Positions 1 through 64,000 of a stretch of DNA of 64,000 bases are shown in pieces. The stretch is from the NCBI RefSeq assembly GCF_018398875.1, contig NZ_JAGWDK010000003.1, positions 124,001-188,000 of the forward strand, read 5' to 3'. The position numbers and the translations under genes were made by a program. The DNA comes from Bradyrhizobium sp. sGM-13. Lineage in GTDB: Bacteria > Pseudomonadota > Alphaproteobacteria > Rhizobiales > Xanthobacteraceae. Below the pieces are notes generated by a model. That model saw nothing but the letters and a program-made list of their open reading frames with translations, ran no database searches and was not told the origin of the DNA. Position 1 is the first letter of the stretch, and each line of letters starts with the position of its first letter.

Positions 1-2
1 TC

Positions 3-285
3 GACGTTTGGTTTCTCACGTCATCCAAACGATACGACGCGCAGATCAAGCGCATCCTGCGTCAAAAGACCGACTGCGATGCAAGCGGGTCGAGCACTAT
101 TTCGACGTCCCCAACGCAATCCGCCTAGGCCGAAGGCAACATCGACAATAGCCCGCAACTGCCAATCAAAGAAATCAAGGTCGGTGGAATGCGCACCAAA
201 GGTCCCAAATTTGCTGAGACGGCAGCATCCCTGGGCACCATCAAGCAGGCATTGATGCCAAGCATGGCGAACGGCCGAATTGAGC
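3..285 (+). pseudogene. Decayed coding remnant of unknown identity
   Basis: No intact gene is present, but the plus strand carries protein-like stretches split over two frames. Frame 3 starts DVWFLTSSKRYDAQIK, a second frame then reads HYFDVPNAIRL, and after about base 126 frame 3 resumes with AEGNIDNSPQLPIKEIK and runs through KFAETAASLGTIKQAL towards base 315. A stop (tag at 126-128) and apparent frame changes interrupt it. The pattern fits a gene broken by small indels. I do not recognise the family, and the 5' part lies outside the window. Confidence 0.35.
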
Positions 286-951
286 CTAGGGCAGATGTTT
301 ATCAGTTAAGGATCCGGCAGTGAAAACCGCCAATTGAGCGTCGAAAGCACGCTTGAAGGCCGGCCGCGCTTCGCCGCGGGCGACGTAGGCGGAGAGGTTC
401 GGATATTCGTCCAATAGGCCCGATCCGTTCAACCTGCGCAGCACCGTTACCATCAGCAGGTCACCGGCGCTGAACGCGCCATCGAGCCAGTCGGCATCGC
501 CAAGCCGACGGGAAAGTTCGTCCAGCCGGCCACGGACGCGATCCTCGAGGATAGGCAGGCGCTGCTCGTACCAGGTCTTGTCGCGCTCCACGAGTGTGGC
601 CATTTCGCGATCAACAATTGGCGGCTCCACCGTGTTGAGCGCGGCAAACATCCATGTGATCGCGCGCGCCCGGGCATTCGCATCGTTCGGCAGCAGGCTA
701 CTATTGCGCTCCGCGATATGGAACACGATCGCTCCCGACTCGAACAGGGCGAGATTGCCTTCTTCATAGGTCGGAATCTGCCCGAATGGATGAAGCGCAC
801 GATGCGCGGGCTCCTTCATATCGTCGAACGAAACAAGACGAACGTCGTACGGTTGACCTACTTCTTCGAGCGCCCAATGAACACGCATGTCACGTGCCTG
901 TCCCTTGCCGCGGTCGGGCGACCGTTCAAAAGCTGTGATGGTGGGGGTCAT
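286..951 (-). CDS. Glutathione S-transferase family protein
   Basis: This 221-aa protein has the two-domain GST layout: an N-terminal thioredoxin-like half (about residues 5-85, with WALEEVGQPYDV, a proline in FGQIPTYEEG and the glutathione-contact ESGAIVFHIAE) and an all-helical C-terminal half (about 90-205). Such enzymes conjugate glutathione to electrophiles or act as thiol transferases in the cytosol; the substrate here is unknown. The ATG at 951 is preceded by a GGAG about 10 bases upstream. It is a single gene on the minus strand with no close partner. The family call is firm and the subclass is not determined. Confidence 0.9.
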   Translation of the reverse strand: MTPTITAFERSPDRGKGQARDMRVHWALEEVGQPYDVRLVSFDDMKEPAHRALHPFGQIPTYEEGNLALFESGAIVFHIAERNSSLLPNDANARARAITWMFAALNTVEPPIVDREMATLVERDKTWYEQRLPILEDRVRGRLDELSRRLGDADWLDGAFSAGDLLMVTVLRRLNGSGLLDEYPNLSAYVARGEARPAFKRAFDAQLAVFTAGSLTDKHLP

Positions 952-1638
952 TGGAGGACTCCGGTGATTGCATGACGCTGTCGAAAGTGATGTGCGTGAT
1001 TGCGACGATCTTTCCCACGGTCAGGTATCCAGTTCTTGCGCTTTGCATCCGGAGGACGAACGACCGGCGCGGCTCCCGACAACTTGCCTCGCTTTCTTTG
1101 TCCATGGGATTTCGCGACCGCCACCGGCGAACGACCTGAAACCCTTCCGCCAGCGAAGGCGTGAAGCAGATACGGCAAGCCGGATGAGCCAACGGGTCGC
1201 GCGAATGCGCGCCCGATGACAGGCTCCGCAGTATCCGGGAGTTTTCATTGATATCCCCATCCCCGCATGTCGCTTCGCTCGTGAGGGTTCCCTGCCGATG
1301 GTTCCAACGTTGTGCGCGATCGAGATGTGCACGCTGGGTGGCACCACAGCACAAGTTCAGCGTCGGCAACCGGACATTGCATCACAATGCCTCGATCGCG
1401 CTGAAAGATCACAATAACGCCCGGTCGATGGCCTACAGCGGCGAACCTTAGTTGGCGCGATCCAGCGATCCCTTGTTCTCGGCCGAAATACCGCGAGAAG
1501 GATAACGCGCCGATTCCGCGATAGCGGAGCGACGCGGCGCCTAATCCATGCCGGCGCGAGCCGGGTGCAACATCTGCCACATGTGCAGGCCGGCGTCGCT
1601 GGCCGCCCGACCTGCTGAGCAAAGAGCAGGAGGCTCTC
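952..1638. other. Gene-less stretch upstream of the RTX gene
   Basis: This interval separates the divergent GST and RTX genes. Open frames cross it on both strands, but they are arginine-, serine- and proline-rich shadow frames without a ribosome binding site. I see no tRNA, terminator or EcfG-type promoter. It could contain decayed sequence, but nothing I can name. Confidence 0.5.
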
Positions 1639-2877
1639 ATGTCCACAGCGTTCCGCGTGGTTCTCGAAGGCTCTCAGGAAGTCCCCCCGAACAACTCGAC
1701 TGCAAGCGGTCTCGGCACTGTCATCTTTGACAGCACGGAAATCGCCGCGAGCTATACGTTTCAGATCGAGGGCGTCGATTATGGCCCGATTACGGGCGGT
1801 CCCGCCCAGACGCCGTCGACCGACGACGACGTCATCTCCACCCATTTTCACAATGAAGTGCGAGGAGCAAACGGGCCCGTTGTCTTCGGGCAGATCAACC
1901 CGGCACAGGACGAAGATGATCTCAACATCGCCCTGAATGTGGATGGCTCCTGGACGGTAAGCGGTCGATGGGAGACGACGGACCCCGCCAGCGTTCCAAT
2001 CACCGACTTCGCCGACGAGTTCGGCTCAGCTGCGGTGGGATCGGAGATCCCGATCTATTTCAACGTCCACACGAATCAGTTTCAAGGGGGCGAGATCCGG
2101 GGTCAGTTGATCGCAATCGCGGATGATAATGACAACGTCGTCGTCGGAACGCCGGGCGACGATTTTCTTCCCGGGCTCGGCGGCAATGACATCATCCGTG
2201 GCCTTGCCGGTAACGACAGACTTGAAGGCGGCGACGGCGACGACATTATCAGGGGTGGTCAGGGAGACGACGATATCAATACAGGCGCTGGCAATGATCT
2301 GGTTTTCGGCGGTCGCGGCAACGATACCGTCGGCGGCATGGCCGGAAGCGATACAGTCTTCGGCGGTGCTGGCGATGACTTCATCGCCTGGAACGACCCT
2401 ACGGGCGATGTCGTGTTTGGGGACGCCGGGAATGACACGCTGCGAGGCGGCGACGTTGCCGCGGACACGATCTTTGGTGGTGGGGGTGACGACCTCATCC
2501 GGGCGGTCGCCAACCAGCAGTTGGCGGATCACGCGCCCGACCGCCTGTTCGGAGACCGCGGCAATGACACCATCATCGGCGGCAATGCTGATGATACGAT
2601 CGAAGGCGGCGCCGGCGACGACACCCTCGCCGGTTTCGGTGGCGCTGATCAGTTTGTTTTTCGCGAGTCTGAACCAGGCAATGATCTCATCACCGACTTC
2701 GACGTAACACAGGACGTCGCGGTGTTGGACGGCTTTGGAGCCGACTTCGACCCGCTGGACAATCTGAGCGCGGCAGCTTCGGGTACCACCCTTGATCTCG
2801 GCGAGGGCAATCAGGTGGTGTTCGTGGGTCTCCTTCCGACCGAGTTTGACGCCGCGAATTTCCTCGTGACCGCTTGA
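1639..2877 (+). CDS. CHRD domain-RTX calcium-binding repeat protein
   Basis: This 412-aa protein starts at an ATG with a strong CAGGAGG six bases upstream. Residues 1-160 resemble a CHRD domain (start FRVVLEGSQEVPPNNS; central THFHNEVRGANGPVV; end VHTNQFQGGEIRGQL). Residues 165-330 are tandem glycine/aspartate nonapeptides of the RTX type (GGNDIIRGL, GGDGDDIIRGG), and the tail has the FVF...NDLITDF module common at RTX C-termini. RTX proteins normally leave the cell through a type I secretion system using an uncleaved C-terminal signal, and there is no N-terminal signal peptide here. No type I secretion genes are in the window. The function is unknown; an extracellular calcium-stabilised adhesin or matrix protein is a guess. 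Confidence 0.88.
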   Translation: MSTAFRVVLEGSQEVPPNNSTASGLGTVIFDSTEIAASYTFQIEGVDYGPITGGPAQTPSTDDDVISTHFHNEVRGANGPVVFGQINPAQDEDDLNIALNVDGSWTVSGRWETTDPASVPITDFADEFGSAAVGSEIPIYFNVHTNQFQGGEIRGQLIAIADDNDNVVVGTPGDDFLPGLGGNDIIRGLAGNDRLEGGDGDDIIRGGQGDDDINTGAGNDLVFGGRGNDTVGGMAGSDTVFGGAGDDFIAWNDPTGDVVFGDAGNDTLRGGDVAADTIFGGGGDDLIRAVANQQLADHAPDRLFGDRGNDTIIGGNADDTIEGGAGDDTLAGFGGADQFVFRESEPGNDLITDFDVTQDVAVLDGFGADFDPLDNLSAAASGTTLDLGEGNQVVFVGLLPTEFDAANFLVTA

Positions 2878-2883
2878 GGTTGC

Positions 2884-2913
2884 GGAGGCGGGCCGGATCT
2901 ACGGCCCGCCTCC
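2884..2913 (+). terminator. GC-rich hairpin after the RTX gene
   Basis: A perfect 12-bp stem (2884-2895 with 2902-2913) and a 6-base loop begin 7 bases after the RTX stop codon. No T-run follows, so this is a terminator-like or mRNA-stabilising hairpin rather than a textbook intrinsic terminator. Confidence 0.55.
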
Positions 2914-2935
2914 GGCACGCCTGTTGGCACCGATT

Positions 2936-3000
2936 GTCGTCGCGCGTAAGACACGATCTTCTTGATCTGCGGTGCGAGCGCGTCTTCGGCAATTATTCTT
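2936..3000 (-). pseudogene. C-terminal relic related to the 4698-4784 segment
   Basis: The minus strand reads ERIIAEDALAPQIKKIVSYA, very like the DTAEDVLAPEIKKMAAYA encoded at 4698-4784. The DNA matches at 30 of 35 positions (2956-2990 against 4714-4748). No start codon or longer reading frame supports a gene. I read it as the tail of a lost gene; the family is not recognised. Confidence 0.3.
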
Positions 3001-3160
3001 TCTTACATGGGCCGGGATACTCTATTTCGGACACTAAGAGTCCGTTTGAGAACGTCAGTGGCTGATACGTCGGAGCAGAAGATCGCCCATGGCGACATGG
3101 TCGGCCTCGGATGCGCTCGCTGACACTGGTCACTCTTCGCCGTTTGTCTTCGTATTGCGC

Positions 3161-3598
3161 TCAACTGAGTTCTTGGGCGAGTCCGATAAGAAGCCCTTCA
3201 GGCCCACGGATGTAGCAGAGCCGATACGCGTCTTTATACTGGATTACTTCGCCTACGAGCTGCGCGCCGCGCGTGCGGAGCCTTTCAAGCGTCTCGTCGA
3301 TGTCGTCCACGGCGAACATAACGCGGAGGTAGCCTAGGGCGTTGACCGGGGCGTTCCGGTGATCTGCGACGACAGGCGGCGTGAGGAAGCGGGAGAGCTC
3401 GAGCCGGCTGTGGCCGTCCGGTGTGCGCATCATGGCGATCTCGACACGCTGATCGCCCAGTCCAGTGACACGTCCGGCCCATTCTCCTTCGATCGTGGCT
3501 CGCCCTTCGAGCTCGAGGCCGAGTTCGCGAAAGAAATCAATCGTCCCTCCGAGGTCTTCGACGACGATTCCTACGTTGTCCATCCGCTTGAGCGCCAT
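3161..3598 (-). CDS. VOC family (glyoxalase/dioxygenase-fold) protein
   Basis: This is a single-copy VOC protein of about 145 aa with two beta-alpha-beta-beta-beta modules: MDNVGIVVEDLGGTIDFF at the N-terminus and LGYLRVMFAVDDIDETLERL in the second half, ending RLCYIRGPEGLLIGLAQEL. VOC proteins bind a divalent metal and act as glyoxalases, dioxygenases or antibiotic-binding proteins; the substrate here is unknown. A longer frame starts at a TTG at 3613, but the ATG at 3598 has a GGAG six to seven bases upstream and begins at the normal domain edge, so I prefer it. The start lies next to a tandem repeat (3603-3640). Confidence 0.85.
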   Translation of the reverse strand: MALKRMDNVGIVVEDLGGTIDFFRELGLELEGRATIEGEWAGRVTGLGDQRVEIAMMRTPDGHSRLELSRFLTPPVVADHRNAPVNALGYLRVMFAVDDIDETLERLRTRGAQLVGEVIQYKDAYRLCYIRGPEGLLIGLAQELS

Positions 3599-3602
3599 GT
3601 CT

Positions 3603-3640
3603 CCAATCTCCAAGGTGTCGTTCCAATCTACAAGGTGTCG
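3603..3640. repeat. Tandem 20-bp repeat at the VOC gene start
   Basis: Two copies of an 18-base unit ending CAAGGTGTCG (3603-3620 and 3623-3640, one mismatch) lie 20 bp apart. They overlap the untranslated leader and the alternative TTG start of the VOC gene, so the duplication places a second GGAG-like segment upstream. Confidence 0.6.
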
Positions 3641-4188
3641 CCTAGTCTAACAACGGACGCGTGAGGTGGCCCCCAACACCGATAGATGATGACATGTGGA
3701 CGTGCGGTCGTGTCCACATGTCTACAATTCTGCGAGCCGTGACAGCCACCGGCCGGACAGCATCGGGACCCTGGGCGGCAGGGTTTCTGAACGGTCCCTA
3801 AGCCGTTCAAAATGGGATGTTGCGGGTTGGTCTACAGATGCCCAGCTAGCGGCGGCCAACTTCGGCTGCCGATCTATCTTTCAGCAAGCGTAGCCGGATG
3901 ACCTAAAGCGACATCCGGGTTTTGGTAAGTGCCGGTCCCGCATATCGCGGAGCCTGTCATCGCTGGACGAGCGCAATTGCGCTCGTCGCGGGCATGCGTT
4001 CGCGCGACCCGTAAACTCATGGGGGCCTACTTGCTGCATGCGTTGGAAAAGCGCATTCACAGCCAACCCTGCGGAAGCAAATGTTGTGGTGCTTGGATGC
4101 CGCCGCCCGGTCACAAGCTTTTTATTCCTCGTTACCACCTGCACCGCTTCTAAGTTGGAGTTGGGATCTTAGATTCTAATGAAATGAT
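3641..4188. other. Gene-less stretch before the small-gene island
   Basis: About 550 bases without a convincing gene on either strand. The open frames are short, lack ribosome binding sites and have atypical composition. No RNA gene or insertion sequence is recognisable. Confidence 0.5.
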
Positions 4189-4209
4189 TTCCATCATCTC
4201 ATGGTGGAA
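4189..4209. promoter_or_regulatory. Inverted repeat upstream of the 61-aa gene
   Basis: TTCCATCAT (4189-4197) and ATGGTGGAA (4201-4209) form a 9-bp inverted repeat with one mismatch and a 3-base spacer, in an AT-richer stretch 30-50 bases upstream of the ATG at 4239. It could be an operator; no binding protein can be named. Confidence 0.3.
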
Positions 4210-4238
4210 CCATTCTCTAATCGAGGTTTGGAGCGAAT

Positions 4239-4424
4239 ATGGGTGAAGTTATTCGATTTGTCCCGAAGGCTGAGCGCGAGCGAGCGCGCTTAATTCGAGA
4301 AGCCCGCGCGATATATGACAGCATCTTCCCGCCGGCTGAACCGGTCAGCGAGCGGCAGGGCAAGGCACCGATTGGTCATTCGGTCGCCGGCGTCAATCGT
4401 GGCGATAGGGGTCTCCTGTCGTGA
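4239..4424 (+). CDS. Small conserved-type hypothetical protein, 61 aa
   Basis: This short, basic protein begins MGEVIRFVPKAERERARL, with a charged helix over residues 10-30 (RERARLIREARAIYDSIF), no membrane segment and no signal peptide. I recall this N-terminus as typical of small Bradyrhizobium proteins of unknown function. Upstream is AT-richer, promoter-like DNA with an inverted repeat. Its TGA overlaps the GTG start of the next gene, so the two are probably translationally coupled. No function can be assigned. Confidence 0.65.
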   Translation: MGEVIRFVPKAERERARLIREARAIYDSIFPPAEPVSERQGKAPIGHSVAGVNRGDRGLLS

Positions 4425-4630
4425 TCAAGGTCATCGCCGTGCTATGCAGTCTTTCCTCTCCGACAAACTGCCACGAGCAGACCGTCACCACTTCGGACTT
4501 CGTCGCCTTGTCGGTGCGGTCCTGCCTGATGGGCGCGCCGCAGCTCGCCGAGTGGATGAAGCAGCATCCGGCCGAGCGCTTGGCGGCATGGCGCTGCGTG
4601 ATTGGCAAACAGGATGGCAGGGGAGCTTAG
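4421..4630 (+). CDS. Small hypothetical protein, 69 aa, coupled to upstream gene
   Basis: The GTG start at 4421 overlaps the preceding stop in a GTGA arrangement. The protein has four cysteines (in VLCSL, TNCHE, RSCLM and WRCVI) and an amphipathic C-terminal half (APQLAEWMKQHPAERLAAWRC). It has no signal peptide or membrane helix. I recall similar small proteins in rhizobia, all uncharacterised. The coupling to the 61-aa gene suggests a shared transcript. The cysteines could bind a metal or form disulfides, but that is inference. Confidence 0.6.
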   Translation: MIKVIAVLCSLSSPTNCHEQTVTTSDFVALSVRSCLMGAPQLAEWMKQHPAERLAAWRCVIGKQDGRGA

Positions 4631-4697
4631 GGGGAAATCACAAACTCCGGTGACAGTGCACCAAACGTTCCGCTTTTGATTAAGTGCACTATCGCTC

Positions 4698-4784
4698 TCA
4701 CGCGTAGGCCGCCATCTTCTTGATCTCAGGCGCGAGCACATCTTCGGCCGTGTCGAGATGGTAACGTGCTAAACGTTCATCCAT
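4698..4784 (-). pseudogene. 28-codon C-terminal relic
   Basis: The minus strand reads from an ATG at 4784 to a TGA at 4698 and ends DTAEDVLAPEIKKMAAYA; the frame stays open and protein-like a little further upstream (RDARL). It is homologous to the relic at 2936-3000. There is no ribosome binding site, so it is more likely the tail of a deleted gene than a microprotein. The family is not recognised. Confidence 0.35.
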
Positions 4785-4835
4785 CAGCCGCGCGTCGCGC
4801 GACCGTGTTGTCCCCGCGCGGGGTTCTTGCTGAAA

Positions 4836-4994
4836 CTAGCGACGGCCTTTGCCGCCCCGACGAGGATCCTTGCCCGCGCCTTGACGACCGGCGCGAACTA
4901 CCTTCTCGGCACCTCTCGCGTGGTGCCCACCTCGATTGCCGCCGTGTTTCCCAATCCGCTTGCCCGGCTCTGCGGTTGCTTTCGTTTTGGCCAT
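4836..4994 (-). CDS. Small basic glycine-rich protein, 52 aa
   Basis: An ATG at 4994 opens a 52-codon frame ending TAG at 4836. The product starts MAKTKATAEPGKRIGKHGG and is rich in glycine, lysine and arginine (ending DPRRGGKGRR), so it is strongly basic and probably disordered, possibly nucleic-acid binding. It lies 42 bases downstream of the 63-aa gene on the same strand and probably shares its EcfG-type promoter. The ribosome binding site is weak (AAGAG about 8 bases upstream). Its composition differs from the frames on the opposite strand. No family is recognised. Confidence 0.5.
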   Translation of the reverse strand: MAKTKATAEPGKRIGKHGGNRGGHHARGAEKVVRAGRQGAGKDPRRGGKGRR

Positions 4995-5036
4995 GAATCA
5001 GCTCTTGGTGTCGGTGATTGGCGTCAGCTCTTTACG

Positions 5037-5228
5037 TCAGCTCTTGGCGCTGGAATTTTCGTTCTGCCGATCCTCCTTGATGATCGGACCTTTCGCAGCC
5101 TTGTTTCCGCCGCCCCATTGCTGAGCCTTCCGGGTTGCGTCGCCGCCCTGATGCTGCGGCGCATTACCCTTCGTGTTCGGGCTGGCGCTTTCGCCCTTGT
5201 TGCGGGCGCGGTCGTCGCTTTGTGTCAT
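5037..5228 (-). CDS. Small hydrophilic Asn/Gln/Gly-rich protein, 63 aa
   Basis: The start is the ATG at 5228, six bases after a perfect AAGGAG (5235-5240); a second ATG at 5234 directly abuts it. An EcfG-type promoter (5257-5281) sits just upstream, giving a predicted leader of about 20 bases. The protein begins MTQSDDRARNKGESA, has no hydrophobic segment and is rich in Gly, Asn, Gln, Lys and Ser, resembling hydrophilin-type stress proteins. A longer frame reaching 5486 is an artefact running through the phosphatase gene. The gene call rests on promoter, leader and ribosome site agreeing. Function is unknown; desiccation or osmotic protection is inference. Confidence 0.7.
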   Translation of the reverse strand: MTQSDDRARNKGESASPNTKGNAPQHQGGDATRKAQQWGGGNKAAKGPIIKEDRQNENSSAKS

Positions 5229-5256
5229 CGCCATCTCCTTGCTCCGACCAAAAGGA

Positions 5257-5281
5257 AACGCGGAGTGATTGCCACCGTTCC
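5257..5281 (-). promoter_or_regulatory. EcfG-type (general stress) promoter, minus strand
   Basis: On the minus strand GGAAC (5277-5281) is followed by 16 bases and CGTT (5257-5260), an exact match to the GGAAC-N16/17-CGTT promoter known for EcfG sigma factors of Bradyrhizobium and other alphaproteobacteria. Transcription would start near 5250, about 20 bases before the 63-aa gene. Confidence 0.75.
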
Positions 5282-5283
5282 CA

Positions 5284-5309
5284 GGAACTCCCGCTTGGAA
5301 GAATTCGTT
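5284..5309 (+). promoter_or_regulatory. EcfG-type promoter, plus strand, divergent
   Basis: GGAAC (5284-5288), 17 bases, CGTT (5306-5309) is an exact EcfG-type promoter pointing at the HAD phosphatase. Its -35 element lies 2 bases from the -35 of the opposite promoter. The predicted start point, near 5316, coincides with the first ATG of the phosphatase, so the mRNA may be leaderless. Confidence 0.75.
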
Positions 5310-5315
5310 ATAGCT

Positions 5316-5768
5316 ATGATGAAAACCGCACCGAAAGACTGTTACGTGTTCGACATCGATGGGACACTTGCCGACGTGTCCCACCGGCTGCACCACATCG
5401 AGCGAAAACCAAAGAACTGGCGCGCATTTTTCGCAGCCAGCGCCGATGACAAAGCCATTGAGCACATCTGCGACCTGGCCCGGCATCTTTCCAAAGCCAA
5501 GCCGGTGGTCTTTGTGTCAGGCCGCTCGGATGAGGTGCGCGAAGAAACCGAAGACTGGCTCGAACGCGAAACAGGTCTGCGTGGGCCTTTGTACATGCGA
5601 GACCGCCGCGACCGCCGCCCGGACTACATCGTCAAGGCGGAGTTGCTGGACCGGCTTCAGGCTGACGGTTATCGGCCGATCATGGCCTTCGACGATCGCG
5701 ACCAGGTCGTGAAGATGTGGCGCGCAAAGGGTGTTCCATGCGCGCAAGTCGCAGAGGGAAATTTCTAA
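5316..5768 (+). CDS. HAD-family phosphatase, PNKP 3'-phosphatase-like
   Basis: The protein of about 150 aa has the HAD core: the nucleophile motif FDIDGTLAD near the N-terminus, motif II VFVSGRSDEVREE, a lysine in DYIVKAELL and the acidic motif MAFDDRDQVVKMWR near the C-terminus. This arrangement is that of the phosphatase domain of T4 polynucleotide kinase-like enzymes, which remove 3'-phosphates from nucleic acid ends, so a repair role is plausible. A longer frame from 4827 has no homology-like content and overlaps small genes on the other strand. ATGs at 5316 and 5319 lie directly at the predicted EcfG start point and lack a ribosome binding site. Confidence 0.8.
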   Translation: MMKTAPKDCYVFDIDGTLADVSHRLHHIERKPKNWRAFFAASADDKAIEHICDLARHLSKAKPVVFVSGRSDEVREETEDWLERETGLRGPLYMRDRRDRRPDYIVKAELLDRLQADGYRPIMAFDDRDQVVKMWRAKGVPCAQVAEGNF

Positions 5769-5787
5769 CGGAAGACGGAGTTGGCGC

Positions 5788-6078
5788 ATGCAGCGATCTT
5801 CGGACAGGGCCAAGATCGGCTCAGGACAAATCGTCCTGCTCATCGTACTTGGCGCTCTGCTTTTCCTCACCGGCGTGTGGGCCGCTTACGTCTGGAACGC
5901 AAGCAGCGACGTTCCGATGAGCGCGCACGGCTGGATCGCGCTTGGCCTAGGCACGTTCTTTTCGCTGCTGATCGGATGCGGCCTAATGGCGCTGATGTTC
6001 TTCAGCAGCCGAAGCGGTCACGACGAGGCCGCCAGTCCGCATTTCAAGGAGCGTCGCGAGGGCGAAGATCGGACGTGA
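5788..6078 (+). CDS. Small two-helix membrane protein, 96 aa
   Basis: The ATG at 5788 has a GGAG seven bases upstream; longer starts overlap the phosphatase. Two hydrophobic segments are clear (about residues 14-37, VLLIVLGALLFLTGVWAAYV, and 46-70, IALGLGTFFSLLIGCG), followed by a charged cytoplasmic-type tail (HFKERREGEDRT). The gene follows the HAD phosphatase by 19 bases on the same strand, so it probably shares the EcfG promoter. No family is recognised. Inner-membrane location is likely. Confidence 0.75.
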   Translation: MQRSSDRAKIGSGQIVLLIVLGALLFLTGVWAAYVWNASSDVPMSAHGWIALGLGTFFSLLIGCGLMALMFFSSRSGHDEAASPHFKERREGEDRT

Positions 6079-6113
6079 GTCTGATCGATCGAGACGTCCC
6101 GCCTTCTGCCGCT

Positions 6114-6608
6114 CTAAGCCGCCAGCGCATCCGGATTGACCTCACCCTTGGCGATATCGGTGAGCAGCGCATCGATCTCCTTCTCTTCCATCAGGCTCTC
6201 GTGCAGCGTCGCCTGGTCGTTGCGCAATTCCAACTGCCCGGCGAGCGCTGCGGCCGAGCCGTAGGCGGCGATCTCATAGTGCTCGAGCTTCTGGGCGGAT
6301 GCGATCAGGCCGGCATCGCGAAGATCATCGCCCTCCAGCATGCCGAGCATCTTCCGGGTCTCACGGATGAGCGCCTCCATGGCCTGGTCGACATGGGCTG
6401 TCGGGTCTGCGCCATGCTGGCGAAGGATGGCCACAAGGCGGTGCTTCTGCGTGACCGTCTCCGCATGATGGTCCACTAGCGCGTCCTTGAGCGCCGGGTG
6501 GGATGCAGCCGCCGCCATACGCAGCAGTGCTTCCGCAAGTTGGTCCTCGACGCTCACCAGTTCCTGCAGTTCGGCAATGTACATGTCCTTGAAATTCTTG
6601 ATCTCCAT
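6114..6608 (-). CDS. DUF892 (YciE/YciF-like) ferritin-like protein
   Basis: This 164-aa helical protein matches the DUF892/YciF family: N-terminal MYIAELQELVSVEDQLAEAL, central HHAETVTQKHRL, and LEHYEIAAYGSAAALAG with the Glu/His residues of a ferritin-like di-iron four-helix bundle. Family members are stress-induced and are regular members of general stress regulons in alphaproteobacteria. The start ATG has AAGGAG eight bases upstream. An exact EcfG-type promoter lies at 6730-6755, giving a leader of about 115 bases. The biochemical role of the family is not settled. Confidence 0.92.
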   Translation of the reverse strand: MEIKNFKDMYIAELQELVSVEDQLAEALLRMAAAASHPALKDALVDHHAETVTQKHRLVAILRQHGADPTAHVDQAMEALIRETRKMLGMLEGDDLRDAGLIASAQKLEHYEIAAYGSAAALAGQLELRNDQATLHESLMEEKEIDALLTDIAKGEVNPDALAA

Positions 6609-6729
6609 GGCGAACTCCTTCTCTCAGGATGCTGATGAGGCTTCCGGCAGCAGCGCTGCACCGTCTTTCGGAAGTAACCTGCACGAGCCGAGCAGCCTGT
6701 TTCGCGTTCGAGGCCTGCGATATCGTTCC

Positions 6730-6755
6730 AACGAGGCCACGGTGCATCTGGTTCC
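6730..6755 (-). promoter_or_regulatory. EcfG-type promoter of the DUF892 gene
   Basis: On the minus strand GGAAC (6751-6755), 17 bases and CGTT (6730-6733) match the EcfG consensus exactly. The only minus-strand gene downstream is the DUF892 gene starting at 6608. Predicted start point is near 6722. Confidence 0.7.
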
Positions 6756-6820
6756 GGTCCAAGACCTGATCGAAGAGACCCGATCGAAGAGGCCTGATCG
6801 AAGACCCAAGAGGTGCTGCG

Positions 6821-7009
6821 ATGACGGAATGGTACTTTGTCTGGGTGGAAGGCCTGCGAGGGCCTGCGCCGCAGAAATGGTCATCGGATGGACTTTGGGG
6901 GCAGGTCGGGCGTCAGGACGTCATCGTACGTTTTGCGCTGAGCGACGAGGAAGCGCACCTGCCGCTCGACGAACTGGCAAGGCGCCATCCCATTCCCGAC
7001 GGGAAATAG
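6821..7009 (+). CDS. Small hypothetical protein, 62 aa
   Basis: The ATG at 6821 has AAGAGG about 8 bases upstream. The product, beginning MTEWYFVWVEGLRGPAP, is aromatic-rich at the N-terminus, with an acidic middle (ALSDEEAHLPLDELARRH) and no membrane segment. I recall similar short proteins from rhizobia, none with a known function. It lies within the stress island but no EcfG-type promoter is visible just upstream. It is divergent from the DUF892 gene. Confidence 0.55.
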   Translation: MTEWYFVWVEGLRGPAPQKWSSDGLWGQVGRQDVIVRFALSDEEAHLPLDELARRHPIPDGK

Positions 7010-7315
7010 CCGATTGTGGCCTCCCCGTGTCGCCGATCGGCGGAACAATGGGTATTAAAGATGCCCTTCTGCGGAACATTGCGAATTTAATTTTGTTGCC
7101 GGCTTGAAGCGGCGCCAACAGGCACCACTGTCCCGACTTCAATTCGGCTTGCTTGCGGAATTGAAAGCGAAGCTGCGAGCCGGCGCGCGGCGCCGGTGGG
7201 GACGAGCGATCAGGATCCTACACGCTTGACGTTAATTCCCTCCGCAGAAGAGCCGCGCGCGGTCAAGGCCGTCGCGCGGTGCTCACCAACCAGAAGCCAA
7301 GTAAGGAGATCGTGC
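7010..7315. other. Long leader/intergenic region with promoter and hairpin
   Basis: This 306-base gap holds no gene. It contains an EcfG-like promoter (7073-7097) and a hairpin with an 8-bp perfect stem (TTCAATTC at 7138-7145, GAATTGAA at 7158-7165). If the promoter drives the 96-aa gene at 7316, its leader would exceed 200 bases and include the hairpin. Confidence 0.5.
7073..7097 (+). promoter_or_regulatory. Probable EcfG-type promoter (TGTT variant)
   Basis: GGAAC (7073-7077), 16 bases, TGTT (7094-7097): one mismatch to CGTT in the -10 tetramer. It points at the 96-aa gene at 7316. Support comes mainly from the exact promoters nearby. Confidence 0.45.
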
Positions 7316-7606
7316 ATGAAATTGAACTCGGCACAGGTGGAACGCGCTCTGACGCAATTCGAAGCCCAGGCGCTTCCCGACGATCATCCGGTGGTTCCGC
7401 AGCTAGCCAGCATGTTTGGGGATCATACATTCTTCCTCGACAGCGGCGGGCTCAACGTCCTGGAGCCGACCGAGGCTTCCGAGCGGGAGACCACAATCGG
7501 CATGATCGTAAACCTTGCTTATTGGAGCGATGAGACGCTGACGAAATTGTCGCCACACGAGCCCGAACCCACAGGCGTGATTGTCAGCCTCGAATCCAGG
7601 CACTGA
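7316..7606 (+). CDS. Small hypothetical protein, 96 aa
   Basis: The ATG at 7316 has AAGGAG seven bases upstream, so the longer frame starting at 7196 is rejected. The soluble protein begins MKLNSAQVERALTQFEAQ and contains DDHPVVPQL and DHTFFLDSGGLNVLEP, with no signal peptide or membrane helix. I recall a small rhizobial family with this ALPDDHPVVPQL pattern but no established function. It closes the stress island on the plus strand and faces the PilZ gene. Confidence 0.75.
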   Translation: MKLNSAQVERALTQFEAQALPDDHPVVPQLASMFGDHTFFLDSGGLNVLEPTEASERETTIGMIVNLAYWSDETLTKLSPHEPEPTGVIVSLESRH

Positions 7607-7693
7607 CTCTTCGAGTCCGCGACTCGCCGTGTGCTCAGATGATTTGTCGTGCGCGGTTGCGTGCCGCGCGCGATGATCGCTGGCGTGCGCCGG

Positions 7694-7939
7694 TCAGGTT
7701 TCGAAATGAACCCCGATCCGCGTCTCTTTGCGCCAGACGACGCGGCACGGGACATGGATGTGGCCGGCTTCGATCACCAGCGTGAAGCGTTCGGGAATGC
7801 CGACAGGAGAGCTCACCTCGAGCGCGGCGCCGGTTTCGGAGAGGTTGCGCACCGTGCAATCGATGATTGCGCCGCCAAACGAAATCTTGCCCCCCTTTAG
7901 CAGCCGACGCCGTGGTGCAATTCTGTGCTCGTCCACCAC
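7694..7939 (-). CDS. Single-domain PilZ protein
   Basis: The protein of about 81 aa is one PilZ domain. It has the arginine cluster near the N-terminus (RIAPRRRLLKGG) and NLSETGA in place of the (D/N)xSxxG motif, the two elements that bind cyclic di-GMP, and ends with the beta-strand VVWRKETRIGVHF. Such adaptors couple c-di-GMP level to motility or exopolysaccharide. The annotated-length frame uses a TTG at 7951, but GTG at 7939 (or 7936) follows GGAGG by 5 (or 8) bases and is more likely. The ribosome site itself is tandemly duplicated. Confidence 0.85.
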   Translation of the reverse strand: MVDEHRIAPRRRLLKGGKISFGGAIIDCTVRNLSETGAALEVSSPVGIPERFTLVIEAGHIHVPCRVVWRKETRIGVHFET

Positions 7940-7961
7940 ATGGACCTCCAATGGACCTCCC
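7940..7961. repeat. 11-bp tandem duplication of the PilZ ribosome site
   Basis: ATGGACCTCC is repeated at 7940-7949 and 7951-7960 with an 11-base period, so the PilZ mRNA leader carries GGAGGTCCAT twice. Slippage at this site could change which start codon is used. Confidence 0.6.
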
Positions 7962-8064
7962 CCTGAACAGGGAACTTTCTACAGGCGAGGTTACTATCAC
8001 GTTACCGAGCGTTCCGGCCATGGTGCAGCGCCAGGTTGTGGGTCGCTGCGGAACCGGCTTTGGC

Positions 8065-9087
8065 TCATCGAGCTTGGCCATCCGTCCGCGCCCGCCGCCC
8101 TTCGATCGGATAGGCCGGGTCGTTGAACCCCGGCGTCGAGGGATGGCCGCTCGCTACCAGCCGGTCGATCAGCGCCTCGTCCTCTGCCGTGAAGCGATAG
8201 TCCAGCGCTTGGATATAATCATCCCATTGCTGTTCGGTTCGGGGGCCCGCGATCACCCCGCTCACGAATGACGAATTCAGCACCCATGAAACCGCGAACT
8301 GCCCCGCGGTGATGCCGCGGGCTTCGGCGTGACGCTTGATCTCCTGGGCGAGCTGCAGCGATTCCGCCCGCCATTCGGTCTGCATCATGCGCTTGTCGGC
8401 GCGCCCCGCGCGCGTGTCCTGGTCGGGCGCCGCGTCCGGCCTGTATTTGCCGGTCAGCACCCCGCGCGCCAAGGGGCTATAGGGCACGATGCCAAGGCCG
8501 TAATAGCCGCAAGCTGGAAAGTGCTCGACCTCCGGCATCCGGTTCATGGCGTTGTAATAGGGCTGGCTGACGATCGGGCGATCGATGCCGTTGTTGTCGC
8601 AGATGTTGCAGATCTCGGCGACGCGCCAGGCACGGTAGTTGGAGACGCCAAAATAGCGGATCTTGCCCTGGCGCATCAAATCGCCCATCGCGCGCACCGT
8701 CTCCTCCAGCGGCGTCGCGTGGTCCTCCTTGTGCAGATAATAGATGTCGATGAAATCGGTGCCGAGCCGTTGCAGGCTTTCGTCCGCGGCCTGCATCACC
8801 CAGCGCCGCGACAGCCCGCCGCGATTGGGATCGTCGCCGATCTGGTTGGCCAGTTTGGTCGCCAGAATCCAGTTCGTGCGATTGTTTGAAATGGCGCGGC
8901 CGACCACCTGCTCGGACTGGCCGCCATTATAGGCGTCCGCGGTGTCGATGAAGTTGACGCCGGCCTCGCGCGCTTTTGCAACGATGCGCGTCGACGTGGC
9001 TTCATCGGTCGGGCCGCCGAACATCATGGTGCCCAGGCAGATCGGTGAAATCTTCAAGCCGCTGCGGCCGAGTTGGCGGTATTGCAT
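8065..9087 (-). CDS. Aldo/keto reductase
   Basis: This protein of about 340 aa is an AKR of the YakC/Tas type, an NADPH-dependent carbonyl reductase with a TIM barrel. The catalytic set is visible: Asp and Tyr in DTADAYNGG, Lys in ILATKLANQ, His in DIYYLHKED, plus VSNYRAWRV and the C-terminal cofactor segment SGVIAGPRTEQQWDD. ATG at 9087 follows GGAGG by 8 bases, so the upstream ATG at 9102 is rejected. The substrate is unknown. The thioesterase gene lies 69 bases upstream on the same strand with a small palindromic repeat between them. Confidence 0.92.
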   Translation of the reverse strand: MQYRQLGRSGLKISPICLGTMMFGGPTDEATSTRIVAKAREAGVNFIDTADAYNGGQSEQVVGRAISNNRTNWILATKLANQIGDDPNRGGLSRRWVMQAADESLQRLGTDFIDIYYLHKEDHATPLEETVRAMGDLMRQGKIRYFGVSNYRAWRVAEICNICDNNGIDRPIVSQPYYNAMNRMPEVEHFPACGYYGLGIVPYSPLARGVLTGKYRPDAAPDQDTRAGRADKRMMQTEWRAESLQLAQEIKRHAEARGITAGQFAVSWVLNSSFVSGVIAGPRTEQQWDDYIQALDYRFTAEDEALIDRLVASGHPSTPGFNDPAYPIEGRRARTDGQAR

Positions 9088-9109
9088 GGGTGGGTCCTCC
9101 ATCCTGGGC

Positions 9110-9152
9110 CGTCATTCCGGGATGGGGCGTCAGCACCAGACCCGGAACGACG
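9110..9152. repeat. Short palindromic intergenic repeat
   Basis: CGTCATTCCGGG (9110-9121) and CCCGGAACGACG (9141-9152) form a 12-bp inverted repeat with one mismatch, of the kind common between Bradyrhizobium genes. Confidence 0.55.
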
Positions 9153-9156
9153 GCAT

Positions 9157-9582
9157 CTAAACCTCGCTCTTCAATATCTTGAACACACCGCTCGCCATCG
9201 CGATACAGCGTTTGTCGACTGTCACTTCCGTCGTGATGAAAATGAGGCTGCGGGTGGAGCGCACCACGTGCGGCCTCGACACCAACACCTCTCCGATCTT
9301 GCCGGCTTCGACAAAGTGCGTATCGAGCTGCACGGTCGCCAGCGTCGGTTTGCCCGAGACGAAGCGGGCGGTCATGCCGCAGGTGCGGTCGGCGAAGGTC
9401 ATGATGACGCCGCCTTGCACCAAGCCGCGGCGGTTGTGGTGCTTGTCCTCGGTAGCAAGCGCGTATTCGTGCGCGCCGTCGACGACGCGCTGCCACAGCG
9501 GGCCGATCAGGTGCAGGAAGCCGGAGGTTTCGACGATCTTCCAGCCATCGGATTTGAGGTTGTCCGCGGCCTTGACTGTCAT
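9157..9582 (-). CDS. PaaI-type hotdog thioesterase
   Basis: This 141-aa protein is a single hotdog-fold domain. HHNRRGLVQGGVIMTFADRT is the family motif carrying the catalytic acidic residue and the helix dipole, and ATVQLDTHFVEAGKIGEVL forms the following strands. Such enzymes hydrolyse acyl-CoA or aryl-CoA thioesters in the cytosol. The start is ATG at 9582 and the length is typical. No linked pathway is evident; the neighbours are an aldo/keto reductase and a CoA pyrophosphatase. Confidence 0.88.
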   Translation of the reverse strand: MTVKAADNLKSDGWKIVETSGFLHLIGPLWQRVVDGAHEYALATEDKHHNRRGLVQGGVIMTFADRTCGMTARFVSGKPTLATVQLDTHFVEAGKIGEVLVSRPHVVRSTRSLIFITTEVTVDKRCIAMASGVFKILKSEV

Positions 9583-9663
9583 CTCGTGCTTTCCGTCTCC
9601 CGCGGGCTATCTTGTTGCCCCCGGGTCATTTCATCTGATGCGCTGGTGTTGTAGTCAAGCGGG

Positions 9664-10293
9664 ATGGCCAGGCCATTTGACGATACCACACGGCGGAATA
9701 TTGCAGAGCTTTGCGCGGCATTTACGCGGTCGCCCTTGGAGCGCGCAGAGCCCGAGCTGAAGCGCGCCGCAGTCGCCATCGCGTTGACGGAAGCCGCGAG
9801 CGGCCCGGGCACCACATTTCTGTTGACCCGCCGTGCCGCAAGCCTGCGCGCCCACGCCGCTCAATGGGCGTTGCCGGGCGGGCGCTGCGACCACGGCGAG
9901 ACGCCGGCGCAGGCCGCGTTGCGCGAGCTCCACGAAGAACTCGGCGTCGGCCTCGGCGAAAGCGATGTGCTGGGCCTGCTCGACGATTACCCGACGCGCT
10001 CAGGCTATCTGATCACGCCGGTGGTGGTCTGGGTCGGTACGAGCGCCGATATCATCCCCAATCCGGCAGAGGTCGCCTCGGTGCATCGGGTCACGCTCGA
10101 TGACATCGAGCGAGCCGACGTCTTCAGCTTCACCAGGATTCCCGAAAGCACACGGCGCGTGATCCGCTTCCGCCATGCCGGCCAGCACATCCACGCGCCA
10201 ACGGCGGCGCTGATCTATCAATTTGCCGAAGTGCTGGCGGGCCGCGCGACCCGTGTAGCCGAACTCGAGCAGCCGGTGTTTGCCTGGAAATAG
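9664..10293 (+). CDS. NUDIX hydrolase, CoA pyrophosphatase-like
   Basis: This 209-aa protein has a complete Nudix box at about residues 73-95 (GRCDHGET, then RELHEELGV), preceded by HAAQWALPGG. Its length and the LTRRAASLRAHAAQWALPGG region match CoA pyrophosphatases (NudL/YeaB type), which cleave CoA or acyl-CoA to 4'-phosphopantetheine and 3',5'-ADP. ATG at 9664 follows AAGCGGG. It is transcribed divergently from the thioesterase gene, 81 bases away, so a shared link to CoA metabolism is possible but unproven. Confidence 0.88.
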   Translation: MARPFDDTTRRNIAELCAAFTRSPLERAEPELKRAAVAIALTEAASGPGTTFLLTRRAASLRAHAAQWALPGGRCDHGETPAQAALRELHEELGVGLGESDVLGLLDDYPTRSGYLITPVVVWVGTSADIIPNPAEVASVHRVTLDDIERADVFSFTRIPESTRRVIRFRHAGQHIHAPTAALIYQFAEVLAGRATRVAELEQPVFAWK

Positions 10294-10431
10294 AGCCGGC
10301 GCCGCTGCCGAAACGGCTGCTCATCTCACCATGTGAGAGAGCGTGCTCACGCAGCGCGGGTTGCGGATGTCGGTGGTTTCGGAGACGATAGCTGCGTCAA
10401 AAAGAAGAACATATCCGGGAGTTGGCTCGCT

Positions 10432-11412
10432 ATGTCCATCGGGAGAAAGTGGTTTTGCCTTGCAGCCGCCATGCTCGGCTTGAGCGCAGCAACAGACGTG
10501 TCGCACGCTCAAACCTATCCCGCCCGCGCCATCACGCTGATCATTCCGTTCGCGCCTGGCGGCAGCACCTCGATCGTCGGCCGCGCCATTGCCGACAAAA
10601 TGAGCGAGATGCTCGGCGAGAAGGTGGTGGTCGACAACCGTCCCGGCGCCGGTGGCACGGTCGGCACCAAGGCGGTCGCGAAAAGCGATCCCGATGGCTA
10701 CACGCTGCTATTGGGCTACACCGGCACGCTCGCGATCGGCCCTTCGCTCTACAAGAGCCCCGGCTACGATCCGCGCAAGGATTTTGCGCCGATCGGCATG
10801 ATCGGCAACGCGCCGAATTCGCTGGTGGTGCATCCATCATTTCCGCCCAAGAGTGTCGCCGAGTTGATTGCCTACGCGAAGGCCAATCCCGACAGGGTCA
10901 ATTTCGGCTCGGCCGGCGCCGGCACCGCCAGCCACATCACGGGCGAATATTTCGCCCGCGCCGCCGGCATCAGGCTGGTGCATATTCCCTACAAGGGCAC
11001 CGGCCCGGCGTTGACCGATCTCCTCGGCGGCCACATCCCGATGGCGTTCGCGCCGATCCCGGCCTCGCACGCCAATGTCTCCGCCGGCAAACTGCGCGCG
11101 CTTGCGGTCACCAGCACCACGCGATCGAGCCTGTTGCCCGACGTGCCGACGCTGATGGAGGCGGGGCTAGCCGGCTTCGACGCTTCGCTCTATTACGGCC
11201 TCGTCGCGCCCGCCGGCACGCCGCGGCCGATCATCGACCAGCTCAACAAGGCGCTGTGCGACGCGCTCGCCTCCAACGAGGTGAAGAAGCAGTTGGGCAA
11301 TGACGGCACCGAAATCACCCCAGGCACGCCGGAAGACTATGCGGCCTTCATCGACAAGGACGAGAAGAAGTGGTCGCAGCTAGTGAAGGCCAGCGGCGTC
11401 GAGCAGGAGTGA
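10432..11412 (+). CDS. Bug/TctC-family tricarboxylate-type solute receptor
   Basis: This 326-aa periplasmic protein has a signal peptide (MSIGRKWFCLAAAMLGL, cleavage near AQT) and the Bug-family hallmarks ITLIIPFAPGGSTS, VVDNRPGAGGTVGTKAVAK and VNFGSAGAGTASHITGE. Bug proteins are receptors for organic acids, usually with TctAB permeases, but most are orphans. No permease genes adjoin it. ATG at 10432 follows GGGAG by 9 bases; the longer frame starting at 10333 would bury the signal peptide. The ligand is unknown. Confidence 0.9.
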   Translation: MSIGRKWFCLAAAMLGLSAATDVSHAQTYPARAITLIIPFAPGGSTSIVGRAIADKMSEMLGEKVVVDNRPGAGGTVGTKAVAKSDPDGYTLLLGYTGTLAIGPSLYKSPGYDPRKDFAPIGMIGNAPNSLVVHPSFPPKSVAELIAYAKANPDRVNFGSAGAGTASHITGEYFARAAGIRLVHIPYKGTGPALTDLLGGHIPMAFAPIPASHANVSAGKLRALAVTSTTRSSLLPDVPTLMEAGLAGFDASLYYGLVAPAGTPRPIIDQLNKALCDALASNEVKKQLGNDGTEITPGTPEDYAAFIDKDEKKWSQLVKASGVEQE

Positions 11413-11500
11413 CTTTCTCCCTTCTTCCCTTGTGGGCGAAGGAAAAAGAGTCGCTCCCTTTCGGGGCTGACATCGCGGCGGCGCTTGCTACAACCGTGCC

Positions 11501-12694
11501 ATGCGCCTGCCATTGATTCGCATGGGTTCCGGATTAGCTGCGCTCGCGCTGCTCGCGAGTGCGCCGCCTGCCGTGGCGACGGAGCTGCTCGCTCCCTCAG
11601 CCGCCGACGCCATGGCGCAAGCCGCCTCGCCGCAGGCGATGGCCGAGTACCGTCGCAAGCTGAAAGAATATCAGGAGGCCCATGCCGCGTTCGAAGAGCA
11701 GGCGGGCGCCTATTGGGCCTCAATCTCCGAGAAGCGAAAGGGCCGTAACGCCAAGCGCCGGGAACGCCAGGCCATCACGCTCAACGATTACGTGCTGACG
11801 CAGCCGCCGGTCTACACCGGTCCGAAGCGCCCGGTCAGTCCGGAGCCGGAAGAAGAAAAGCCGCCGCGCGAGCGCAAGCCGCTGCCGGTGGTTGCCGATT
11901 TTCTTAAAGCGGCCGCCGAGCATTTCCAGTTCACGCCGCAACGGCCGGCAACCGAGGTCGAGTTTAAGCGCGCCTATGCCCGCTACGCGTTGGCCGCGGG
12001 ATTAACGCGCGAGCAGGCGGTGCGGGTCTACTCGTTCGAGACCGGCGGTAACGGCAATTACGACATGCAGTCGGGGCTGAACCCCTCGAAACCCGGCTCG
12101 CGCGCGATCTCGACCGCGATCGGCTACAATCAGTTGCTCACCACCAACAGCGTCGAGCTTTTGGCCGAACAAGGTCACGAAATCATCAGGGAATTGACGG
12201 CAAGGGCCGCGACGCTGTCGGGCGCGCCGCGCAAGGCGATGGACCACAAGCTTGCCGTCTTGAAACGGATGGTGGCGTTTACGCGCACCGTGCCGGATAC
12301 CTGGTCCGAGCATGAGAAGCTCGCCAACACTCCGCAGGGCTGGGCTGTGCACGCTATGGCGCTCGATATCGACGTCGGGCCGATGTTGCAGACCCACAAG
12401 CTGCTGACATCGGTCCATTTCGCGCGCGCCAAGGGCTACAATCGTCCACTGACGGCGGCTGAACTTGAAATGATGAACCTGACCGGCGACGGCACCGGCC
12501 TCGACATGGTCACCATGCCGCAGGCGATGCGCGAGCAGGTGCCGACCTCGAATTTCTTCCAGCGCGGCGGCTACGAGCGTAACCCGGTCGCAATCCGCCA
12601 TAACACGGTGGCGAAATTATTGGCGATCACCGACGAGCGGATGGATTTCAACTCCAGCAAGCCCGGCGCAAAGGAGTTGGCGACGGCGTTTTAG
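11501..12694 (+). CDS. Secreted lysozyme-like hypothetical protein, 397 aa
   Basis: A signal peptide (LAALALLASAPPAVA) is followed by a charged, probably coiled segment (45-90), a Pro/Glu/Lys linker (about 105-130) and a globular C-terminal domain. VRVYSFETGGNGNYD around Glu180, followed by STAIGYNQLL (204-213), resembles the catalytic Glu and GxxQ regions of lytic transglycosylases. The resemblance is by eye and the remaining motifs are not obvious. A periplasmic peptidoglycan lytic role is the best guess. I know the sequence type only as a hypothetical protein in Bradyrhizobium. A MITE-like element follows immediately. Confidence 0.7.
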   Translation: MRLPLIRMGSGLAALALLASAPPAVATELLAPSAADAMAQAASPQAMAEYRRKLKEYQEAHAAFEEQAGAYWASISEKRKGRNAKRRERQAITLNDYVLTQPPVYTGPKRPVSPEPEEEKPPRERKPLPVVADFLKAAAEHFQFTPQRPATEVEFKRAYARYALAAGLTREQAVRVYSFETGGNGNYDMQSGLNPSKPGSRAISTAIGYNQLLTTNSVELLAEQGHEIIRELTARAATLSGAPRKAMDHKLAVLKRMVAFTRTVPDTWSEHEKLANTPQGWAVHAMALDIDVGPMLQTHKLLTSVHFARAKGYNRPLTAAELEMMNLTGDGTGLDMVTMPQAMREQVPTSNFFQRGGYERNPVAIRHNTVAKLLAITDERMDFNSSKPGAKELATAF

Positions 12695-12698
12695 GCCT

Positions 12699-12834
12699 CT
12701 TCTCCCCCTGTGGGAGAAGGTGGCGCGGATGAAAATCCGCGCCGGATGAGGGGTTCTCTCCGCGGAGACAGACCCGTCATCCGTCTCGCTGCCGCTTCGC
12801 ATCAGTGATCCACCTTCTCCCACAAGGGGAGAAG
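12699..12834. repeat. MITE-like element with 25-bp terminal inverted repeats
   Basis: The ends (12699-12723 and 12810-12834) are inverted copies with a single mismatch, each itself palindromic around TCTCCC/GGGAGA. The 136-bp element has no coding capacity and sits between convergent genes. Related half-elements occur after the Bug gene (11412-11450) and at 36352-36399. Confidence 0.7.
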
Positions 12835-12843
12835 GAAGAAAGT

Positions 12844-13149
12844 TCACTCCGATCCGAACATGAACTTGCCGTCGCTTTCCAGATAGGGGCCTGAGCGCAT
12901 GTAGAGCTGCCCGTTCTGGCCAAGGAAGAACAACGTGCCCCTCGGCACTTTCTTGGCACCCTTCAATAGCAAGCCGGCATTATTGGTGCCCAGCTTGTAG
13001 GCTAGCGTCTTGCCGTCCCTGCCGTAGGCGTAACCCATGTCCGACTTCAATTCCCATGGAGTCGGTGCCGCGCCTTGCGCAAATGCCGATGTCGCCAGCC
13101 CTGTCAGTGCGGCCGCCATCAAAACTGATTTTGTCGAAACGCTCGTCAT
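12844..13149 (-). CDS. Small secreted protein, 101 aa
   Basis: The protein has an N-terminal signal peptide (SVLMAAALTGLATSAFA, cleavage before QGA) and a short mature domain with WELKSDMGYAYGRDGKT, two further beta-like stretches (RGTLFFLGQNGQLYM) and no cysteine. GGGAGG lies six bases before the second of two close ATGs (13155, 13149), and I choose the latter. I recall such short exported proteins as hypothetical in Bradyrhizobium. The function is unknown. Confidence 0.75.
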   Translation of the reverse strand: MTSVSTKSVLMAAALTGLATSAFAQGAAPTPWELKSDMGYAYGRDGKTLAYKLGTNNAGLLLKGAKKVPRGTLFFLGQNGQLYMRSGPYLESDGKFMFGSE

Positions 13150-13345
13150 CGTCATCCTCCCAGCGGCCTTAAGCGGCTTCTGTCCCACGTTTTGAACAAA
13201 TCACGAACGGCATTGCGCCGTCAATTGCCACCTTCGACGCATCACATGGCCCTTGAGACTTTGTGATTTCCCGCGTCTGACTTCGCGACTATGTTCGCCA
13301 TTCCGGCTACAAGCATGCATTGCGAGAAACGTCATAGGGATGGTT

Positions 13346-13828
13346 ATGATGAACCACGTCATGAAGATCGGTCTTGGTGTTGCGCTATCGTTCATGACGC
13401 CGGCTCAAGCGGCCGAGGCTGACAATTTCAAGCTGTCCAACAACCAGCGGATCGCCTGCAGTCGGGGATTGAGCGCGGGCAAGCTCAACACCGCGACCTG
13501 CAAATCCTATGCTTACGTGTTCAACACGAAGACGTCAGAGTATTTCCGCTGCCAGGTCTCGATGGCCCTGACGCGGGACAACAAGGAAGTCATCAACGTG
13601 CAGTCCGACGGCGGCTGCACGAAGAAGCCGCGCATCTTCGATGCCGATTCGAGTTATTCGTTCGATGCCACCGAAACCGAGGGGCCGAACACCAATTCGT
13701 TCTTCGGTCCCGGTGGCTATGCGGTGTGGGCCAGCGACAACAGTAATCTGAAGGTGCGCGGCTGCATCATCATCTCGTCCGGTCTTGGCTCGGACATCGC
13801 GAAATGCATCGACATGAAGTTCGAGTGA
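13346..13828 (+). CDS. Secreted six-cysteine hypothetical protein
   Basis: The N-terminus (MKIGLGVALSFMTPAQA) is a signal peptide. The mature part of about 135 aa has six cysteines, consistent with three periplasmic disulfides, and Gly/Asn-rich segments (TNSFFGPGGYAVWASDN). Several in-frame ATGs occur; 13346 has AGGGA five bases upstream. The longer frame from 13253 reads through upstream non-coding DNA. No family is recognised. It converges on the EAL gene with only 7 bases between stop codons. Confidence 0.75.
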   Translation: MMNHVMKIGLGVALSFMTPAQAAEADNFKLSNNQRIACSRGLSAGKLNTATCKSYAYVFNTKTSEYFRCQVSMALTRDNKEVINVQSDGGCTKKPRIFDADSSYSFDATETEGPNTNSFFGPGGYAVWASDNSNLKVRGCIIISSGLGSDIAKCIDMKFE

Positions 13829-13835
13829 GCCTCGC

Positions 13836-15053
13836 TCAGGGAGCCTTCTCGGGGTCGGCTGCAAGCTGAGGGCGTGACCGCGCGAATTTGCGTACGCCGA
13901 CGGGCTTGCCGAACAGATGGCCCTGAATCAGATCGAACCCCATGTCGTGCGCGGCAAGGTAATCGGCGCGCGTCTCGATGCCCTGGGCGACGGCGCGAGC
14001 GCCGTTGTCCCCGGCCAGTTCGACGATGCGTCGGCATACCGTCTGCTTCAGCCGATCGTCGGCGCAGCCCTTGACGTATTGCTGGTCGACCTTCAGCTCG
14101 ACGAACGGGAAGCTCCGAAGCTCCAGCAGCGACGGCCATTCCGCGCCGACATTGTCGATGGCGATCGCGATATTGTGCAGGCGCAGCCGTCTTGCGGTGT
14201 CCACTGCGAGATCCGGATGGTCGACCACCTCGCTGCTGTTGATTTCGATCAAAAGTCCGCCGAACGCCGGGTGGGCGGGCATGGCGCGGCACAGATCGCG
14301 CACTGCCGCTGCGTCGTCGAAGAACGATATTGGCAGGTTGATCGAGAGGTCGACCGGACCTTGGCTCTCCAGCAGATAGCGCCAGTCCTCGATCGCGCGG
14401 CCGATCACGAATTCGGAAAGCTTGCAAAAATGCGGATCCTTGTCGTCTGGAATGAAGTAGGCCGGCGGGACCACGCCCCAGGCCGGATGCCGCATGCGGA
14501 CCAGCGCCTCCGCTCCGCTGGGGACCAGCGTGCGGGCGTTGATCTTCTGCTGATACCACAATTCGAGCCAGCCAGCCTTCAACGCCTCGGCGACGTCGAC
14601 GGCCGGGCTTGGCGCCGGCTCGGCAGGCAGCAGCGTCGCGAGGCTGGCGCGCAGGCTAGCTGCGCCGAACGGCGTCGGCAGCGAGGGCAGCATGGCAATG
14701 CCGTACTCTTCGCCAATTTGCCTGACGGCCTTAACCATGATCGTGTCCGGTTGACCGATCACGAGAACCTTGCCGCCGAAATCTTTCCGGACGATTGCCT
14801 CGAGAATTTCGCCGACATTGATCCCGTCGGCGCACACGCTGAGCACGATCAGATCCGGCTGCTCCGCCTGCAGTATGCCTGCCAAATCGCTGGCCTGGCC
14901 GCATTCGCAGGTCACGAACCCGAGATCCTCGAGAGCGTCGGAAAGAAACAATCGCAGGTGCCTTTTGCTGTCGACGACGCACGCTCTGGGCGCCAGCTTC
15001 CGATGCCCAAAGTGCGCGGCGCGCGAATACTCGACGAAGTTGATTTGCTCCAT
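13836..15053 (-). CDS. Degenerate REC-EAL protein (predicted pseudoenzyme)
   Basis: This 405-aa protein has a receiver-like domain (about 22-142) and an EAL domain (about 155-390). In the receiver the phospho-acceptor Asp is replaced by Ser72 (IVLSV) and the conserved Lys by Thr (LPTPFG). In the EAL domain E182, N239, E270, D300, K321 and Q377 are kept, but the second Asp of DDFG is Asn301 and the EGVE glutamate is Gln357 (VAQGIET). I infer that it neither receives phosphate normally nor hydrolyses c-di-GMP, and may act as a c-di-GMP or protein-binding scaffold. A stand-alone gene; the PilZ gene lies 6 kb away. Confidence 0.88.
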   Translation of the reverse strand: MEQINFVEYSRAAHFGHRKLAPRACVVDSKRHLRLFLSDALEDLGFVTCECGQASDLAGILQAEQPDLIVLSVCADGINVGEILEAIVRKDFGGKVLVIGQPDTIMVKAVRQIGEEYGIAMLPSLPTPFGAASLRASLATLLPAEPAPSPAVDVAEALKAGWLELWYQQKINARTLVPSGAEALVRMRHPAWGVVPPAYFIPDDKDPHFCKLSEFVIGRAIEDWRYLLESQGPVDLSINLPISFFDDAAAVRDLCRAMPAHPAFGGLLIEINSSEVVDHPDLAVDTARRLRLHNIAIAIDNVGAEWPSLLELRSFPFVELKVDQQYVKGCADDRLKQTVCRRIVELAGDNGARAVAQGIETRADYLAAHDMGFDLIQGHLFGKPVGVRKFARSRPQLAADPEKAP

Positions 15054-15400
15054 GCCACCCTCCCGCTAGCTACCCCAACGCCAGTGGTACATCGGCGTTG
15101 CGGTCGCAATCATGGAATTTTGCGGCAGGTCACATGATTACTTCGGTAGGGTTAAAGCAGCCGACAAGAATAAAATTTTAGGGAAGCTGCTGCCGCGACG
15201 CAGCCAACCAGCGCCCGGGCACTCGAAGGGGTCATTTCGTCGGCTTCAACGCGATGATTCCAGCTTGGGCAACATTTGATCAGCCTCGCGTGTTAACGCC
15301 TGTGGTCGCTCGCCGGCGCCGCGATGTTCGTGGTTCAGCGAACGTCGTCTGAACGCTCCCTCGCAGGCGCAGCAATATCGCAATGCTCACAACCCTGGCC
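15054..15400. other. Gene-less stretch upstream of the REC-EAL gene
   Basis: About 350 bases without a gene. It must hold the promoter of the REC-EAL gene; a short AT-rich segment (around 15166-15182) is visible, but I find no EcfG or CtrA motif. Confidence 0.45.
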
Positions 15401-15437
15401 AAAAGAAATGACCGCGGTCCTCGGCAGACCGCGGTCA
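15401..15437 (-). terminator. Intrinsic terminator of the TAXI-TRAP operon
   Basis: On the minus strand an 11-bp perfect stem (15427-15437 with 15409-15419, 7-base loop) is followed by TTTCTTTT (15401-15408). It lies 38 bases after the TAXI receptor stop codon. Confidence 0.85.
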
Positions 15438-15474
15438 CTGATGAAGCAAGCCGAACTAGCTCGAGCACGCTGCC

Positions 15475-16434
15475 TTAGCCGCCGATGCCCTTCTCCTTGA
15501 AGTACTTCAACGCGCCAGGATGGAATGGGATCGGCGAGCGGTCCTGCACCTGGTTGTCGAGCGAGAAGCTCTCGGCTTCCTTGTGCACGGCAACAATGTC
15601 GGCCTTCTTTTCCACCAGCGTCTTGACGATGGTGTAGGCGTCCTCATTGCTCATCTTGTCGCCGGTGACGATCAGATTCCAGACTTCAGTGATGGAGTTG
15701 TCCTTGTCGTAGCCGGGATAGGAGCCCGCCTTGATCTTTCCGGGAGAATAGAGCTTGCCGTATTTGGCATTCATCTTCTCGGCCAGATCGCCATGGTCGA
15801 TCAGCTTCATCTTCAGGCCGGGCGTCGCCGCGAGATCAGTGACCGCAGCGGTCGGAATGCCGCCGACCCAGAAGAAGGCGTCGATCTTGCGGTCCTTGAC
15901 TGCATTGACGGATTCGGCGACGCCGAGCCGCTCGCGCTTCATGTCCTTGTCCTTGTCGAGGCCGGCCGCCTCGATGACGCGAAATGCCATCACTTCGGTG
16001 GCGCTGCCGGGCGAACCGGTCGAAACGCGCTTGCCCTTGAGATCTGCCATGGTCTGGATGCCGGTGCCTTCCACCGTCACAACATGCATGCGGTTCGGGT
16101 AGACCACGAGCAGCGCCTGCAGCGGCACCTTGCCGCTCTTGAACTTGTCCTGCCCTTGCAAAGCATCGAGCGCGGCATCGGCCATGGTGAAGGCAAGTTC
16201 GCTCTTCCCGGCGCCGATCAGCTTGAGATTGTCGACCGAGCCGCCGGTGACCTCGGCGGTGGCCTGCAGGTTGGGAAGGTTCTTCGAGAGCACGTTGGCA
16301 ACCGCGCCGCCGAGCGGATAGTAGACGCCGCCGGTGCCGCCGGTGCCGATTGACATGGTTTTCTGCTGCGCGTGGGCTGCGCCGGCAAAGGCGAGCCCCA
16401 GAGCCATCGCCAGTATCGCTGTGGTCTTTTTCAT
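15475..16434 (-). CDS. TAXI-family TRAP transporter solute receptor
   Basis: This 319-aa periplasmic receptor has a cleavable signal (AILAMALGLAFAGAAHA) and the TAXI hallmark MSIGTGGTGGVYYPLGGA, with GKRVSTGSPGSATEV later. TAXI receptors deliver solutes, often dicarboxylates or glutamate-type acids, to fused TRAP permeases. The permease gene ends 25 bases upstream on the same strand, and an intrinsic terminator follows, so the two form a complete transporter operon. GAGGAG precedes the ATG. The ligand cannot be told. Confidence 0.93.
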   Translation of the reverse strand: MKKTTAILAMALGLAFAGAAHAQQKTMSIGTGGTGGVYYPLGGAVANVLSKNLPNLQATAEVTGGSVDNLKLIGAGKSELAFTMADAALDALQGQDKFKSGKVPLQALLVVYPNRMHVVTVEGTGIQTMADLKGKRVSTGSPGSATEVMAFRVIEAAGLDKDKDMKRERLGVAESVNAVKDRKIDAFFWVGGIPTAAVTDLAATPGLKMKLIDHGDLAEKMNAKYGKLYSPGKIKAGSYPGYDKDNSITEVWNLIVTGDKMSNEDAYTIVKTLVEKKADIVAVHKEAESFSLDNQVQDRSPIPFHPGALKYFKEKGIGG

Positions 16435-16459
16435 TTTTGTCTCCTCAATTGCTTCTTCT

Positions 16460-18487
16460 CTATGTTGTGACCGCAGGCCGCTCAGGCGACCGCGTTCTGG
16501 CCTGCCACAGCAATACGCCGAAACCGATGATCAGGCCCGGCACATAGGTGTAGCTGATATCGCGTCCGGTGATCCATTCGACCATTGCCTCAATCAGGCT
16601 TGGGAACACCAGCAGCAATCCCGATAGCAGAAGCAGGCCGCGCTCGACCGCTGTATTTTGTCGCAGCGCCCAGTTCTGGGCAAACGCAGCCAGCGCCAGC
16701 AGCCCCAAGCTCGTCTTGATCGCGATTTCGAGAATGTCGACCCACGATCCACCCTTGGGGATCGACATCAGCAGGCCGCCGCCCTGGGGATCGAGCACGA
16801 AGACGAACGGCACCAGGAACGCCGGCAGCGTATATTTCCAGGATTGCAGCGTGGTCTTGTAGGGATCGCCGCCGGTGATGGCGGCCGCGGCGAACGGCGA
16901 CAGCGCGGTCGGCGGCGAGACCTCCGACAGGACGGCATAGTAGAAGATGAACATATGCGCGGCGTAATCGGGCACGCCGAGCTTGACCAGCGCGGGCGCG
17001 GCGATGACCGCGCAGATGATGTAGGACGCCGTCACCGGCACGGCTAGGCCGATGATCCAGACGATCAGCGCGGTGTAGATCGCGGTCAGCAACAGGCTGC
17101 CGCCGGCATAGGCGATGACAATCGACGAGAATTTGAGGCCGAGACCGGTCAGCGTCACGATGCCGACGACGATGCCGGCGCAGGCGCAGGTGGTCGCGGC
17201 ATTGAGCGCGCCGATCGAGCCGTCGGCCAGCGCCTTCACCAGCTTGCTCGGCACCAGCGCGGTCTCCCGGCGCAGGAAGCTCAGCGCGAAGGTGACGACA
17301 ATGGCGTAGAACACCGATAGCGACGGCGAGTAGCCGATGATCATGAAAAAGACGACGGCGAGCAGCGAGATGAAGTGGAAGCCGTACCGCCTGGTCATCT
17401 GGCCGAGCGACATCTCGGGCGTGAAGGTCACGTTCTTGGCGTGGAATTTCTTGGCGTCCAGCTCGACCATGAACAACAGCGACATGTAATAAAGACAGGT
17501 CGGGATGGTCGCCATCCAGATGACGTCGAGATAGCTGATTTTGAGAAACTCGGCGATCAGGAACGCGGCGGCGCCGAGCACCGGCGGCGACAGGATCGCG
17601 CCCAGCCCGCCGGCGGCGAGCAATCCGCCCGCGGCGTTCCTCTCAAAGCCCGCCTTTGCCATCATCGGATAGGCCACCGTGCCGATCATTACGGTCGTGG
17701 CGACGCCCGATCCGGAGGGGCCGCCGAGCAGGAATGACGACAACACCACGGTACGGCCGGCGCTGTTCGGCTTGCCGCCCATCAAGGCCAGCGAGAAATC
17801 GATGAAGAATTTGCCGGCGCCGGAATGCTGCAGGAATGCGCCGTAGATCGTGAACAGGATGATCAGCGTCGCCGACACGTCGACTGCGACGCCGAAAATG
17901 CCTTCCAGTGTGATAAAGAGGTGACCGACCAGGCGGTCGAGGTCGTAGCCGCGATGGGTCCACGGCGCCGGCAAATAGGGGCCGAGCATCGCATAGGCGA
18001 TGAACAGGATCGACACCACGGGCATGATTGCGCCGGTAGTGCGCCGCGTCGCCTCCAGCAGCATCACGATGAAAACGATGCCGACGATCACGTCCCAGCG
18101 ATCGGGCGTGGTGGCGCGGTCGGTAAAATCCTCGCCACCCCACAGCGCGTAGATGACGGTCGCCACCGCGACGATCCCGGGAACGACGTCCCACCAGCGC
18201 ACACGGTTGCGAAACCGTGTCGCCAGCGGAAACAGCAGGAAGCTCAAGATCAAGGTGAAGGCGACGTGGGTGTAGCGAAGCTCCTGGGTCGGAACGATGG
18301 CATAGGCCGCATAGAGGTGAAATAGGCTCATGACCACGGCAATCGTGGTCGAAATCCTTCCCGCCCACCCCATCAGGCGGTTGGTCGCGCCTTCTTCCGC
18401 CTCGATGTAGGCTTCCGCCTTGTGCAAGGCTTCGTCCGAAACGGTGACGACCTCGTCATTGGGCGGCGTTGTCTTGTCTACGGCCAT
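16460..18487 (-). CDS. TRAP transporter fused 4TM/12TM permease
   Basis: At 675 aa with about 16 or more hydrophobic segments, this is the DctQ-DctM fusion typical of TAXI-TRAP systems. The N-terminal quarter is the small-subunit part. The large-subunit signatures include GGPSGSGVATTVMIGTVAYPMM and SEVSPPTALSPFAAAAITGGDP, which form the substrate pathway. It imports an organic acid, driven by a sodium or proton gradient, in the inner membrane. The ATG at 18487 follows GGGGGA. It is first in the operon, and the SDR gene is divergent 243 bases away. Confidence 0.94.
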   Translation of the reverse strand: MAVDKTTPPNDEVVTVSDEALHKAEAYIEAEEGATNRLMGWAGRISTTIAVVMSLFHLYAAYAIVPTQELRYTHVAFTLILSFLLFPLATRFRNRVRWWDVVPGIVAVATVIYALWGGEDFTDRATTPDRWDVIVGIVFIVMLLEATRRTTGAIMPVVSILFIAYAMLGPYLPAPWTHRGYDLDRLVGHLFITLEGIFGVAVDVSATLIILFTIYGAFLQHSGAGKFFIDFSLALMGGKPNSAGRTVVLSSFLLGGPSGSGVATTVMIGTVAYPMMAKAGFERNAAGGLLAAGGLGAILSPPVLGAAAFLIAEFLKISYLDVIWMATIPTCLYYMSLLFMVELDAKKFHAKNVTFTPEMSLGQMTRRYGFHFISLLAVVFFMIIGYSPSLSVFYAIVVTFALSFLRRETALVPSKLVKALADGSIGALNAATTCACAGIVVGIVTLTGLGLKFSSIVIAYAGGSLLLTAIYTALIVWIIGLAVPVTASYIICAVIAAPALVKLGVPDYAAHMFIFYYAVLSEVSPPTALSPFAAAAITGGDPYKTTLQSWKYTLPAFLVPFVFVLDPQGGGLLMSIPKGGSWVDILEIAIKTSLGLLALAAFAQNWALRQNTAVERGLLLLSGLLLVFPSLIEAMVEWITGRDISYTYVPGLIIGFGVLLWQARTRSPERPAVTT

Positions 18488-18730
18488 GCTTCCCCCGGGG
18501 ACCGGTTAACTTTCCGGCCCGACTGCGGCGAGCCTCCTTCGCGGGCCGCATTCAGTCCGTTTTGGGTGGCGGTGGCAAGGGGCTTTTCGGCCTATGTCCA
18601 AGTCGCTGCTTTAGCTTTTCGGACAGGTTGACCCAGGGCCGCCGTCCGTCCAATTTCCCGCCCCAAAATTCGGATGCGCCGCATTCCTGCGCGCTGCAAT
18701 GCAACGACAACCCAAAGGGAGAAGAAGTCG

Positions 18731-19534
18731 ATGGAACGGCTCAAGGGCAAGGTGGCGATGGTGGTGGGCGCGGGATCGATCGGTCCTGGCTGGGGCAATG
18801 GCAAGGCGACCGCCGTCACCTTCGCGCGCGAGGGCGCCAGCGTGTTCTGCGTCGATCGCAACGCGGCTGCCGCAAAAGAAACCGTCAGCATTATCACGGG
18901 CGAGGGCGGCAAGGCCACCGCCTTCACCGCCGATGTCTCGCGCGAGACCGAGGTCGAGGCGATGGTGGCGGCGTGCCTGAAGGCCTATGGCCGCATCGAC
19001 GTGCTCGACAACAATGTCGGCATCGCCGAAATGGGCAGCGTCGTCGAGGTGAACGAGGCAAGCTGGGACCACGTTTTCGCGGTCAATCTCAAGAGCGCCT
19101 ATTTTGCCATGAAGCACGTTATTCCCGTGATGCAGAAGCAGGGTGGCGGCTCGGTCATCAACATCTCGTCGATCGCATCGATTCGCCATCTCGGCATCTC
19201 CTACGTCACCTATGGCGCCTCGAAGGCGGCGATGAACCAGATGACGCGCACCACCGCCGTGCAATTCGCGAAAGACCATGTTCGCGTGAACTGCATCCTG
19301 CCGGGCCTGATGAAGACGCCGATGGTCGAGCACTCCGCCGGTCTTGCAGCAAGCTATTCGGCCGGCAACGTCGAAGCGATGTGGCGGGCGCGCGATGCGC
19401 AGGTGCCGATGGGGCACATGGGCGACGCCTGGGATGTTGCCAATGCGGCGCTGTTTCTCGCTTCGGACGAATCCCGCTATGTCACGGGGATCGAACTGGT
19501 GGTCGATGGCGGGATAACGGTGAAGTCGGGCTAG
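18731..19534 (+). CDS. SDR-family oxidoreductase
   Basis: This 267-aa classical short-chain dehydrogenase/reductase has a Rossmann nucleotide site (VAMVVGAGSIGPGWGNGKA), DNNVGIAEMG in place of NNAG, catalytic Ser in NISSIAS and the YGASKAA motif with Tyr and Lys. It ends VTGIELVVDGGITVKSG, the usual SDR C-terminus. ATG at 18731 follows GGGAGAAG; the longer frame from 18674 has no domain support. The glycine-rich loop is longer than usual. The substrate is unknown. Divergence from the TRAP operon suggests, but does not show, a role in catabolism of its solute. Confidence 0.9.
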   Translation: MERLKGKVAMVVGAGSIGPGWGNGKATAVTFAREGASVFCVDRNAAAAKETVSIITGEGGKATAFTADVSRETEVEAMVAACLKAYGRIDVLDNNVGIAEMGSVVEVNEASWDHVFAVNLKSAYFAMKHVIPVMQKQGGGSVINISSIASIRHLGISYVTYGASKAAMNQMTRTTAVQFAKDHVRVNCILPGLMKTPMVEHSAGLAASYSAGNVEAMWRARDAQVPMGHMGDAWDVANAALFLASDESRYVTGIELVVDGGITVKSG

Positions 19535-19551
19535 CACTACAACCACTCTCT

Positions 19552-19687
19552 CGTCGTCCCGGCCAAGCGAAGCGCGAGCCGGTATCCATACGCCGTGTAC
19601 TGCCGTTTGAAGAAAGGTGGTAGACACACCGCTCGTACGCACAAAGGCCGCGGGGTATGGGTCCCGGCGTTCGCCGGGACGACGACG
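19552..19687. repeat. Palindromic intergenic element
   Basis: The ends are inverted copies (CGTCGTCCCGGC on the left, GCCGGGACGACG on the right), with a GGTATCCATAC/GTATGGGTCCC pair inside. It has no coding capacity and separates convergent genes. Confidence 0.6.
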
Positions 19688-19688
19688 C

Positions 19689-21227
19689 TCACCCCCGCGC
19701 GCTCAATTCCGCCCAGTCCAGTTCCTCTTCGAGCTGGTGAAACGCATCGTCACCGATTTCCTCGGATTCCCGCAGATTGAGGAGCGATTGCCGGGCGGCG
19801 CGAATGGCGCGGCGGCGCAACGGGTCGGCGGGCAGTTCGCCGCTGGCAAGGCCTCCATCGTCCCCGGCGCCGAGCAACAGCGCGCGGTATTCAAGCCGGA
19901 GCAGCTCGGCTGCCTCGGATGGATCACCGTCGATTTCATCCAGCGCCGCCCGATAGGCTGCCGCCCGCGCGCGTGCGACTTCCGATGCAACCGGGTTCTC
20001 ATCCCGCAACCGCAGCGCCGTGATCAGCGGCCGTAGTGTCAGGCCCTGAATCACAAGCGATCCCAGCACCACCGTGAACGCCGTCAGCAGCATCAGATCG
20101 CGATATGGAAAGTTTTCGGGCAGTGCGAATGCTGCCGCCAGCGTAACGATGCCGCGCATACCGCACCAGGAGACGACTATGCCGCCCCGAACGGTGGGCG
20201 CGGTCATTGGCTGTTTCGAGCGGAAAGCGCGACGCGCGATCACGAGCCGCAGCACCGCGCCGTACGACATCACCCAGGCGATGCGCGTCAGGATCACGAT
20301 ACCGAGCACGGCGGCGGCGACCAGACAATACTTCAACCGCACGGCATCATCGAGCCGTTCCCAAATCGGCCGCAACTGCAACCCGATCAGCACGAATGCC
20401 AGCACGTTGAGGACAAAGACGGCGGTTTCCCACACCGCATAGGTGGGCACCCGCAGCCGCGCCGACATCCGCGCCGGTGAGGTGCGCGCGAGCGTGATCG
20501 CATAGGCGACGATGGTGAGGATCCCGGACAGGCCGATATGCTCGGCGACGATCCATACCGTGAAGGTGCCGGCGAATTGCGTGATGATCGCGCTCGGTGC
20601 TTCCGTGATCCGCTGCGTCAACGGCATCCAAAGCCGAGCACATAGATAGCCAGCCAGTAGGCTTCCGACTAATGCGAACGCGATCGAGGGGGCGTGCTCA
20701 CTCCATCTGAAATGATGGGCCATCGCGACGCCGACGGCGACGCGATAGACCAACAATGCGCTGGCGTCATTGAGCAGGCTCTCGCCTTCGAGGATCTTGA
20801 GCAGACGGTAGGGAAGGTTGACTTGACGCAGGATTGCCGTCGCTGCAGCAGCATCGGGCGGTGCGACGATGGCGCCAAGCGCGGCCGCTGCGGCCCAGGG
20901 CATGTCGGGCAGAAGCCAGTGCACCAACACCGCGACCGACGCGGTGGTGAGGCCGACGGCGACGAGGACGAGCGTGGAGACCGGCAGCCAGTTGTTTCGG
21001 AGATCGCGCAGCGAGGTGTCGAAAGCCGCATCCAGCAACACCGGCGCCACGAACAGCGCCAGCGCCAGATCCGGCTCCAGTGTCCATTGCGGCCCCGACG
21101 GCACGAATGCCAGCAGCATGCCGCCGAGCGCAAGAAATGTCGGGTAGGGTACCTTGAGCCGCCGCGCCAGCGCGGACAGCAGCACCGCGCCAAGCAGCAG
21201 CCCGATGATCCATTCAAATGCTTGCAA
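19689..21227 (-). CDS. CPA1-family Na+/H+ antiporter
   Basis: This 512-aa protein has about 12 membrane segments over residues 1-400 and a soluble C-terminal tail. It carries the CPA1 ND motif in LEGESLLNDASALLVYRVA and the GAIVAPPDAAAATAIL helix that form the ion site, plus SWCGMRGIVTLAAA. It exchanges Na+ or K+ for H+ across the inner membrane for pH and salt homeostasis. The frame begins with a TTG (21225-21227) preceded by AGGGAATCC, so a non-ATG start is likely. It stands alone. Confidence 0.92.
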   Translation of the reverse strand: MQAFEWIIGLLLGAVLLSALARRLKVPYPTFLALGGMLLAFVPSGPQWTLEPDLALALFVAPVLLDAAFDTSLRDLRNNWLPVSTLVLVAVGLTTASVAVLVHWLLPDMPWAAAAALGAIVAPPDAAAATAILRQVNLPYRLLKILEGESLLNDASALLVYRVAVGVAMAHHFRWSEHAPSIAFALVGSLLAGYLCARLWMPLTQRITEAPSAIITQFAGTFTVWIVAEHIGLSGILTIVAYAITLARTSPARMSARLRVPTYAVWETAVFVLNVLAFVLIGLQLRPIWERLDDAVRLKYCLVAAAVLGIVILTRIAWVMSYGAVLRLVIARRAFRSKQPMTAPTVRGGIVVSWCGMRGIVTLAAAFALPENFPYRDLMLLTAFTVVLGSLVIQGLTLRPLITALRLRDENPVASEVARARAAAYRAALDEIDGDPSEAAELLRLEYRALLLGAGDDGGLASGELPADPLRRRAIRAARQSLLNLRESEEIGDDAFHQLEEELDWAELSARG

Positions 21228-21352
21228 TTCCGGATTCCCTGCCGGCCGAGATCAATGTCGCCATCAATCTAGCACCAAAACCGGCAGGTTTTCCCGGCTG
21301 AAGCTTGTCCTTATTCGGAAGATCAGCTCAGCCTGGCAAGTGGTACTAGTCG

Positions 21353-22123
21353 CTACTGCGCCATCGCCAATATGCCGCCAGCGAAAGAATGCCAGAGCGG
21401 CGTGACACTGATCGGCCAGTTCAGGAGTTTTACAGCTATCAGCGCAATGCCGCCGTAGACATAGACCGGATGCGGCCGGCCGCGCGTGCGCCAGTCGAAA
21501 ATGATGGCGGCCACCAGCAGGAGATAGGCGACGAAGGCCGGCGGGATGGTCACGGGGACCGGCGGCGGGCCGAGCGGACCGGGAGGCGCGAGGAAGGTGA
21601 GAAACCAGCGGGCGACCGCGGCGTCCAGTAGCGAAATGCTGGCCAGCAGCATCAGCCGCTTATGGGCTTCGGGCCGCCGGATCGCGGCAATCGCCAGCGC
21701 GAACACCACGGCAAAGAACAGAATTCCGCTAAGCGGGACAATCACGAACGAGATTCCTTCGTCGGTCAATCCCGCCGCCGCGGAGCGCTTCATCGCGTTG
21801 ACCGCGACCAGGAAACCGAAAATCGTCATAGCGGTCGCCAGTGAGACGCCGATCATGCCGATGGTGCGGTGCCGGGCGACTTTGCCTGACGCGGCAAGCC
21901 AGCTCTGGAATGCGAAAAAGAGCGACCAGGCGAAAAATAGCAGGCCGTGAAAGTGCACGACGGGCGACGCCGAGAACGATCGCTTCGCCAACGGCAGCCA
22001 ATAGGTCGGAGCGAAGCCGAGAAAGGCGACGGCCATGCAGGCTAGCGCCATGTAGAAGTAGAAATAGCCTGATTGGGATTGCGCGATGGCGCGCGGCGAA
22101 TTGAAGTCGATCAATGTGGTCAT
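21353..22123 (-). CDS. Multi-pass membrane protein of unknown function
   Basis: This 256-aa protein has about seven hydrophobic segments beginning at YFYFYMALACMAVAFLGFA. Histidines near helix ends (VVHFHGLLFF, ARHRTIG, AHKRLML) could bind heme or metal, but that is inference. The ATG at 22123 lacks a good ribosome site; the much longer frame upstream to 22531 is arginine-rich shadow sequence. I recall similar proteins annotated only as hypothetical in alphaproteobacteria. Confidence 0.75.
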   Translation of the reverse strand: MTTLIDFNSPRAIAQSQSGYFYFYMALACMAVAFLGFAPTYWLPLAKRSFSASPVVHFHGLLFFAWSLFFAFQSWLAASGKVARHRTIGMIGVSLATAMTIFGFLVAVNAMKRSAAAGLTDEGISFVIVPLSGILFFAVVFALAIAAIRRPEAHKRLMLLASISLLDAAVARWFLTFLAPPGPLGPPPVPVTIPPAFVAYLLLVAAIIFDWRTRGRPHPVYVYGGIALIAVKLLNWPISVTPLWHSFAGGILAMAQ

Positions 22124-22335
22124 GGTTGTTGAGTCCGCGAAAACTGCAATAGGTTCACAGCAGATTTTCTCACGGATCGTATTCTTCCGTCTGTGAAGAG
22201 AATTACGTTTTCCGCAGGTCACGTTTCGGCCAAAATCCGTTTTTGTGCGAACGGGAAATTTGCAGGCTGCTTGTCGAAAATGCAGGTCGCTTGCTAGGAT
22301 CGCGTCGCAATAGACAGCGCTTTCCGGATCAATTG

Positions 22336-23100
22336 ATGCGAGGCTATCTCCACATCCGCAGCTTGGTCGTGGCTTCCCTGCTGTCGCTGACGTATGCGCA
22401 TGATGCATCGGCGACCGGGACCGAGCCGGGCGAGGATATACGCATTGATCCTGCGGCCTGTCTTGCCGCTGGCCTTGCGCATGATCACGACAGGACCGTG
22501 CATCTCTGCAGTGCGCTGATCGACAACGCAAAGACCGAAAAGGCCGACCGCATCAAGGCACTGATTGCCCGTGCGACCGCCTATGAGCGCAAGGACATGA
22601 TCGACCGTGCCATCGCCGATTATGATGGCGTGTTGCGGCTCGATTCGGCGCACGCCGATGTTCACAACGCGCGCGGCGAACTCTGGCGCAAGAAAGGTGA
22701 TCTGCCCAAGGCGGTGGCCGATTTTGCCGCGGCAATCAAGCTGAACCCGGATCACGTCGTCGCAAGAGCCAACCACCGGGCGCTGGCGCAGGAGGCGGAG
22801 CGGCAAGGCGCGCTGAAGGCGGTCGCCGGCAAACCGAGCTTCAACTGTGCCACTGCCCGCCGCAAGGTGGAAAAGGCGATCTGCGACAATCCAGAACTCG
22901 CCGATCTCGATCGCGAGGTTCAAGCGGCCTATGTCAGGGCGGCCGCTGGAAAGATGACCCCACAGCAGGCGCGCACGCTGCGGCGAGAACAGCAGGAGTA
23001 TATCTCCCGGCGCAATGCGGAATACGGCCGGCCCGACTACGATCTGAAAAAGGCCATGCGCGATCGCCTGCAAAAGATTAACGGAATCGTCGGCTACTAG
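22336..23100 (+). CDS. Exported TPR protein with LprI-like C-terminal domain
   Basis: A signal peptide (LVVASLLSLTYAHDASA) is followed by about three TPR units (IKALIARATAYERKDMID, ADVHNARGELWRKKGDL, PDHVVARANHRALAQ) and an LprI/DUF1311-like domain with FNCATARRKVEKAICDNP and LDREVQAAYVRAAA. The LprI motif carries two cysteines; LprI itself is a lysozyme inhibitor in Mycobacterium. The combination suggests a periplasmic protein-binding or inhibitor role, which is inferred. ATG at 22336 is used because the extension to 22243 lacks support. The ribosome site is poor. Confidence 0.8.
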   Translation: MRGYLHIRSLVVASLLSLTYAHDASATGTEPGEDIRIDPAACLAAGLAHDHDRTVHLCSALIDNAKTEKADRIKALIARATAYERKDMIDRAIADYDGVLRLDSAHADVHNARGELWRKKGDLPKAVADFAAAIKLNPDHVVARANHRALAQEAERQGALKAVAGKPSFNCATARRKVEKAICDNPELADLDREVQAAYVRAAAGKMTPQQARTLRREQQEYISRRNAEYGRPDYDLKKAMRDRLQKINGIVGY

Positions 23101-23263
23101 GTCGTTTGGCGGTCAAGCCATTCTTGGCTTGATCTGTCGCGGCTTCCCGTGACAATGCGTTCAAGAAAACTGGCCTGCTTTAGATCCTGGTCAGGGCAGG
23201 GCGCCTGGCGCCGCCCATGTCTGGGGCCTGCGGAGCCAAGAATGCGTCGACCGGGAGTGCGCC

Positions 23264-25174
23264 ATGAACATCCAGGACAATAGCCGCTACCACGAGGTCC
23301 ATGCCCACTCGCTGGCCGATCCGGAAGCATTTTGGGCCGACGCCGCGCGCGAAATCGACTGGATCGAGCCGGCCAAGAAAATCTTCGACCCCTCGATGGG
23401 CGCGTATGGTAGCTGGTTCGCCGGAGGGGTGGTCAATACCTGCTACAACGCGCTCGACCGCCATGTCGCGGGCGGACGCGGCGACCAGGTCGCGCTGATC
23501 CACGATTCGCCGCTCACCAACACCATCTCGAAATTCACCTATACCGAGATGCTGAAGGAGGTGCAGACGCTCGCCGCCGTGATGGCCGATTTCGGTGTCG
23601 TCAAGGGCGACCGCGTCATCCTGTATATGCCGCTGGTGCCGGAAGCGGTGTTTGCGATGCTGGCCTGCGCGCGGATCGGCGCGGTGCACAGTGTCGTGTT
23701 CGGCGGCTTTGCCGCCAAAGAGCTCGCAACGCGAATCGATGACGCCAAGCCGAAGCTGATCTTCTCGGCGAGCTGCGGGATCGAGCCCGGCCGCATCGTG
23801 CAATACAGGCCGCTGCTCGACGAGGCGATCAAGCTCTCCAGTGTCAAACCGCAGGCCTGCGTCATCCTGCAGCGGCCGCAGCATCCTTGCGAACTCACGA
23901 CCGGCCGCGATCACGACTGGGCGGCGCTCCGTCGCGCGGCGCTCGACGCCGGCAAGGCCGCGCCGTGCACGCCGGTGCTCGCGACCGATCCGCTCTATAT
24001 TCTCTACACGTCAGGCACCACGGGAATTCCGAAGGGCGTCGTGCGCGACAATGGCGGACATCTGGTCGTGCTGAAATGGTCGATGTTCAATCTCTATGGC
24101 GTCAAGCCCGGCGAGGTCTGGTGGTGCGGCTCCGACATCGGCTGGGTCGTCGGCCACAGCTACATCGTCTACGGCCCGCTGATCCATGGCGCCACCTCGA
24201 TCATGTATGAGGGCAAACCGATCGGCACGCCCGACGCCGGCGCGTTCTGGCGCGTCATTTCCGAGCACAAGGCCGTCGCCCTATTCACCGCGCCGACCGC
24301 GTTCCGCGCCATCCGCAAGGAAGACCCGGACGGCGCCTTCATCCGCAAATACGATCTGTCGAAATTCCGCACGCTGTTCCTGGCCGGCGAGCGCGCCGAT
24401 CCGCCGACGGTAGAATGGGCAGAAGCGCAGTTGAAAGTGCCTGTCATCGATCACTGGTGGCAGACCGAAACCGGCTGGTGCATCGCCGGCAATCCGGTGG
24501 GCCTCGGCATGCTGCCGGTCAAGCACGGCTCGCCGACGGTGCCGATGCCGGGCTATCAGGTCGAGGTGGTCGACGAGGCATCCAAGCCGGTCGCTGCGGG
24601 TACCATGGGTTCGATCGTGATCAAGCTGCCGATGCCGCCCGGCTGCCTGCCGACGCTGTGGCAGCAGGATGAGCGCTTCAGGGAAGCCTACCTCACCGAA
24701 TTCCCCGGCTACTACAAGACCTCGGATGCCGGCTACAAGGACGAGGACGGCTATGTCTGGGTGATGGGCCGTACCGACGATATCATCAACGTCGCCGGCC
24801 ACCGCCTTTCCACCGGCAGTATGGAGGAAATTCTGGCCTCTCATCCTGATGTCGCCGAATGCGCCGTGCTCGGCATCAAGGACGCGATCAAGGGCGAGGT
24901 ACCTTGCGGCTTCCTGGTGCTGAAAGCCGGCGTGACGCGAGCTCCGGCCGAGATCGAAAAGGAGATCGTGGCGCTGGTGCGCGAAAAACTTGGTCCCGTC
25001 GCAGCCTTCAAGCTGGCGATCACGGTGGGGCGCCTGCCGAAGACGCGCTCGGGAAAAATCCTACGCGGCACCATCAAGAAGATCGCCGACGGCGAAAGCT
25101 GGACCATGCCGGCCACCATCGAGGACCCCAAGGTGCTCGACGAAATCGGCGAGGCCCTGAAGGGCAGGGTGTAG
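23264..25174 (+). CDS. prpE: Propionyl-CoA synthetase (PrpE/ACSS3-type)
   Basis: This 636-aa acyl-CoA synthetase has the P-loop-like AMP signature LYTSGTTGIPKGVV, the motif DHWWQTETGWCIAGNP, the hinge TSDAGYKDEDGYVWVMGRTDD and the catalytic lysine in KTRSGKILRGTIKKIA. Length and the N-terminal ACS domain (FWADAAREIDWIEPAKKIFD) match propionyl-CoA synthetases rather than acetyl-CoA synthetase proper. It activates propionate (or acetate) with ATP and CoA. GGGAG precedes the ATG. It is a single gene followed by a palindromic repeat, and no prpBCD genes adjoin it. Confidence 0.88.
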   Translation: MNIQDNSRYHEVHAHSLADPEAFWADAAREIDWIEPAKKIFDPSMGAYGSWFAGGVVNTCYNALDRHVAGGRGDQVALIHDSPLTNTISKFTYTEMLKEVQTLAAVMADFGVVKGDRVILYMPLVPEAVFAMLACARIGAVHSVVFGGFAAKELATRIDDAKPKLIFSASCGIEPGRIVQYRPLLDEAIKLSSVKPQACVILQRPQHPCELTTGRDHDWAALRRAALDAGKAAPCTPVLATDPLYILYTSGTTGIPKGVVRDNGGHLVVLKWSMFNLYGVKPGEVWWCGSDIGWVVGHSYIVYGPLIHGATSIMYEGKPIGTPDAGAFWRVISEHKAVALFTAPTAFRAIRKEDPDGAFIRKYDLSKFRTLFLAGERADPPTVEWAEAQLKVPVIDHWWQTETGWCIAGNPVGLGMLPVKHGSPTVPMPGYQVEVVDEASKPVAAGTMGSIVIKLPMPPGCLPTLWQQDERFREAYLTEFPGYYKTSDAGYKDEDGYVWVMGRTDDIINVAGHRLSTGSMEEILASHPDVAECAVLGIKDAIKGEVPCGFLVLKAGVTRAPAEIEKEIVALVREKLGPVAAFKLAITVGRLPKTRSGKILRGTIKKIADGESWTMPATIEDPKVLDEIGEALKGRV

Positions 25175-25191
25175 GTTCCAACCCACCCGCG

Positions 25192-25304
25192 CTGTCATGC
25201 ACGGGCTTGACCCGGGCATCCATCATCGTCAAAGCAGGCTGCCATTATTTCGATGGATTGCCGGCTCATCCCGATCAAGTCGGGGACGCGTGCCCGGCAA
25301 TGAT
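25192..25304. repeat. Palindromic intergenic element
   Basis: Nested inverted segments (TGACCCGGGCATCCATC with GATGGATTGCCGGCTCA; CCCGATCAAGTCGGGG) fill the gap between prpE and the lipoprotein gene. Related sequence lies at 29618-29723. Confidence 0.55.
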
Positions 25305-25325
25305 GAAACCTGGAAGGGACAGAGC

Positions 25326-25586
25326 ATGCGACGTAACCTGCCACTCGCATTCCTCCTCATCGCACCACTGCTCGCGGGTTGCCTCGAACGCGGCCAGCCG
25401 ACCATGGTCGACACCAGCGCCGATGATGACGCGTTCTGTCGCTCCAACAATGTCGCGCCGGGCTCCAACGACTACGTCATCTGCCGCAAGAACCGCGACG
25501 TCCAGCGCGGCAACGCCAACGCCCGCACCGATCGTGCCCAGCGCAATCTCGCCGAGCAGATGCTGAACAATCCGACCAGGCCGTGA
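25326..25586 (+). CDS. Small lipoprotein, 86 aa
   Basis: The N-terminus MRRNLPLAFLLIAPLLAGC is a type II signal with the lipobox LLAGC, so the mature protein begins at the lipidated Cys19. The remainder is short and polar with two further cysteines (AFCRSN, VICRKN) that could pair. GGAAGGGAC lies upstream of ATG 25326; the longer frame starts inside the intergenic repeat. The DUF6494 gene follows 13 bases later. I know of no function. Confidence 0.8.
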   Translation: MRRNLPLAFLLIAPLLAGCLERGQPTMVDTSADDDAFCRSNNVAPGSNDYVICRKNRDVQRGNANARTDRAQRNLAEQMLNNPTRP

Positions 25587-25599
25587 TCAGGAGGTCCGT

Positions 25600-25806
25600 A
25601 TGAACGAAGATGTCTTCAACGTCAGCCTGCGCAAATTTCTCAAGCAAGTCGGCGTCACCTCGCAGCGTGAGATCGAAAAGGCCGTGCGCGATGCCATCGA
25701 GTCGGGAAAGCTGAAGGGCCATGAAAAGCTGCCGGCGAAGATGGTTCTCACGATCAGCGGCATCGGCCTGTCGCATGAGATTGACGAGGAGATCGAGCTG
25801 GGCTGA
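25600..25806 (+). CDS. DUF6494 family protein
   Basis: This 68-aa soluble protein, MNEDVFNVSLRKFLKQVGVTSQ..., matches the small proteobacterial DUF6494 family in length and sequence (AVRDAIESGKLKGHEKLP, ISGIGLSHEIDEEIELG). The AGGAGG ribosome site lies 7 bases before the ATG. It is in tandem with the lipoprotein gene. No function is established for the family. Confidence 0.85.
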   Translation: MNEDVFNVSLRKFLKQVGVTSQREIEKAVRDAIESGKLKGHEKLPAKMVLTISGIGLSHEIDEEIELG

Positions 25807-25947
25807 GGGTTTCTTCGGGACCCTGCCGTTGCAGGCGCGAAGCCCCTATTGGGGCAGCGCACGGCCGTTGCGCAAAAAAGATACTTTGCAGTAACGGCTT
25901 GTCCTGCCACTGCCGCGCACGTTTCGAATCGATGCTATAAGTCGGGC

Positions 25948-26208
25948 ATGGAACAACTTGCAATCAAGCTGCTGGGGTTTGCCGCCGCGACGTGCACAAC
26001 CCTCGCTTATGCCCCGCAATTCATCAAGGTCTGGAGAACCCGCTCCACCGAGGACATTTCACTGGGCATGTTCCTCGTCATGCTGCTCGGGCTCGTGCTT
26101 TGGCTGCTGTACGGCCTGTTTTCCGGTGATGTCCCGCTCATCATCGCCAATGCCATCACGATCGTCCTGGCCGGCGGGATCCTGTTCATGAAGCTGAAAT
26201 ACGGCTGA
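25948..26208 (+). CDS. SemiSWEET-family sugar transporter
   Basis: This 86-aa protein has three membrane helices and the PQ-loop motif in LAYAPQFIKVWRTRSTEDIS, the defining sequence of SemiSWEETs, which dimerise to make a sugar facilitator. The third helix is IIANAITIVLAGGILFMKLKYG. ATG at 25948 fits the family length exactly; the longer frame from 25849 adds non-family sequence. The sugar is unknown. It faces the convergent trcR gene. Confidence 0.9.
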   Translation: MEQLAIKLLGFAAATCTTLAYAPQFIKVWRTRSTEDISLGMFLVMLLGLVLWLLYGLFSGDVPLIIANAITIVLAGGILFMKLKYG

Positions 26209-26213
26209 GCGCC

Positions 26214-26247
26214 CAAACAAAAACGCGGCAGGTTGCCCCGCCGCGTT
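26214..26247 (-). terminator. Intrinsic terminator of trcR
   Basis: On the minus strand, AACGCGGC (26240-26247) and GCCGCGTT (26222-26229) form an 8-bp stem, followed by TTTTGTTT (26214-26221), 26 bases after the trcR stop. On the plus strand it could also stop SemiSWEET transcripts, though there is no T-run on that side. Confidence 0.8.
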
Positions 26248-26272
26248 CGACATCAGCCGTAGCCGATAGCTT

Positions 26273-26968
26273 CTACTCTTCCTCGTCCTGCCTCTTGCCG
26301 CCGATATTTTTCAGCTTGGCGAACACGGCATCGACGTTGAGGTCGTCCTCCGACTTCTCGCTCGGCTCGAATTCCGGCTCCTTTTTCGTGGTCTCGGAGG
26401 CCGGCAGCAGGGTGGCGCCGCCGTAAGCTGCGGGCACCGGCTTTTCCTTCGCTGCGCGCTGCACCTCGAAGTCGAGCTCGATCTGCGAGCACAGGCCGAG
26501 CGTCACCGGGTCCATCGGGGTCAGCGTCGAGGCATTCCAGTGGGTGCGGTCGCGGACTGAGGCGATGGTGGTCTTGGTGGTGCCGACCAGGCGCATGATC
26601 TGCGCGTCCTTCAGTTCGGGATGGTTGCGGACCAGCCACAGGATCGCGCTCGGCCGCTCGTGGCGGCGCGACACCGGGGTATAGCGCGGGCCCTTCTTCT
26701 TGGCGGCCGGCGGCAGCACCACCTTGCTCTCGCCGAGCTTGAGGCGGTAATTCGGGTCCTTTTCGCCCCTTTCGATCTCGTCGCGGGTCAATTGGCCGGT
26801 CGAAATCGGGTCCATGCCCTTAATGCCCTGGGCCGCATCGCCGTCGGCGATGGCGCGGACCTCAAGGGGGTGCATTTTGGTGAAATCGGCCACCTGGTCG
26901 AAGGTCAAAGCGGTATTATCAACCAGCCACACGGCCGTCGCCTTGGGCATCAGCGGTGCATTGCTCAT
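26273..26968 (-). CDS. trcR: Cell-cycle regulator TrcR (DUF1013)
   Basis: This 231-aa protein belongs to the alphaproteobacterial DUF1013/TrcR family. It begins MSNAPLMPKATAVWLVDNTALTFDQVADF and has a DNA-binding-like central part (LWLVRNHPELKDAQIMRLVGTTKTTIASVRDRTHWNA) and an acidic C-terminal tail. Family members are described as cell-cycle transcriptional regulators; evidence on targets is limited. ATG at 26968 has AAAGGAG 8 bases upstream, while the frame beginning at 26995 lacks one. An intrinsic terminator follows. Confidence 0.88.
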   Translation of the reverse strand: MSNAPLMPKATAVWLVDNTALTFDQVADFTKMHPLEVRAIADGDAAQGIKGMDPISTGQLTRDEIERGEKDPNYRLKLGESKVVLPPAAKKKGPRYTPVSRRHERPSAILWLVRNHPELKDAQIMRLVGTTKTTIASVRDRTHWNASTLTPMDPVTLGLCSQIELDFEVQRAAKEKPVPAAYGGATLLPASETTKKEPEFEPSEKSEDDLNVDAVFAKLKNIGGKRQDEEE

Positions 26969-27187
26969 GGCAAATCTCCTTTGTGCCTCGCCCACCTCTT
27001 TCGGAGGCGAAGCCTGTGGTCATCGGTGATGACGGGAATTCAATGCCTATATAGGCCTTCCGGACCCACTGGCGCAATGGTCTGCTAAAGTGCCTTGACA
27101 CAGGCCGAAAGCAGTCCCAAGTCCTTATCCGAATTGGCCGTTCCCTGCCCGCCGGCAAGGGGTGATTCGGTCCCGAGATAGCGCCCC

Positions 27188-28156
27188 ATGCCAGCCAAAC
27201 CAGACCTCAGAATCGTGCTTTGTTCTCCCCGCGGCTTCTGCGCCGGGGTGGTGCGGGCCATCGATACCGTGGAGCGGGCGCTCGCCATTTATGGCGCCCC
27301 CGTCTATGTCCGGCACGAGATCGTGCATAACCGCTACGTGGTCGACAGCCTGAAGACCAAGGGCGCGATTTTCGTCGAGGAACTCGCCGAAATCCCCGAC
27401 AATACCAATGCGCCGGTGGTGTTTTCGGCCCACGGGGTTCCCAAATCGGTTCCGGCGGATGCCCGCGCCCGCAATTTCTTCTCGCTGGATGCGACCTGCC
27501 CGCTGGTCACCAAGGTGCATCGCGAGGCCGCGATCCACTTCAAGCGCGGCCGTGAAATCCTGCTGATCGGGCATTCGCACCACCCCGAGGTGGTCGGCAC
27601 GCTCGGCCAGTTGCCGACGGGCGCGGTGACGCTGATCGAAACCGCTGAGGATGCCAAGACGTTCGCGCCGAAGGATCCGAACAACCTCGCTTTCGTGACC
27701 CAGACGACGTTGTCGATCGACGACACCGCCGAGATCGTAGCTCTTCTCAAGGAGCGCTTCCCGAACATCAACGGCCCGCACAAGGAAGACATCTGCTACG
27801 CCACCACCAACCGCCAGCTCGCGGTGAAGAAGGTGGCGCCGGTGGTCGATGCCCTGATCGTGGTCGGCGCGCCGAACTCGTCGAACTCGCAGCGCCTGCG
27901 CGAAGTCGCCGAGCGCGAGGGCTGCCCGGTCTCGGTGCTGGCGCAGCGCGCCTCGGATCTCGACTGGTCGCGCTTCGAGGGCATCAAGAGCCTCGGCATC
28001 ACGGCGGGCGCGTCCGCGCCGGAAGTGATCGTCGAGGAAATCATGGGCGCCTTCGCCGAGCGGTTCGAATTGCATGTGGAGACGGTGTCGGCCGCGGAGG
28101 AGAACGAATTCTTCCCGCTGCCGCGTTCGCTGCGGCCTGAAGCTGCCGCCGAGTAG
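27188..28156 (+). CDS. ispH: 4-hydroxy-3-methylbut-2-enyl diphosphate reductase
   Basis: IspH (LytB) is the last enzyme of the MEP isoprenoid pathway, reducing HMBPP to IPP and DMAPP with a [4Fe-4S] cluster. All three cluster cysteines are present: C18 (RGFCAGV), C104 (DATCPLV) and C203 (DICYATT), and the substrate residues in [15 protein letters not shown] and GAPNSSNS are kept. The 322-aa length is normal. It is the first gene of the tight ispH-thrB-rnhA cluster, ending 5 bases before thrB. The ribosome site is weak. Confidence 0.97.
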
Positions 28157-28161
28157 TCGCG

Positions 28162-29142
28162 ATGGCGGTTTATACCGACGTCGCCGCCGAAGATCTCGCG
28201 GATTTCCTCAAGGGCTACGAAATCGGCGAGTTGCTCTCCTACAAGGGCATCGCCGAAGGCGTCGAGAATTCCAATTTTCTGCTGCATACCAGCAAGGGCG
28301 CGTTCATCCTCACGCTCTATGAAAAGCGCGTGGCGGTGGACGATTTGCCGTACTTCCTGTCGCTGATGGCGCATCTGGCCGAGCGCGGTTTGCGTTGCCC
28401 GCAGCCCGCCCGCAACCGCAAGGGCGAAGTCTACAGCGAACTGGCCGGGCGTCCGGCGGCGATCATCAACTTCCTCGAAGGCATGTGGCCGCGGCGGCCC
28501 AACGCCGCCCATTGCACCGGCGTCGGCGAGGCGCTTGCAAAGATGCATCTGGCGGGCGGCGACTTCCCGATGTTCCGCAAGAACCCGCTGTCGGTCGGGG
28601 GCTGGCGGCCGCTGTTCGATCTCGCCGCATCGCGCGCCGACAGCGTCGCGCCTGGCTTGCAGGACTTCATCGCGCGCGAGCTCGATCACCTCGAGGCACG
28701 CTGGCCGAAAGATCTGCCGCTCGGCGTCATCCACGCCGACCTGTTTCCCGACAATGTCTTCTTCCTCGGCGACAAATTGTCCGGCCTGATCGACTTCCCG
28801 TTTTCCTGCAATGACGTCCTGGCCTACGACGTCGCGATCTGCCTGAATGCGTGGTGTTTTGAGCCGGATCATTCGTTCAACGTCACCAAAGCGCGCGCGC
28901 TGCTCAACGCCTATGGCCGCGAGCGGCAATTGTCTGATACCGAGCAGGAAGCGCTGCCGCTGCTGGCGCGCGGCTCGGCGCTGCGCTTCCTGCTGACGCG
29001 GCTGGTCGATTTTCTCAACGTGCCGCCGGGCGCGCTGGTGAAGCCGAAGGACCCGCTCGAATACGTCCGCAAGCTGCGCTTCCACCAGAGCGTTTCCAGC
29101 GTGCGCGATTACGGCCTGACCCAGCCCGGATTTGCCGCTTGA
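28162..29142 (+). CDS. thrB: Homoserine kinase (APH-fold ThrB)
   Basis: This 326-aa protein is the protein-kinase-like (APH-fold) homoserine kinase of alphaproteobacteria, not the GHMP type. The catalytic loop [11 protein letters not shown] and the metal-binding IDFPFSCND segment are clear, and the N-terminus [15 protein letters not shown] is typical. It phosphorylates L-homoserine on the way to threonine. Its TGA overlaps the TTG start of rnhA, which indicates translational coupling. The same ispH-thrB-rnhA order is common in Rhizobiales. Confidence 0.95.
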
Positions 29143-29603
29143 GCGAATTGCCTCACGTGACGGTTTTCACCGACGGCGCCTGCTCGGGCAATCCCGGCCC
29201 CGGCGGCTGGGGCGCGATTCTGAGGTTCGGCGACAAAGAGAAGGAACTGAAGGGCGGCGAGCCGCACACCACCAACAACCGCATGGAGCTGATGGCGGCG
29301 ATCTCCGCGCTGGAAGCGCTGAAGAAACCGTGCGTGGTCGATCTCACCACCGACAGCCAGTACGTTCGCCAGGGCATCAGCGGCTGGATCCATGGCTGGA
29401 AGCGGAACGGCTGGCGCACCGCGGACAAGAAGCCGGTCAAGAACGTCGATCTCTGGCAGCGCCTCGACGCCGCGCTGAAACCGCACCAGGTGCGTTGGCA
29501 CTGGATCAGGGGCCATGCCGGCCACGCCGAAAACGAGCGCGCCGATCAACTCGCGCGCGAGGGCGTGGCGATGGCGAGGTTGCAGGAGAGAGTGGGGAAG
29601 TAG
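29139..29603 (+). CDS. rnhA: Ribonuclease HI
   Basis: This 154-aa enzyme degrades the RNA strand of RNA-DNA hybrids. The catalytic carboxylates D12, E50, D72 and D136 and the flexible-loop H126 are all present ([37 protein letters not shown]). The start is a TTG at 29139 overlapping the thrB stop by 4 bases. A GTG at residue 7 is possible but would leave almost no lead before the first strand. Its expression probably depends on the ispH promoter. Confidence 0.96.
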
Positions 29604-29617
29604 GGCCGCATCCTCCC

Positions 29618-29723
29618 GCTGTCATCACCCGCGAAGGCGGGTGATCCAGTATTCCAGCGACGCTGAGAAATTCGGAGAAGCCGCGGCGTGCTGGATCGCC
29701 CGGTCGAGCCGGGCGATGACAGC
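29618..29723. repeat. Palindromic intergenic element
   Basis: The ends are inverted (GCTGTCATCACCCGC at left, GGGCGATGACAGC at right) and contain an inner CCCGCGAAGGCGGG hairpin. It lies between the convergent rnhA and peroxiredoxin genes and may serve as a transcription end. Confidence 0.6.
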
Positions 29724-29745
29724 TTAATTTGCGACGCGCTTCAGC

Positions 29746-30231
29746 TTACAACTGCCCCAGCAGCGTATCGCCGCCGGAAACTTCGACCTTGCCCGGCGCG
29801 GGCTCGAGGTTGAGCTTCTTCACCACGCCGTCTTCCACCAGCATCGAATAGCGCTTGGAGCGGATGCCAAGGCCATTGCCGGAGGCATCGAGCTCCATGC
29901 CGATCGCCTTGGTGAAATCAGCATTGCCGTCGGCGAGGAATAAGGCTTCGTCGCGCTGGTCAGTGTCGCGCTTCCACGCATTCATGACGAAGGCGTCGTT
30001 GACGGAGACGATGGCGATCGTGTTCACGCCCTTGTCCTTGATGGCATAGGCGTTGAGGAAGATGCTCGGCAGGTGCATCTTGTGGCAGGTGCCGGTATAG
30101 GCGCCGGGCACCGCAAACAGCGCCACCTTCTTGCCCTTGAAAATGTCGTCGGTGGTTTTGACCTGCGGGCCTTCCGCCGTCATCACGCGAAACTTGGCTT
30201 CCGGCAGCTTGTCGCCAACTTGGATCGTCAT
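29746..30231 (-). CDS. Peroxiredoxin, Prx5 type
   Basis: This 161-aa thiol peroxidase has the Prx5 active site with the peroxidatic cysteine C49 (VPGAYTGTC) and no second cysteine after it, so a 1-Cys mechanism using glutathione or glutaredoxin is likely. FVMNAWKRD and DGNADFTKAIGME are typical of the glutaredoxin-dependent family. It detoxifies peroxides in the cytosol. GGGAGAAT precedes the ATG. It stands alone. Confidence 0.93.
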   Translation of the reverse strand: MTIQVGDKLPEAKFRVMTAEGPQVKTTDDIFKGKKVALFAVPGAYTGTCHKMHLPSIFLNAYAIKDKGVNTIAIVSVNDAFVMNAWKRDTDQRDEALFLADGNADFTKAIGMELDASGNGLGIRSKRYSMLVEDGVVKKLNLEPAPGKVEVSGGDTLLGQL

Positions 30232-30337
30232 CGTCTATTCTCCCTCAATGAGCGGGTTTCTTAGACCGGGCAGGTAGCCGGCACAATATTCGTCAGGCTC
30301 GAAACGGCAACGGTCGAGACCGTTCACGCTTGCGTCA

Positions 30338-30889
30338 TCACGGCGAAAAGCCGCCTTCATCGAGGAATGCCTGCTCCTCCGGCGTGGTAGCGCGGCCCAG
30401 AAGGTGGTTGCGGTGGGGAAAGCGGCCGAAGCGCCGGATGATATCGGCGTGGTGCTCGGCCCATTTCAGGCTTTCGGTATGGCCGGCCGCACGTGACAGT
30501 TCGATGCAGCGCAACTGGTCGCCCAGGTGCTCCGAATGCATGAAAGGCAGATAGAGGAATTCGCGCAAAGCGGGATCGATCCGCGCGTCCACGCCGCGAT
30601 CGACGGCGCGGTGCGCCACCTCGCGCGCGAGGCGGTCGCTGGCGTAGGTTCTCGCGTCGCCGCGGAACATGTTGCGGGGAAACTGGTCGAGCACGATGAC
30701 GAGCGCCAGCGCGCCGTCATCGCTCTTTTCCCATGACGATAGCTCGCCGGCCGCCGCTCTCTGCCAAAGGCTGAGAAAGCGCCGGCACACCTCCGCATCG
30801 AAAGCGTCGTCGCGTGTGTACCAGCGATCAGGGCCGGCGTCGCGCCAGAAGGCCAGAATGTCGGCTGGCGCGACGTTAGTCTCGGTCAT
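30338..30889 (-). CDS. DUF924 family protein
   Basis: This 183-aa helical protein has the DUF924 landmarks ILAFWRDAGPDRWYTRDDAFD, LVIVLDQFPRNMFRG, FLYLPFMHSEHLGDQ and the C-terminal RFGRFPHRNHLLGR. Family structures are TPR-like helical and no activity is established. It lies 21 bases after the FadD gene on the same strand and so is probably co-transcribed with it. Confidence 0.9.
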   Translation of the reverse strand: MTETNVAPADILAFWRDAGPDRWYTRDDAFDAEVCRRFLSLWQRAAAGELSSWEKSDDGALALVIVLDQFPRNMFRGDARTYASDRLAREVAHRAVDRGVDARIDPALREFLYLPFMHSEHLGDQLRCIELSRAAGHTESLKWAEHHADIIRRFGRFPHRNHLLGRATTPEEQAFLDEGGFSP

Positions 30890-30910
30890 GTCGAGAGGTC
30901 CGCGTGCGCC

Positions 30911-32593
30911 TTACGCCGCGGCCTTCTTCTCGTCGCGCAGTTCGCGGCGCAGGATCTTGCCGACATTGGTCTTTGGCAAATCGGTCCTGAACTCGATCTG
31001 CTTGGGGACCTTGTAGGCGGTGAGCTGCGTGGTGCAGTACTTGATGACGTCATCGGCCGAAAGGTTTGGGTCCTTCTTGACGATGAAGGCCTTCACCGCC
31101 TCGCCCGACTTCGAATCCGCCACACCGATCACGGCGCATTCGAGCACGCCTGGATGCCCCGCGATCACCTCCTCGATCTCGTTCGGATAGACATTGAAGC
31201 CCGAGACCAGGATCATGTCCTTCTTGCGGTCGACGATCTTCGTGTAGCCCCGTTCGTCCATCACGCCGATGTCGCCGGTACGGAAGAAACCGTCCGCGGT
31301 CATCACGTTCGCGGTCTCTTCCGGCCGGTTCCAGTAGCCGGCCATCACCTGCGGTCCCTTGGCGCAGATCTCGCCGGGCTGGCCAAGCGGCACTTCCTTG
31401 CCTTCGTCGTCGCGGATCGAGATGTAGGTTGACGGCACGGGAATGCCGATCGAGCCGGAGAACTGGTCGGTGTCGGCAGGGTTGCAGGTCAGCACCGGCG
31501 AGGTCTCGGACAGGCCATAGCCTTCCGACAGCGCGCAGCCGGTGACCTTCAGCCATTTCTCGGCGACCGGCTTTTGCGTCGCCATGCCGCCGCCGAACGA
31601 GGTCTTCAGCTTGGAGAAGTCGACCTTGTCGAAGCCGGGTGCGTTGAGCAGGGCGTTGTAGAGCGTGTTAACCGCTGGGAAGCTGTTGACCTGATACTTC
31701 TGCAGCTCCTTGATAAAGCCCGGTATGTCACGCGGATTCGGGATCAGAAGGTTGACGCCGCCGGCCCGCACCGCCATCAGGAAGCACGCCGTCAGTGCGA
31801 AGATGTGATAGAGCGGCAGCGCGCAGACGATGAAGAGCTGGTCGACATGGGGCGGCTTCTTCAGCGCCGGCTGCAACCAGGCGTCGTTCTGCAGCACGTT
31901 GGCGAGGATGTTCTTGTGCTGCAGCGTCGCGCCCTTAGAGACGCCGGTGGTGCCGCCGGTATATTGCAGGAAAGCGACGTCATCACGCGTGAGCTGCGGC
32001 TTGTTGAGCTTCATGCTGCGGCCGGCTGAGAGCGCATCGTTGAACGAGACGGAGCCTGGAAGCGACCACGCCGGCACCATCTTCTTCACCTTGCGCACGA
32101 CGAGATTGACGATCACGCCCTTGAAGCCGAGCAGGTCGCCCATGCTGCCGACGATCACGTGTTTGACCGAGGTTCTCGCGATTACCTGCTGCACCGTGGT
32201 GGCGAAATTCTCCAGCACGATGATCGCTTCGGCGCCGGAATCCTTGAGCTGATGCTCGAGCTCGCGCGGGGTGTAGAGCGGATTGACATTCACCACGGCA
32301 TATCCCGCGCGCAGCACGGCGGCGGTCGAGACCGGGTATTGCAGCACGTTCGGCATCATCAGCGCGACGCGGGCGCCCTTTTGCAGGCCCTTGCTCTGCA
32401 GATAGGCAGCGAGTGCGGCCGACATCTCGTCCATATCGCGGTAGCTGATCGACTTGTCCATGCAGATGAACGCCTTGCGATCGGCGAACTTCTTGAAGCT
32501 TTCTTCCAACAGCTCGACCAGCGACGAGTATTGGGTGACGTCGATATCGGCTGGCACGCCGGCCGGATATTGCTTGAGCCAGATCCGCTCCAT
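30911..32593 (-). CDS. Long-chain fatty-acid-CoA ligase
   Basis: This 560-aa adenylate-forming enzyme has the AMP motif LQYTGGTTGVSKGATLQHKN, the second motif EGYGLSETSPVLTCNP, the hinge GDIGVMDERGYTKIVDRKKDMI and the catalytic lysine in PKTNVGKILRRELRDE. It matches FadD proteins throughout, including the N-terminus WLKQYPAGVPADIDV. It activates long-chain fatty acids for beta-oxidation or lipid synthesis. GGGGAG precedes the ATG. A second, more divergent ligase lies at 48126-49688. Confidence 0.94.
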   Translation of the reverse strand: MERIWLKQYPAGVPADIDVTQYSSLVELLEESFKKFADRKAFICMDKSISYRDMDEMSAALAAYLQSKGLQKGARVALMMPNVLQYPVSTAAVLRAGYAVVNVNPLYTPRELEHQLKDSGAEAIIVLENFATTVQQVIARTSVKHVIVGSMGDLLGFKGVIVNLVVRKVKKMVPAWSLPGSVSFNDALSAGRSMKLNKPQLTRDDVAFLQYTGGTTGVSKGATLQHKNILANVLQNDAWLQPALKKPPHVDQLFIVCALPLYHIFALTACFLMAVRAGGVNLLIPNPRDIPGFIKELQKYQVNSFPAVNTLYNALLNAPGFDKVDFSKLKTSFGGGMATQKPVAEKWLKVTGCALSEGYGLSETSPVLTCNPADTDQFSGSIGIPVPSTYISIRDDEGKEVPLGQPGEICAKGPQVMAGYWNRPEETANVMTADGFFRTGDIGVMDERGYTKIVDRKKDMILVSGFNVYPNEIEEVIAGHPGVLECAVIGVADSKSGEAVKAFIVKKDPNLSADDVIKYCTTQLTAYKVPKQIEFRTDLPKTNVGKILRRELRDEKKAAA

Positions 32594-32770
32594 GGTATCT
32601 CCCCTCTGCTTGTTTCCCTGTTTCTCGGCCGGGCATGCCTTGTTTTGGGCAGTATTGTGAATGCCGCCGCCGATGGCAAGCGGCTGCGCGCTCTCGACGC
32701 ATTCCGGCTATCTGGAATCGTTCAGCCGAACGGCAGGAAAGCTGCCTAATTACGTGGCTCCGCGGCCCCG

Positions 32771-34234
32771 TTAACCAGCCGGCTTGTTTTCGCCTTTGGG
32801 TTTAGCGGCGGCGTTTGGCTTGGCCGGCTTCGGCGCGGGCTTGTCTCCGACGGCGACAGGCTTGGCGGCCGACTTTTTGTCGGCGGAAGCTGCCGGCTTT
32901 CTTTCGGCCGACGCGGCCGGCTTTTTCTCGGCCAAGGCGGTCGGCTTGGCGGCAGCCTCCGGTTTGGCGGTCGCATGCCGGACTGCAGCAGGCTTGGCTG
33001 CCGGCTTCGCGCTGGCTTCAGCGTTGGGCGCTGCCGCGGCGTCGGGCTTCTTCGCGGCAATCTTCGACTTCTTGCCGCGCTTTGCGGACGCCTGCTTTTC
33101 GGCCTCCGCCGCAACGGCGGCGATCAATGCGGGGCCGGTCTTGGTTGGACCGGTATAGACCGGAACAGGCTCGGACGGCTCCGCCGCAGCCGCCAGCAGA
33201 TCCGCAGGTTTGACCGGGTGGTTCTGCAGCCCCGCCGTGAAGAAGTTCACCGCGGTCTCGCCAGTCGAAGTATTGCCGTTGCTGGCGACGATGTCCGGAT
33301 CCTCATCGGTGGCCGGCCGCTTGCGCTTGCCGTTGCACATCTCGTCGCGCAGGTTCGGCGGCGTCGCATCGACCGGAACCAGCTTGTCGACGGTGCCAAG
33401 CGCGGGCGTCAGCCAGCCCAGCCCGTTGCCGAAGCCGCGCTCCAGCAATTGCGCTGCGCGAACGGCCCGCGCCTGGCCTGAGGATGCGCCGAGCACGACG
33501 GCGATCAGCCGCTTGCCGTTGCGCGTGGCGGACGCGACCAGATTGTAGCCGGAAGCGCAGATGAAGCCGGTCTTGAAACCGTCGGCGCCGGGATAGCGCC
33601 CGATCAGCTTGTTGAAATTCTGCGTCACCCTGCGGCCGTAGCGGATCGAGGGGATCTGCATGAAATATTCGTATTCGGGCAGGTCGCGAATGACGGCGCG
33701 TGCCAGCATCGCGAGATCGCGCGCCGAGGTGATCTGTCCGTCCGCCGGCAGGCCGTTGGGATTGACGTAACTCGTCTGCGTCATGCCGAGCCGCAAGGCG
33801 GTCTGGTTCATCATCGCCGAGAAACCGTCGACCGAGCCGCCGACGCCTTCGGCGAGCACCACGGCCATGTCATTGGCCGACTTCACCATCATCATCTTGA
33901 GCGCGTTATCGACGGTGACCTGGGTGCCCGGAGGAAAGCCCATCTTGGACGGCGACTGCGAGGCGGCGACCGGCGACACCGTCAAGAGAGTGTCGAGCGA
34001 CAATCGTCCTTCCTTGACCGCCTTCAGCGTGACGTAAGCCGTCATGATCTTGGTCACCGAGGCGGGATACCAGGGCATGGTGGCATTGTCGGCCTGCAGC
34101 ACCTTGCCGGTATCGGCTTCGACCACCAGCAGCGCTTCGGCGTGCACGGTGCGCGGCGTTATGACGGCAAGCGCCGTCGCCAGCAAAATCAGGTTCAATG
34201 AGGAAGCGCGAAGCAACGGGCGAAGAAGATGCAC
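32771..34234 (-). CDS. D-alanyl-D-alanine carboxypeptidase with Lys/Ala/Pro tail
   Basis: This 487-aa protein is a class C low-molecular-weight penicillin-binding protein. A signal peptide ends near VHA, and the active-site triad is intact: S59-V-T-K62, S119-A-N121 and K221-T-G. It trims pentapeptides in the periplasm. The last 130 or so residues are a low-complexity tail of repeated Ala, Lys and Pro (AEKKPAASAERKPAASADKK), much longer than usual and basic, perhaps spanning or binding peptidoglycan. The start is a GTG at 34234. The ndvA gene lies 211 bases upstream on the same strand. Confidence 0.93.
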   Translation of the reverse strand: MHLLRPLLRASSLNLILLATALAVITPRTVHAEALLVVEADTGKVLQADNATMPWYPASVTKIMTAYVTLKAVKEGRLSLDTLLTVSPVAASQSPSKMGFPPGTQVTVDNALKMMMVKSANDMAVVLAEGVGGSVDGFSAMMNQTALRLGMTQTSYVNPNGLPADGQITSARDLAMLARAVIRDLPEYEYFMQIPSIRYGRRVTQNFNKLIGRYPGADGFKTGFICASGYNLVASATRNGKRLIAVVLGASSGQARAVRAAQLLERGFGNGLGWLTPALGTVDKLVPVDATPPNLRDEMCNGKRKRPATDEDPDIVASNGNTSTGETAVNFFTAGLQNHPVKPADLLAAAAEPSEPVPVYTGPTKTGPALIAAVAAEAEKQASAKRGKKSKIAAKKPDAAAAPNAEASAKPAAKPAAVRHATAKPEAAAKPTALAEKKPAASAERKPAASADKKSAAKPVAVGDKPAPKPAKPNAAAKPKGENKPAG

Positions 34235-34445
34235 TTTTCCGTTCCGGTCCTTTGAGACCCGCCTTCGAAAAGGAGAGGTCCTTAAATCAAATGTTCGGGT
34301 TTCAAGCGTGTCCGGCGCCGTCGCATTGCGGCAGGTCGCAAACCTATACCGGCTTGGCGATTCAGAACAGAGGCCCGGCGATTTAATCGTGGACGAAATT
34401 GGCGCAATTTCGGCGATAGTTGAACCGTAACAGATGCTTGCCGGT

Positions 34446-36224
34446 CTATTTGACCTTCATGCCGACCTGCGCATTCTCCTGCACCATGAACTGGGCCTTG
34501 GCGAGTTCCGCGAAGCGACCGCCCATGGCCACCAGTTCATCGAAAGTTCCACTTTCGATCACCCGCCCGTTGTCGAACATCAGGATGCGGGTCGCGTTGC
34601 GGATGGTCGAAAGCCGGTGCGCGATCACAAAGGTGGTGCGGCCCTTCATCACCTCGTCGAGCGCCGCGTTGACCTTGGCCTCGGTGACGGCATCGAGTGC
34701 GCTGGTCGCCTCGTCGAGAATCAGGATAGGCGGGTCTTTCAACAGTGCGCGTGCGATCGACAGGCGCTGCCGCTCGCCGCCGGATAGCATCCGGCCGCGC
34801 TCGCCGGCATGGGTTTCGAATTTCTTCTCGCTGCGCTCGACGAATTCCAGCGCCTGCGCGCGGCTTGCGGCGATGCGCATTTCCTCATCGGTCGCGTCCG
34901 GCTTGCCGACGCGCAGATTGTCCGCGAGCGAGCGGTTGAACAGCAGTGCCTCCTGGAACACCACGCCGATGTTCCGCCGCAGCGCCGTCAGCTTCAATGC
35001 GCGAATGTCCATGCCGTCGATCTTGATGATGCCGGACTGCGGATCGAAGGCGCGGTGCAACAGCGCAATCGCCGTCGACTTGCCGGCGCCGGTCGGACCG
35101 ACCAGGGCGATGGTCTGCCCGGGCAGAGCGGTAAACGAAACGTCTTCGACCGCGGGCCGTTTGCCGTCATAGGAAAACGATACGTCGTGGAATTCGACGA
35201 GGCCGGAAAGCCGGCCGGTATCGACCGCTCCGGGCCGGTCGCGCACCGCGGGTACAGCGTCCAGTACGTCGAAGAATTCCTGCAGCCTTGGGGCCTCCAT
35301 GAACACGCTGTTGATAAAGCTCACCACCTGTTCCAGCTTCTGGATCAGCATGGTCGCGAAGCTGACGAACATCACGATCTCGCCAACCGTCGTCTGTCCC
35401 TGCGTGTGCAGGTAGATGCCGACGGTAAAGATCGCGAGCACGGTGATGGTGGTGGAAGCGCGGGTGATGATGGTTACCAGCGCCCACCAGCCGAGCACCG
35501 GCATCTGCGCGGCGAGCAGCTTGTCGGCGACGAAACGCATGCCCTGAACCTCTGCATCGATCCGCACGAAGCTCTGCACCAATGCGACGTTGCCGAGCGC
35601 ATCAGACGCGCGCGCCGAGAGATCGCTGTACTGCGCCTCGACCTCGCTCTGCATGCCGTAGGTCTTGCGTACCACCAGCGTCGTCAGCACCGTGAACACC
35701 ACGCACAGCACGAACAAGAGGATCGCCAGCCGCCAATTAATGTAGAACGCGAGCGGTAGCAGCACGACCAGCGACAGGATTGCCGCAAAATGCTCGCGGA
35801 AGAACGCGACCCAGAGGCGCCACAGCGCGTCGGTGCCGTTCAGCATCACCTTCATCAGCCGCCCCGAATGGGTGCCGGTGTGGTAGGTGAGCGGCAGTTG
35901 CATGATGTGCTCGAAATAATCCGTCAGCACCGCCTGGCGTTGCCGGTGCGCCAGCTTGTCGGCGTGGAGCGCGACTAGCGCGCCGCAGGCGATGGTGAAC
36001 AGCCCAAACACGACCCAGGCCGCCAGCAGCGGCCAAGCCGAGTTCGAGGCCAGCATTCCGCTCTGCGGCTTGCCCGAGAGCACGTCGACGATCTTGCCGA
36101 ACAGCACCGGCTCGGCGAATTGGGCCCCGGCCAGCAGGAGGTTGGCGACGGCGAGAATCCAGCCCAGCCGCGCCTCCTTGCCAAGCAGCTCGAGGACACG
36201 GGTGTAAAGGCGCAGCATGGACAT
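34446..36224 (-). CDS. ndvA: Beta-glucan exporter NdvA/ChvA-type ABC transporter
   Basis: This 592-aa half-transporter has an N-terminal six-helix ABC-exporter membrane domain and a C-terminal ATPase with Walker [10 protein letters not shown], signature LSGGERQRL and Walker [13 protein letters not shown]. The N-terminus [19 protein letters not shown] matches NdvA/ChvA cyclic-glucan exporters, which move periplasmic glucan and are needed for osmotic adaptation and nodulation in rhizobia. ATG at 36224 (or 36218) fits family length; the extension to 36305 does not. No glucan synthase gene is in the window. Confidence 0.9.
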
Positions 36225-36351
36225 CAGATGAGGCTCGCAAGGCGATTCAATCGCCCATTGTAAGCAGGGATCGCTCCGGACGACTAGTGAGGCAGAGGCA
36301 TTCATTAGGCAGTGAGGTAGGCGACTTCGGCAGCCAGTTGATCAAGTGGCA

Positions 36352-36399
36352 CCCCTATCCCTAACCCTCACCCGCAAGGCGGAGGGTTGGGGAGAGGGG
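36352..36399. repeat. Short inverted repeat element
   Basis: CCCCTATCCCTAACCCTC (36352-36369) and GAGGGTTGGGGAGAGGGG (36382-36399) pair over 18 bases with two mismatches. It lies downstream of the convergently unrelated solute receptor and upstream of ndvA. Confidence 0.55.
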
Positions 36400-36432
36400 G
36401 TAAGCCCCGGGCGCTGGCGGAAGAAGACCCAC

Positions 36433-37509
36433 TCAATTAATCAGCCGGCTGTTGAGTGGGGGCAGAAACTGGTCGTCGAAAATGTCGGACGCCTGCGGCC
36501 GTTTCTGAAACTTGAACTCTTCCGCCACCTGATCGATCGAGCGTTCGAAGCGTGCCGGATCGATGGCGCCGATACCGTTGCGTTTCACTTCGCTGGTCAG
36601 GACGTAGTCGCGCAGGATGCTTTGCAGCCGCTCGAGTTCGAGGTCCTTCGATCCGCCGTCCATGCGATTTGCGACCTCGGTTGCGGCGCGTTCGGGGTCT
36701 TTGACCGTGAGATGCAACCCGCCGATGACGGCCCGCACGAATCCTTTCACCGCCTCGGGCTTGGCGGCCGCCAGCGCCGGATTGGCGATAATAGCGAAAC
36801 CGTAGGCTTCACAGCCATAGTCGGCGAATTTCAGCACCGCCAGATCGTCGGCAGGCACGCCGCGGTCCTTCAGATTGATCGCCGACAGATAGGAGAATCC
36901 GGTCACGGCATCGATCTGGCCCGCCGACAGCATCGGCTCGCGTACCGCGGCACTGATGCTGCTCTGCTTCACGTTCTTGATCTTGATACTGTTCTGGTGC
37001 GCTACCGCCGGCCACAGCTGGGCCGACAGGTCGCCTTCGGCGACGCCGAGAGTCTTGCCCTCAATGTCGGTCAGCGCGCGGATGCCGCGGCTCTTGCGGG
37101 CGATGATGGCATAGGGCGCCTTGTTGAACAGCACGAACACGGCCTTGATCCTGGGGCCGCCCTGCTTGTCCTTGTCGCGCAACCGCATCAATGCGTTGAT
37201 GTCGACGACGGCAAAATCGCTGGTGCCGGCGGCGACGCGCGCAATTGCGTCCGGCGATCCGCTGGCGATGTTGATCGTGACCGCAAGCGCCTCAGCGCTG
37301 AACAGGCCGCCGGCGGCGGCCATCACGAACGGCGCCGCCGCGGCATCGATCGGACGATCCAGCGAAAACTGGATTGCGAGCGGAGGCCGAGGTTCGTTGG
37401 CGGCGAGGGCGCTATTCGCTGAGAAGCCCGCAATGGCGCACAGCCCGGCAAGGAAAGCCAAGAGAACGCTCAGGCGAGAGCGGATGGCGTTGGTCCTGAT
37501 CGCACGCAT
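36433..37509 (-). CDS. NMT1/SsuA-type ABC solute-binding protein
   Basis: This 358-aa exported protein has a signal peptide (LAFLAGLCAIAGFSANSALA) and the NMT1/THI5-like fold seen in sulfonate, nitrate and pyrimidine-precursor receptors (IQFSLDRPIDAAAAPFVMAAAGGLFSAE in short overlapping pieces; IASGSPDAIARVAAGTSDFA). There are no ABC permease or ATPase genes beside it, so it is an orphan receptor or works with distant components. The ATG at 37509 fits the signal peptide. The ligand is unknown. Confidence 0.88.
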   Translation of the reverse strand: MRAIRTNAIRSRLSVLLAFLAGLCAIAGFSANSALAANEPRPPLAIQFSLDRPIDAAAAPFVMAAAGGLFSAEALAVTINIASGSPDAIARVAAGTSDFAVVDINALMRLRDKDKQGGPRIKAVFVLFNKAPYAIIARKSRGIRALTDIEGKTLGVAEGDLSAQLWPAVAHQNSIKIKNVKQSSISAAVREPMLSAGQIDAVTGFSYLSAINLKDRGVPADDLAVLKFADYGCEAYGFAIIANPALAAAKPEAVKGFVRAVIGGLHLTVKDPERAATEVANRMDGGSKDLELERLQSILRDYVLTSEVKRNGIGAIDPARFERSIDQVAEEFKFQKRPQASDIFDDQFLPPLNSRLIN

Positions 37510-37680
37510 CGAGATGACATCAGCAAGAGGTGGGACAAGTTGCCGCTCCGGCGATGTCGGTTTCGTGACATCGCCGACGGCAGACTTGGCCTTTAGGCGA
37601 GCTATTGTGCAGCATCTAACCTGAATGATCGATGACTGCCACGATTTTGCCAGGGATCGTTCAGCTGCCGTTCGGATTCG

Positions 37681-37705
37681 GGAACCTAGTATCCATTCGA
37701 TGGTT
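37681..37705 (+). promoter_or_regulatory. EcfG-like promoter (GGTT variant)
   Basis: GGAAC (37681-37685), 16 bases, GGTT (37702-37705): one mismatch from the EcfG consensus. It points at the secreted Tyr-rich protein, whose ATG is at 37751. Plausible but weaker than the exact matches at 5257-5309 and 6730-6755. Confidence 0.4.
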
Positions 37706-37750
37706 AGCTATCGAAGGCCTGTCAGGCCAGCTCCCACGGAGGATGTCGAG

Positions 37751-38146
37751 ATGTTCGCGCAAAAAGGTGTGTTTTCATCGATCGGGCGCGCCAGCGCGGT
37801 GGCGACGGTTGTGGCCGTTGCATTGACGGCAGTCGCGCCGACCACGGCATTCGCGGGCTCCGCGGCGTCGAGCAAGGGCGTGACGGCCTCGACCGGGACC
37901 AGCGACGCCACCGATATCAGCGCCCGCCGCCGGCACTATCGCGGTGGTGGCGGCGCGGCGGCCGCGGCGGCTTTTGCCGGCATCGTCGGCACCGGCCTTG
38001 CGATTGCGGCAGCCCAGAACCGCCGTGACTATTACTACGATCGTCACTACGGCTACTATGGCGGTCCGGCCTACTACGGACGCCCGGCGCCGTATTATTA
38101 CGGGCACGGCCCGTACTATGGCAGCCACTATTATGGCGGCTGGTAA
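37751..38146 (+). CDS. Secreted Gly/Tyr-rich protein, 131 aa
   Basis: ATG at 37751 has GGAGG 8 bases upstream; the longer frame from 37625 includes the promoter region. A long signal or membrane segment (VATVVAVALTAVAPTTAFA) is followed by a basic stretch (ARRRHYRGGGG), a small hydrophobic Gly/Ala helix (AGIVGTGLAIAAAQN) and a Tyr/Gly-rich tail (RHYGYYGGPAYYGR). Similar rhizobial proteins are known only as hypothetical. An EcfG-like promoter upstream and an intrinsic terminator downstream make it a single-gene unit. A cell-surface role is inferred. Confidence 0.8.
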   Translation: MFAQKGVFSSIGRASAVATVVAVALTAVAPTTAFAGSAASSKGVTASTGTSDATDISARRRHYRGGGGAAAAAAFAGIVGTGLAIAAAQNRRDYYYDRHYGYYGGPAYYGRPAPYYYGHGPYYGSHYYGGW

Positions 38147-38177
38147 CCGCGACGATCGCCACCCGCTGTTAAAGATG

Positions 38178-38210
38178 AATCCACCGGCTACCCCGGCCGG
38201 TGGATTTTTT
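38178..38210 (+). terminator. Intrinsic terminator
   Basis: An 11-bp perfect stem (38178-38188 with 38196-38206), a 7-base loop and a T-run (38205-38210) lie 31 bases after the Tyr-rich protein stop codon. This is the clearest intrinsic terminator in the window. Confidence 0.92.
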
Positions 38211-38267
38211 ATGGTTGCAGAGGCGGCCGTTAACACGCCGGCCATGGCTTTGCATTAGGCTCGGAGA

Positions 38268-38687
38268 ATGAGTGATTCGCTCGAACGGCTTTATCAGGCT
38301 GTCCTCGCGGCCAGGGATCTCGATCCGGCAACGTCGCGCACGGCCCGGCTGTTTCAGCGCGGCCCCTCCAAGATGGCCAAGAAGCTCGCCGAGGAAGCCA
38401 TCGAAGTCGTGATCGATGCCGTCAACGGCAAGACCGACGCGGTAGTCCGCGAGAGCGCCGACCTGCTCTATAACCTGACCGTGCTGTGGGCATCGGCCGG
38501 CGTGAAGCCGGAGGACGTCTGGCGCGAAATGGAGCGGCGCGAGGACCTGCTCGGCATTGCCGAAAAGCTGCCAAAGCCCGTCAAGTCGCCGAAAACGGCG
38601 CCGACCAAGCCGCTGCCCAAGGCGGCAGGGCCCGCAGTCCGGCGGCGAATTGTCGCGCTGGAAGGCCGTTCCTTACGCAAGCGGTAG
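38268..38687 (+). CDS. hisE: Phosphoribosyl-ATP diphosphatase-like protein (HisE)
   Basis: This 139-aa protein has the HisE/MazG-type all-alpha fold with FQRGPSKMAKKLAEEAIEVVIDAV and VVRESADLLYNLTVLWASAG, carrying the metal-binding E-x-x-E and D residues. HisE converts phosphoribosyl-ATP to phosphoribosyl-AMP in histidine synthesis. The last 45 residues are a basic Lys/Pro-rich extension beyond the usual length. No other his genes adjoin it; it may be a second copy. The ATG follows GGAGA closely. Confidence 0.85.
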   Translation: MSDSLERLYQAVLAARDLDPATSRTARLFQRGPSKMAKKLAEEAIEVVIDAVNGKTDAVVRESADLLYNLTVLWASAGVKPEDVWREMERREDLLGIAEKLPKPVKSPKTAPTKPLPKAAGPAVRRRIVALEGRSLRKR

Positions 38688-38735
38688 AAAATCCTCTCAA
38701 ATTCCGTCGTTTTCCGGCATGGACAAATCCGCTCC

Positions 38736-39335
38736 ATGATGGTTCATGCGCCCATGCTCAAACGGACCTACGATTGGTGTATCAACGCCGCCGACAAGCC
38801 CTATGCGCTCTGGATCATGGCGGCGGTGTCTTTCGCGGAAAGCTCGTTCTTCCCGATCCCGCCCGACATCATGCTGCTGCCGATGTCGCTGGCGCAGCCG
38901 AAGAAGGCGTGGTGGTTCGCGACCGTCTGTACCGTCGCATCCGTTGCCGGCGGCGTGGTCGGATACGCCATCGGTGCGTTGCTCTATGACTCGGTCGGGC
39001 ACTGGCTGATCACGGTCTACGGTCTCAGCGACAAGGTCGAAACCTTCCGCGCATCCTATGCCGAATGGGGCGCGGTGATCATCCTGCTGAAGGGGCTGAC
39101 GCCGATCCCCTACAAGCTCGTCACCATCACCTCGGGGTTTGCGGGCTACAACATCTGGCTGTTCATCCTATGCTCGATCGTGGCGCGCGGCGGACGGTTC
39201 TTCGTGGTCGCGGTCCTGCTCAACCGCTATGGCGACGCGATCCGGGCCGAGCTGGAAAAGCGCCTTGGCACCTGGGTGGCCATCGGTGCCATCGTCCTGG
39301 TGTTCGGTTTTTACGCCGCGTTCAAGCTGGTCTAG
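38736..39335 (+). CDS. DedA/YqaA-family membrane protein
   Basis: This 199-aa membrane protein belongs to the SNARE-associated (DedA) superfamily, YqaA type. The re-entrant signature FAESSFFPIPPDIMLLPMSLA and LLKGLTPIPYKLVTITSGFAG are both present, with four or five hydrophobic helices. DedA proteins are implicated in phospholipid-carrier flipping and envelope homeostasis. It follows hisE by 48 bases on the same strand. Confidence 0.9.
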   Translation: MMVHAPMLKRTYDWCINAADKPYALWIMAAVSFAESSFFPIPPDIMLLPMSLAQPKKAWWFATVCTVASVAGGVVGYAIGALLYDSVGHWLITVYGLSDKVETFRASYAEWGAVIILLKGLTPIPYKLVTITSGFAGYNIWLFILCSIVARGGRFFVVAVLLNRYGDAIRAELEKRLGTWVAIGAIVLVFGFYAAFKLV

Positions 39336-39374
39336 GCTTTGCCGGCATCCCGGCTTCAGGCTACGTTTCGTTCC

Positions 39375-39962
39375 ATGCCCGATCGAATCGGCCGTTTGAT
39401 CAAGCTATTCGGGACGCAACGCGCGACCGTTGGCCTCGTTGCATCCGTGCTTGCGATCGCTCCCGATGCCGGCTGGTCGCAAGGCGCGCCGCAGCCCTCG
39501 CTCGGCCTGCAGTCGCCGGCCCAGCAGCCGGTGCCGGCTCAGCCCGAGCGGCAGCAGAGTGAGCCACAGCGAGCGCCGCGCCAGGAAAATCCCGGCCTGA
39601 TCAACGAAATCGGAAAGCTGTTCGAGAAATCCAAATCGCTGTTGCTGCCGCTGAAGAGCCCGGGCGAGACCATCGACGATCTCAATGCCGGCGCCAAGGG
39701 TGCCGGCGACAGCCTGTCGAATATCGCCAGGCCATCAGTCATGGTGAGCGGGCGGGCGGCGTGTCTTGTCGCGGCCAACGGCGCGCCGGACTGCAAGGCC
39801 GGCGCCGACCGGCTGTGCCAGAGCAAGGGCTACAAAGAAGGCAAGAGCCTCGATACTGACGCGGCCGAGAAATGCTCGCCGAAAGTGTTCCTGCCCGGCT
39901 ACAAGCGGCAGTCTGGTGATTGCAAGACGGAAAATTACGTGACCAGGGCGCTCTGTCAGTAG
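39375..39962 (+). CDS. Secreted hypothetical protein with Cys-containing C-terminus
   Basis: A signal segment (ATVGLVASVLAIAPDAGWSQ) precedes a Pro/Gln-rich linker (about 40-75), an amphipathic helical middle (INEIGKLFEKSKSLLLPL) and a C-terminal domain with six cysteines (RAACLVAA, PDCKAG, RLCQSK, EKCSPK, GDCKTE, ALCQ). I do not recognise a family. ATG at 39375 is preferred to the one at 39339 since the signal peptide then begins sooner. Periplasmic location is likely. Confidence 0.75.
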   Translation: MPDRIGRLIKLFGTQRATVGLVASVLAIAPDAGWSQGAPQPSLGLQSPAQQPVPAQPERQQSEPQRAPRQENPGLINEIGKLFEKSKSLLLPLKSPGETIDDLNAGAKGAGDSLSNIARPSVMVSGRAACLVAANGAPDCKAGADRLCQSKGYKEGKSLDTDAAEKCSPKVFLPGYKRQSGDCKTENYVTRALCQ

Positions 39963-40092
39963 GGGTCGTTCCGGCATCTGGCAGCGCCAAAACGCAATAC
40001 TTGACACTGGAAAGATTGCCTTGTTGGTTGGTATGACGTCTGGCATCTCTAGAGCCAAACCGTTTGCCTGAATAACCAGAGGATCGCTTCGA

Positions 40093-41061
40093 ATGTCGAT
40101 GCCCGCGCTGTTCAAGGGCCGCCTGTCGATACCCGTGATCGGGTCGCCGCTGTTCATCATCTCCGTGCCCGATCTCGTGATTGCCCAGTGCAAGGCCGGC
40201 GTGGTCGGATCGTTTCCGGCGCTGAATGCGCGGCCGGCTTCGCTGCTCGACGAATGGCTGGCGCGGATCACCGAAGAGCTCACAGCCTACGACAAGGCGC
40301 ATCCGGAGCGGCCGTCGGCGCCGTTCGCGGTGAACCAGATCGTTCACAAATCCAACAACCGGCTCGATCACGATCTTGCGGCCTGCGAGAAGTACAAGGT
40401 GCCGATGCTGATCACCTCGCTCGGCGCGCGCGAGGATCTCAACCAGGCGGCGCATAATTGGGGCGGCATCGTCTTCCACGACGTGATCAACCAGAAATTC
40501 GCGCACAAGGCGATCGAGAAAGGTGCCGACGGCCTGATCCTGGTCGCGGCCGGTGCCGGCGGCCATGCCGGCACGATCTCGCCGCTCGCCTTCGTCGAGG
40601 AAACGCGCGCTTGGTTCGACGGACCGATCGCGCTGTCGGGCGCGATTGCCAACGGCCGCGCCATCCGTGCGGCGCGCATCCTCGGTGCCGACTTCGCCTA
40701 TATCGGCTCCGCCTTCATTGCGACCCAGGAAGCCAACGCGGTCGAAGCATACAAGGAGATGATCACGTCGTCGTCGGCGGAAGACATCGTCTATTCGAAC
40801 CTGTTCACCGGCGTGCACGGCAATTACCTCAAGCCGTCGATCGTCAAAGCCGGGCTCAATCCCGACGACCTGCCGACCTCCGATCCCTCGAAGATGAGTT
40901 TTGGCACGGACGCCTCAGGCGAGCGCGCCAAGCCGAAGGCATGGAAGGAGATCTGGGGCTCTGGTCAGGGCATCGGTGGCATCGGCAAGGTGGTGCCGGC
41001 CGCCGAGCTGATCGCGCGGTTTAAGAAGGAATATGACGAGGCGGTCGACCCCGCATTGTGA
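40093..41061 (+). CDS. Nitronate monooxygenase family protein (copy 1)
   Basis: This 322-aa FMN-dependent TIM-barrel protein has the NMO/2-nitropropane dioxygenase landmarks PVIGSPLFIISVPDLVIAQ, ADGLILVAAGAGGHAG (phosphate-binding) and ALSGAIANGRAIRAARILGADFAYIGSAF. Such enzymes oxidise nitronates, while some members are enoyl reductases. A related gene lies at 49778-50752. The SDR gene follows 63 bases later in the same direction, and the thioesterase comes next, hinting at a small acyl-CoA-related operon. Confidence 0.9.
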   Translation: MSMPALFKGRLSIPVIGSPLFIISVPDLVIAQCKAGVVGSFPALNARPASLLDEWLARITEELTAYDKAHPERPSAPFAVNQIVHKSNNRLDHDLAACEKYKVPMLITSLGAREDLNQAAHNWGGIVFHDVINQKFAHKAIEKGADGLILVAAGAGGHAGTISPLAFVEETRAWFDGPIALSGAIANGRAIRAARILGADFAYIGSAFIATQEANAVEAYKEMITSSSAEDIVYSNLFTGVHGNYLKPSIVKAGLNPDDLPTSDPSKMSFGTDASGERAKPKAWKEIWGSGQGIGGIGKVVPAAELIARFKKEYDEAVDPAL

Positions 41062-41124
41062 GGCGTCTTGCGGAGCGGCGCCCCGTCGTGAATGCGACGG
41101 AGGATCGGCGATGGCGGACAGAAT

Positions 41125-41808
41125 TTGAGCGCGCGGGTTGCACTGGTGACTGGCGCGTCCCGCGGTATCGGCGCGGCGATTGCCTTGACGCTTGCCGAGG
41201 CCGGCGCCGCGGTCGCGGTCAATTATCGCGAGCGCGCTGGTGATGCCGATGCTGTCGTCGCCGCCATCAAGGCCAATGGTGGCCGCGCCATCGCGATCGG
41301 AGCCGATGTCTCGCAGGCCGCGGCCGTCACCAACATGGTCGAGCAGGTCGCCTCCGCGCTCGGTCCGATCGACATTCTCGTCAACAATGCGGGCTTAGCT
41401 ATCGTGCGCGGCGTCGACGACCTCACCGAGGACGATTTTGACCGGACCATTACCGTAAACCTGAAATCGGCGTTCCTGTGCACGCAGGCGGTGCTGCCGG
41501 CGATGCGGGCGCGCAAATGGGGCCGCATCGTCAACATCTCGTCGGGCGCGGCGCGCGGCGCGGGTGCCATCGGCGTGCACTACAACGCCTCCAAGGCCGG
41601 CATGGAAGGACTGACGCGCGGCTACGCGGCGCGCCTCGTCAAGGAAGGCATTACGGTCAACGCCGTGGCGCCGTCGCTGATCGAGACCGATATGATGGGC
41701 GGCCGGACGGATCTGGCGCGCAACATCCCGCTCGGTCGGATGGGCCGGGCCGAGGAAGTCGCGCAAGCCGTCGCGATGGTGCTCGGCAACAGCTACATGA
41801 CCGGGTAG
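41125..41808 (+). CDS. FabG-like SDR truncated by an in-frame TAG
   Basis: This SDR has the nucleotide-binding ALVTGASRGIGAAIAL, NNAG, catalytic Ser in NISSGAARG, YNASKAG and substrate-loop residues, so the catalytic core is whole. It stops at TAG 41806-41808 after NSYMTG. Reading through gives TIVLNGGMAF and a natural TGA at 41842-41844, exactly the C-terminal strand of SDRs (xTGQTIxLNGG); CAG to TAG would explain it. The last 11 or so residues, used in cofactor binding and tetramer formation, are lost. TTG at 41125 is the likely start; an ATG at 41092 is an alternative. Confidence 0.8.
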   Translation: MSARVALVTGASRGIGAAIALTLAEAGAAVAVNYRERAGDADAVVAAIKANGGRAIAIGADVSQAAAVTNMVEQVASALGPIDILVNNAGLAIVRGVDDLTEDDFDRTITVNLKSAFLCTQAVLPAMRARKWGRIVNISSGAARGAGAIGVHYNASKAGMEGLTRGYAARLVKEGITVNAVAPSLIETDMMGGRTDLARNIPLGRMGRAEEVAQAVAMVLGNSYMTG

Positions 41809-41965
41809 ACCATCGTCCTCAATGGCGGCATGGCGTTCATTTGATGCGCCGCCTTGCTCGCCGTTTCCCGCGAATGGCGCACGGTGCCCTGTCCGCCGCG
41901 GGCTCGACTCGTTCCGCCGAAGCAGGCAAGAAGCTCGTCCCTTGATCGACAGGACTTCTCATTCA

Positions 41966-42739
41966 ATGGACGGCATTTTTCGCGTTGACGGCAACGACGT
42001 CGTCACTAGCCCCTTTGCGGCAGGCCCATGGGATCCGAGCATGCAGCACGGCTCGCCGCCGGCGGCGCTGGTGGTGTGGGCGGCAGAGCGGATTACGACG
42101 CCGGTCGCGATGCGGGTTGCGCGCGTGACCGTGGACCTGATGCGTCCCGTGCCGGTGGCGCCGCTCACCATCGAGAGCGAAGTGTTGCGCGAGGGGCGCA
42201 AGATCCAGCTCTGCGCGGTCAGGCTACGGGCTAAAGGCGTCGTCGTGGTCGGCGCGACCGTGCTGAAGATCAAGGTGCAGGCCCAGGAATTGCCGCTAGA
42301 GGCCGCGATCCTGCCGGTCGAGCTACCGGGCCCGGATCGATCGCGCGTCGAACCCGCGGATTTTTCCTCCAGCCCGTTCGTATCAGGTATGTCGCTGCGC
42401 GCCGCGCGCGGCCGCTTCGGCGAGCCCGGTCCCGGCGCGATCTGGTACCGCGTCGATCGGCCGATCGTGGAAGGCGCAGCCGTTTCGCAGGCGATGCGGG
42501 CTATGGCGGCGGCGGATTTCTGCAACGGCACCTCGGCCGTGCTGGATTTCCGCGCGTGGACCTTTCTCAATGCCGACCTGACCGTGAATTTTGCCCGTGA
42601 GCCGGTCGGCGACTGGATCCTGCTCGATGCCGAGTCCTGGATCGGTCCCGATGGCGCGGGGCTCGCAATGGCGCGGCTTGCCGACGAGCGCGGTTACTTC
42701 GGCCGCGCCATCCAGAGCCTTGTCATCGAGAAGCGTTGA
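41966..42739 (+). CDS. Acyl-CoA thioesterase-like double-hotdog protein
   Basis: This 257-aa protein has two hotdog halves of the TesB/thioesterase-like superfamily: WDPSMQHGSPPAALVVWAAE in the first and FLNADLTVNFAREPVGDW with DERGYFGRAIQSLVIEK in the second. It would hydrolyse acyl-CoA esters in the cytosol. ATG 41966 is chosen because it begins at the domain edge (MDGIFRVDGNDV); a TTG at 41942 would add eight residues. It follows the truncated SDR gene and NMO copy 1 on the same strand. Confidence 0.85.
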   Translation: MDGIFRVDGNDVVTSPFAAGPWDPSMQHGSPPAALVVWAAERITTPVAMRVARVTVDLMRPVPVAPLTIESEVLREGRKIQLCAVRLRAKGVVVVGATVLKIKVQAQELPLEAAILPVELPGPDRSRVEPADFSSSPFVSGMSLRAARGRFGEPGPGAIWYRVDRPIVEGAAVSQAMRAMAAADFCNGTSAVLDFRAWTFLNADLTVNFAREPVGDWILLDAESWIGPDGAGLAMARLADERGYFGRAIQSLVIEKR

Positions 42740-42796
42740 CGGCGCGGGGTCGGTACGTAAAGGGACCGCAATCACCGGGATTGCGGCCCCCTTCAA

Positions 42797-44365
42797 TCAT
42801 TCGAGATCGATCGGCTGGTAACGCCCGCTTTCGTCGAGTGCCGTGCCCCACACCTTGTTCGAGGCCTGGTGCTCGGAGCGGCCGAAGCTGAGCTGGGTCC
42901 CGAGACCGAGGTCGAGATTGCGCATGGTCTCCAGCGTGTCGATCAGCTTCTCCGTATCGATCTGCGGGCCGGTCCGCTTGATGCCCGCGATCAGGACGTT
43001 AGCGGCGACATAGCCCTCGAACGAAACGTAGTCGGGCGCTTCGCCTGGGAAATACTTGGCGAGCGCATTTTTATATTCGAGCACGGCCGACGAATAGCCC
43101 GACACCGCCGGCACCACCTGCGTCACGATCACGCCGTTGGTGTAACGCGGTCCCAAGAGTTTCAGTTCTTCGGCAAGCGCGGTAGAGCCGACGAACGAGA
43201 CGTTGGAGTAGATCATCCCCGGATAGAGGTCGCGCGTCTTCTCGATGAACCGCGCCGCGGCCCGGTAGGTGGCGACCATGACGACGGCCTTGATCGGCGG
43301 TTTCGCGAGCTTCAACTGGTTGATCGCGTCGTCGACGTCGACGGTGTTTCGCGCATAATTGAGCCGGAGGATGGCGCCGTCGTTCACGCCCATGGAGCGA
43401 AACGCCTTGGCGACCCCGGCAAATCCGGCGTCGCCGTACGAATCCTGTTGCGCAAACACCGCGATCTGGCGGGGCTGCAGCCGTCGTATCTTGACGAGGT
43501 AGCGGACGACTGCGTCGGTTTCCTGAACATAGCTGGCGCGGTAGTTGAACACGTAGCGATCCGGCGGGTCGTTGCGCAGGATGTTGGCGCCGGTGAAGGC
43601 CCCAAAAAACAGCATCCGGCGTTCGAGCGCATAGGGGATCGCCACCGCCGCGGTCGGCGTGCCGACATTGCCGACGATGCCGAACACCTGGTCTTTTTCG
43701 TAAAGCTGCTTCATCGCTTCCGCGGTGCGCGACGGCTCGTAGCCGTCGTCGGCGGCGTACAGTTTGAGCATCCGCCCGTCGACGCCGCCGGCATCGTTGA
43801 CCCGGTTGAAGGCGGTCTCGATTCCGAGCTTCATCTGGCGTCCCAACTCACGGGCCGAGCCGGAGAAGGGCGCGGCGATGCCGAAGCGGATTTCCTTTTC
43901 GCCGATGCCGCGTGGCAGCGGCCCGGTCGGGACCGGGGCCGTGGGCGCGGTTGCCGCGTTCGCGGCCGTTGCCGCGGCGGCAGGGGACGGGCCGATGACG
44001 CTGGAAAGACTAGGGCCCGAGATCGAGCGTTCGAGATCGGCAAGCTGACGATCGGCCCGGATGCAATCGATTTTGCCCGAGCTAACGGCGGCGCGGCCGT
44101 CGGCCACGCTGCGATCGAACGTCTGGGTGAGATCAGAACGCTCTGCCTCGTTCGACGAGGCTTCCCGGATCACCTGTGAAAACTTGTCGACGATGGTCTG
44201 GATGCGGGGACGCGCAATGTCGCGGCATGCCTGGGCCGAGCCGATCACGGGGCCGACGCGGCCGGCAAGGTCGCGCACGATCACAATCTCGCCGGCAGCC
44301 TGAGCGCTGCCTGCGATTCCGAACAGCGCGGCCCCGACCAGCAAGGAGATCCGGTGCGAGGTCAT
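42797..44365 (-). CDS. LIV-type ABC binding protein with extra N-terminal domain
   Basis: This 522-aa exported protein has a signal peptide (VGAALFGIAGSAQAA), a helical domain with two cysteines C47 and C101 (about 25-117), an Ala/Pro linker (118-152) and a type I periplasmic binding domain from about 157 (IRFGIAAPFSGSARELG, DDGYEPSRTAEAMKQL). The binding half matches branched-chain amino acid/amide receptors. The N-terminal domain is not part of normal receptors. ATG at 44365 has AAGGAG 8 bases upstream; the 723-codon frame to 44968 is spurious. No permease or ATPase genes are near. The membrane protein at 44433 lies directly upstream. Confidence 0.9.
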   Translation of the reverse strand: MTSHRISLLVGAALFGIAGSAQAAGEIVIVRDLAGRVGPVIGSAQACRDIARPRIQTIVDKFSQVIREASSNEAERSDLTQTFDRSVADGRAAVSSGKIDCIRADRQLADLERSISGPSLSSVIGPSPAAAATAANAATAPTAPVPTGPLPRGIGEKEIRFGIAAPFSGSARELGRQMKLGIETAFNRVNDAGGVDGRMLKLYAADDGYEPSRTAEAMKQLYEKDQVFGIVGNVGTPTAAVAIPYALERRMLFFGAFTGANILRNDPPDRYVFNYRASYVQETDAVVRYLVKIRRLQPRQIAVFAQQDSYGDAGFAGVAKAFRSMGVNDGAILRLNYARNTVDVDDAINQLKLAKPPIKAVVMVATYRAAARFIEKTRDLYPGMIYSNVSFVGSTALAEELKLLGPRYTNGVIVTQVVPAVSGYSSAVLEYKNALAKYFPGEAPDYVSFEGYVAANVLIAGIKRTGPQIDTEKLIDTLETMRNLDLGLGTQLSFGRSEHQASNKVWGTALDESGRYQPIDLE

Positions 44366-44432
44366 GGCAAAACTCCTTGAGAACAAGATGGCGGAAAGTC
44401 GGTTCTCAGGCATTGTCATTCCTCCATCTGGA

Positions 44433-44981
44433 TCATGGGTTGGCGCGTTGTGGCGTCGCCGGATCGGGCTTCTCGCTCCACTGCATGAATTGCTTGAGCA
44501 ACTGGGACTGCTCGGACGCAGGCGGGGCGCTCGGTGGCGTGGAGGCGAGAACGGCCTGGAATTCGCTGATTGCAGGCTTTGGCGAAGCCTCTCCGGATTG
44601 GAACAGGGCAGCCTTGATCGACTGCACGATTCCGGAGGACGCCGACGGCCCACCGTCGCTCTGCCGCGACCCCGGCACGGCGATGACGAAGAACAGCGCC
44701 ACCACAGCCGCGACGCCGATCGCGGCACCAAAGCGCGCTGCGATGCTCCACAACGCCTTCTTCGATTCCAATTGAGGTTCACGCATGATCTCGGGATCGA
44801 GGCGATGGCGCAGCGCATCGGATACGGCGCTCTCGAGCTGGGAGTCGAACGACGCCGGAGAGAACGGTGTCGTTGCGGGGCTGGCGTCGCGCATGGAAGC
44901 CGACCGCTCACGTAGCGAGCGCGGCGCGTAGTACAGGGGATCGCGGGGATTGATATGGTCCTGCTCACTCACACTACTCAT
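44433..44981 (-). CDS. Single-pass membrane protein, 182 aa
   Basis: A cytoplasmic N-terminal region (DHINPRDPLYYAPRSLRER) precedes one membrane helix (about residues 85-105, FGAAIGVAAVVALFFVIAVPG) and a Ser/Pro-rich, probably periplasmic tail with a glutamine cluster. ATG 44981 has AGGAG 8 bases upstream; the long frame to 45302 is rejected. Its stop is 67 bases before the unusual LIV-type binding protein, so the two probably form an operon and may interact in the periplasm. I recall the N-terminus from Bradyrhizobium hypothetical proteins. Confidence 0.75.
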   Translation of the reverse strand: MSSVSEQDHINPRDPLYYAPRSLRERSASMRDASPATTPFSPASFDSQLESAVSDALRHRLDPEIMREPQLESKKALWSIAARFGAAIGVAAVVALFFVIAVPGSRQSDGGPSASSGIVQSIKAALFQSGEASPKPAISEFQAVLASTPPSAPPASEQSQLLKQFMQWSEKPDPATPQRANP

Positions 44982-45508
44982 ACGCTCACTCCTCATGTCG
45001 CTTGGCGGATTGACCGGCGGATTGCTCGGCGGCGGAACGGCAGGTGACGTACCGGTCAGGAGTTCCAGATCGCGGAAGAGGCGCGCGGGGTCATCGACGT
45101 CCGCTTTCTGTCCGCTATCGGGCTTGCTTGGAAGACTTGAATCAAGGTGTGAGGCGTCGTCCCTGCGTCCGACGGCACCTGCCTGCGAGATCGGATCTCG
45201 CGACCACACAACGCTCGCTTCCACTGCCCTCGTCCCCTGCCGGCAAATGTTCCGTCTGCCCGACGGATTGAGCCGCCAGACCGCAGAGATCCGCCAGCAC
45301 ACATAAGTTTGTTGGAGCCGCGCGAGGACTAATTTAGGTCGGAAACGTGACGAAAGTAAGTTGAGCTCGCGTTAACTACAACTCACGCGACTCCTGTTTT
45401 CAAAGGGTTTGGCGCACGTTCCGCACGATAAGCAGCATGAATCGGCCACAAATGCGCCGGATTCGTCGCCTGTTGCGCTGTTTTCTGCGCGTAGCGCGGG
45501 TTTTCACA
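44982..45508. other. Long divergent intergenic region
   Basis: This region separates the membrane-protein gene from minC. The open frames in it are shadows. It turns AT-rich after about 45320 and must contain promoters for both directions. Apart from the CtrA box next to minC I can name no motif. Confidence 0.5.
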
Positions 45509-45523
45509 TTAATTACTCGTTAA
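45509..45523. promoter_or_regulatory. CtrA box upstream of minC
   Basis: TTAA (45509-45512), 7 bases and TTAA (45520-45523) is the full CtrA recognition sequence TTAA-N7-TTAA. A further half-site TTAACCATT follows at 45540-45548. It lies 50 bases before minC. CtrA is reported to control minCD in Sinorhizobium meliloti, so this is a plausible cell-cycle input. Confidence 0.7.
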
Positions 45524-45573
45524 CCAAGTTCGTCGATTGTTAACCATTCAATAAGAAAGGCGAGTCGAGCATC

Positions 45574-46272
45574 ATGGACGTCCGAGCGGATCCCACGCGT
45601 CAACTGGTCCGGCTGCGCGGCCGGTCCTATGTCGCGTTCGTATTCAGCCCTGTCGTGCCGATCGTGGAATGGCTCGCCGAGATCGACGCCACGCTGGCCC
45701 GCTCGCCCGGATATTTCGTCGGCAAGCCGATCGTGCTCGATCTCTCAGCCGTCGACCTCTCGAGCTCCGCCATCGCCCATCTCGTCGGCAGTCTCAACGA
45801 GCGCAACATCCGCGTCCTCGGAATCGAGGGTGTGGAGGAAGATCGTCTCGCGGCGAACATGCCGCCCTTGCTGACCGGCGGCCGTTCCTGCGTGATCACG
45901 CGAAGCGAGTCGACGCAGAAATCGGAGCCCGAGCCGAAGAAGCCGACCTCGCTGCTGCTGGAGAACCCGGTACGTTCGGGCCAGTCCATCGTCTTCATGG
46001 AAGGCGATGTCACGGTTTTGGGCTCGGTCGGGTCGGGCGCGGAGATCGTCGCCGGCGGATCGATCCACATCTACGGCACGCTGCGTGGCCGTGCGATGGC
46101 CGGCGTCAACGGCAATTCCGCCGCACGAATCTATTGCCAGAAGATCGAGGCCGAGCTGCTTGCGATCGATGGCTACTACCAGACCGCAGAAGAAATCGAC
46201 GTCGCGCTCCGCAGCCGCCCGGCGCAAGCCTGGCTGGAGGGCGATACCATGAAAATTACCCCGCTGAATTAA
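45574..46272 (+). CDS. minC: Septum site-determining protein MinC
   Basis: This 232-aa protein has the MinC N-terminal domain that blocks FtsZ polymerisation (RLRGRSYVAFVFSPVVPIVEW) and the C-terminal beta-helix (GSVGSGAEIVAGGSIHIYG, RAMAGVNGNSAARIYCQKIEAELLAIDG) that binds MinD and the septum. It prevents division at the poles. It is the first gene of minCDE, ending 19 bases before minD, which has an AAGGAG. An AT-rich region with a CtrA box lies upstream. Confidence 0.96.
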   Translation: MDVRADPTRQLVRLRGRSYVAFVFSPVVPIVEWLAEIDATLARSPGYFVGKPIVLDLSAVDLSSSAIAHLVGSLNERNIRVLGIEGVEEDRLAANMPPLLTGGRSCVITRSESTQKSEPEPKKPTSLLLENPVRSGQSIVFMEGDVTVLGSVGSGAEIVAGGSIHIYGTLRGRAMAGVNGNSAARIYCQKIEAELLAIDGYYQTAEEIDVALRSRPAQAWLEGDTMKITPLN

Positions 46273-46291
46273 CCGGCTAAGGAGATCAAGT

Positions 46292-47107
46292 ATGGCCAAG
46301 GTCCTGGTCGTTACCTCGGGCAAGGGAGGCGTTGGAAAAACCACCTCGACGGCCGCGCTCGGTGCGGCGCTTGCGCAAGGCGGGCAAAGCGTCGTGGTGA
46401 TCGATTTCGATGTCGGCCTGCGCAACCTCGATCTGGTGATGGGCGCCGAACGCCGCGTGGTGTTCGACCTCATCAACGTGGTGCAGGGTGTCGCCAAGCT
46501 GCCGCAGGCGCTGATCCGCGACAAGCGGCTGGAAAATCTCTGGCTGCTGCCGGCCTCACAGACCCGCGACAAGGATGCGCTGACCGACGAGGGCGTCGGC
46601 CGCGTTATCGCCGAGCTCAGGAGCCGGTTCGACTGGATTCTGTGCGACAGCCCGGCCGGCATCGAGCGCGGCGCGACGCTCGCCATGCGCTATGCCGACG
46701 AAGCCGTCATCGTCACCAATCCCGAAGTGTCCTCGGTGCGCGACTCCGACCGCATTATCGGCATGCTCGATTCGAAGACGGTGAGGGCGGAGCGCGGCGA
46801 GCGGGTGGAAAAGCATGTGCTGATCACCCGCTACGATCCGGCGCGTGCGGCGCGCGGCGAGATGCTCAACATCGACGACATCCTGGAAATCCTCGCGACG
46901 CCTCTGCTCGGCATCATTCCCGAGAGCCAGGATGTCCTGAAGGCATCCAACGTCGGCACGCCGGTGACGCTCAACAACGCCGAGAGCGCGCCGGCCCGCG
47001 CCTATATCGACGCCGCGCGCCGCCTGATGGGCGAACAGGTCGCCATGACCGTGCCGGCTGAGCGCAAGGGCTTCATGAACCGCTTGCTGGGACGGAGAGC
47101 TGCATGA
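46292..47107 (+). CDS. minD: Septum site-determining ATPase MinD
   Basis: This 271-aa ParA/MinD ATPase has the deviant Walker A SGKGGVGKTTST with K11 and K16, switch I and II regions (IDFDVGLRNLDLVMG; LCDSPAGIERG) and a C-terminal amphipathic membrane-targeting helix (KGFMNRLLGRRAA). It carries MinC to the membrane and oscillates with MinE. Its stop overlaps the minE ATG region by 4 bases. The minCDE order is the usual one. Confidence 0.97.
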   Translation: MAKVLVVTSGKGGVGKTTSTAALGAALAQGGQSVVVIDFDVGLRNLDLVMGAERRVVFDLINVVQGVAKLPQALIRDKRLENLWLLPASQTRDKDALTDEGVGRVIAELRSRFDWILCDSPAGIERGATLAMRYADEAVIVTNPEVSSVRDSDRIIGMLDSKTVRAERGERVEKHVLITRYDPARAARGEMLNIDDILEILATPLLGIIPESQDVLKASNVGTPVTLNNAESAPARAYIDAARRLMGEQVAMTVPAERKGFMNRLLGRRAA

Positions 47108-47397
47108 GCATGAATCTGCTGCGGCTGTTTAGCGGCCGCAATGCATCTGCCCCGGTTGCGCGGGAGCGGCTGCAGATCTTGCTCGCGCATGAGCGCGGGC
47201 TGCTCGGTCAGTCCGACTTGCTGGCCACGCTGCGGGAGGAAATCCTCGCGGTAGTTTCGAAGCACGTGGTGCTCGATCCCGACAAGGTGATGGTCAAGCT
47301 GGAGCGCGGCAAGACGGTGTCGACACTCGAAGTCGATATCGAAGTCCCCAATAATTTCGACAAGAAGGCTCCTACCGAAAAGCGCATGGCCGGCTGA
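47104..47397 (+). CDS. minE: Cell division topological factor MinE
   Basis: This 97-aa protein starts with the membrane-binding and anti-MinCD helix (MNLLRLFSGRNASAPVARERLQ) and continues with the dimerisation domain (EILAVVSKHVVLDPDKVMVKLERG). It displaces MinD from the membrane and sets mid-cell division. The ATG overlaps the end of minD. No terminator is visible after it. Confidence 0.95.
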   Translation: MSMNLLRLFSGRNASAPVARERLQILLAHERGLLGQSDLLATLREEILAVVSKHVVLDPDKVMVKLERGKTVSTLEVDIEVPNNFDKKAPTEKRMAG

Positions 47398-47487
47398 AAG
47401 GCGCTCGGTCGGCTGAGGGCCGCCACCGATGAGGTTGCGCGGGCGGGCTTTCTGCTTAAGATTGCATCGTCTAGCTTCGGTCCGACC

Positions 47488-47975
47488 ATGAATTCGGTGC
47501 AGCCTGTTCTTCCAATGACCGGCGGATGTTCGTGCGGCGCAATCCGCTACGAGATATCGTCGTTTCCGCTGCTGCTGTACACCTGCAATTGCACGGATTG
47601 CCAAACCGCGTCCGGCAGCGCCTTTGCGCTCAACATGCCAGTGGCGACCAAGCACTTTCATCTGCTGAAGGGCGAACCGCAGGGATGGCGCCGTCCGTCT
47701 CCGACCGGTGCCGACGTCACATCCTGGTTCTGCGGAGATTGTGGCGGTCGAATCTACGGCGAACGCGCAGGACGCCTGGAATCCATCAATGTTCGCGCGG
47801 GGACACTCGACGAGATCAGATGGTTGAACCCGGCTGCCCACATGTTCATGTGAAGCGCACAGCCCTGGATCCAACCGGCGGCCAATGCCGAATGCCACGA
47901 GATCGGGCCAAGCGATTTCGACCGCTCGCTGAAAAGTGGCGAGCGATGTGGCCGGAGTTCTTCCCGCAAACATAG
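47488..47975 (+). pseudogene. GFA-family gene broken by a stop and a frameshift
   Basis: The first 121 codons form a GFA (glutathione-dependent formaldehyde-activating-like) protein with all the zinc cysteines (GGCSCGAIRY, YTCNCTDCQ, FCGDCGG). It ends at TGA 47851-47853 after NPAAHMFM. Read through, the frame gives SAQPWIQPAANAECHEIGP SDFDR, the expected family tail, and a one-base shift near 47930 then gives LAEKWRAMWPEFFPQT and a stop at 47975. So CGA to TGA plus a missing base removed the C-terminal 40 residues or so. The 121-aa product may still fold around its zinc but lacks the conserved tail. Confidence 0.75.
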
Positions 47976-47979
47976 CTCT

Positions 47980-48109
47980 CGTGTGCCGGATGCTGCGCAG
48001 CGCGTCGCTCTTCGCGACGTGGTGCGCCGCTGATCCGGACCCAGCAGCCGGGGGGGTGGGTCCCGGCTCTGCGGAGCGTCACTTCGTGCCGCACCGCGTC
48101 CGGGACACG
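47980..48109. repeat. Palindromic intergenic element
   Basis: It begins CGTGTGCCGGATGCTGCGC and ends in the inverted GCGTCCGGGACACG, with a GGTGGGTCCCGG core. It resembles the element at 58640-58762 (GGATGC...GCGCAGC and CCGGACCC motifs). No coding capacity. Confidence 0.55.
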
Positions 48110-48125
48110 CTTCACGGTCGCGAGG

Positions 48126-49688
48126 CTACCCCACCATCCGCTCGCGGCCGGTCCAGAAGCCTGCCTTCAGCACCTTCTTGTCGACCTTGCCGACGCCGGT
48201 CATCGGCAACTCGCTAACGAACTTGATGTGCTTGGGCGCGTGCGCCGAGCCTTTCTTCGCCTTCACGAGGTTGATCAGCTCGTCCGGATTCGGTCGCGCG
48301 CCTTCGCGGGCGACGATCACGGCGGTGACGGCCTCGCCCCATTTGTCGTCGGGTACGCCGACCACGGCGACCATGGCGACGTCGGCATGTTGCGACAAGA
48401 CATCCTCGACCTCGCGCGGAAAGATGTTGAAGCCGCCGGAGACGATCATGTCCTTCTTGCGGTCGAGAATGAACAGGTAGCCGCGTTCGTCCGATCGCGC
48501 GATGTCGCCGGTGTGCAGCCAGCCGTTCTTCAGCGTCTCCGCGGTCGCGTCGGGCCGTTTCCAATATTCGGCCATCACATGCGTGCCGCGCACGCAGATC
48601 TCGCCGGCCTCGCCGGTTGTGACTTCCCGGTCGTCATTGTCGAGGATCTTCACCTGGCAAGCGGCGATCGGGAATCCGCAGGACAGAAACAGCTCCGGCG
48701 TCCTGGGATCGTGGTCCGCCTTGCGCAGCACGGATACTGGATAACATTCGGTCTGGCCGTAGAGCTGCGAGAACACCGGCCCGATCCGCTCGATGCCCTC
48801 GACCAGCCGGCTCGGCGACATCGCAGACGCGCCGTACAGCAAGAGTTCGAGCGAGGAGAGGTCGGTCTTGTCGAGTGAGGGATGATCCAGCATGACGTAG
48901 ATCATCGTCGGCACGAACAGCGTGAAATTGATCTTCTCGCGCTCGATGGTCTTGAACACGGCTTCGGGGTCAAAGCCTTTCAGCATGTGAACGGTGCCGC
49001 CGCGCATCAGCGTCGGCAGCACTTTTGTCCCCGCGACATGGCTGATCGGCGCAACCGTCAGGTAGCGCGGGGTATCAGGAATTTCAAAGTCAGCGAGGAT
49101 CGCGCTGGCAAACCCGCCATATTCGCGGTGGTGCCGCAGCGCGCCCTTGGATTTGCCGGTGGTGCCGCCGGTGTAATTGAGCGTGGCGATGTCGTCGGGT
49201 CCGGCAAAGCTGCGTGCCGTGGCGCTGCCGGCGGCTTCAATCGCTTGCAAGAGGTCGGCGCCGTAGCCGGCGGGGCCGAGCGTGAACACTGTCTTCACGC
49301 CGGTCGCTTTGGCCGCGAGTTCGCCGCCGCGGTCGCGGAAGGTAACCCCGTCGACCACCAGCATCTGCGCTTCGGAATCCTCGAGCTGAAACAGTTGGTC
49401 GTCTAGCGAACCCAGTGGATGCAGCCAGGTGATCGCCAATCGCGAGAGCTGCGCGGCGACGCCCGCGCACCAGGTGTCGGCGCGGTTGGCGGTGAGAAAC
49501 GCGACGCGCGTGCCGGGCGCAAAGCCCAGCTTCATGAACACGGCCTGCATGCGCCCAATCATATCGGTCGCACCGCGATAGGTGAGCGATCCGCCCGGCC
49601 AGGCGAACGCCGTGCGGTCCGGGTAGCGCGCCAGCGCCAGCAAGGTCTGCTCGCATGCCGCTGGGAACGCGTAGAGCGGATTGCCCAT
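48126..49688 (-). CDS. AMP-dependent acyl-CoA ligase
   Basis: This 520-aa adenylate-forming ligase has LNYTGGTTGKSKGALRHH, YGQTECYPVSVL, the hinge TGDIARSDERGYLFILDRKKDMI and the catalytic lysine in MTGVGKVDKKVLKAGF. It is more diverged than the FadD at 30911, and its acid substrate (medium-chain, aromatic or branched) is not clear. ATG at 49688 has AGGAGG 9 bases upstream; the frame to 49790 is too long. NMO copy 2 is divergent 89 bases away, so the two share an intergenic control region. Confidence 0.9.
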   Translation of the reverse strand: MGNPLYAFPAACEQTLLALARYPDRTAFAWPGGSLTYRGATDMIGRMQAVFMKLGFAPGTRVAFLTANRADTWCAGVAAQLSRLAITWLHPLGSLDDQLFQLEDSEAQMLVVDGVTFRDRGGELAAKATGVKTVFTLGPAGYGADLLQAIEAAGSATARSFAGPDDIATLNYTGGTTGKSKGALRHHREYGGFASAILADFEIPDTPRYLTVAPISHVAGTKVLPTLMRGGTVHMLKGFDPEAVFKTIEREKINFTLFVPTMIYVMLDHPSLDKTDLSSLELLLYGASAMSPSRLVEGIERIGPVFSQLYGQTECYPVSVLRKADHDPRTPELFLSCGFPIAACQVKILDNDDREVTTGEAGEICVRGTHVMAEYWKRPDATAETLKNGWLHTGDIARSDERGYLFILDRKKDMIVSGGFNIFPREVEDVLSQHADVAMVAVVGVPDDKWGEAVTAVIVAREGARPNPDELINLVKAKKGSAHAPKHIKFVSELPMTGVGKVDKKVLKAGFWTGRERMVG

Positions 49689-49777
49689 CCTTCTTCCTCC
49701 TGCCTGTTTTGTAATTGGCCTTCGCCCGTGCCATGTTGGGTGAACGCTAGCACAACAGGCACACTGCTCAAGCTTGG

Positions 49778-50752
49778 ATGATGCAACCAACCGATGCTCT
49801 TGCGCGTTTTCGCGATCGCCTTAGCCTGCCGCTGATTGCGGCGCCGATGTTTCTCGTCTCCGGCGTCGAGCTGGTGGTAGCCGCCTGCCGCAACGGCGTG
49901 ATCGGTTCGTTTCCGACCGTGAATTGCCGTAGCCCCGAACAACTCGATCAATGGCTGACCGACATCGATGACCGGCTGAAGGAGCACTCGGATTCAAGCG
50001 GCAAGCCCGCAGCGCCTGTATGCGCCAATTTGATCGTGCATCGCTCCAATGCGCGGCTGGAGCAGGATCTGCAGGTGCTGCTGCGTCACCGGCCGGAAAT
50101 GATTATCACCTCCGTCGGTTCGCCGGCGCCGGTACTGAAGCCGTTGCGCGATGCCGGCGCGCTGGTGTTTGCCGACGTCGCATCCATCCGCCATGCCGAG
50201 CGCGCGGCGGCCGCCGGTGCCGACGGGTTGGTGCTGCTAACTGCAGGCGCGGGCGGCCAGACCGGCTGGCTCAATCCCTTCGTGTTCGTGCGCGCGGTGC
50301 GCGCCTTCTTCGACGGACCCCTGGTGCTGGCGGGCGGCATCGCGGATGGTCACGCCCTGCGCGCGGCCGAGGCACTCGGCTGCGATCTCGCCTATATGGG
50401 TACCAAATTCATCGCCACGCGGGAGAGCATGGCGGACGCGCGCTACAAGGAGATGCTGGTCGCCAGCAGCGCCGACGACGTCCTGCTGACCAGGGCATTC
50501 ACGGGCCTGCAGACCAACATGCTGCGCCCCTCGATCGAGGCCGCCGGTCTCGATCCGGACGATCTTCCCGAGCGGGGCGCGATCGATATCGGCAAGGATA
50601 TCGACATCGGCGCGCGCGAGAACCGCCCGAAACGCTGGAAGGATATTTGGAGCGCGGGACATTCTGTTTCGGGCGTGACGGAGGTGCTGTCCGTCGACGA
50701 GATGGTTGCGCGCACAGCGGCGGAATATCGGGACGCTGCCCCTGCGATTTAG
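49778..50752 (+). CDS. Nitronate monooxygenase family protein (copy 2)
   Basis: This 324-aa FMN-binding TIM-barrel protein is a clear relative of the gene at 40093: LPLIAAPMFLVSGVELVVAACR, ADGLVLLTAGAGGQTGWLNPF and LAGGIADGHALRAAEALGCDLAYMGTKF. The acyl-CoA ligase lies divergently upstream. One copy is next to an SDR and a thioesterase and the other to a ligase, which suggests both belong to acyl-CoA metabolism rather than classical nitronate detoxification. ATG at 49778 or 49781. Confidence 0.9.
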   Translation: MMQPTDALARFRDRLSLPLIAAPMFLVSGVELVVAACRNGVIGSFPTVNCRSPEQLDQWLTDIDDRLKEHSDSSGKPAAPVCANLIVHRSNARLEQDLQVLLRHRPEMIITSVGSPAPVLKPLRDAGALVFADVASIRHAERAAAAGADGLVLLTAGAGGQTGWLNPFVFVRAVRAFFDGPLVLAGGIADGHALRAAEALGCDLAYMGTKFIATRESMADARYKEMLVASSADDVLLTRAFTGLQTNMLRPSIEAAGLDPDDLPERGAIDIGKDIDIGARENRPKRWKDIWSAGHSVSGVTEVLSVDEMVARTAAEYRDAAPAI

Positions 50753-50754
50753 CT

Positions 50755-50830
50755 AGAGCGTTTTCCAGCGAAAGCTTGCCCCGGACTTGATCCGGGGTGG
50801 ACACCGGTTCGCGTGAAGAAAACGCGTCAA
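50755..50830. repeat. Repeat family A copy 1 (GCGTTTTC-GAAAACGC element)
   Basis: Inverted ends AGCGTTTTC and GAAAACGCGT enclose a palindromic core CCCCGGACTTGATCCGGGG. Copies 2 and 3 are at 59621-59692 and 63763-63830. Confidence 0.7.
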
Positions 50831-50838
50831 ACAAGAAT

Positions 50839-50877
50839 CTAGAGCCCGGTTCTGATTCAATCAGAACCGGGCTCTAG
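50839..50877. repeat. Perfect 39-base palindrome
   Basis: CTAGAGCCCGGTTCTGATT (50839-50857) is followed after one base by its exact inverse (50859-50877). The 19-bp arms would form a strong hairpin. There is no T-run, so its role as a terminator is uncertain. It abuts the family A repeat and may be part of it. Confidence 0.75.
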
Positions 50878-51092
50878 CGCGCAAAAGGTTCCCGGCGATT
50901 CAGCCACTGCATTTTTGTGATGCAGCAATGCTAGGGCGCGCCCAACGGCAAATGCCAAGAGAAAGCCGCCGCGCTGGCAAACTTCCGACACAGGATGACG
51001 GCGAAAACAGGCAATCCGACATGACGCACGCGCGAAAGGCGAGACCGATTCCAGGTTTCGCCGCCGGGCGCATTTTATTCAGCGAGGCCTTC

Positions 51093-53432
51093 GTGTCGCA
51101 CAAGCTCTTCCCCGCGATCCTGCTCATCTGCGCGCTGTTTACCTTCCCGGCTGTCGCGCAGCCCGGCGCCGCGCCTGCCGCCCCTACCGATAAAGCTGAT
51201 GTCCTGACGCCCGATCAGGCGAAGCGGGCGCTCGATACGCTTTCCGATGACAAGAAGCGCGCGCAAGTCATCGAGACGCTACGTGCGATCGCCAGTGCCT
51301 CGCCGCCACCGCAAGGCGCGGCTCCCGCGCCCGAACAGAAATCCGCGATGCCGCTCACGGCGGACAGCCTCGGCGCACAGCTCCTGCTGACGGTATCCGA
51401 GCAGGTCGGCGAGATCTCGCGCGAGGTCGCCGATGTGGCGCGGACACTGACGGACTTTCGGGCGTTCTATTACTGGTTCGTGCGGACCGCCAACGATCCG
51501 TCCGCCTATCACCAGTTGTTCGACATCGCGTGGAAACTGGCGCTGGTGTTTCTTTGCGCGCTCGCTGCCGAGTGGCTGGTTTTCCACCTGATCAAGCGCC
51601 CAGTGGCGCTGTTGGAAGCGCGCCTGCCGCAAACGGCGCGCGCTACGGTAGCGACTTTGGCGGTGGCCGATCCGCCATCCTCCGTGGCTGACGTCACGGC
51701 CGCGCCCGAGCTGTATCGGCGGCGCCTCAGTCTGGCGCGCACCTGGCAGTCGCTGGTCAGGTTGCCCTTCGTGCTGGGACGGCTCGCGCTCGAATTGCTC
51801 CCGGTGCTCGTCTTTGTCGGTACCGCCACGATGTTGCTGGGAAGCGGGATCGGCGATCTCGCAACCACCCGGCTCGTGATCCTCGCGGTCGTCAACGCCT
51901 ATGCGCTAACGCGCGGGCTGATCTGCGTAGTACGGGCGCTGGCCGGACCTTTCGGCCTGTTTCGCGTTCGCGCCGAAACCGCAGCCTATATCGAGATATG
52001 GGCGCGGCGCATCGTCACCGTCGGTGTCTCAGGCATTGCCTTCGCCAACGTGGCGTTGCTGCTGGGCTTGCATCGCGGCGGCTACATGGCGTTGCTGCGC
52101 CTGGTGATGCTGGTCGTCCATCTCTTCATCGTCGTCATTATCCTGCAGTGCCGCCGCCAGGTTGCGGATGCTATTCGCGCGCCGGCCGGCCGCGACGGCA
52201 CAGCCGCCAGGGTACGCAACCGCGTCGCCGGCCTGTGGCACTATCTTGCGATCGTGCTCGACCTCGCCTTGTGGGCAGTGTGGGCGCTCAACATCCGCAA
52301 CGGCTACGCGCTGCTCCTGCAGTATTTCGTCGGCACCGTCGCAGTTGCGCTGATCGTGCGTCTTTCCACCATGCTGGTGCTGAGCTTGATCGATCGTGGC
52401 TTCCGCATCAGCCCGGAGCTCCTGCGCCGCTTCCCGGGCCTGGAGAATCGCGCCAACCGCTATCTGCCGCTGTTGCGCAACGTCATCTCGACCGCGATCG
52501 CCTTCATCGGCTTTGTCGCGCTGCTGGAAGTCTGGGGCATCAACGCCATCGTCTGGTTCTACGGCGGCCAGATCGGCAGCCGGCTGTTGTCGGCGGTGGT
52601 CACCGTCGGCATTGCTGCGCTGGCTGCTGCGGCGATCTGGGAAATCAGCAATGCGTTGCTGGACCGCAAGGTTACCGCGCTGTCGCGCGACGGTCACTAC
52701 GCGCGCGCGGCGCGGCTGCGCACGTTTCAGCCGATGCTGCGAACGGCACTGTTGTGCCTCATCGTCGTCGTCGTTGGCCTCACGGCGCTCAGCGAGATCG
52801 GCGTCAATGTCGCGCCGCTGCTCGCCGGCGCCGGTATCGTCGGTATCGCCATCGGCTTCGGCTCGCAGAAACTGGTGCAGGACCTCATTACCGGGCTGTT
52901 TCTCCTGATCGAGAACACCGTCCAGGTCGGCGACAACGTCACGCTGTCGGGCCTTTCTGGGGTCGTGGAAAATGTTTCGATCCGCACCCTTCGCCTACGC
53001 GCCGGCGACGGCTCCGTGCATATCGTGCCGTTCAGTGCGGTGACGACGATCACCAATTCAAGCCGCGGCGCCGGCAACGCCGCCGTCAGCGTCAACGTGG
53101 CCTACAAGGAAGACACCGACCGCGCCGGCCAGATCCTGAAGGACATCGTCGCCGAAATGCGGCGCGAGCCCGAATTCCAGCACCTGATCCGCGGCGATCT
53201 CGAACTCTGGGGCGTCGACAAGGTAGACGGCTCGATGGCTTCGATCGTCGGCCAGATCCGCTGCACCGATGCCGGCCGCTGGCCGGTGCAGCGGGAATTC
53301 AACCGCCGCATGAAGCGGCGATTCCAGGAGTGCGGCGTGGAAATCGCGCCCGCTAGCCAAACCATTCTGATGCAGGTTCCGGCGCCCGCCGATGCCGCCG
53401 CGAATGCGCAGCCCAGGCGGGCGGCGGGCTAG
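51093..53432 (+). CDS. MscS-family mechanosensitive channel with long N-terminus
   Basis: This protein of about 779 aa has a signal peptide (LFPAILLICALFTFPAVAQ), a helical periplasmic domain, several membrane helices and the MscS core, with the pore helix GIAIGFGSQKLVQDLITGLFLLIE, the beta domain VQVGDNVTLSGLSGVVE and a C-terminal cytoplasmic part. It belongs to the large MscS group (MscM/YbiO type) that releases solutes on hypo-osmotic shock. GTG at 51093 has GAGG upstream and gives a clean signal peptide. ATG 51021 is an alternative; 50928 is too long. Confidence 0.9.
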   Translation: MSHKLFPAILLICALFTFPAVAQPGAAPAAPTDKADVLTPDQAKRALDTLSDDKKRAQVIETLRAIASASPPPQGAAPAPEQKSAMPLTADSLGAQLLLTVSEQVGEISREVADVARTLTDFRAFYYWFVRTANDPSAYHQLFDIAWKLALVFLCALAAEWLVFHLIKRPVALLEARLPQTARATVATLAVADPPSSVADVTAAPELYRRRLSLARTWQSLVRLPFVLGRLALELLPVLVFVGTATMLLGSGIGDLATTRLVILAVVNAYALTRGLICVVRALAGPFGLFRVRAETAAYIEIWARRIVTVGVSGIAFANVALLLGLHRGGYMALLRLVMLVVHLFIVVIILQCRRQVADAIRAPAGRDGTAARVRNRVAGLWHYLAIVLDLALWAVWALNIRNGYALLLQYFVGTVAVALIVRLSTMLVLSLIDRGFRISPELLRRFPGLENRANRYLPLLRNVISTAIAFIGFVALLEVWGINAIVWFYGGQIGSRLLSAVVTVGIAALAAAAIWEISNALLDRKVTALSRDGHYARAARLRTFQPMLRTALLCLIVVVVGLTALSEIGVNVAPLLAGAGIVGIAIGFGSQKLVQDLITGLFLLIENTVQVGDNVTLSGLSGVVENVSIRTLRLRAGDGSVHIVPFSAVTTITNSSRGAGNAAVSVNVAYKEDTDRAGQILKDIVAEMRREPEFQHLIRGDLELWGVDKVDGSMASIVGQIRCTDAGRWPVQREFNRRMKRRFQECGVEIAPASQTILMQVPAPADAAANAQPRRAAG

Positions 53433-53459
53433 TTCGTCACGCAACGCTATCCGCGTGTC

Positions 53460-54917
53460 TCAACGCAGGATTCGACCAAGGATGTGCGCCGCCTGATCGA
53501 TCTCTTTTTCATTCCATGCCGCAAAGCCGAGAAACAGGCCCTGCTCATTGGTCTTGTGATACAGCATGCTCGATAACGGCCGGCTGGCGACGCCGGCGTC
53601 GAGCAGGCGCGCCGACAATTGCCGGTCGTTTGCCGGTCTGCTGCACCTTGCCAGCAATTGCATGCCGCCGGCCGGGGCTTCGATCGCGAGACGGTCGCCG
53701 GCTTCAGCGGCAAGCGCCTGCAGCATGCAGTCGCGCCGGCTCTTGTAGAGGCGCGTCATCCTTCTGATGTGGCCGAGATAGGCGCCGGATGCGATGAACT
53801 CGGCCAGCGCATCCTGCATGGTGATCGACGTCAACATTCCCATGTGGCGCTGCGCCAGTTCGAAGTGATCAATCAGCGCTTCCGGGACGACGAGGTAACC
53901 GAAGCGAATGTCCGCATACGTCGCTTTCGAGAAGGTGCCGAGATAGAACACGCGCGGCGACGTTGCGAGCCCCTGCAGGGCGGCCACCGGGCGGGCCTCG
54001 TAGTGAAATTCACCGTCGTAGTCGTCCTCGATGATGCAAGCGCCCGTGGCTTCGGCGAAACGCAGCAGTTCGAGACGGCGGCCGATCGGCATCAGCCGCC
54101 CGGTCGGATATTGATGCGACGGCGTGACGAAGATCAGCCGCGGCGCCTCCTTGCGGGATGAGACGGCCATGCCTTGCGCGTCGAGCGGTATGGCGGAAAC
54201 GATGGCGCCGGCGGCATGCAATGCGACGTTGGCACCGCCATAGCCCGGGCTTTCGATCCAGGCGTGATCGCCGCGCTCGAGCAGCGCATCAGCGATCAGC
54301 GTCAGGCCGGATTGCGCCGTCGGCACGATCAATATCTGATCGGGCTTGGCTTTGATTCCGCGATGAACCACGAGATGCCCGAGCAGCGCTTCCTGTAGCG
54401 GTCGATGGTTGATGGGCCGGTCGCGGCGTAGCAGTGCGTTTCGCGCCGCGCGCCGCAGGCAGCGGCTCCACACATCGTGCGGAAACTCGCGCTCGTCCGC
54501 CAGCCCGGGCTGAAACGGCCGCGGCCGTCCGTCATGAACAGGCGGCCAGTCCGCCCGCTGCAGGCTGCGCGCCCAGGACGACAGGCCTATTCGCTCGCTT
54601 CCGGCCCGGCTGCTTCGCGGCGACATCTTGCGGCGATCGAGCGACAGGCCTTCGGCGACGACCGGACGGCGTCCGGCGGCAAGCGAGAGATAGCCTTCCG
54701 CGGCCAGTTGCTCGATCGCAAACGAGACGGTGTTGCGTGAGAGGGCGAGCGATTGCGCCAGTTGCCGGCTCGAGGGCAGGCGCTGGCCGGGCGCGAGGCG
54801 TCCTTCCGTGATGAGGCGCCGCAACTGGTCGGTGAGCTGGCGCGTCAAGGTCGCGCCGCTGTCGCGCGCCAGATGCAGCATTCCGGGAATCAGGTCGTCC
54901 ACAACTGGCACCAGCAA
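53460..54917 (-). CDS. MocR/GabR-type transcription regulator
   Basis: The protein of 485 aa or slightly less fuses a GntR winged-helix (about residues 20-85, QLRRLITEGRLAPGQRLPSS RQLAQSLALSRNTVSFA) to an aminotransferase class I-like domain with the PLP lysine in LGTFSKATYADIRFGY and SYDG-type YDGEFHY. MocR proteins use PLP or an amine ligand to control a nearby gene, here the divergent EamA exporter. The longest frame starts with TTG 54917, but an inverted repeat overlaps the region just upstream, so ATG 54881 (MLHLARDSG) is possible. Confidence 0.9.
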   Translation of the reverse strand: MLVPVVDDLIPGMLHLARDSGATLTRQLTDQLRRLITEGRLAPGQRLPSSRQLAQSLALSRNTVSFAIEQLAAEGYLSLAAGRRPVVAEGLSLDRRKMSPRSSRAGSERIGLSSWARSLQRADWPPVHDGRPRPFQPGLADEREFPHDVWSRCLRRAARNALLRRDRPINHRPLQEALLGHLVVHRGIKAKPDQILIVPTAQSGLTLIADALLERGDHAWIESPGYGGANVALHAAGAIVSAIPLDAQGMAVSSRKEAPRLIFVTPSHQYPTGRLMPIGRRLELLRFAEATGACIIEDDYDGEFHYEARPVAALQGLATSPRVFYLGTFSKATYADIRFGYLVVPEALIDHFELAQRHMGMLTSITMQDALAEFIASGAYLGHIRRMTRLYKSRRDCMLQALAAEAGDRLAIEAPAGGMQLLARCSRPANDRQLSARLLDAGVASRPLSSMLYHKTNEQGLFLGFAAWNEKEIDQAAHILGRILR

Positions 54918-54951
54918 ATCTCAAAAACTGGTTCTTTCATTAGAGCCAGTT
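54903..54951. promoter_or_regulatory. Probable MocR operator
   Basis: AACTGGTTCT (54926-54935) and AGAGCCAGTT (54942-54951) form a 10-bp inverted repeat with one mismatch and a 6-base spacer. A further half-site AACTGG in direct orientation lies at 54903-54908, 23 bases from the first. Direct plus inverted half-sites are typical of MocR operators. It is in the divergent gap between the MocR and EamA genes. Confidence 0.6.
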
Positions 54952-54997
54952 GAAGGGCTAGGCAATGCCGAGCGGCTCATGACGGGACGTGTTCGAG

Positions 54998-55906
54998 ATG
55001 GCCAGTGGACTTTCAACCCGCAGCGCGGCGGCGCTGCTTGCCGGTGTCGTGTTCGCGTGGGGGACCAACTGGCCGGTGACGAAGATGATCGTGCACGACG
55101 TGTCCCCGCTATGGGCCACGGCGCTGCGCTGCATGATCGCCGCCGCGACGCTGGCGCCGATGTTGTGGGCGCAGGGGACGTTCATCGTCCCGAAGCGCGG
55201 CGACCTGCCGGTCGTGTTCTGCACCTCGATTCTGCATCTGGTGGCGTTTTCCGCATTGGTGGCGGCCGGGCTGCAATTCGTGCCGGCGGGCAGGGCGATC
55301 GTGCTCGGCTATACGACCCCGCTATGGGTCGCGATCGGAGCAGCCATGTTTCTGTCGGAGCATATCACGCGCCGGCGCGCGATCGGTATCGGCTGCGGCC
55401 TGGCGGGCCTCGCGGTCATCTTCGATCCGCAGACGCTGAACTGGGCTGACCGCAACGCGCTGTTCGGCAGCGGCCTAATTCTGATTGCCGCGTTCTGCTG
55501 GGCCGGCAACATCGTCTATGTCAGGGCCCACAAATGGATCTCGACACCCTTCCAGCTCGTGTTCTGGCAGGTGCTGCTGGCGGCGGCGCTGCTGTCGACC
55601 ATCGCGTGGCTCGTGGAGGGCCCGCCGCACATCTTGTGGACGGCGCGTCTCGCCGGCCTGATGCTCTATAGCGGCATCGTCTGCACGGCATTCGCCAACT
55701 GGGCAATGACCATGGTGAACCGCAGCCTGCCGGCCGTCACCACCTCGCTGTGCCTGCTGGCGACGCCGCTGCTCGGCATCGTCAGCGCCACCGCGATGCT
55801 GAACGAGCCGCTCGAGCCGTCGCTGTTTCTGGCGATGGCGCTGATCATCGGCGGCATCGCGCTCGGCACCATCGCCGGTGGCTCGCTTCGAGAAAAGACG
55901 GCCTAG
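54998..55906 (+). CDS. EamA/DMT-family exporter
   Basis: This protein of about 302 aa has ten hydrophobic helices arranged as two EamA halves (AALLAGVVFAWGTNWPVTK ... VFDPQTLNWADRNALFGSG). DMT exporters export amino acids, metabolites or drugs across the inner membrane. It is divergent from the MocR regulator, which is expected to control it. ATG 54998 is preferred over the GTG at 54989. It ends overlapping the convergent membrane-protein gene by 4 bases. Confidence 0.9.
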   Translation: MASGLSTRSAAALLAGVVFAWGTNWPVTKMIVHDVSPLWATALRCMIAAATLAPMLWAQGTFIVPKRGDLPVVFCTSILHLVAFSALVAAGLQFVPAGRAIVLGYTTPLWVAIGAAMFLSEHITRRRAIGIGCGLAGLAVIFDPQTLNWADRNALFGSGLILIAAFCWAGNIVYVRAHKWISTPFQLVFWQVLLAAALLSTIAWLVEGPPHILWTARLAGLMLYSGIVCTAFANWAMTMVNRSLPAVTTSLCLLATPLLGIVSATAMLNEPLEPSLFLAMALIIGGIALGTIAGGSLREKTA

Positions 55907-56553
55907 TTCGCCACAAAATACCAATTCTCGTCGTAGCGCTCGAGCCGGCTCGGCGGCTTGTCGGCGAATTCGAAGAAGTTTTTGGGATCGCCGCCCGGCG
56001 GCACGAGCAAGAAGCCGGTGAAATAGTGCTTCAGGCCGCGTGAGGTCAAAAACAGCACATAGGTGCCTTCTTCCGTCTCGTCGACGACGATGTCGTTGCC
56101 GACGGAAACATTTGGCTCGCGGTCGCCGAGCGCGATCAGGTTTTTGTTGTAGGAGACGTTGGGTTTCAGTTCGCCGGCTTCGATGCGCGCCACGATCCGT
56201 TCGCGGTCGGCCCGGTGCCAGCGGAAATTCTGCTGGAGGGCGACCTGGTGCAGCGGGGCATAGGCGAGAATGGCAAGCGTGAGCACACAGATCAGGAAGG
56301 GAAGGGCGAACTTCGCGCCACTGGTTCGGATCTTGGGGAGCAGCGAAGCCGACCACACGATGCAGCCGAAGAACACCAGCGCGACCAGCGGCATGACGAC
56401 AAGCAGGACGAAGCCGGAGGGCCAATCCGCCATCGACAGTTCGAACGCCGCGATCGACAGCGTGAAGGCTGAAATTGCGATCGTCGCCACCAGCGCGGCG
56501 CGAACTGATAGCCCGGTGGCGACTGACGCCGTCTGGGATGTCGCTTCAGCCAT
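55903..56553 (-). CDS. Membrane protein of unknown function, 216 aa
   Basis: Three hydrophobic segments lie in the N-terminal half (ALVATIAISAFTLSIAAFEL, GFVLLVVMPLVALVFFGCI, FALPFLICVLTLAILAYA); the C-terminal half is soluble (ETEEGTYVLFLTSRGLKHYF) and ends RYDENWYFVAN. ATG at 56553 begins MAEATSQ; a further 16 codons to 56601 are possible. A CtrA box lies 58 bases upstream. No family is recognised. Confidence 0.75.
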   Translation of the reverse strand: MAEATSQTASVATGLSVRAALVATIAISAFTLSIAAFELSMADWPSGFVLLVVMPLVALVFFGCIVWSASLLPKIRTSGAKFALPFLICVLTLAILAYAPLHQVALQQNFRWHRADRERIVARIEAGELKPNVSYNKNLIALGDREPNVSVGNDIVVDETEEGTYVLFLTSRGLKHYFTGFLLVPPGGDPKNFFEFADKPPSRLERYDENWYFVAN

Positions 56554-56610
56554 GCCGGGTCGTTCCGCTCCGCCGTTTGCTCGCGTTCCGGCCCTTGCCA
56601 TTCCGAAGGC

Positions 56611-56625
56611 TTAACGCGCCGTTAA
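56611..56625. promoter_or_regulatory. CtrA box between divergent small genes
   Basis: TTAA (56611-56614), 7 bases, TTAA (56622-56625) then CCAT gives the full TTAA-N7-TTAACCAT pattern of CtrA sites. It lies 78 bases before the 81-aa gene and 58 bases before the divergent membrane-protein gene. Confidence 0.65.
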
Positions 56626-56703
56626 CCATATCGGCCCCAACAATAACCCCGACGATGGTTCGCCGCCACGGTCGAACCGACGGCAAATCGAAAGGGGTAT
56701 GGA

Positions 56704-56949
56704 ATGGATTTCGACCGGTATTTTGCCAAAACCCCGGCAACTCTCGAGGAGATCCGGCGCCGGGTGATGTTTGCGCTCGACCGGCATCCGCTGTGCCGCG
56801 GTATCGAATTCGACGTCGTCAGCATGCCGCGCAACCGCAAGTGCAACTGGACCGTCACCCTGCAGCAGGTCGCCCCTGACGCCCTCTGGGAAGCTTCCGA
56901 TATCGTTGCCGATATCCAGGAGGCCTATGAATTGGCCGCAGCGGCCTGA
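56704..56949 (+). CDS. Small hypothetical protein, 81 aa
   Basis: The product starts MDFDRYFAKTPATLEEIRRR and has TVTLQQVAPDALWEASDIVADIQEAYELA. It is soluble with one Cys in HPLCRG and one in KCNW. GAAAGGGG lies upstream of the ATG. I recall this size and start from Bradyrhizobiaceae hypothetical proteins. A CtrA-type box lies upstream, so cell-cycle control is possible. Confidence 0.75.
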   Translation: MDFDRYFAKTPATLEEIRRRVMFALDRHPLCRGIEFDVVSMPRNRKCNWTVTLQQVAPDALWEASDIVADIQEAYELAAAA

Positions 56950-57067
56950 TTTCAGGGCTATTTTGGGCCTTTTTCCTCATCTTTTCGACCGCGTCAGCGC
57001 GGCGATTGGCATCGTATAGCCTCAATTATCATCCAGTTTTCGGCAAAAGGGCCAAACGTCGGCGGGA

Positions 57068-57787
57068 ATGGAGACCTTTTTGACCAAGACTATGACGATT
57101 GTCGCGCTGATCTGTTTTCTCGTGGCCGGCGCCGCCGTCACCGCCATTATCGGCCGCGACAGCGTGCCTGCCGCCCGGTTCGAACTGGCGTCGGCTTCCT
57201 CCGTCCAGGCGCCGGTGTCGAACAAGGAAGGCAAAAAGGATCGCTTGGCCGTCCTAAGCTACGCCACCGCCGCGGTTGACCCCCAGCCCAGGGATCCCGC
57301 GCTGAACGAATCGCTGCGCCGGGCCTATGCCTCGACTTCGCCTGTCGATATGGCCATGCCGAAGGAAATCGCGGCTCCGACCGCCCCGCCCACGACGTCC
57401 ACCGCTGAGCCGAGCACGGCGCCGGTGCAGGCACCTGCACCCGCAAAGCCCAAGGCCGCAGCCAAGCCCCAGCCGCAGAAGAGCTACGCGCTATTGAGCG
57501 ATGGCCAGATCGCCGGCATCAAGGACCGCCTGAAACTGACGGCGTCGCAGGAGTACTACTGGCCTCCGGTAGAGACTGCGCTGCGCGCCGTTGCCCGCAA
57601 GATTCATGCGGGCCGGCAGGCCAACCCGAATGCGACGGGCGTGCCGATCGATCCAGAATCCGCGGAAGTCCAGCAATTGAAATCGGCGGCGATGCCGCTG
57701 CTGTTCCAGTTGCGTGAGGATCAGAAGAGCGAAGTGCGCTCGCTTGCCCGCATCATCGGGCTGGAAAAAGTCGCCGCAATGATCTGA
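57068..57787 (+). CDS. Membrane-anchored hypothetical protein with helical C-terminus
   Basis: The 239-aa protein starts with one hydrophobic anchor (IVALICFLVAGAAVTAII), continues with a long Pro/Ala/Thr-rich linker (about 95-145) and ends in a helical domain with LKLTASQEYYWPPVETALRAVA and LREDQKSEVRSLARIIGLEK. The LTxxQ element resembles LTXXQ/Spy-type envelope proteins, but only by eye. The periplasmic domain may sense envelope state. ATG 57068 follows GGCGGGA. Confidence 0.7.
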   Translation: METFLTKTMTIVALICFLVAGAAVTAIIGRDSVPAARFELASASSVQAPVSNKEGKKDRLAVLSYATAAVDPQPRDPALNESLRRAYASTSPVDMAMPKEIAAPTAPPTTSTAEPSTAPVQAPAPAKPKAAAKPQPQKSYALLSDGQIAGIKDRLKLTASQEYYWPPVETALRAVARKIHAGRQANPNATGVPIDPESAEVQQLKSAAMPLLFQLREDQKSEVRSLARIIGLEKVAAMI

Positions 57788-57889
57788 GCGCTGCATCGGC
57801 CGCTGGTTCCGCAGAACTCCTACGCACAACGCCGTACCGGAACATCGCCCTACCCCACGCGTTGCCCGCGTGGATGAGGGAGTTTGCCG

Positions 57890-58594
57890 ATGCGCACATC
57901 AACCGCCTTTTTTGCGGGGGCCGGAACCGTGGTTGTTGCGGTCGCCGCCGGTCTTGGCGGTGGATATCTGGCCGCCAACATCGTCAGCCCGCCGACGCAT
58001 GTGATCTCGAAACTGGAACGCCGGATGTCAGCGGAGCCGATATCCGTCTCGACGGAGCCATCGGAGCCGGTGCCCCATCTCGCGGCGACGGTGGCCGCGG
58101 CCAATACCGTGCCCGCTCAGGAGCAGCCGCAAACGCAACCCCAACAGACCCAGCCACAGCCGCCAACGCCACCACAGCCGCAAACGGCGGCGGCAGCGCC
58201 GTCCGCTAATAATGCTTCCACCGAAGAGAAGACGGCCAATAACGCGGCGGCCGCTCAACCTGTACCGCCACCGCCGAAACCGTCGAAGCCCGCCGAACAG
58301 GCCAACGAAAAGACTGCTGCGCCGGAGAAGGCGGCTGCTCCCCAGGAGGCGTTTGCCAAGGCGCGTGATGCTGATCTCAAACGGGCTGCCGCCGAACAGC
58401 GGCGCGCCGAGCGGCGCCAGCGCTGGGCCGACAGGCGCCGCTTCCAGCAGCCCCGCGAGCACGACCTCGAGGCGGTCGAGACGCAGGTCCGGGAAGCAAC
58501 CGAGCCGCGGCGCATCATCATCCGCGAAGAAGCGTTCGCTGGGGAGCCGGCACGAATCGAAATGCCCCGGATCAGGTTGTTCGAACAGGATTGA
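57890..58594 (+). CDS. Membrane-anchored Pro/Ala/Gln-rich hypothetical protein
   Basis: An N-terminal hydrophobic helix (FFAGAGTVVVAVAAGLGGGYLAANIV) is followed by a low-complexity Gln/Pro/Ala stretch (about 75-150) and a charged Arg/Glu-rich C-terminal half (KRAAAEQRRAERRQRWADRR). It is probably anchored in the inner membrane with a disordered extended domain. ATG 57890 has GAGGGAG 8 bases upstream; the TTG two codons earlier is less likely. Function unknown. It shares the anchor-plus-linker plan of the preceding gene 100 bases upstream. Confidence 0.75.
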   Translation: MRTSTAFFAGAGTVVVAVAAGLGGGYLAANIVSPPTHVISKLERRMSAEPISVSTEPSEPVPHLAATVAAANTVPAQEQPQTQPQQTQPQPPTPPQPQTAAAAPSANNASTEEKTANNAAAAQPVPPPPKPSKPAEQANEKTAAPEKAAAPQEAFAKARDADLKRAAAEQRRAERRQRWADRRRFQQPREHDLEAVETQVREATEPRRIIIREEAFAGEPARIEMPRIRLFEQD

Positions 58595-58639
58595 TCGATC
58601 CGGAAGAGTCGCGGCGCATCCTTCTTGAATAGCTGTCTT

Positions 58640-58762
58640 GTCCCGGATGCGGTGCAGCGTGTAGCGCTGCACCGCATCCGGGACCCAATGCCGCGCGACA
58701 TATGGACCCCGGATCAGCAGCGCACCACGCCGCAAGCGGCGCGCTGCGCAGCATCCGGGGAA
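58640..58762. repeat. Palindromic element with 20-bp hairpin
   Basis: GTCCCGGATGCGGTGCAGCG (58640-58659) and its exact inverse (58665-58684) form a 20-bp stem with a 5-base loop; an inverted GCGCTGCGCAGCATCCGGGG ends the unit at about 58762. It resembles the element at 47980-48109. Confidence 0.65.
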
Positions 58763-58826
58763 CGCTGGGCCGATCGCGCCGCTTCAATGAAATGAAACAT
58801 TACGTCTCAGCTAGCCGCCGCACGTC

Positions 58827-59069
58827 TTAGCCGCCGCGCGATTCCACCACCTTGCGGCAACCATCCGACAGCTTCGTCTTGTTCGCTTTCAGGCAGGCAT
58901 TCATCTGCGGCGGCTTGCCGATATGCTCGGCGCAGAATTTTCCGGCGTCCGAACGGCAGGCCATCTGCTCCTGGGGAGTGGGGCCGGATTGCGCCTGAGC
59001 CAGCGAGCCGGCGCCGAACGACAGGATCAGCGCAGTGGCCGCGGCCACGATATGAATGGATTTCATCAT
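58827..59069 (-). CDS. Small secreted Cys-rich protein, 80 aa
   Basis: A signal peptide (HIVAAATALILSFGAGSLAQA) is followed by a mature part of about 54 aa with four cysteines (MACRSDAGKFCAEHIGK and NACLKAN...SDGCRKVV), a spacing seen in small periplasmic Cys-rich-repeat proteins of Bradyrhizobium. AAAAGGTGATCC precedes the ATG. Two disulfides or a metal site are possible. The function is unknown. Confidence 0.85.
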   Translation of the reverse strand: MMKSIHIVAAATALILSFGAGSLAQAQSGPTPQEQMACRSDAGKFCAEHIGKPPQMNACLKANKTKLSDGCRKVVESRGG

Positions 59070-59309
59070 GGATCACCTTTTGACGAGAATGGGAGATTGA
59101 AAGCGCGCGAAAACTCGTCGAGGTTGCGCCCGCGGTCCATGCCATGTTCATGGCGTCGGAAGCGGGCCGCAAATCACCCCGCGCGCACCCACACCATTTT
59201 CATGGGATGTTGCCGGGCACCTCGATGGACCATGTACAACTCGCGTCGGCTGCGGTGACCGATCGGCACATCGCAAAGAGCTGCACGCCCAATTCGGGAG
59301 AGATGACAC

Positions 59310-59615
59310 ATGTTGAAGAAGACAGGTTGCCTGAGCGCAGGTCTGATGCTCGCGGCGTTTTCGGCCGTGGCTTCCTTTGCAGTCGGCGGCGTAAGCTCTG
59401 CCCAGGCTGCAGTGGTTTATTGCAAGACGGTTGGCGTGCCGAAGGGCTGCGTCGCGCGCCCTACGCCGGTCGCAGCGGCTGCGGTCGTGACGCCGGCCGT
59501 GGGCGTTGCCCGTGTCGGCGTCGGCGCTGTGGGCGTCGGAGCTCGGGGCGTCGGTGTTCGTCCCGGCACGCCGATGAACCGCGGTGGCCCGGTGAACCGC
59601 GTCGGTCGCCGCTGA
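59310..59615 (+). CDS. Secreted Gly/Val-rich protein, 101 aa
   Basis: A signal peptide (GLMLAAFSAVASFAVGGVSSAQA) is followed by two cysteines (VVYCKTVGVPKGCVARP) and a low-complexity Val/Gly/Ala/Arg tail (VGVGAVGVGARGVGV). GGGAGAG lies 8-10 bases before the ATG. Similar short proteins are annotated hypothetical in rhizobia. An envelope-surface role is a guess. Confidence 0.75.
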   Translation: MLKKTGCLSAGLMLAAFSAVASFAVGGVSSAQAAVVYCKTVGVPKGCVARPTPVAAAAVVTPAVGVARVGVGAVGVGARGVGVRPGTPMNRGGPVNRVGRR

Positions 59616-59620
59616 GGCAA

Positions 59621-59692
59621 AGCGTTTTCAAGCGAAGCATGCCCTCGGACTTGATCCGTGGGTGGCACCGGCTCGCGTAAAGAAAACGCGTA
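59621..59692. repeat. Repeat family A copy 2
   Basis: AGCGTTTTC and GAAAACGCGT enclose CGGACTTGATCCG, matching copy 1 (50755-50830) with a few substitutions. It starts five bases after the Gly/Val-rich gene and abuts the histidine kinase stop region. Confidence 0.7.
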
Positions 59693-59708
59693 ACTAAAAA
59701 TGTGCATG

Positions 59709-61655
59709 CTAACCGGCAGCGCCATCGCTGTCGGGAAAGCGGTGGGGCAAGGTCAGCCTCACGCGCGTGCCCTTGTTAGTCCCTTGGGCGCAGGAGCTCA
59801 GTTCCAGCTCCGCGCCGCAGCGCGCGGCACGGCTTCGCATGTTGCGCAGGCCGCGCGCCGTTTTCGCAGCTCCGGCGGCTCCGCCGTCGGGCGCGATCTC
59901 AAACCCCCTGCCGTCATCCTCGACGGTGATGCAGCCGCGCTCGAGGCCATCGGCGCCCGCCAGCGTCTCGATCCTCACCGTAATGCGCCGCGCCTTGGCG
60001 TGCTTGACCGCATTGGTCACCGCTTCATCCAACAGCCGCACGATCTGGATGACGTGCCACGGCCGCAGCTCGGGATGAACCGGCAGGCCCTGCGCCGTAA
60101 CCGCGCGCCAGTCCAGCGCGATGTCGTGCGGACGAAGCTGCGCCATGGCGCGTTCACGCCATGAGCCCAGCGCCAGCATCAGATCGCCGCCGATGTCGTC
60201 CATGGAGTCGATGACGAGGCGCAGATCCTTGAGCGCCGCGCGGGCCGCATCACCTATCCCCGCGCTGCCATTGCCGCGCTCGCTGAGCGCCACGATGCTG
60301 ACGAGCTGGCCGCCGAGCCCGTCATGCAGATCGCGCATCAAGCGCGTGCGCTCCCGCGCCAGCGCGGCGGCGCGGGCGCGCTCCTCCTCGCGGGCGAAAC
60401 TGGCCTTCAGCTTCTCCTCCGCCTCGCGCACCTGGGTGACGAGGCGGCCGGCAAATCCGTCGACCTGGTTCAGCGCCCGGGCGAACCGCCAGGTGAGCCC
60501 CGCGCCGATCGCGACCAGCATCGCCGAATAGGACAGCCGCGCGGTGAAGATGCGGTTGGGCATCATCTGAAACACCGAGAGCAGGTCGACGATCCAGCAG
60601 GTCAGCATGATCGTGACCGCGCAGCCGAGCAGGAAACTCGCAACGTTCTGCCGTTGCAGCGCCGATCGCGCAGTAACGACGGCCATAATGAGAAGGGAGA
60701 TACCGACCATCGGTACGGCGAGAATCAGGAAGAGGGCGCGCACCAGCGCCTGATTTCCGAACAGGCCGGCCAGCGCCAATGCGATGCCCGGAATGAAGAT
60801 GATCCAGGCGTAGCGCTGCCACTTCCAGCCCGAGAGCAGCAGCGCAAAGACGAGCACCAGTGCGCTTTCGAGCGGCGCGGAGGAAATCAGGATCACATTG
60901 AACCTGGAAAACGGCGTCTCTCCCATCGGCGTTTGCAGGAACGCCTGGCCGACACCCACGGCCATCGCCGCCGCCAGAACGCCGTAGGCCGGCTCGTGGC
61001 GACGCATCACCCACATGATGCCGAGAATGACAGCCAGAATCGCCTGCCAGGATGAGAACACCACCGGCAACGTCACGAACACCAGCGTTCTGAGATTATA
61101 GGTCGGGCGCAACGCTTCGTCCGGTCCGACCCAGACGCGATCGAGGAAGCCTGTGATCGGCCCCCAGATGAACAGCCGGATCGAGATGGCGTTGTCGCCA
61201 TCGCGCAGCACGGAAGCGGGGATCACCGCAATCGCCGGCGTGTTGCGGTCGGGGCGGTTAGCGGCAGGATCGCGCCGGCTGTCGAGGATCACGACATCGT
61301 TGACGGTGACCTCGACCCCATTGGTAAAGCGCGGCAGGAACACCGACCAGGCCCGCGCGGCCTCGCCGGCCGGGCGGATGAAGTGCCCCCTGAAGTGGGG
61401 CGGATCGGTCATCGCATTCCGCAACAGAGAGAAGTACGGCAGCGTCACCGCCCGCTCGGCGCCGGCCTCGGTGAGCTGAAAGGCCGTCAACTGATACTGC
61501 GCGGGAGGTCCCGGCAGCGATTGCAGAAGCACCGCGACGCCGGCGACGGCGATCACCACCTGCAGCAGCAGATACTGGGTGAGACGGGACGATCGCAGCC
61601 GGCGCCGCGCGCGGCCGGGCAGCTCCGGTTGCACGTCGTCGCCGTGACCGTTCAC
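59709..61655 (-). CDS. Membrane sensor histidine kinase, NarX-like
   Basis: This 648-aa kinase has a first membrane helix (LLQVVIAVAGVAVLL, about 30-45), a periplasmic domain of about 140 residues, a seven-helix membrane region (about 190-395) and a HisKA_3 dimerisation domain with the phospho-acceptor H444 in RDLHDGLGG. The ATPase boxes are EAVTNAVKHAKA, VEDDGRGF and ARGLRNMRSRA. This is a 7TMR-like receptor kinase that phosphorylates the NarL-type regulator encoded just upstream. The GTG start overlaps the regulator stop by 4 bases, so expression is coupled. The stimulus is unknown. Confidence 0.92.
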   Translation of the reverse strand: MNGHGDDVQPELPGRARRRLRSSRLTQYLLLQVVIAVAGVAVLLQSLPGPPAQYQLTAFQLTEAGAERAVTLPYFSLLRNAMTDPPHFRGHFIRPAGEAARAWSVFLPRFTNGVEVTVNDVVILDSRRDPAANRPDRNTPAIAVIPASVLRDGDNAISIRLFIWGPITGFLDRVWVGPDEALRPTYNLRTLVFVTLPVVFSSWQAILAVILGIMWVMRRHEPAYGVLAAAMAVGVGQAFLQTPMGETPFSRFNVILISSAPLESALVLVFALLLSGWKWQRYAWIIFIPGIALALAGLFGNQALVRALFLILAVPMVGISLLIMAVVTARSALQRQNVASFLLGCAVTIMLTCWIVDLLSVFQMMPNRIFTARLSYSAMLVAIGAGLTWRFARALNQVDGFAGRLVTQVREAEEKLKASFAREEERARAAALARERTRLMRDLHDGLGGQLVSIVALSERGNGSAGIGDAARAALKDLRLVIDSMDDIGGDLMLALGSWRERAMAQLRPHDIALDWRAVTAQGLPVHPELRPWHVIQIVRLLDEAVTNAVKHAKARRITVRIETLAGADGLERGCITVEDDGRGFEIAPDGGAAGAAKTARGLRNMRSRAARCGAELELSSCAQGTNKGTRVRLTLPHRFPDSDGAAG

Positions 61656-62329
61656 AACTTGATCAAGCCCTGCTGGACCGCCTCGAACACCGCCTCGCCC
61701 CGGGTATGAACTTCGAGCTTGCGATAGATGCTCTTGATATGCCCGGGCACGGTTTGGCGCGACAGGCCGAGATGGCTGGCGATCTCGGCATAGCTGAAAC
61801 CCTTGGCGATGCCCCAGAGAATGTCGATTTCGCGCGGCGTCAGTTTGGTGGTGTTGAGTACTGGGCCGGGCGGCGGCTCTGGCGTGCTTTGGGTCCGGCG
61901 CACGATGAAACGCGCGATCGAGGCCGAGATCGGCGAATGGCCGGCGACAAGGTCGCGCACGGTGGCGGCGATGTCGGTGGGGAACGCGTCCTTGAGCAGA
62001 TAGCCCGTCGCGCCGACGGTGATCGCCGAAATCACGCTTTCCTCGTCACCGAGAATCGAGATCACCATGATCTCGGTATCGGGAAAGCGCCGGCGGGTCT
62101 CGCGGATCAGGTCGACGCCATGGCCGTCCGGCAACTGAAGATCGGTCAGCAGCACCTTTGGCGCGCCTTGCGCGAGACAGGCGCGGGCTTCCGCAAGCGT
62201 GCCCGCGGCCCTGACCTGGTATCCGGCCTTGGCGAGCGCGTCCTGCAGCCGCCACAGCGTCGGCGCGTCGTCCTCGACCAGCACGACCGTGATGGCTTCC
62301 GCCTTGGGCCCGTCGCTCAATGAATTCAT
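61652..62329 (-). CDS. NarL/FixJ-type response regulator
   Basis: This 225-aa regulator has a receiver domain with acidic residues D20/D21, phospho-acceptor D63 (LLTDLQLPDG) and K113 (LLKDA), and a LuxR-type helix-turn-helix (LTPREIDILWGIAKGFSYAE IASHLGLSRQTV). It is the partner of the kinase encoded immediately after it. ATG 62329 is chosen over the frame start at 62407, which adds unrelated sequence. Target genes are not known; the divergent threonine ammonia-lyase is a candidate. Confidence 0.93.
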   Translation of the reverse strand: MNSLSDGPKAEAITVVLVEDDAPTLWRLQDALAKAGYQVRAAGTLAEARACLAQGAPKVLLTDLQLPDGHGVDLIRETRRRFPDTEIMVISILGDEESVISAITVGATGYLLKDAFPTDIAATVRDLVAGHSPISASIARFIVRRTQSTPEPPPGPVLNTTKLTPREIDILWGIAKGFSYAEIASHLGLSRQTVPGHIKSIYRKLEVHTRGEAVFEAVQQGLIKL

Positions 62330-62489
62330 CTGAAAACTCCGGCTGCCTGTCCCTGCAGCCCGCGCAAGTGTAACCCCGTGGCAGTTTTTTGCGACACCCA
62401 TGTTCATGGGGCGGGATTTTTACAAGATTCGAGGGAGGCGAACGGAGCGGAAAAAGCCTATACGATTGCCTCTCAACGAGGCCACCGAA

Positions 62490-63758
62490 ATGCCGAATCC
62501 CCCTAAAAACGTACCGCCGACGAAAGTCGGTTCCGAACCCGGCCGCCTTGCCGTCATGTCCGAGGATATCACTGCTGCGGGCGCGTCCATTGCCGGGTCA
62601 GTCCTCGTTACCGAATGCGACCAGAGCCGGACGCTGAGCGAGATCTGCGGCTGCAACCTCTGGCTCAAATTCGAGAACCTGCAGTTCACCTCGACCTTCA
62701 AGGAGCGTGGCGCGCTCAACCGGCTGCTGGCGCTGTCGCCGGAGGAGCGGCGGCGCGGCGTGATCGCGATGTCGGCGGGCAACCACGCGCAGGGCGTGGC
62801 TTATCATGCCAACCGGCTCGGCATTCCCGCAGCCATCGTGATGCCGATCGGCACCCCGATGGTGAAGATCGAGAACACGCGGCGTCACGGCGCGAACACG
62901 ATCATCTCCGGCAAGACGCTGGAGGAGGCCGGCGAATTTGCCCGCACGCATGGCGAGGCGAACGGCATGATCATGATCCATCCGTACGATGATCCCTTGA
63001 TCATCGCGGGGCAGGGCACCATCGCGGTCGAAATGCTGCGGGCCGCGCCGCAGCTCGATACGCTGGTGGTGCCGATCGGCGGTGGCGGGCTGATTTCCGG
63101 CATGGCGGTTGCGGCCAAATCGCTGAAGCCGGATCTGCAGATCGTCGGCGTGCAGGCGCAGCTCTATCCCTCGATGTACAATGCCATCAAGGGCGATCAT
63201 CTGCCTATGCGCGGCGACACGCTTGCCGAAGGCATTGCGGTGAAGGTGCCGGGCCGGATCACCACCGAGATCATCCGTCATCTCGTCGACGACATCGTTC
63301 TCGTTACGGAAGACCAGATCGAGCGGGCGGTGGCGATGCTGATCGCGATCGAAAAGACGGTCGTCGAGGGCGCCGGCGCCACAGGCCTTGCGGCGGTGCT
63401 GGCGGCGCCGGAGCGTTTTGCCGGCCGCAATGTCGGCCTTGTGCTAACCGGCGGCAACATCGATACCCGGCTGATCGCCTCCGTGCTGACCCGCGAGCTC
63501 GCGCGCGAGGGCCGGCTGACGCAGATCGCGATCGACATCGTCGACCGGCCCGGCCAACTCGCTGCCGTCTCGGCGTTACTCGCCGAAGCCGGCGCCAACA
63601 TCATCGAAGTCTCACATCAGCGCACGTTCTCCGATCTCCCCGCCAAGGGCACGCTGCTCGAAGTCGTCATCGAAACGCGCGACCGTGCGCATCTGGATGA
63701 GGTGATGAAGCGGCTCGGCGAGGCAGGGTTTGTCGCGTGGCTGCCGGGACGGCGGTGA
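62490..63758 (+). CDS. Threonine ammonia-lyase with ACT domain
   Basis: This protein of about 422 aa is a PLP enzyme of the threonine dehydratase family: PLP lysine in STFKERGALNR, SAGNHAQGVAYHA, the phosphate loop PIGGGGLISG and a C-terminal ACT domain (AIDIVDRPGQLAAVSALLAEAGANI). It deaminates threonine to 2-oxobutyrate, for isoleucine synthesis or catabolism. ATG 62490 has GAGG about 8 bases upstream; ATG 62556 (MSEDITAAGASI) is also possible and is nearer the domain. The single ACT domain fits the shorter TdcB/IlvA class. Confidence 0.93.
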   Translation: MPNPPKNVPPTKVGSEPGRLAVMSEDITAAGASIAGSVLVTECDQSRTLSEICGCNLWLKFENLQFTSTFKERGALNRLLALSPEERRRGVIAMSAGNHAQGVAYHANRLGIPAAIVMPIGTPMVKIENTRRHGANTIISGKTLEEAGEFARTHGEANGMIMIHPYDDPLIIAGQGTIAVEMLRAAPQLDTLVVPIGGGGLISGMAVAAKSLKPDLQIVGVQAQLYPSMYNAIKGDHLPMRGDTLAEGIAVKVPGRITTEIIRHLVDDIVLVTEDQIERAVAMLIAIEKTVVEGAGATGLAAVLAAPERFAGRNVGLVLTGGNIDTRLIASVLTRELAREGRLTQIAIDIVDRPGQLAAVSALLAEAGANIIEVSHQRTFSDLPAKGTLLEVVIETRDRAHLDEVMKRLGEAGFVAWLPGRR

Positions 63759-63762
63759 GCGT

Positions 63763-63830
63763 CGCGGTTTCGAGCGAAGGATGTCCTCGGACTTGACCCG
63801 GGGTTATCGGTTCCCGCAAAGAAAACGCGT
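63763..63830. repeat. Repeat family A copy 3
   Basis: CGCGGTTTCGAGCGAAGG at the left and GAAAACGCGTCAAA at the right, with CGGACTTGACCCGG between, match copies 1 and 2 though the left arm has diverged. It follows the threonine ammonia-lyase gene. Confidence 0.65.
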
Positions 63831-63967
63831 CAAAGAAAAAGATCTGGAGCGCGAGGTCGTCATTCAGCGTGACCGGTCGATGTTCGCGTTGGTGCGCATT
63901 TCTCAAGCTGGATTTTGAGTGAGGTCCGAGAAGGGCCCAGAACCGACGTTCCGTCCCGGCGGGGCGG

Positions 63968-64000
63968 CTAAGCGGCCGATGCCTCGGATTGTTTTTCTGC
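63968..64000 (-). CDS. Possible C-terminal end of a gene running past the window
   Basis: The minus strand reads AEKQSEASAA then TAG (63968-63970). The composition suits a protein tail, but only 10 codons are visible, so this is weak. Confidence 0.25.
   Translation of the reverse strand, partial: AEKQSEASAA

Follow-up and report, generated by a model that had tools for sequence, protein, structure and literature searches.

The window, by which we mean the whole stretch of 64,000 nt that was analysed, comes from a soil bacterium, probably of the genus Bradyrhizobium, and contains two exact matches to the EcfG promoter pattern (-35 GGAAC, -10 CGTT, spacer 16-17 nt) placed back to back on opposite strands between divergent genes. 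In the leftward predicted promoter (5257-5281, minus strand) GGAAC occupies 5281-5277 and CGTT 5260-5257, with a 16-nt spacer, and in the rightward one (5284-5309, plus strand), the weaker of the pair, GGAAC lies at 5284-5288 and CGTT at 5306-5309, with a 17-nt spacer. The dinucleotide CA alone separates the -35 boxes GTTCC (5277-5281) and GGAAC (5284-5288), which together make up the perfect 12-bp inverted repeat GTTCCCAGGAAC (5277-5288). Coordinates, spacers and two-base gap were all given correctly in an earlier, sequence-only reading of this DNA. That reading also judged the spacing between each site and its start codon to be right, which holds for the minus site, with CGTT 28 nt upstream of ATG 5228, but is doubtful for the plus site, where CGTT ends at 5309, 6 nt before ATG 5316 and 9 nt before ATG 5319. 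Transcription starting near 5316 on the plus strand would thus yield a leaderless mRNA.

The leftward gene (5037-5228, minus strand, ribosome site AAGGAG at 5240-5235) encodes a 63-aa protein with 12.7% Gly and a GRAVY of -1.67, for which AlphaFold gave a mean pLDDT of 55 with an alignment of 17 rows. It had been described as hydrophilic and disordered; the hydrophilicity is borne out by composition, and the low confidence of the model indicates that the protein is probably disordered. Hydrophilin-like proteins are rich in Gly and strongly hydrophilic, and the 63-aa protein combines these properties with the apparent lack of a stable fold. Searches of Pfam and NCBIfam assigned it to no family; 52 relatives were found by sequence. 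The gene is present in 3/97 genus genomes (in one of which it carries a TGA in frame) and in the relative G197, and among 397 genomes of the order a homologue occurs in one other genus, with no exact motif upstream. Another 42 nt behind it lies a 52-aa basic, Gly-rich ORF (4836-4994, minus strand), found also in the B. retamae and G197 loci, which the sequence-only reading overlooked and which the minus unit would include.

To the right, a stand-alone PNKP-type phosphatase of 150 aa is encoded at 5316-5768 (plus strand, from ATG 5316 or 5319). Its earlier designation as PNKP-like is supported by membership in the phosphatase-domain family (113.9 bits against the curated HAD_PNKP cut-off of 27.6), and the HAD catalytic residues D13, D15, R70 and D126 are invariant in 22 rows. 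The phosphatase fold is itself a prediction. No kinase family exceeded threshold in a search for a 5'-kinase domain, and a complete polynucleotide kinase-phosphatase was rejected given the 150-aa length and missing kinase domain. As judged from sequence, RNA ends are as possible a substrate as DNA ends, and the proposed role in DNA repair would be a guess. The plus unit would further include a 96-aa predicted membrane protein (5788-6078, plus strand, GRAVY 0.3) starting 19 nt behind the phosphatase, likewise overlooked before.

A DUF892 ferritin-like protein gene follows (6114-6608, minus strand; PF05974, 1.9e-40), and 121 nt before it lies a third predicted EcfG promoter, an exact GGAAC-N17-CGTT (6730-6755, minus strand). 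Divergent from this gene is a 62-aa ORF (6821-7009, plus strand), which adjoins DUF892 in all nine loci L107-L115 and matched no family in Pfam or NCBIfam. The exact N17 site was retained in 9/9 DUF892 orthologues of at least 87% identity, which is better evidence than the pair itself that selection can keep N17. Below 87% identity (8 loci, with L121 left out of the site count), an exact N17 site was present in one (L116) and no exact site in six.

In Alphaproteobacteria the genes for PhyR, NepR and an ECF sigma factor usually stand side by side as the general stress locus. One NepR match exceeded the cut-off in the genome studied. Its neighbours are a gene of the PhyR family (5.3e-109) on one side and one for an ECF sigma factor on the other, the latter taking the name EcfG from this neighbourhood; with that naming, PhyR, NepR and EcfG occur within one genome. 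A Bradyrhizobium EcfG paper of 2009 by Gourion is reportedly the source of the consensus for this genus.

Across the 8.31-Mb genome, exact N16/N17 matches (188) were about as frequent as the reversed pattern (195), so that a single motif is no more than chance would give. Broken down by spacing, N16 accounted for 121 (188 minus 67) and N17 for 67, against 217 for N18-21, or 54 per spacing. N16 is thereby 2.2-fold in excess over background (Poisson p 4e-15) and N17 just 1.24-fold (Poisson p 0.05). Position was assessed for 100 of the 188 sites (77 N16, 23 N17) with their surrounding stretches, a site being called start-proximal when it lay outside called genes and within 200 nt of a start according to a codon-usage gene caller written for the analysis. 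Start-proximal were 42/77 N16 and 5/23 N17 sites, compared with 5.7% of positions drawn at random from these stretches; the N17 fraction exceeds the latter (binomial p 0.009). Control spacings gave 2/11 (N12-14) and 3/9 (N20-22) and the reversed pattern 0/5, and by these counts N16 stands out by position whereas N17 does not. Neither site of the 5257-5309 pair was classed as start-proximal by the gene caller, because both frames remain open across the promoters. A Pfam search with the proteins behind 41 of the 47 start-proximal sites, plus both genes of the pair, returned PRC-barrel (2), DUF3072 (2), alpha-amylase, ferritin-like, CBS, phasin and other families, a set that, on sequence grounds, fits a stress regulon.

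The window itself holds four exact motifs, against a mean of 1.14 over 100 shuffles, two of which reached four. The fourth is an N16 site at 57839-57863 (plus strand), 26 nt upstream of a gene at 57890-58594, and is a predicted further EcfG target. A second close divergent pair in the same genome (L034, 8 bp apart) was dropped, as its open frames overlap and the gene starts are unclear.

The pair as such is rare: the exact pattern, with its two sites back to back around a 2-bp centre, was found in 4/265 genus genomes and its control in none. Three of the four, namely the genome studied, G056 and G197, carry it at the same locus, G056 and Bradyrhizobium retamae Ro19 (NZ_LLYA01000156.1) being counted as one relative. 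The fourth, G063, has it at a different locus (L017, 1501-1552), the sole other back-to-back pair in the 265 genomes, where the rightward side faces a DUF3175 gene. B. retamae and G197 share the gene order 52-aa, 63-aa, phosphatase, 96-aa, DUF892, 62-aa, and both retain the pair and the DUF892 site with altered spacers. In an alignment of the three close genomes, counted by eye, substitutions fell in 10/87 intergenic columns and 0/18 element columns, a difference (p 0.085) whose weight is limited by their close kinship. Together with the phyR-nepR-ECF sigma region and the start-proximal positions marked by N16 motifs, retention of all three sites in two relatives supports the EcfG-type control that had been suggested. 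In G197 (L014) there are further exact N16 sites at 2813 (minus) and 3200 (plus), each upstream of a small hydrophilic ORF, and the stress cluster would accordingly be larger there.

Homologues of the 96-aa gene occur in 107/195 genus genomes, and 28 of 30 loci were compared, the one studied and that of B. retamae being left out. Four close orthologues (at least 86% identity; G086, G051, G038, G049) stand without the phosphatase, and three of these have an exact N16 site within 400 nt upstream, where chance would give 0.0045 per 400 nt. Two of these three have a small ORF between site and 96-aa gene (311 nt). For the rightward unit this is better evidence than the comparison of the three close genomes, and the unit therefore appears to be under EcfG with a first gene that varies, in the present genome the phosphatase. 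EcfG control of the 96-aa family throughout was rejected, since an exact site precedes just 2/24 homologues below 86% identity.

The phosphatase gene is rare in the genus and likely phage-type, both of which had been overlooked. Full-length copies are present in 3/265 genus genomes (one with an in-frame TAG), alongside two partial matches, and in five other genera among 397 genomes of the order. In plasmids and isolated phages, relatives of the phosphatase (77 and 3257 records) were of less than 60% identity only, whereas metagenomic phosphatases reach 75-91%; none of the plasmids searched for the whole cluster holds 80% of it. A quick tree of 72 rows grouped the clade of the window, unstarred, with that of the metagenome-assembled locus L007, whereas a careful tree of 46 rows set the two apart and rejected a single clade of all 19 viral rows (p 0.017). 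With the trees read as unrooted, a phage-to-host direction is no more than possible. In G149 (L015, 1501-1617) a 39-residue phosphatase remnant with 72% identity suggests gene loss. A broad link between phosphatase and EcfG was rejected: the five other-genus loci and L007 all lack the exact motif, and none of 53 viral loci had it in 250 nt of upstream sequence. L007 carries a one-mismatch GGCAC-N16-CGTT (626-650), seen by eye and given little weight; 38 nt further on begins a hydrophilic ORF of 62 aa, behind which comes the phosphatase.

Our preferred reading, with a probability of about 0.7, is that 5257-5309 are back-to-back EcfG promoters driving the 63-aa/52-aa unit to the left and, probably as a leaderless mRNA, the phosphatase/96-aa unit to the right, EcfG control being likely on the left and somewhat less likely on the right. 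The right side is where a rival has some purchase, since the minus site alone could be an EcfG promoter and the plus match accidental, with the phosphatase made from another promoter. The plus GGAAC would then belong to a Shine-Dalgarno-like element, AGGAA (5283-5287), that serves a TTG at 5295 as in-frame start codon. N17 is hardly above background, the plus site is just 6 nt from ATG 5316, AGGAA lies 7 nt upstream of the TTG, and one 167-aa metagenomic record (P0001) starts still further upstream. However, the TTG is CTG in G197, most aligned relatives start no earlier than residue 2 of the ATG frame, a search for a sigma-70-type site in 4700-7200 found none, and an exact N16 site precedes the 96-aa unit in 3/4 relatives without the phosphatase. 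We consider this explanation unlikely, yet worth keeping in mind.

That the two matches arose by chance, with the genes outside the general stress regulon, is improbable: single exact motifs are indeed as common as the reversed pattern and the relatedness of the genomes weakens the conservation test, but the absence of the control pair from 265 genomes, the abundance and start-proximal position of N16 and the 9/9 retention at DUF892 speak against coincidence. Still harder to credit is that GTTCCCAGGAAC serves to bind some other regulator, its promoter resemblance being secondary. A perfect inverted repeat between divergent genes would suit such a role, but the two -35 boxes account for the whole repeat, each followed by a correctly spaced CGTT in three genomes, and LexA-type sites (GAACN7GAAC or GTTCN7GTTC) were sought in 5001-5500 and not found.

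If the sites are back-to-back EcfG promoters, stress would release EcfG from NepR, and EcfG-polymerase would bind to a single half of the palindrome formed by both -35 boxes, with predicted starts at about 5250 (minus) and 5316 (plus). Since these lie 66 bp apart, and given the footprint of RNA polymerase, two polymerases would overlap and any one DNA copy would be transcribed in a single direction at a given moment, the leftward and rightward outputs rising together across the population. The phosphatase would strip the 3'-phosphate (or 2',3'-cyclic phosphate) that breakage under stress leaves on nucleic-acid ends, and may have arrived from a phage-type source, landing behind the EcfG promoter and ahead of the 96-aa gene. 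The resulting picture, of a phage-type 3'-phosphatase domesticated as a general-stress gene between an EcfG promoter and the gene of a stress membrane protein, and of a palindromic double -35, shared with the promoter of a disordered stress protein, acting as a one-polymerase competitive switch that couples protein protection to end healing, is tentative and somewhat doubtful. A phage-type 3'-end phosphatase under stress control would add end healing to EcfG regulons and show an accessory gene joining the general stress response via a unit already under an EcfG promoter. The pair also offers a compact test case for whether back-to-back ECF promoters exclude each other.

No literature link between EcfG and polynucleotide kinase was found in open-access papers; in one candidate (PMC5869019) the polynucleotide kinase is, in the excerpt available, a laboratory reagent. 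In B. diazoefficiens over 100 genes are under EcfG control according to the excerpted text of PMC8092242. Excerpts likewise list Topoisomerase IB as an EcfG target in S. melonis (PMC6599016), and a 3'-phosphatase could clean the ends remaining once a topoisomerase IB-like enzyme is removed.

Compared with PhyR-NepR-EcfG promoters in other Alphaproteobacteria, the motif matches the form GGAAC-N16-CGTT of Sphingopyxis granuli (PMC7083833) and falls within the form GGAAC-N17-20-GTT of Sphingomonas melonis (PMC6599016), as far as the excerpts of both papers go, but the present exact sites differ in having -35 boxes 2 bp apart and a rightward site that is probably leaderless. By analogy, precedents for its geometry may be seen in B. 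japonicum, with 320 gene starts 0-10 nt upstream of start codons (PMC4842269), and in S. melonis, where 2-10 nt separate EcfG motifs from coding starts (PMC6599016), both in excerpted passages. Unlike T4 polynucleotide kinase/phosphatase (Pnkp, PseT), with its 3'-phosphatase domain, the protein has 150 aa and no kinase domain, and whereas T4 Pnkp is a phage gene, this is a bacterial gene within a stress cluster. The closest functional parallel is end joining by Ku/LigD, since the excerpts place ku-ligD (PMC7083833) and Ku (PMC6599016) in EcfG regulons: there, as predicted here, nucleic-acid end repair is under a general stress sigma factor, but the enzyme at the present locus is a putative end-healing phosphatase and accessory.
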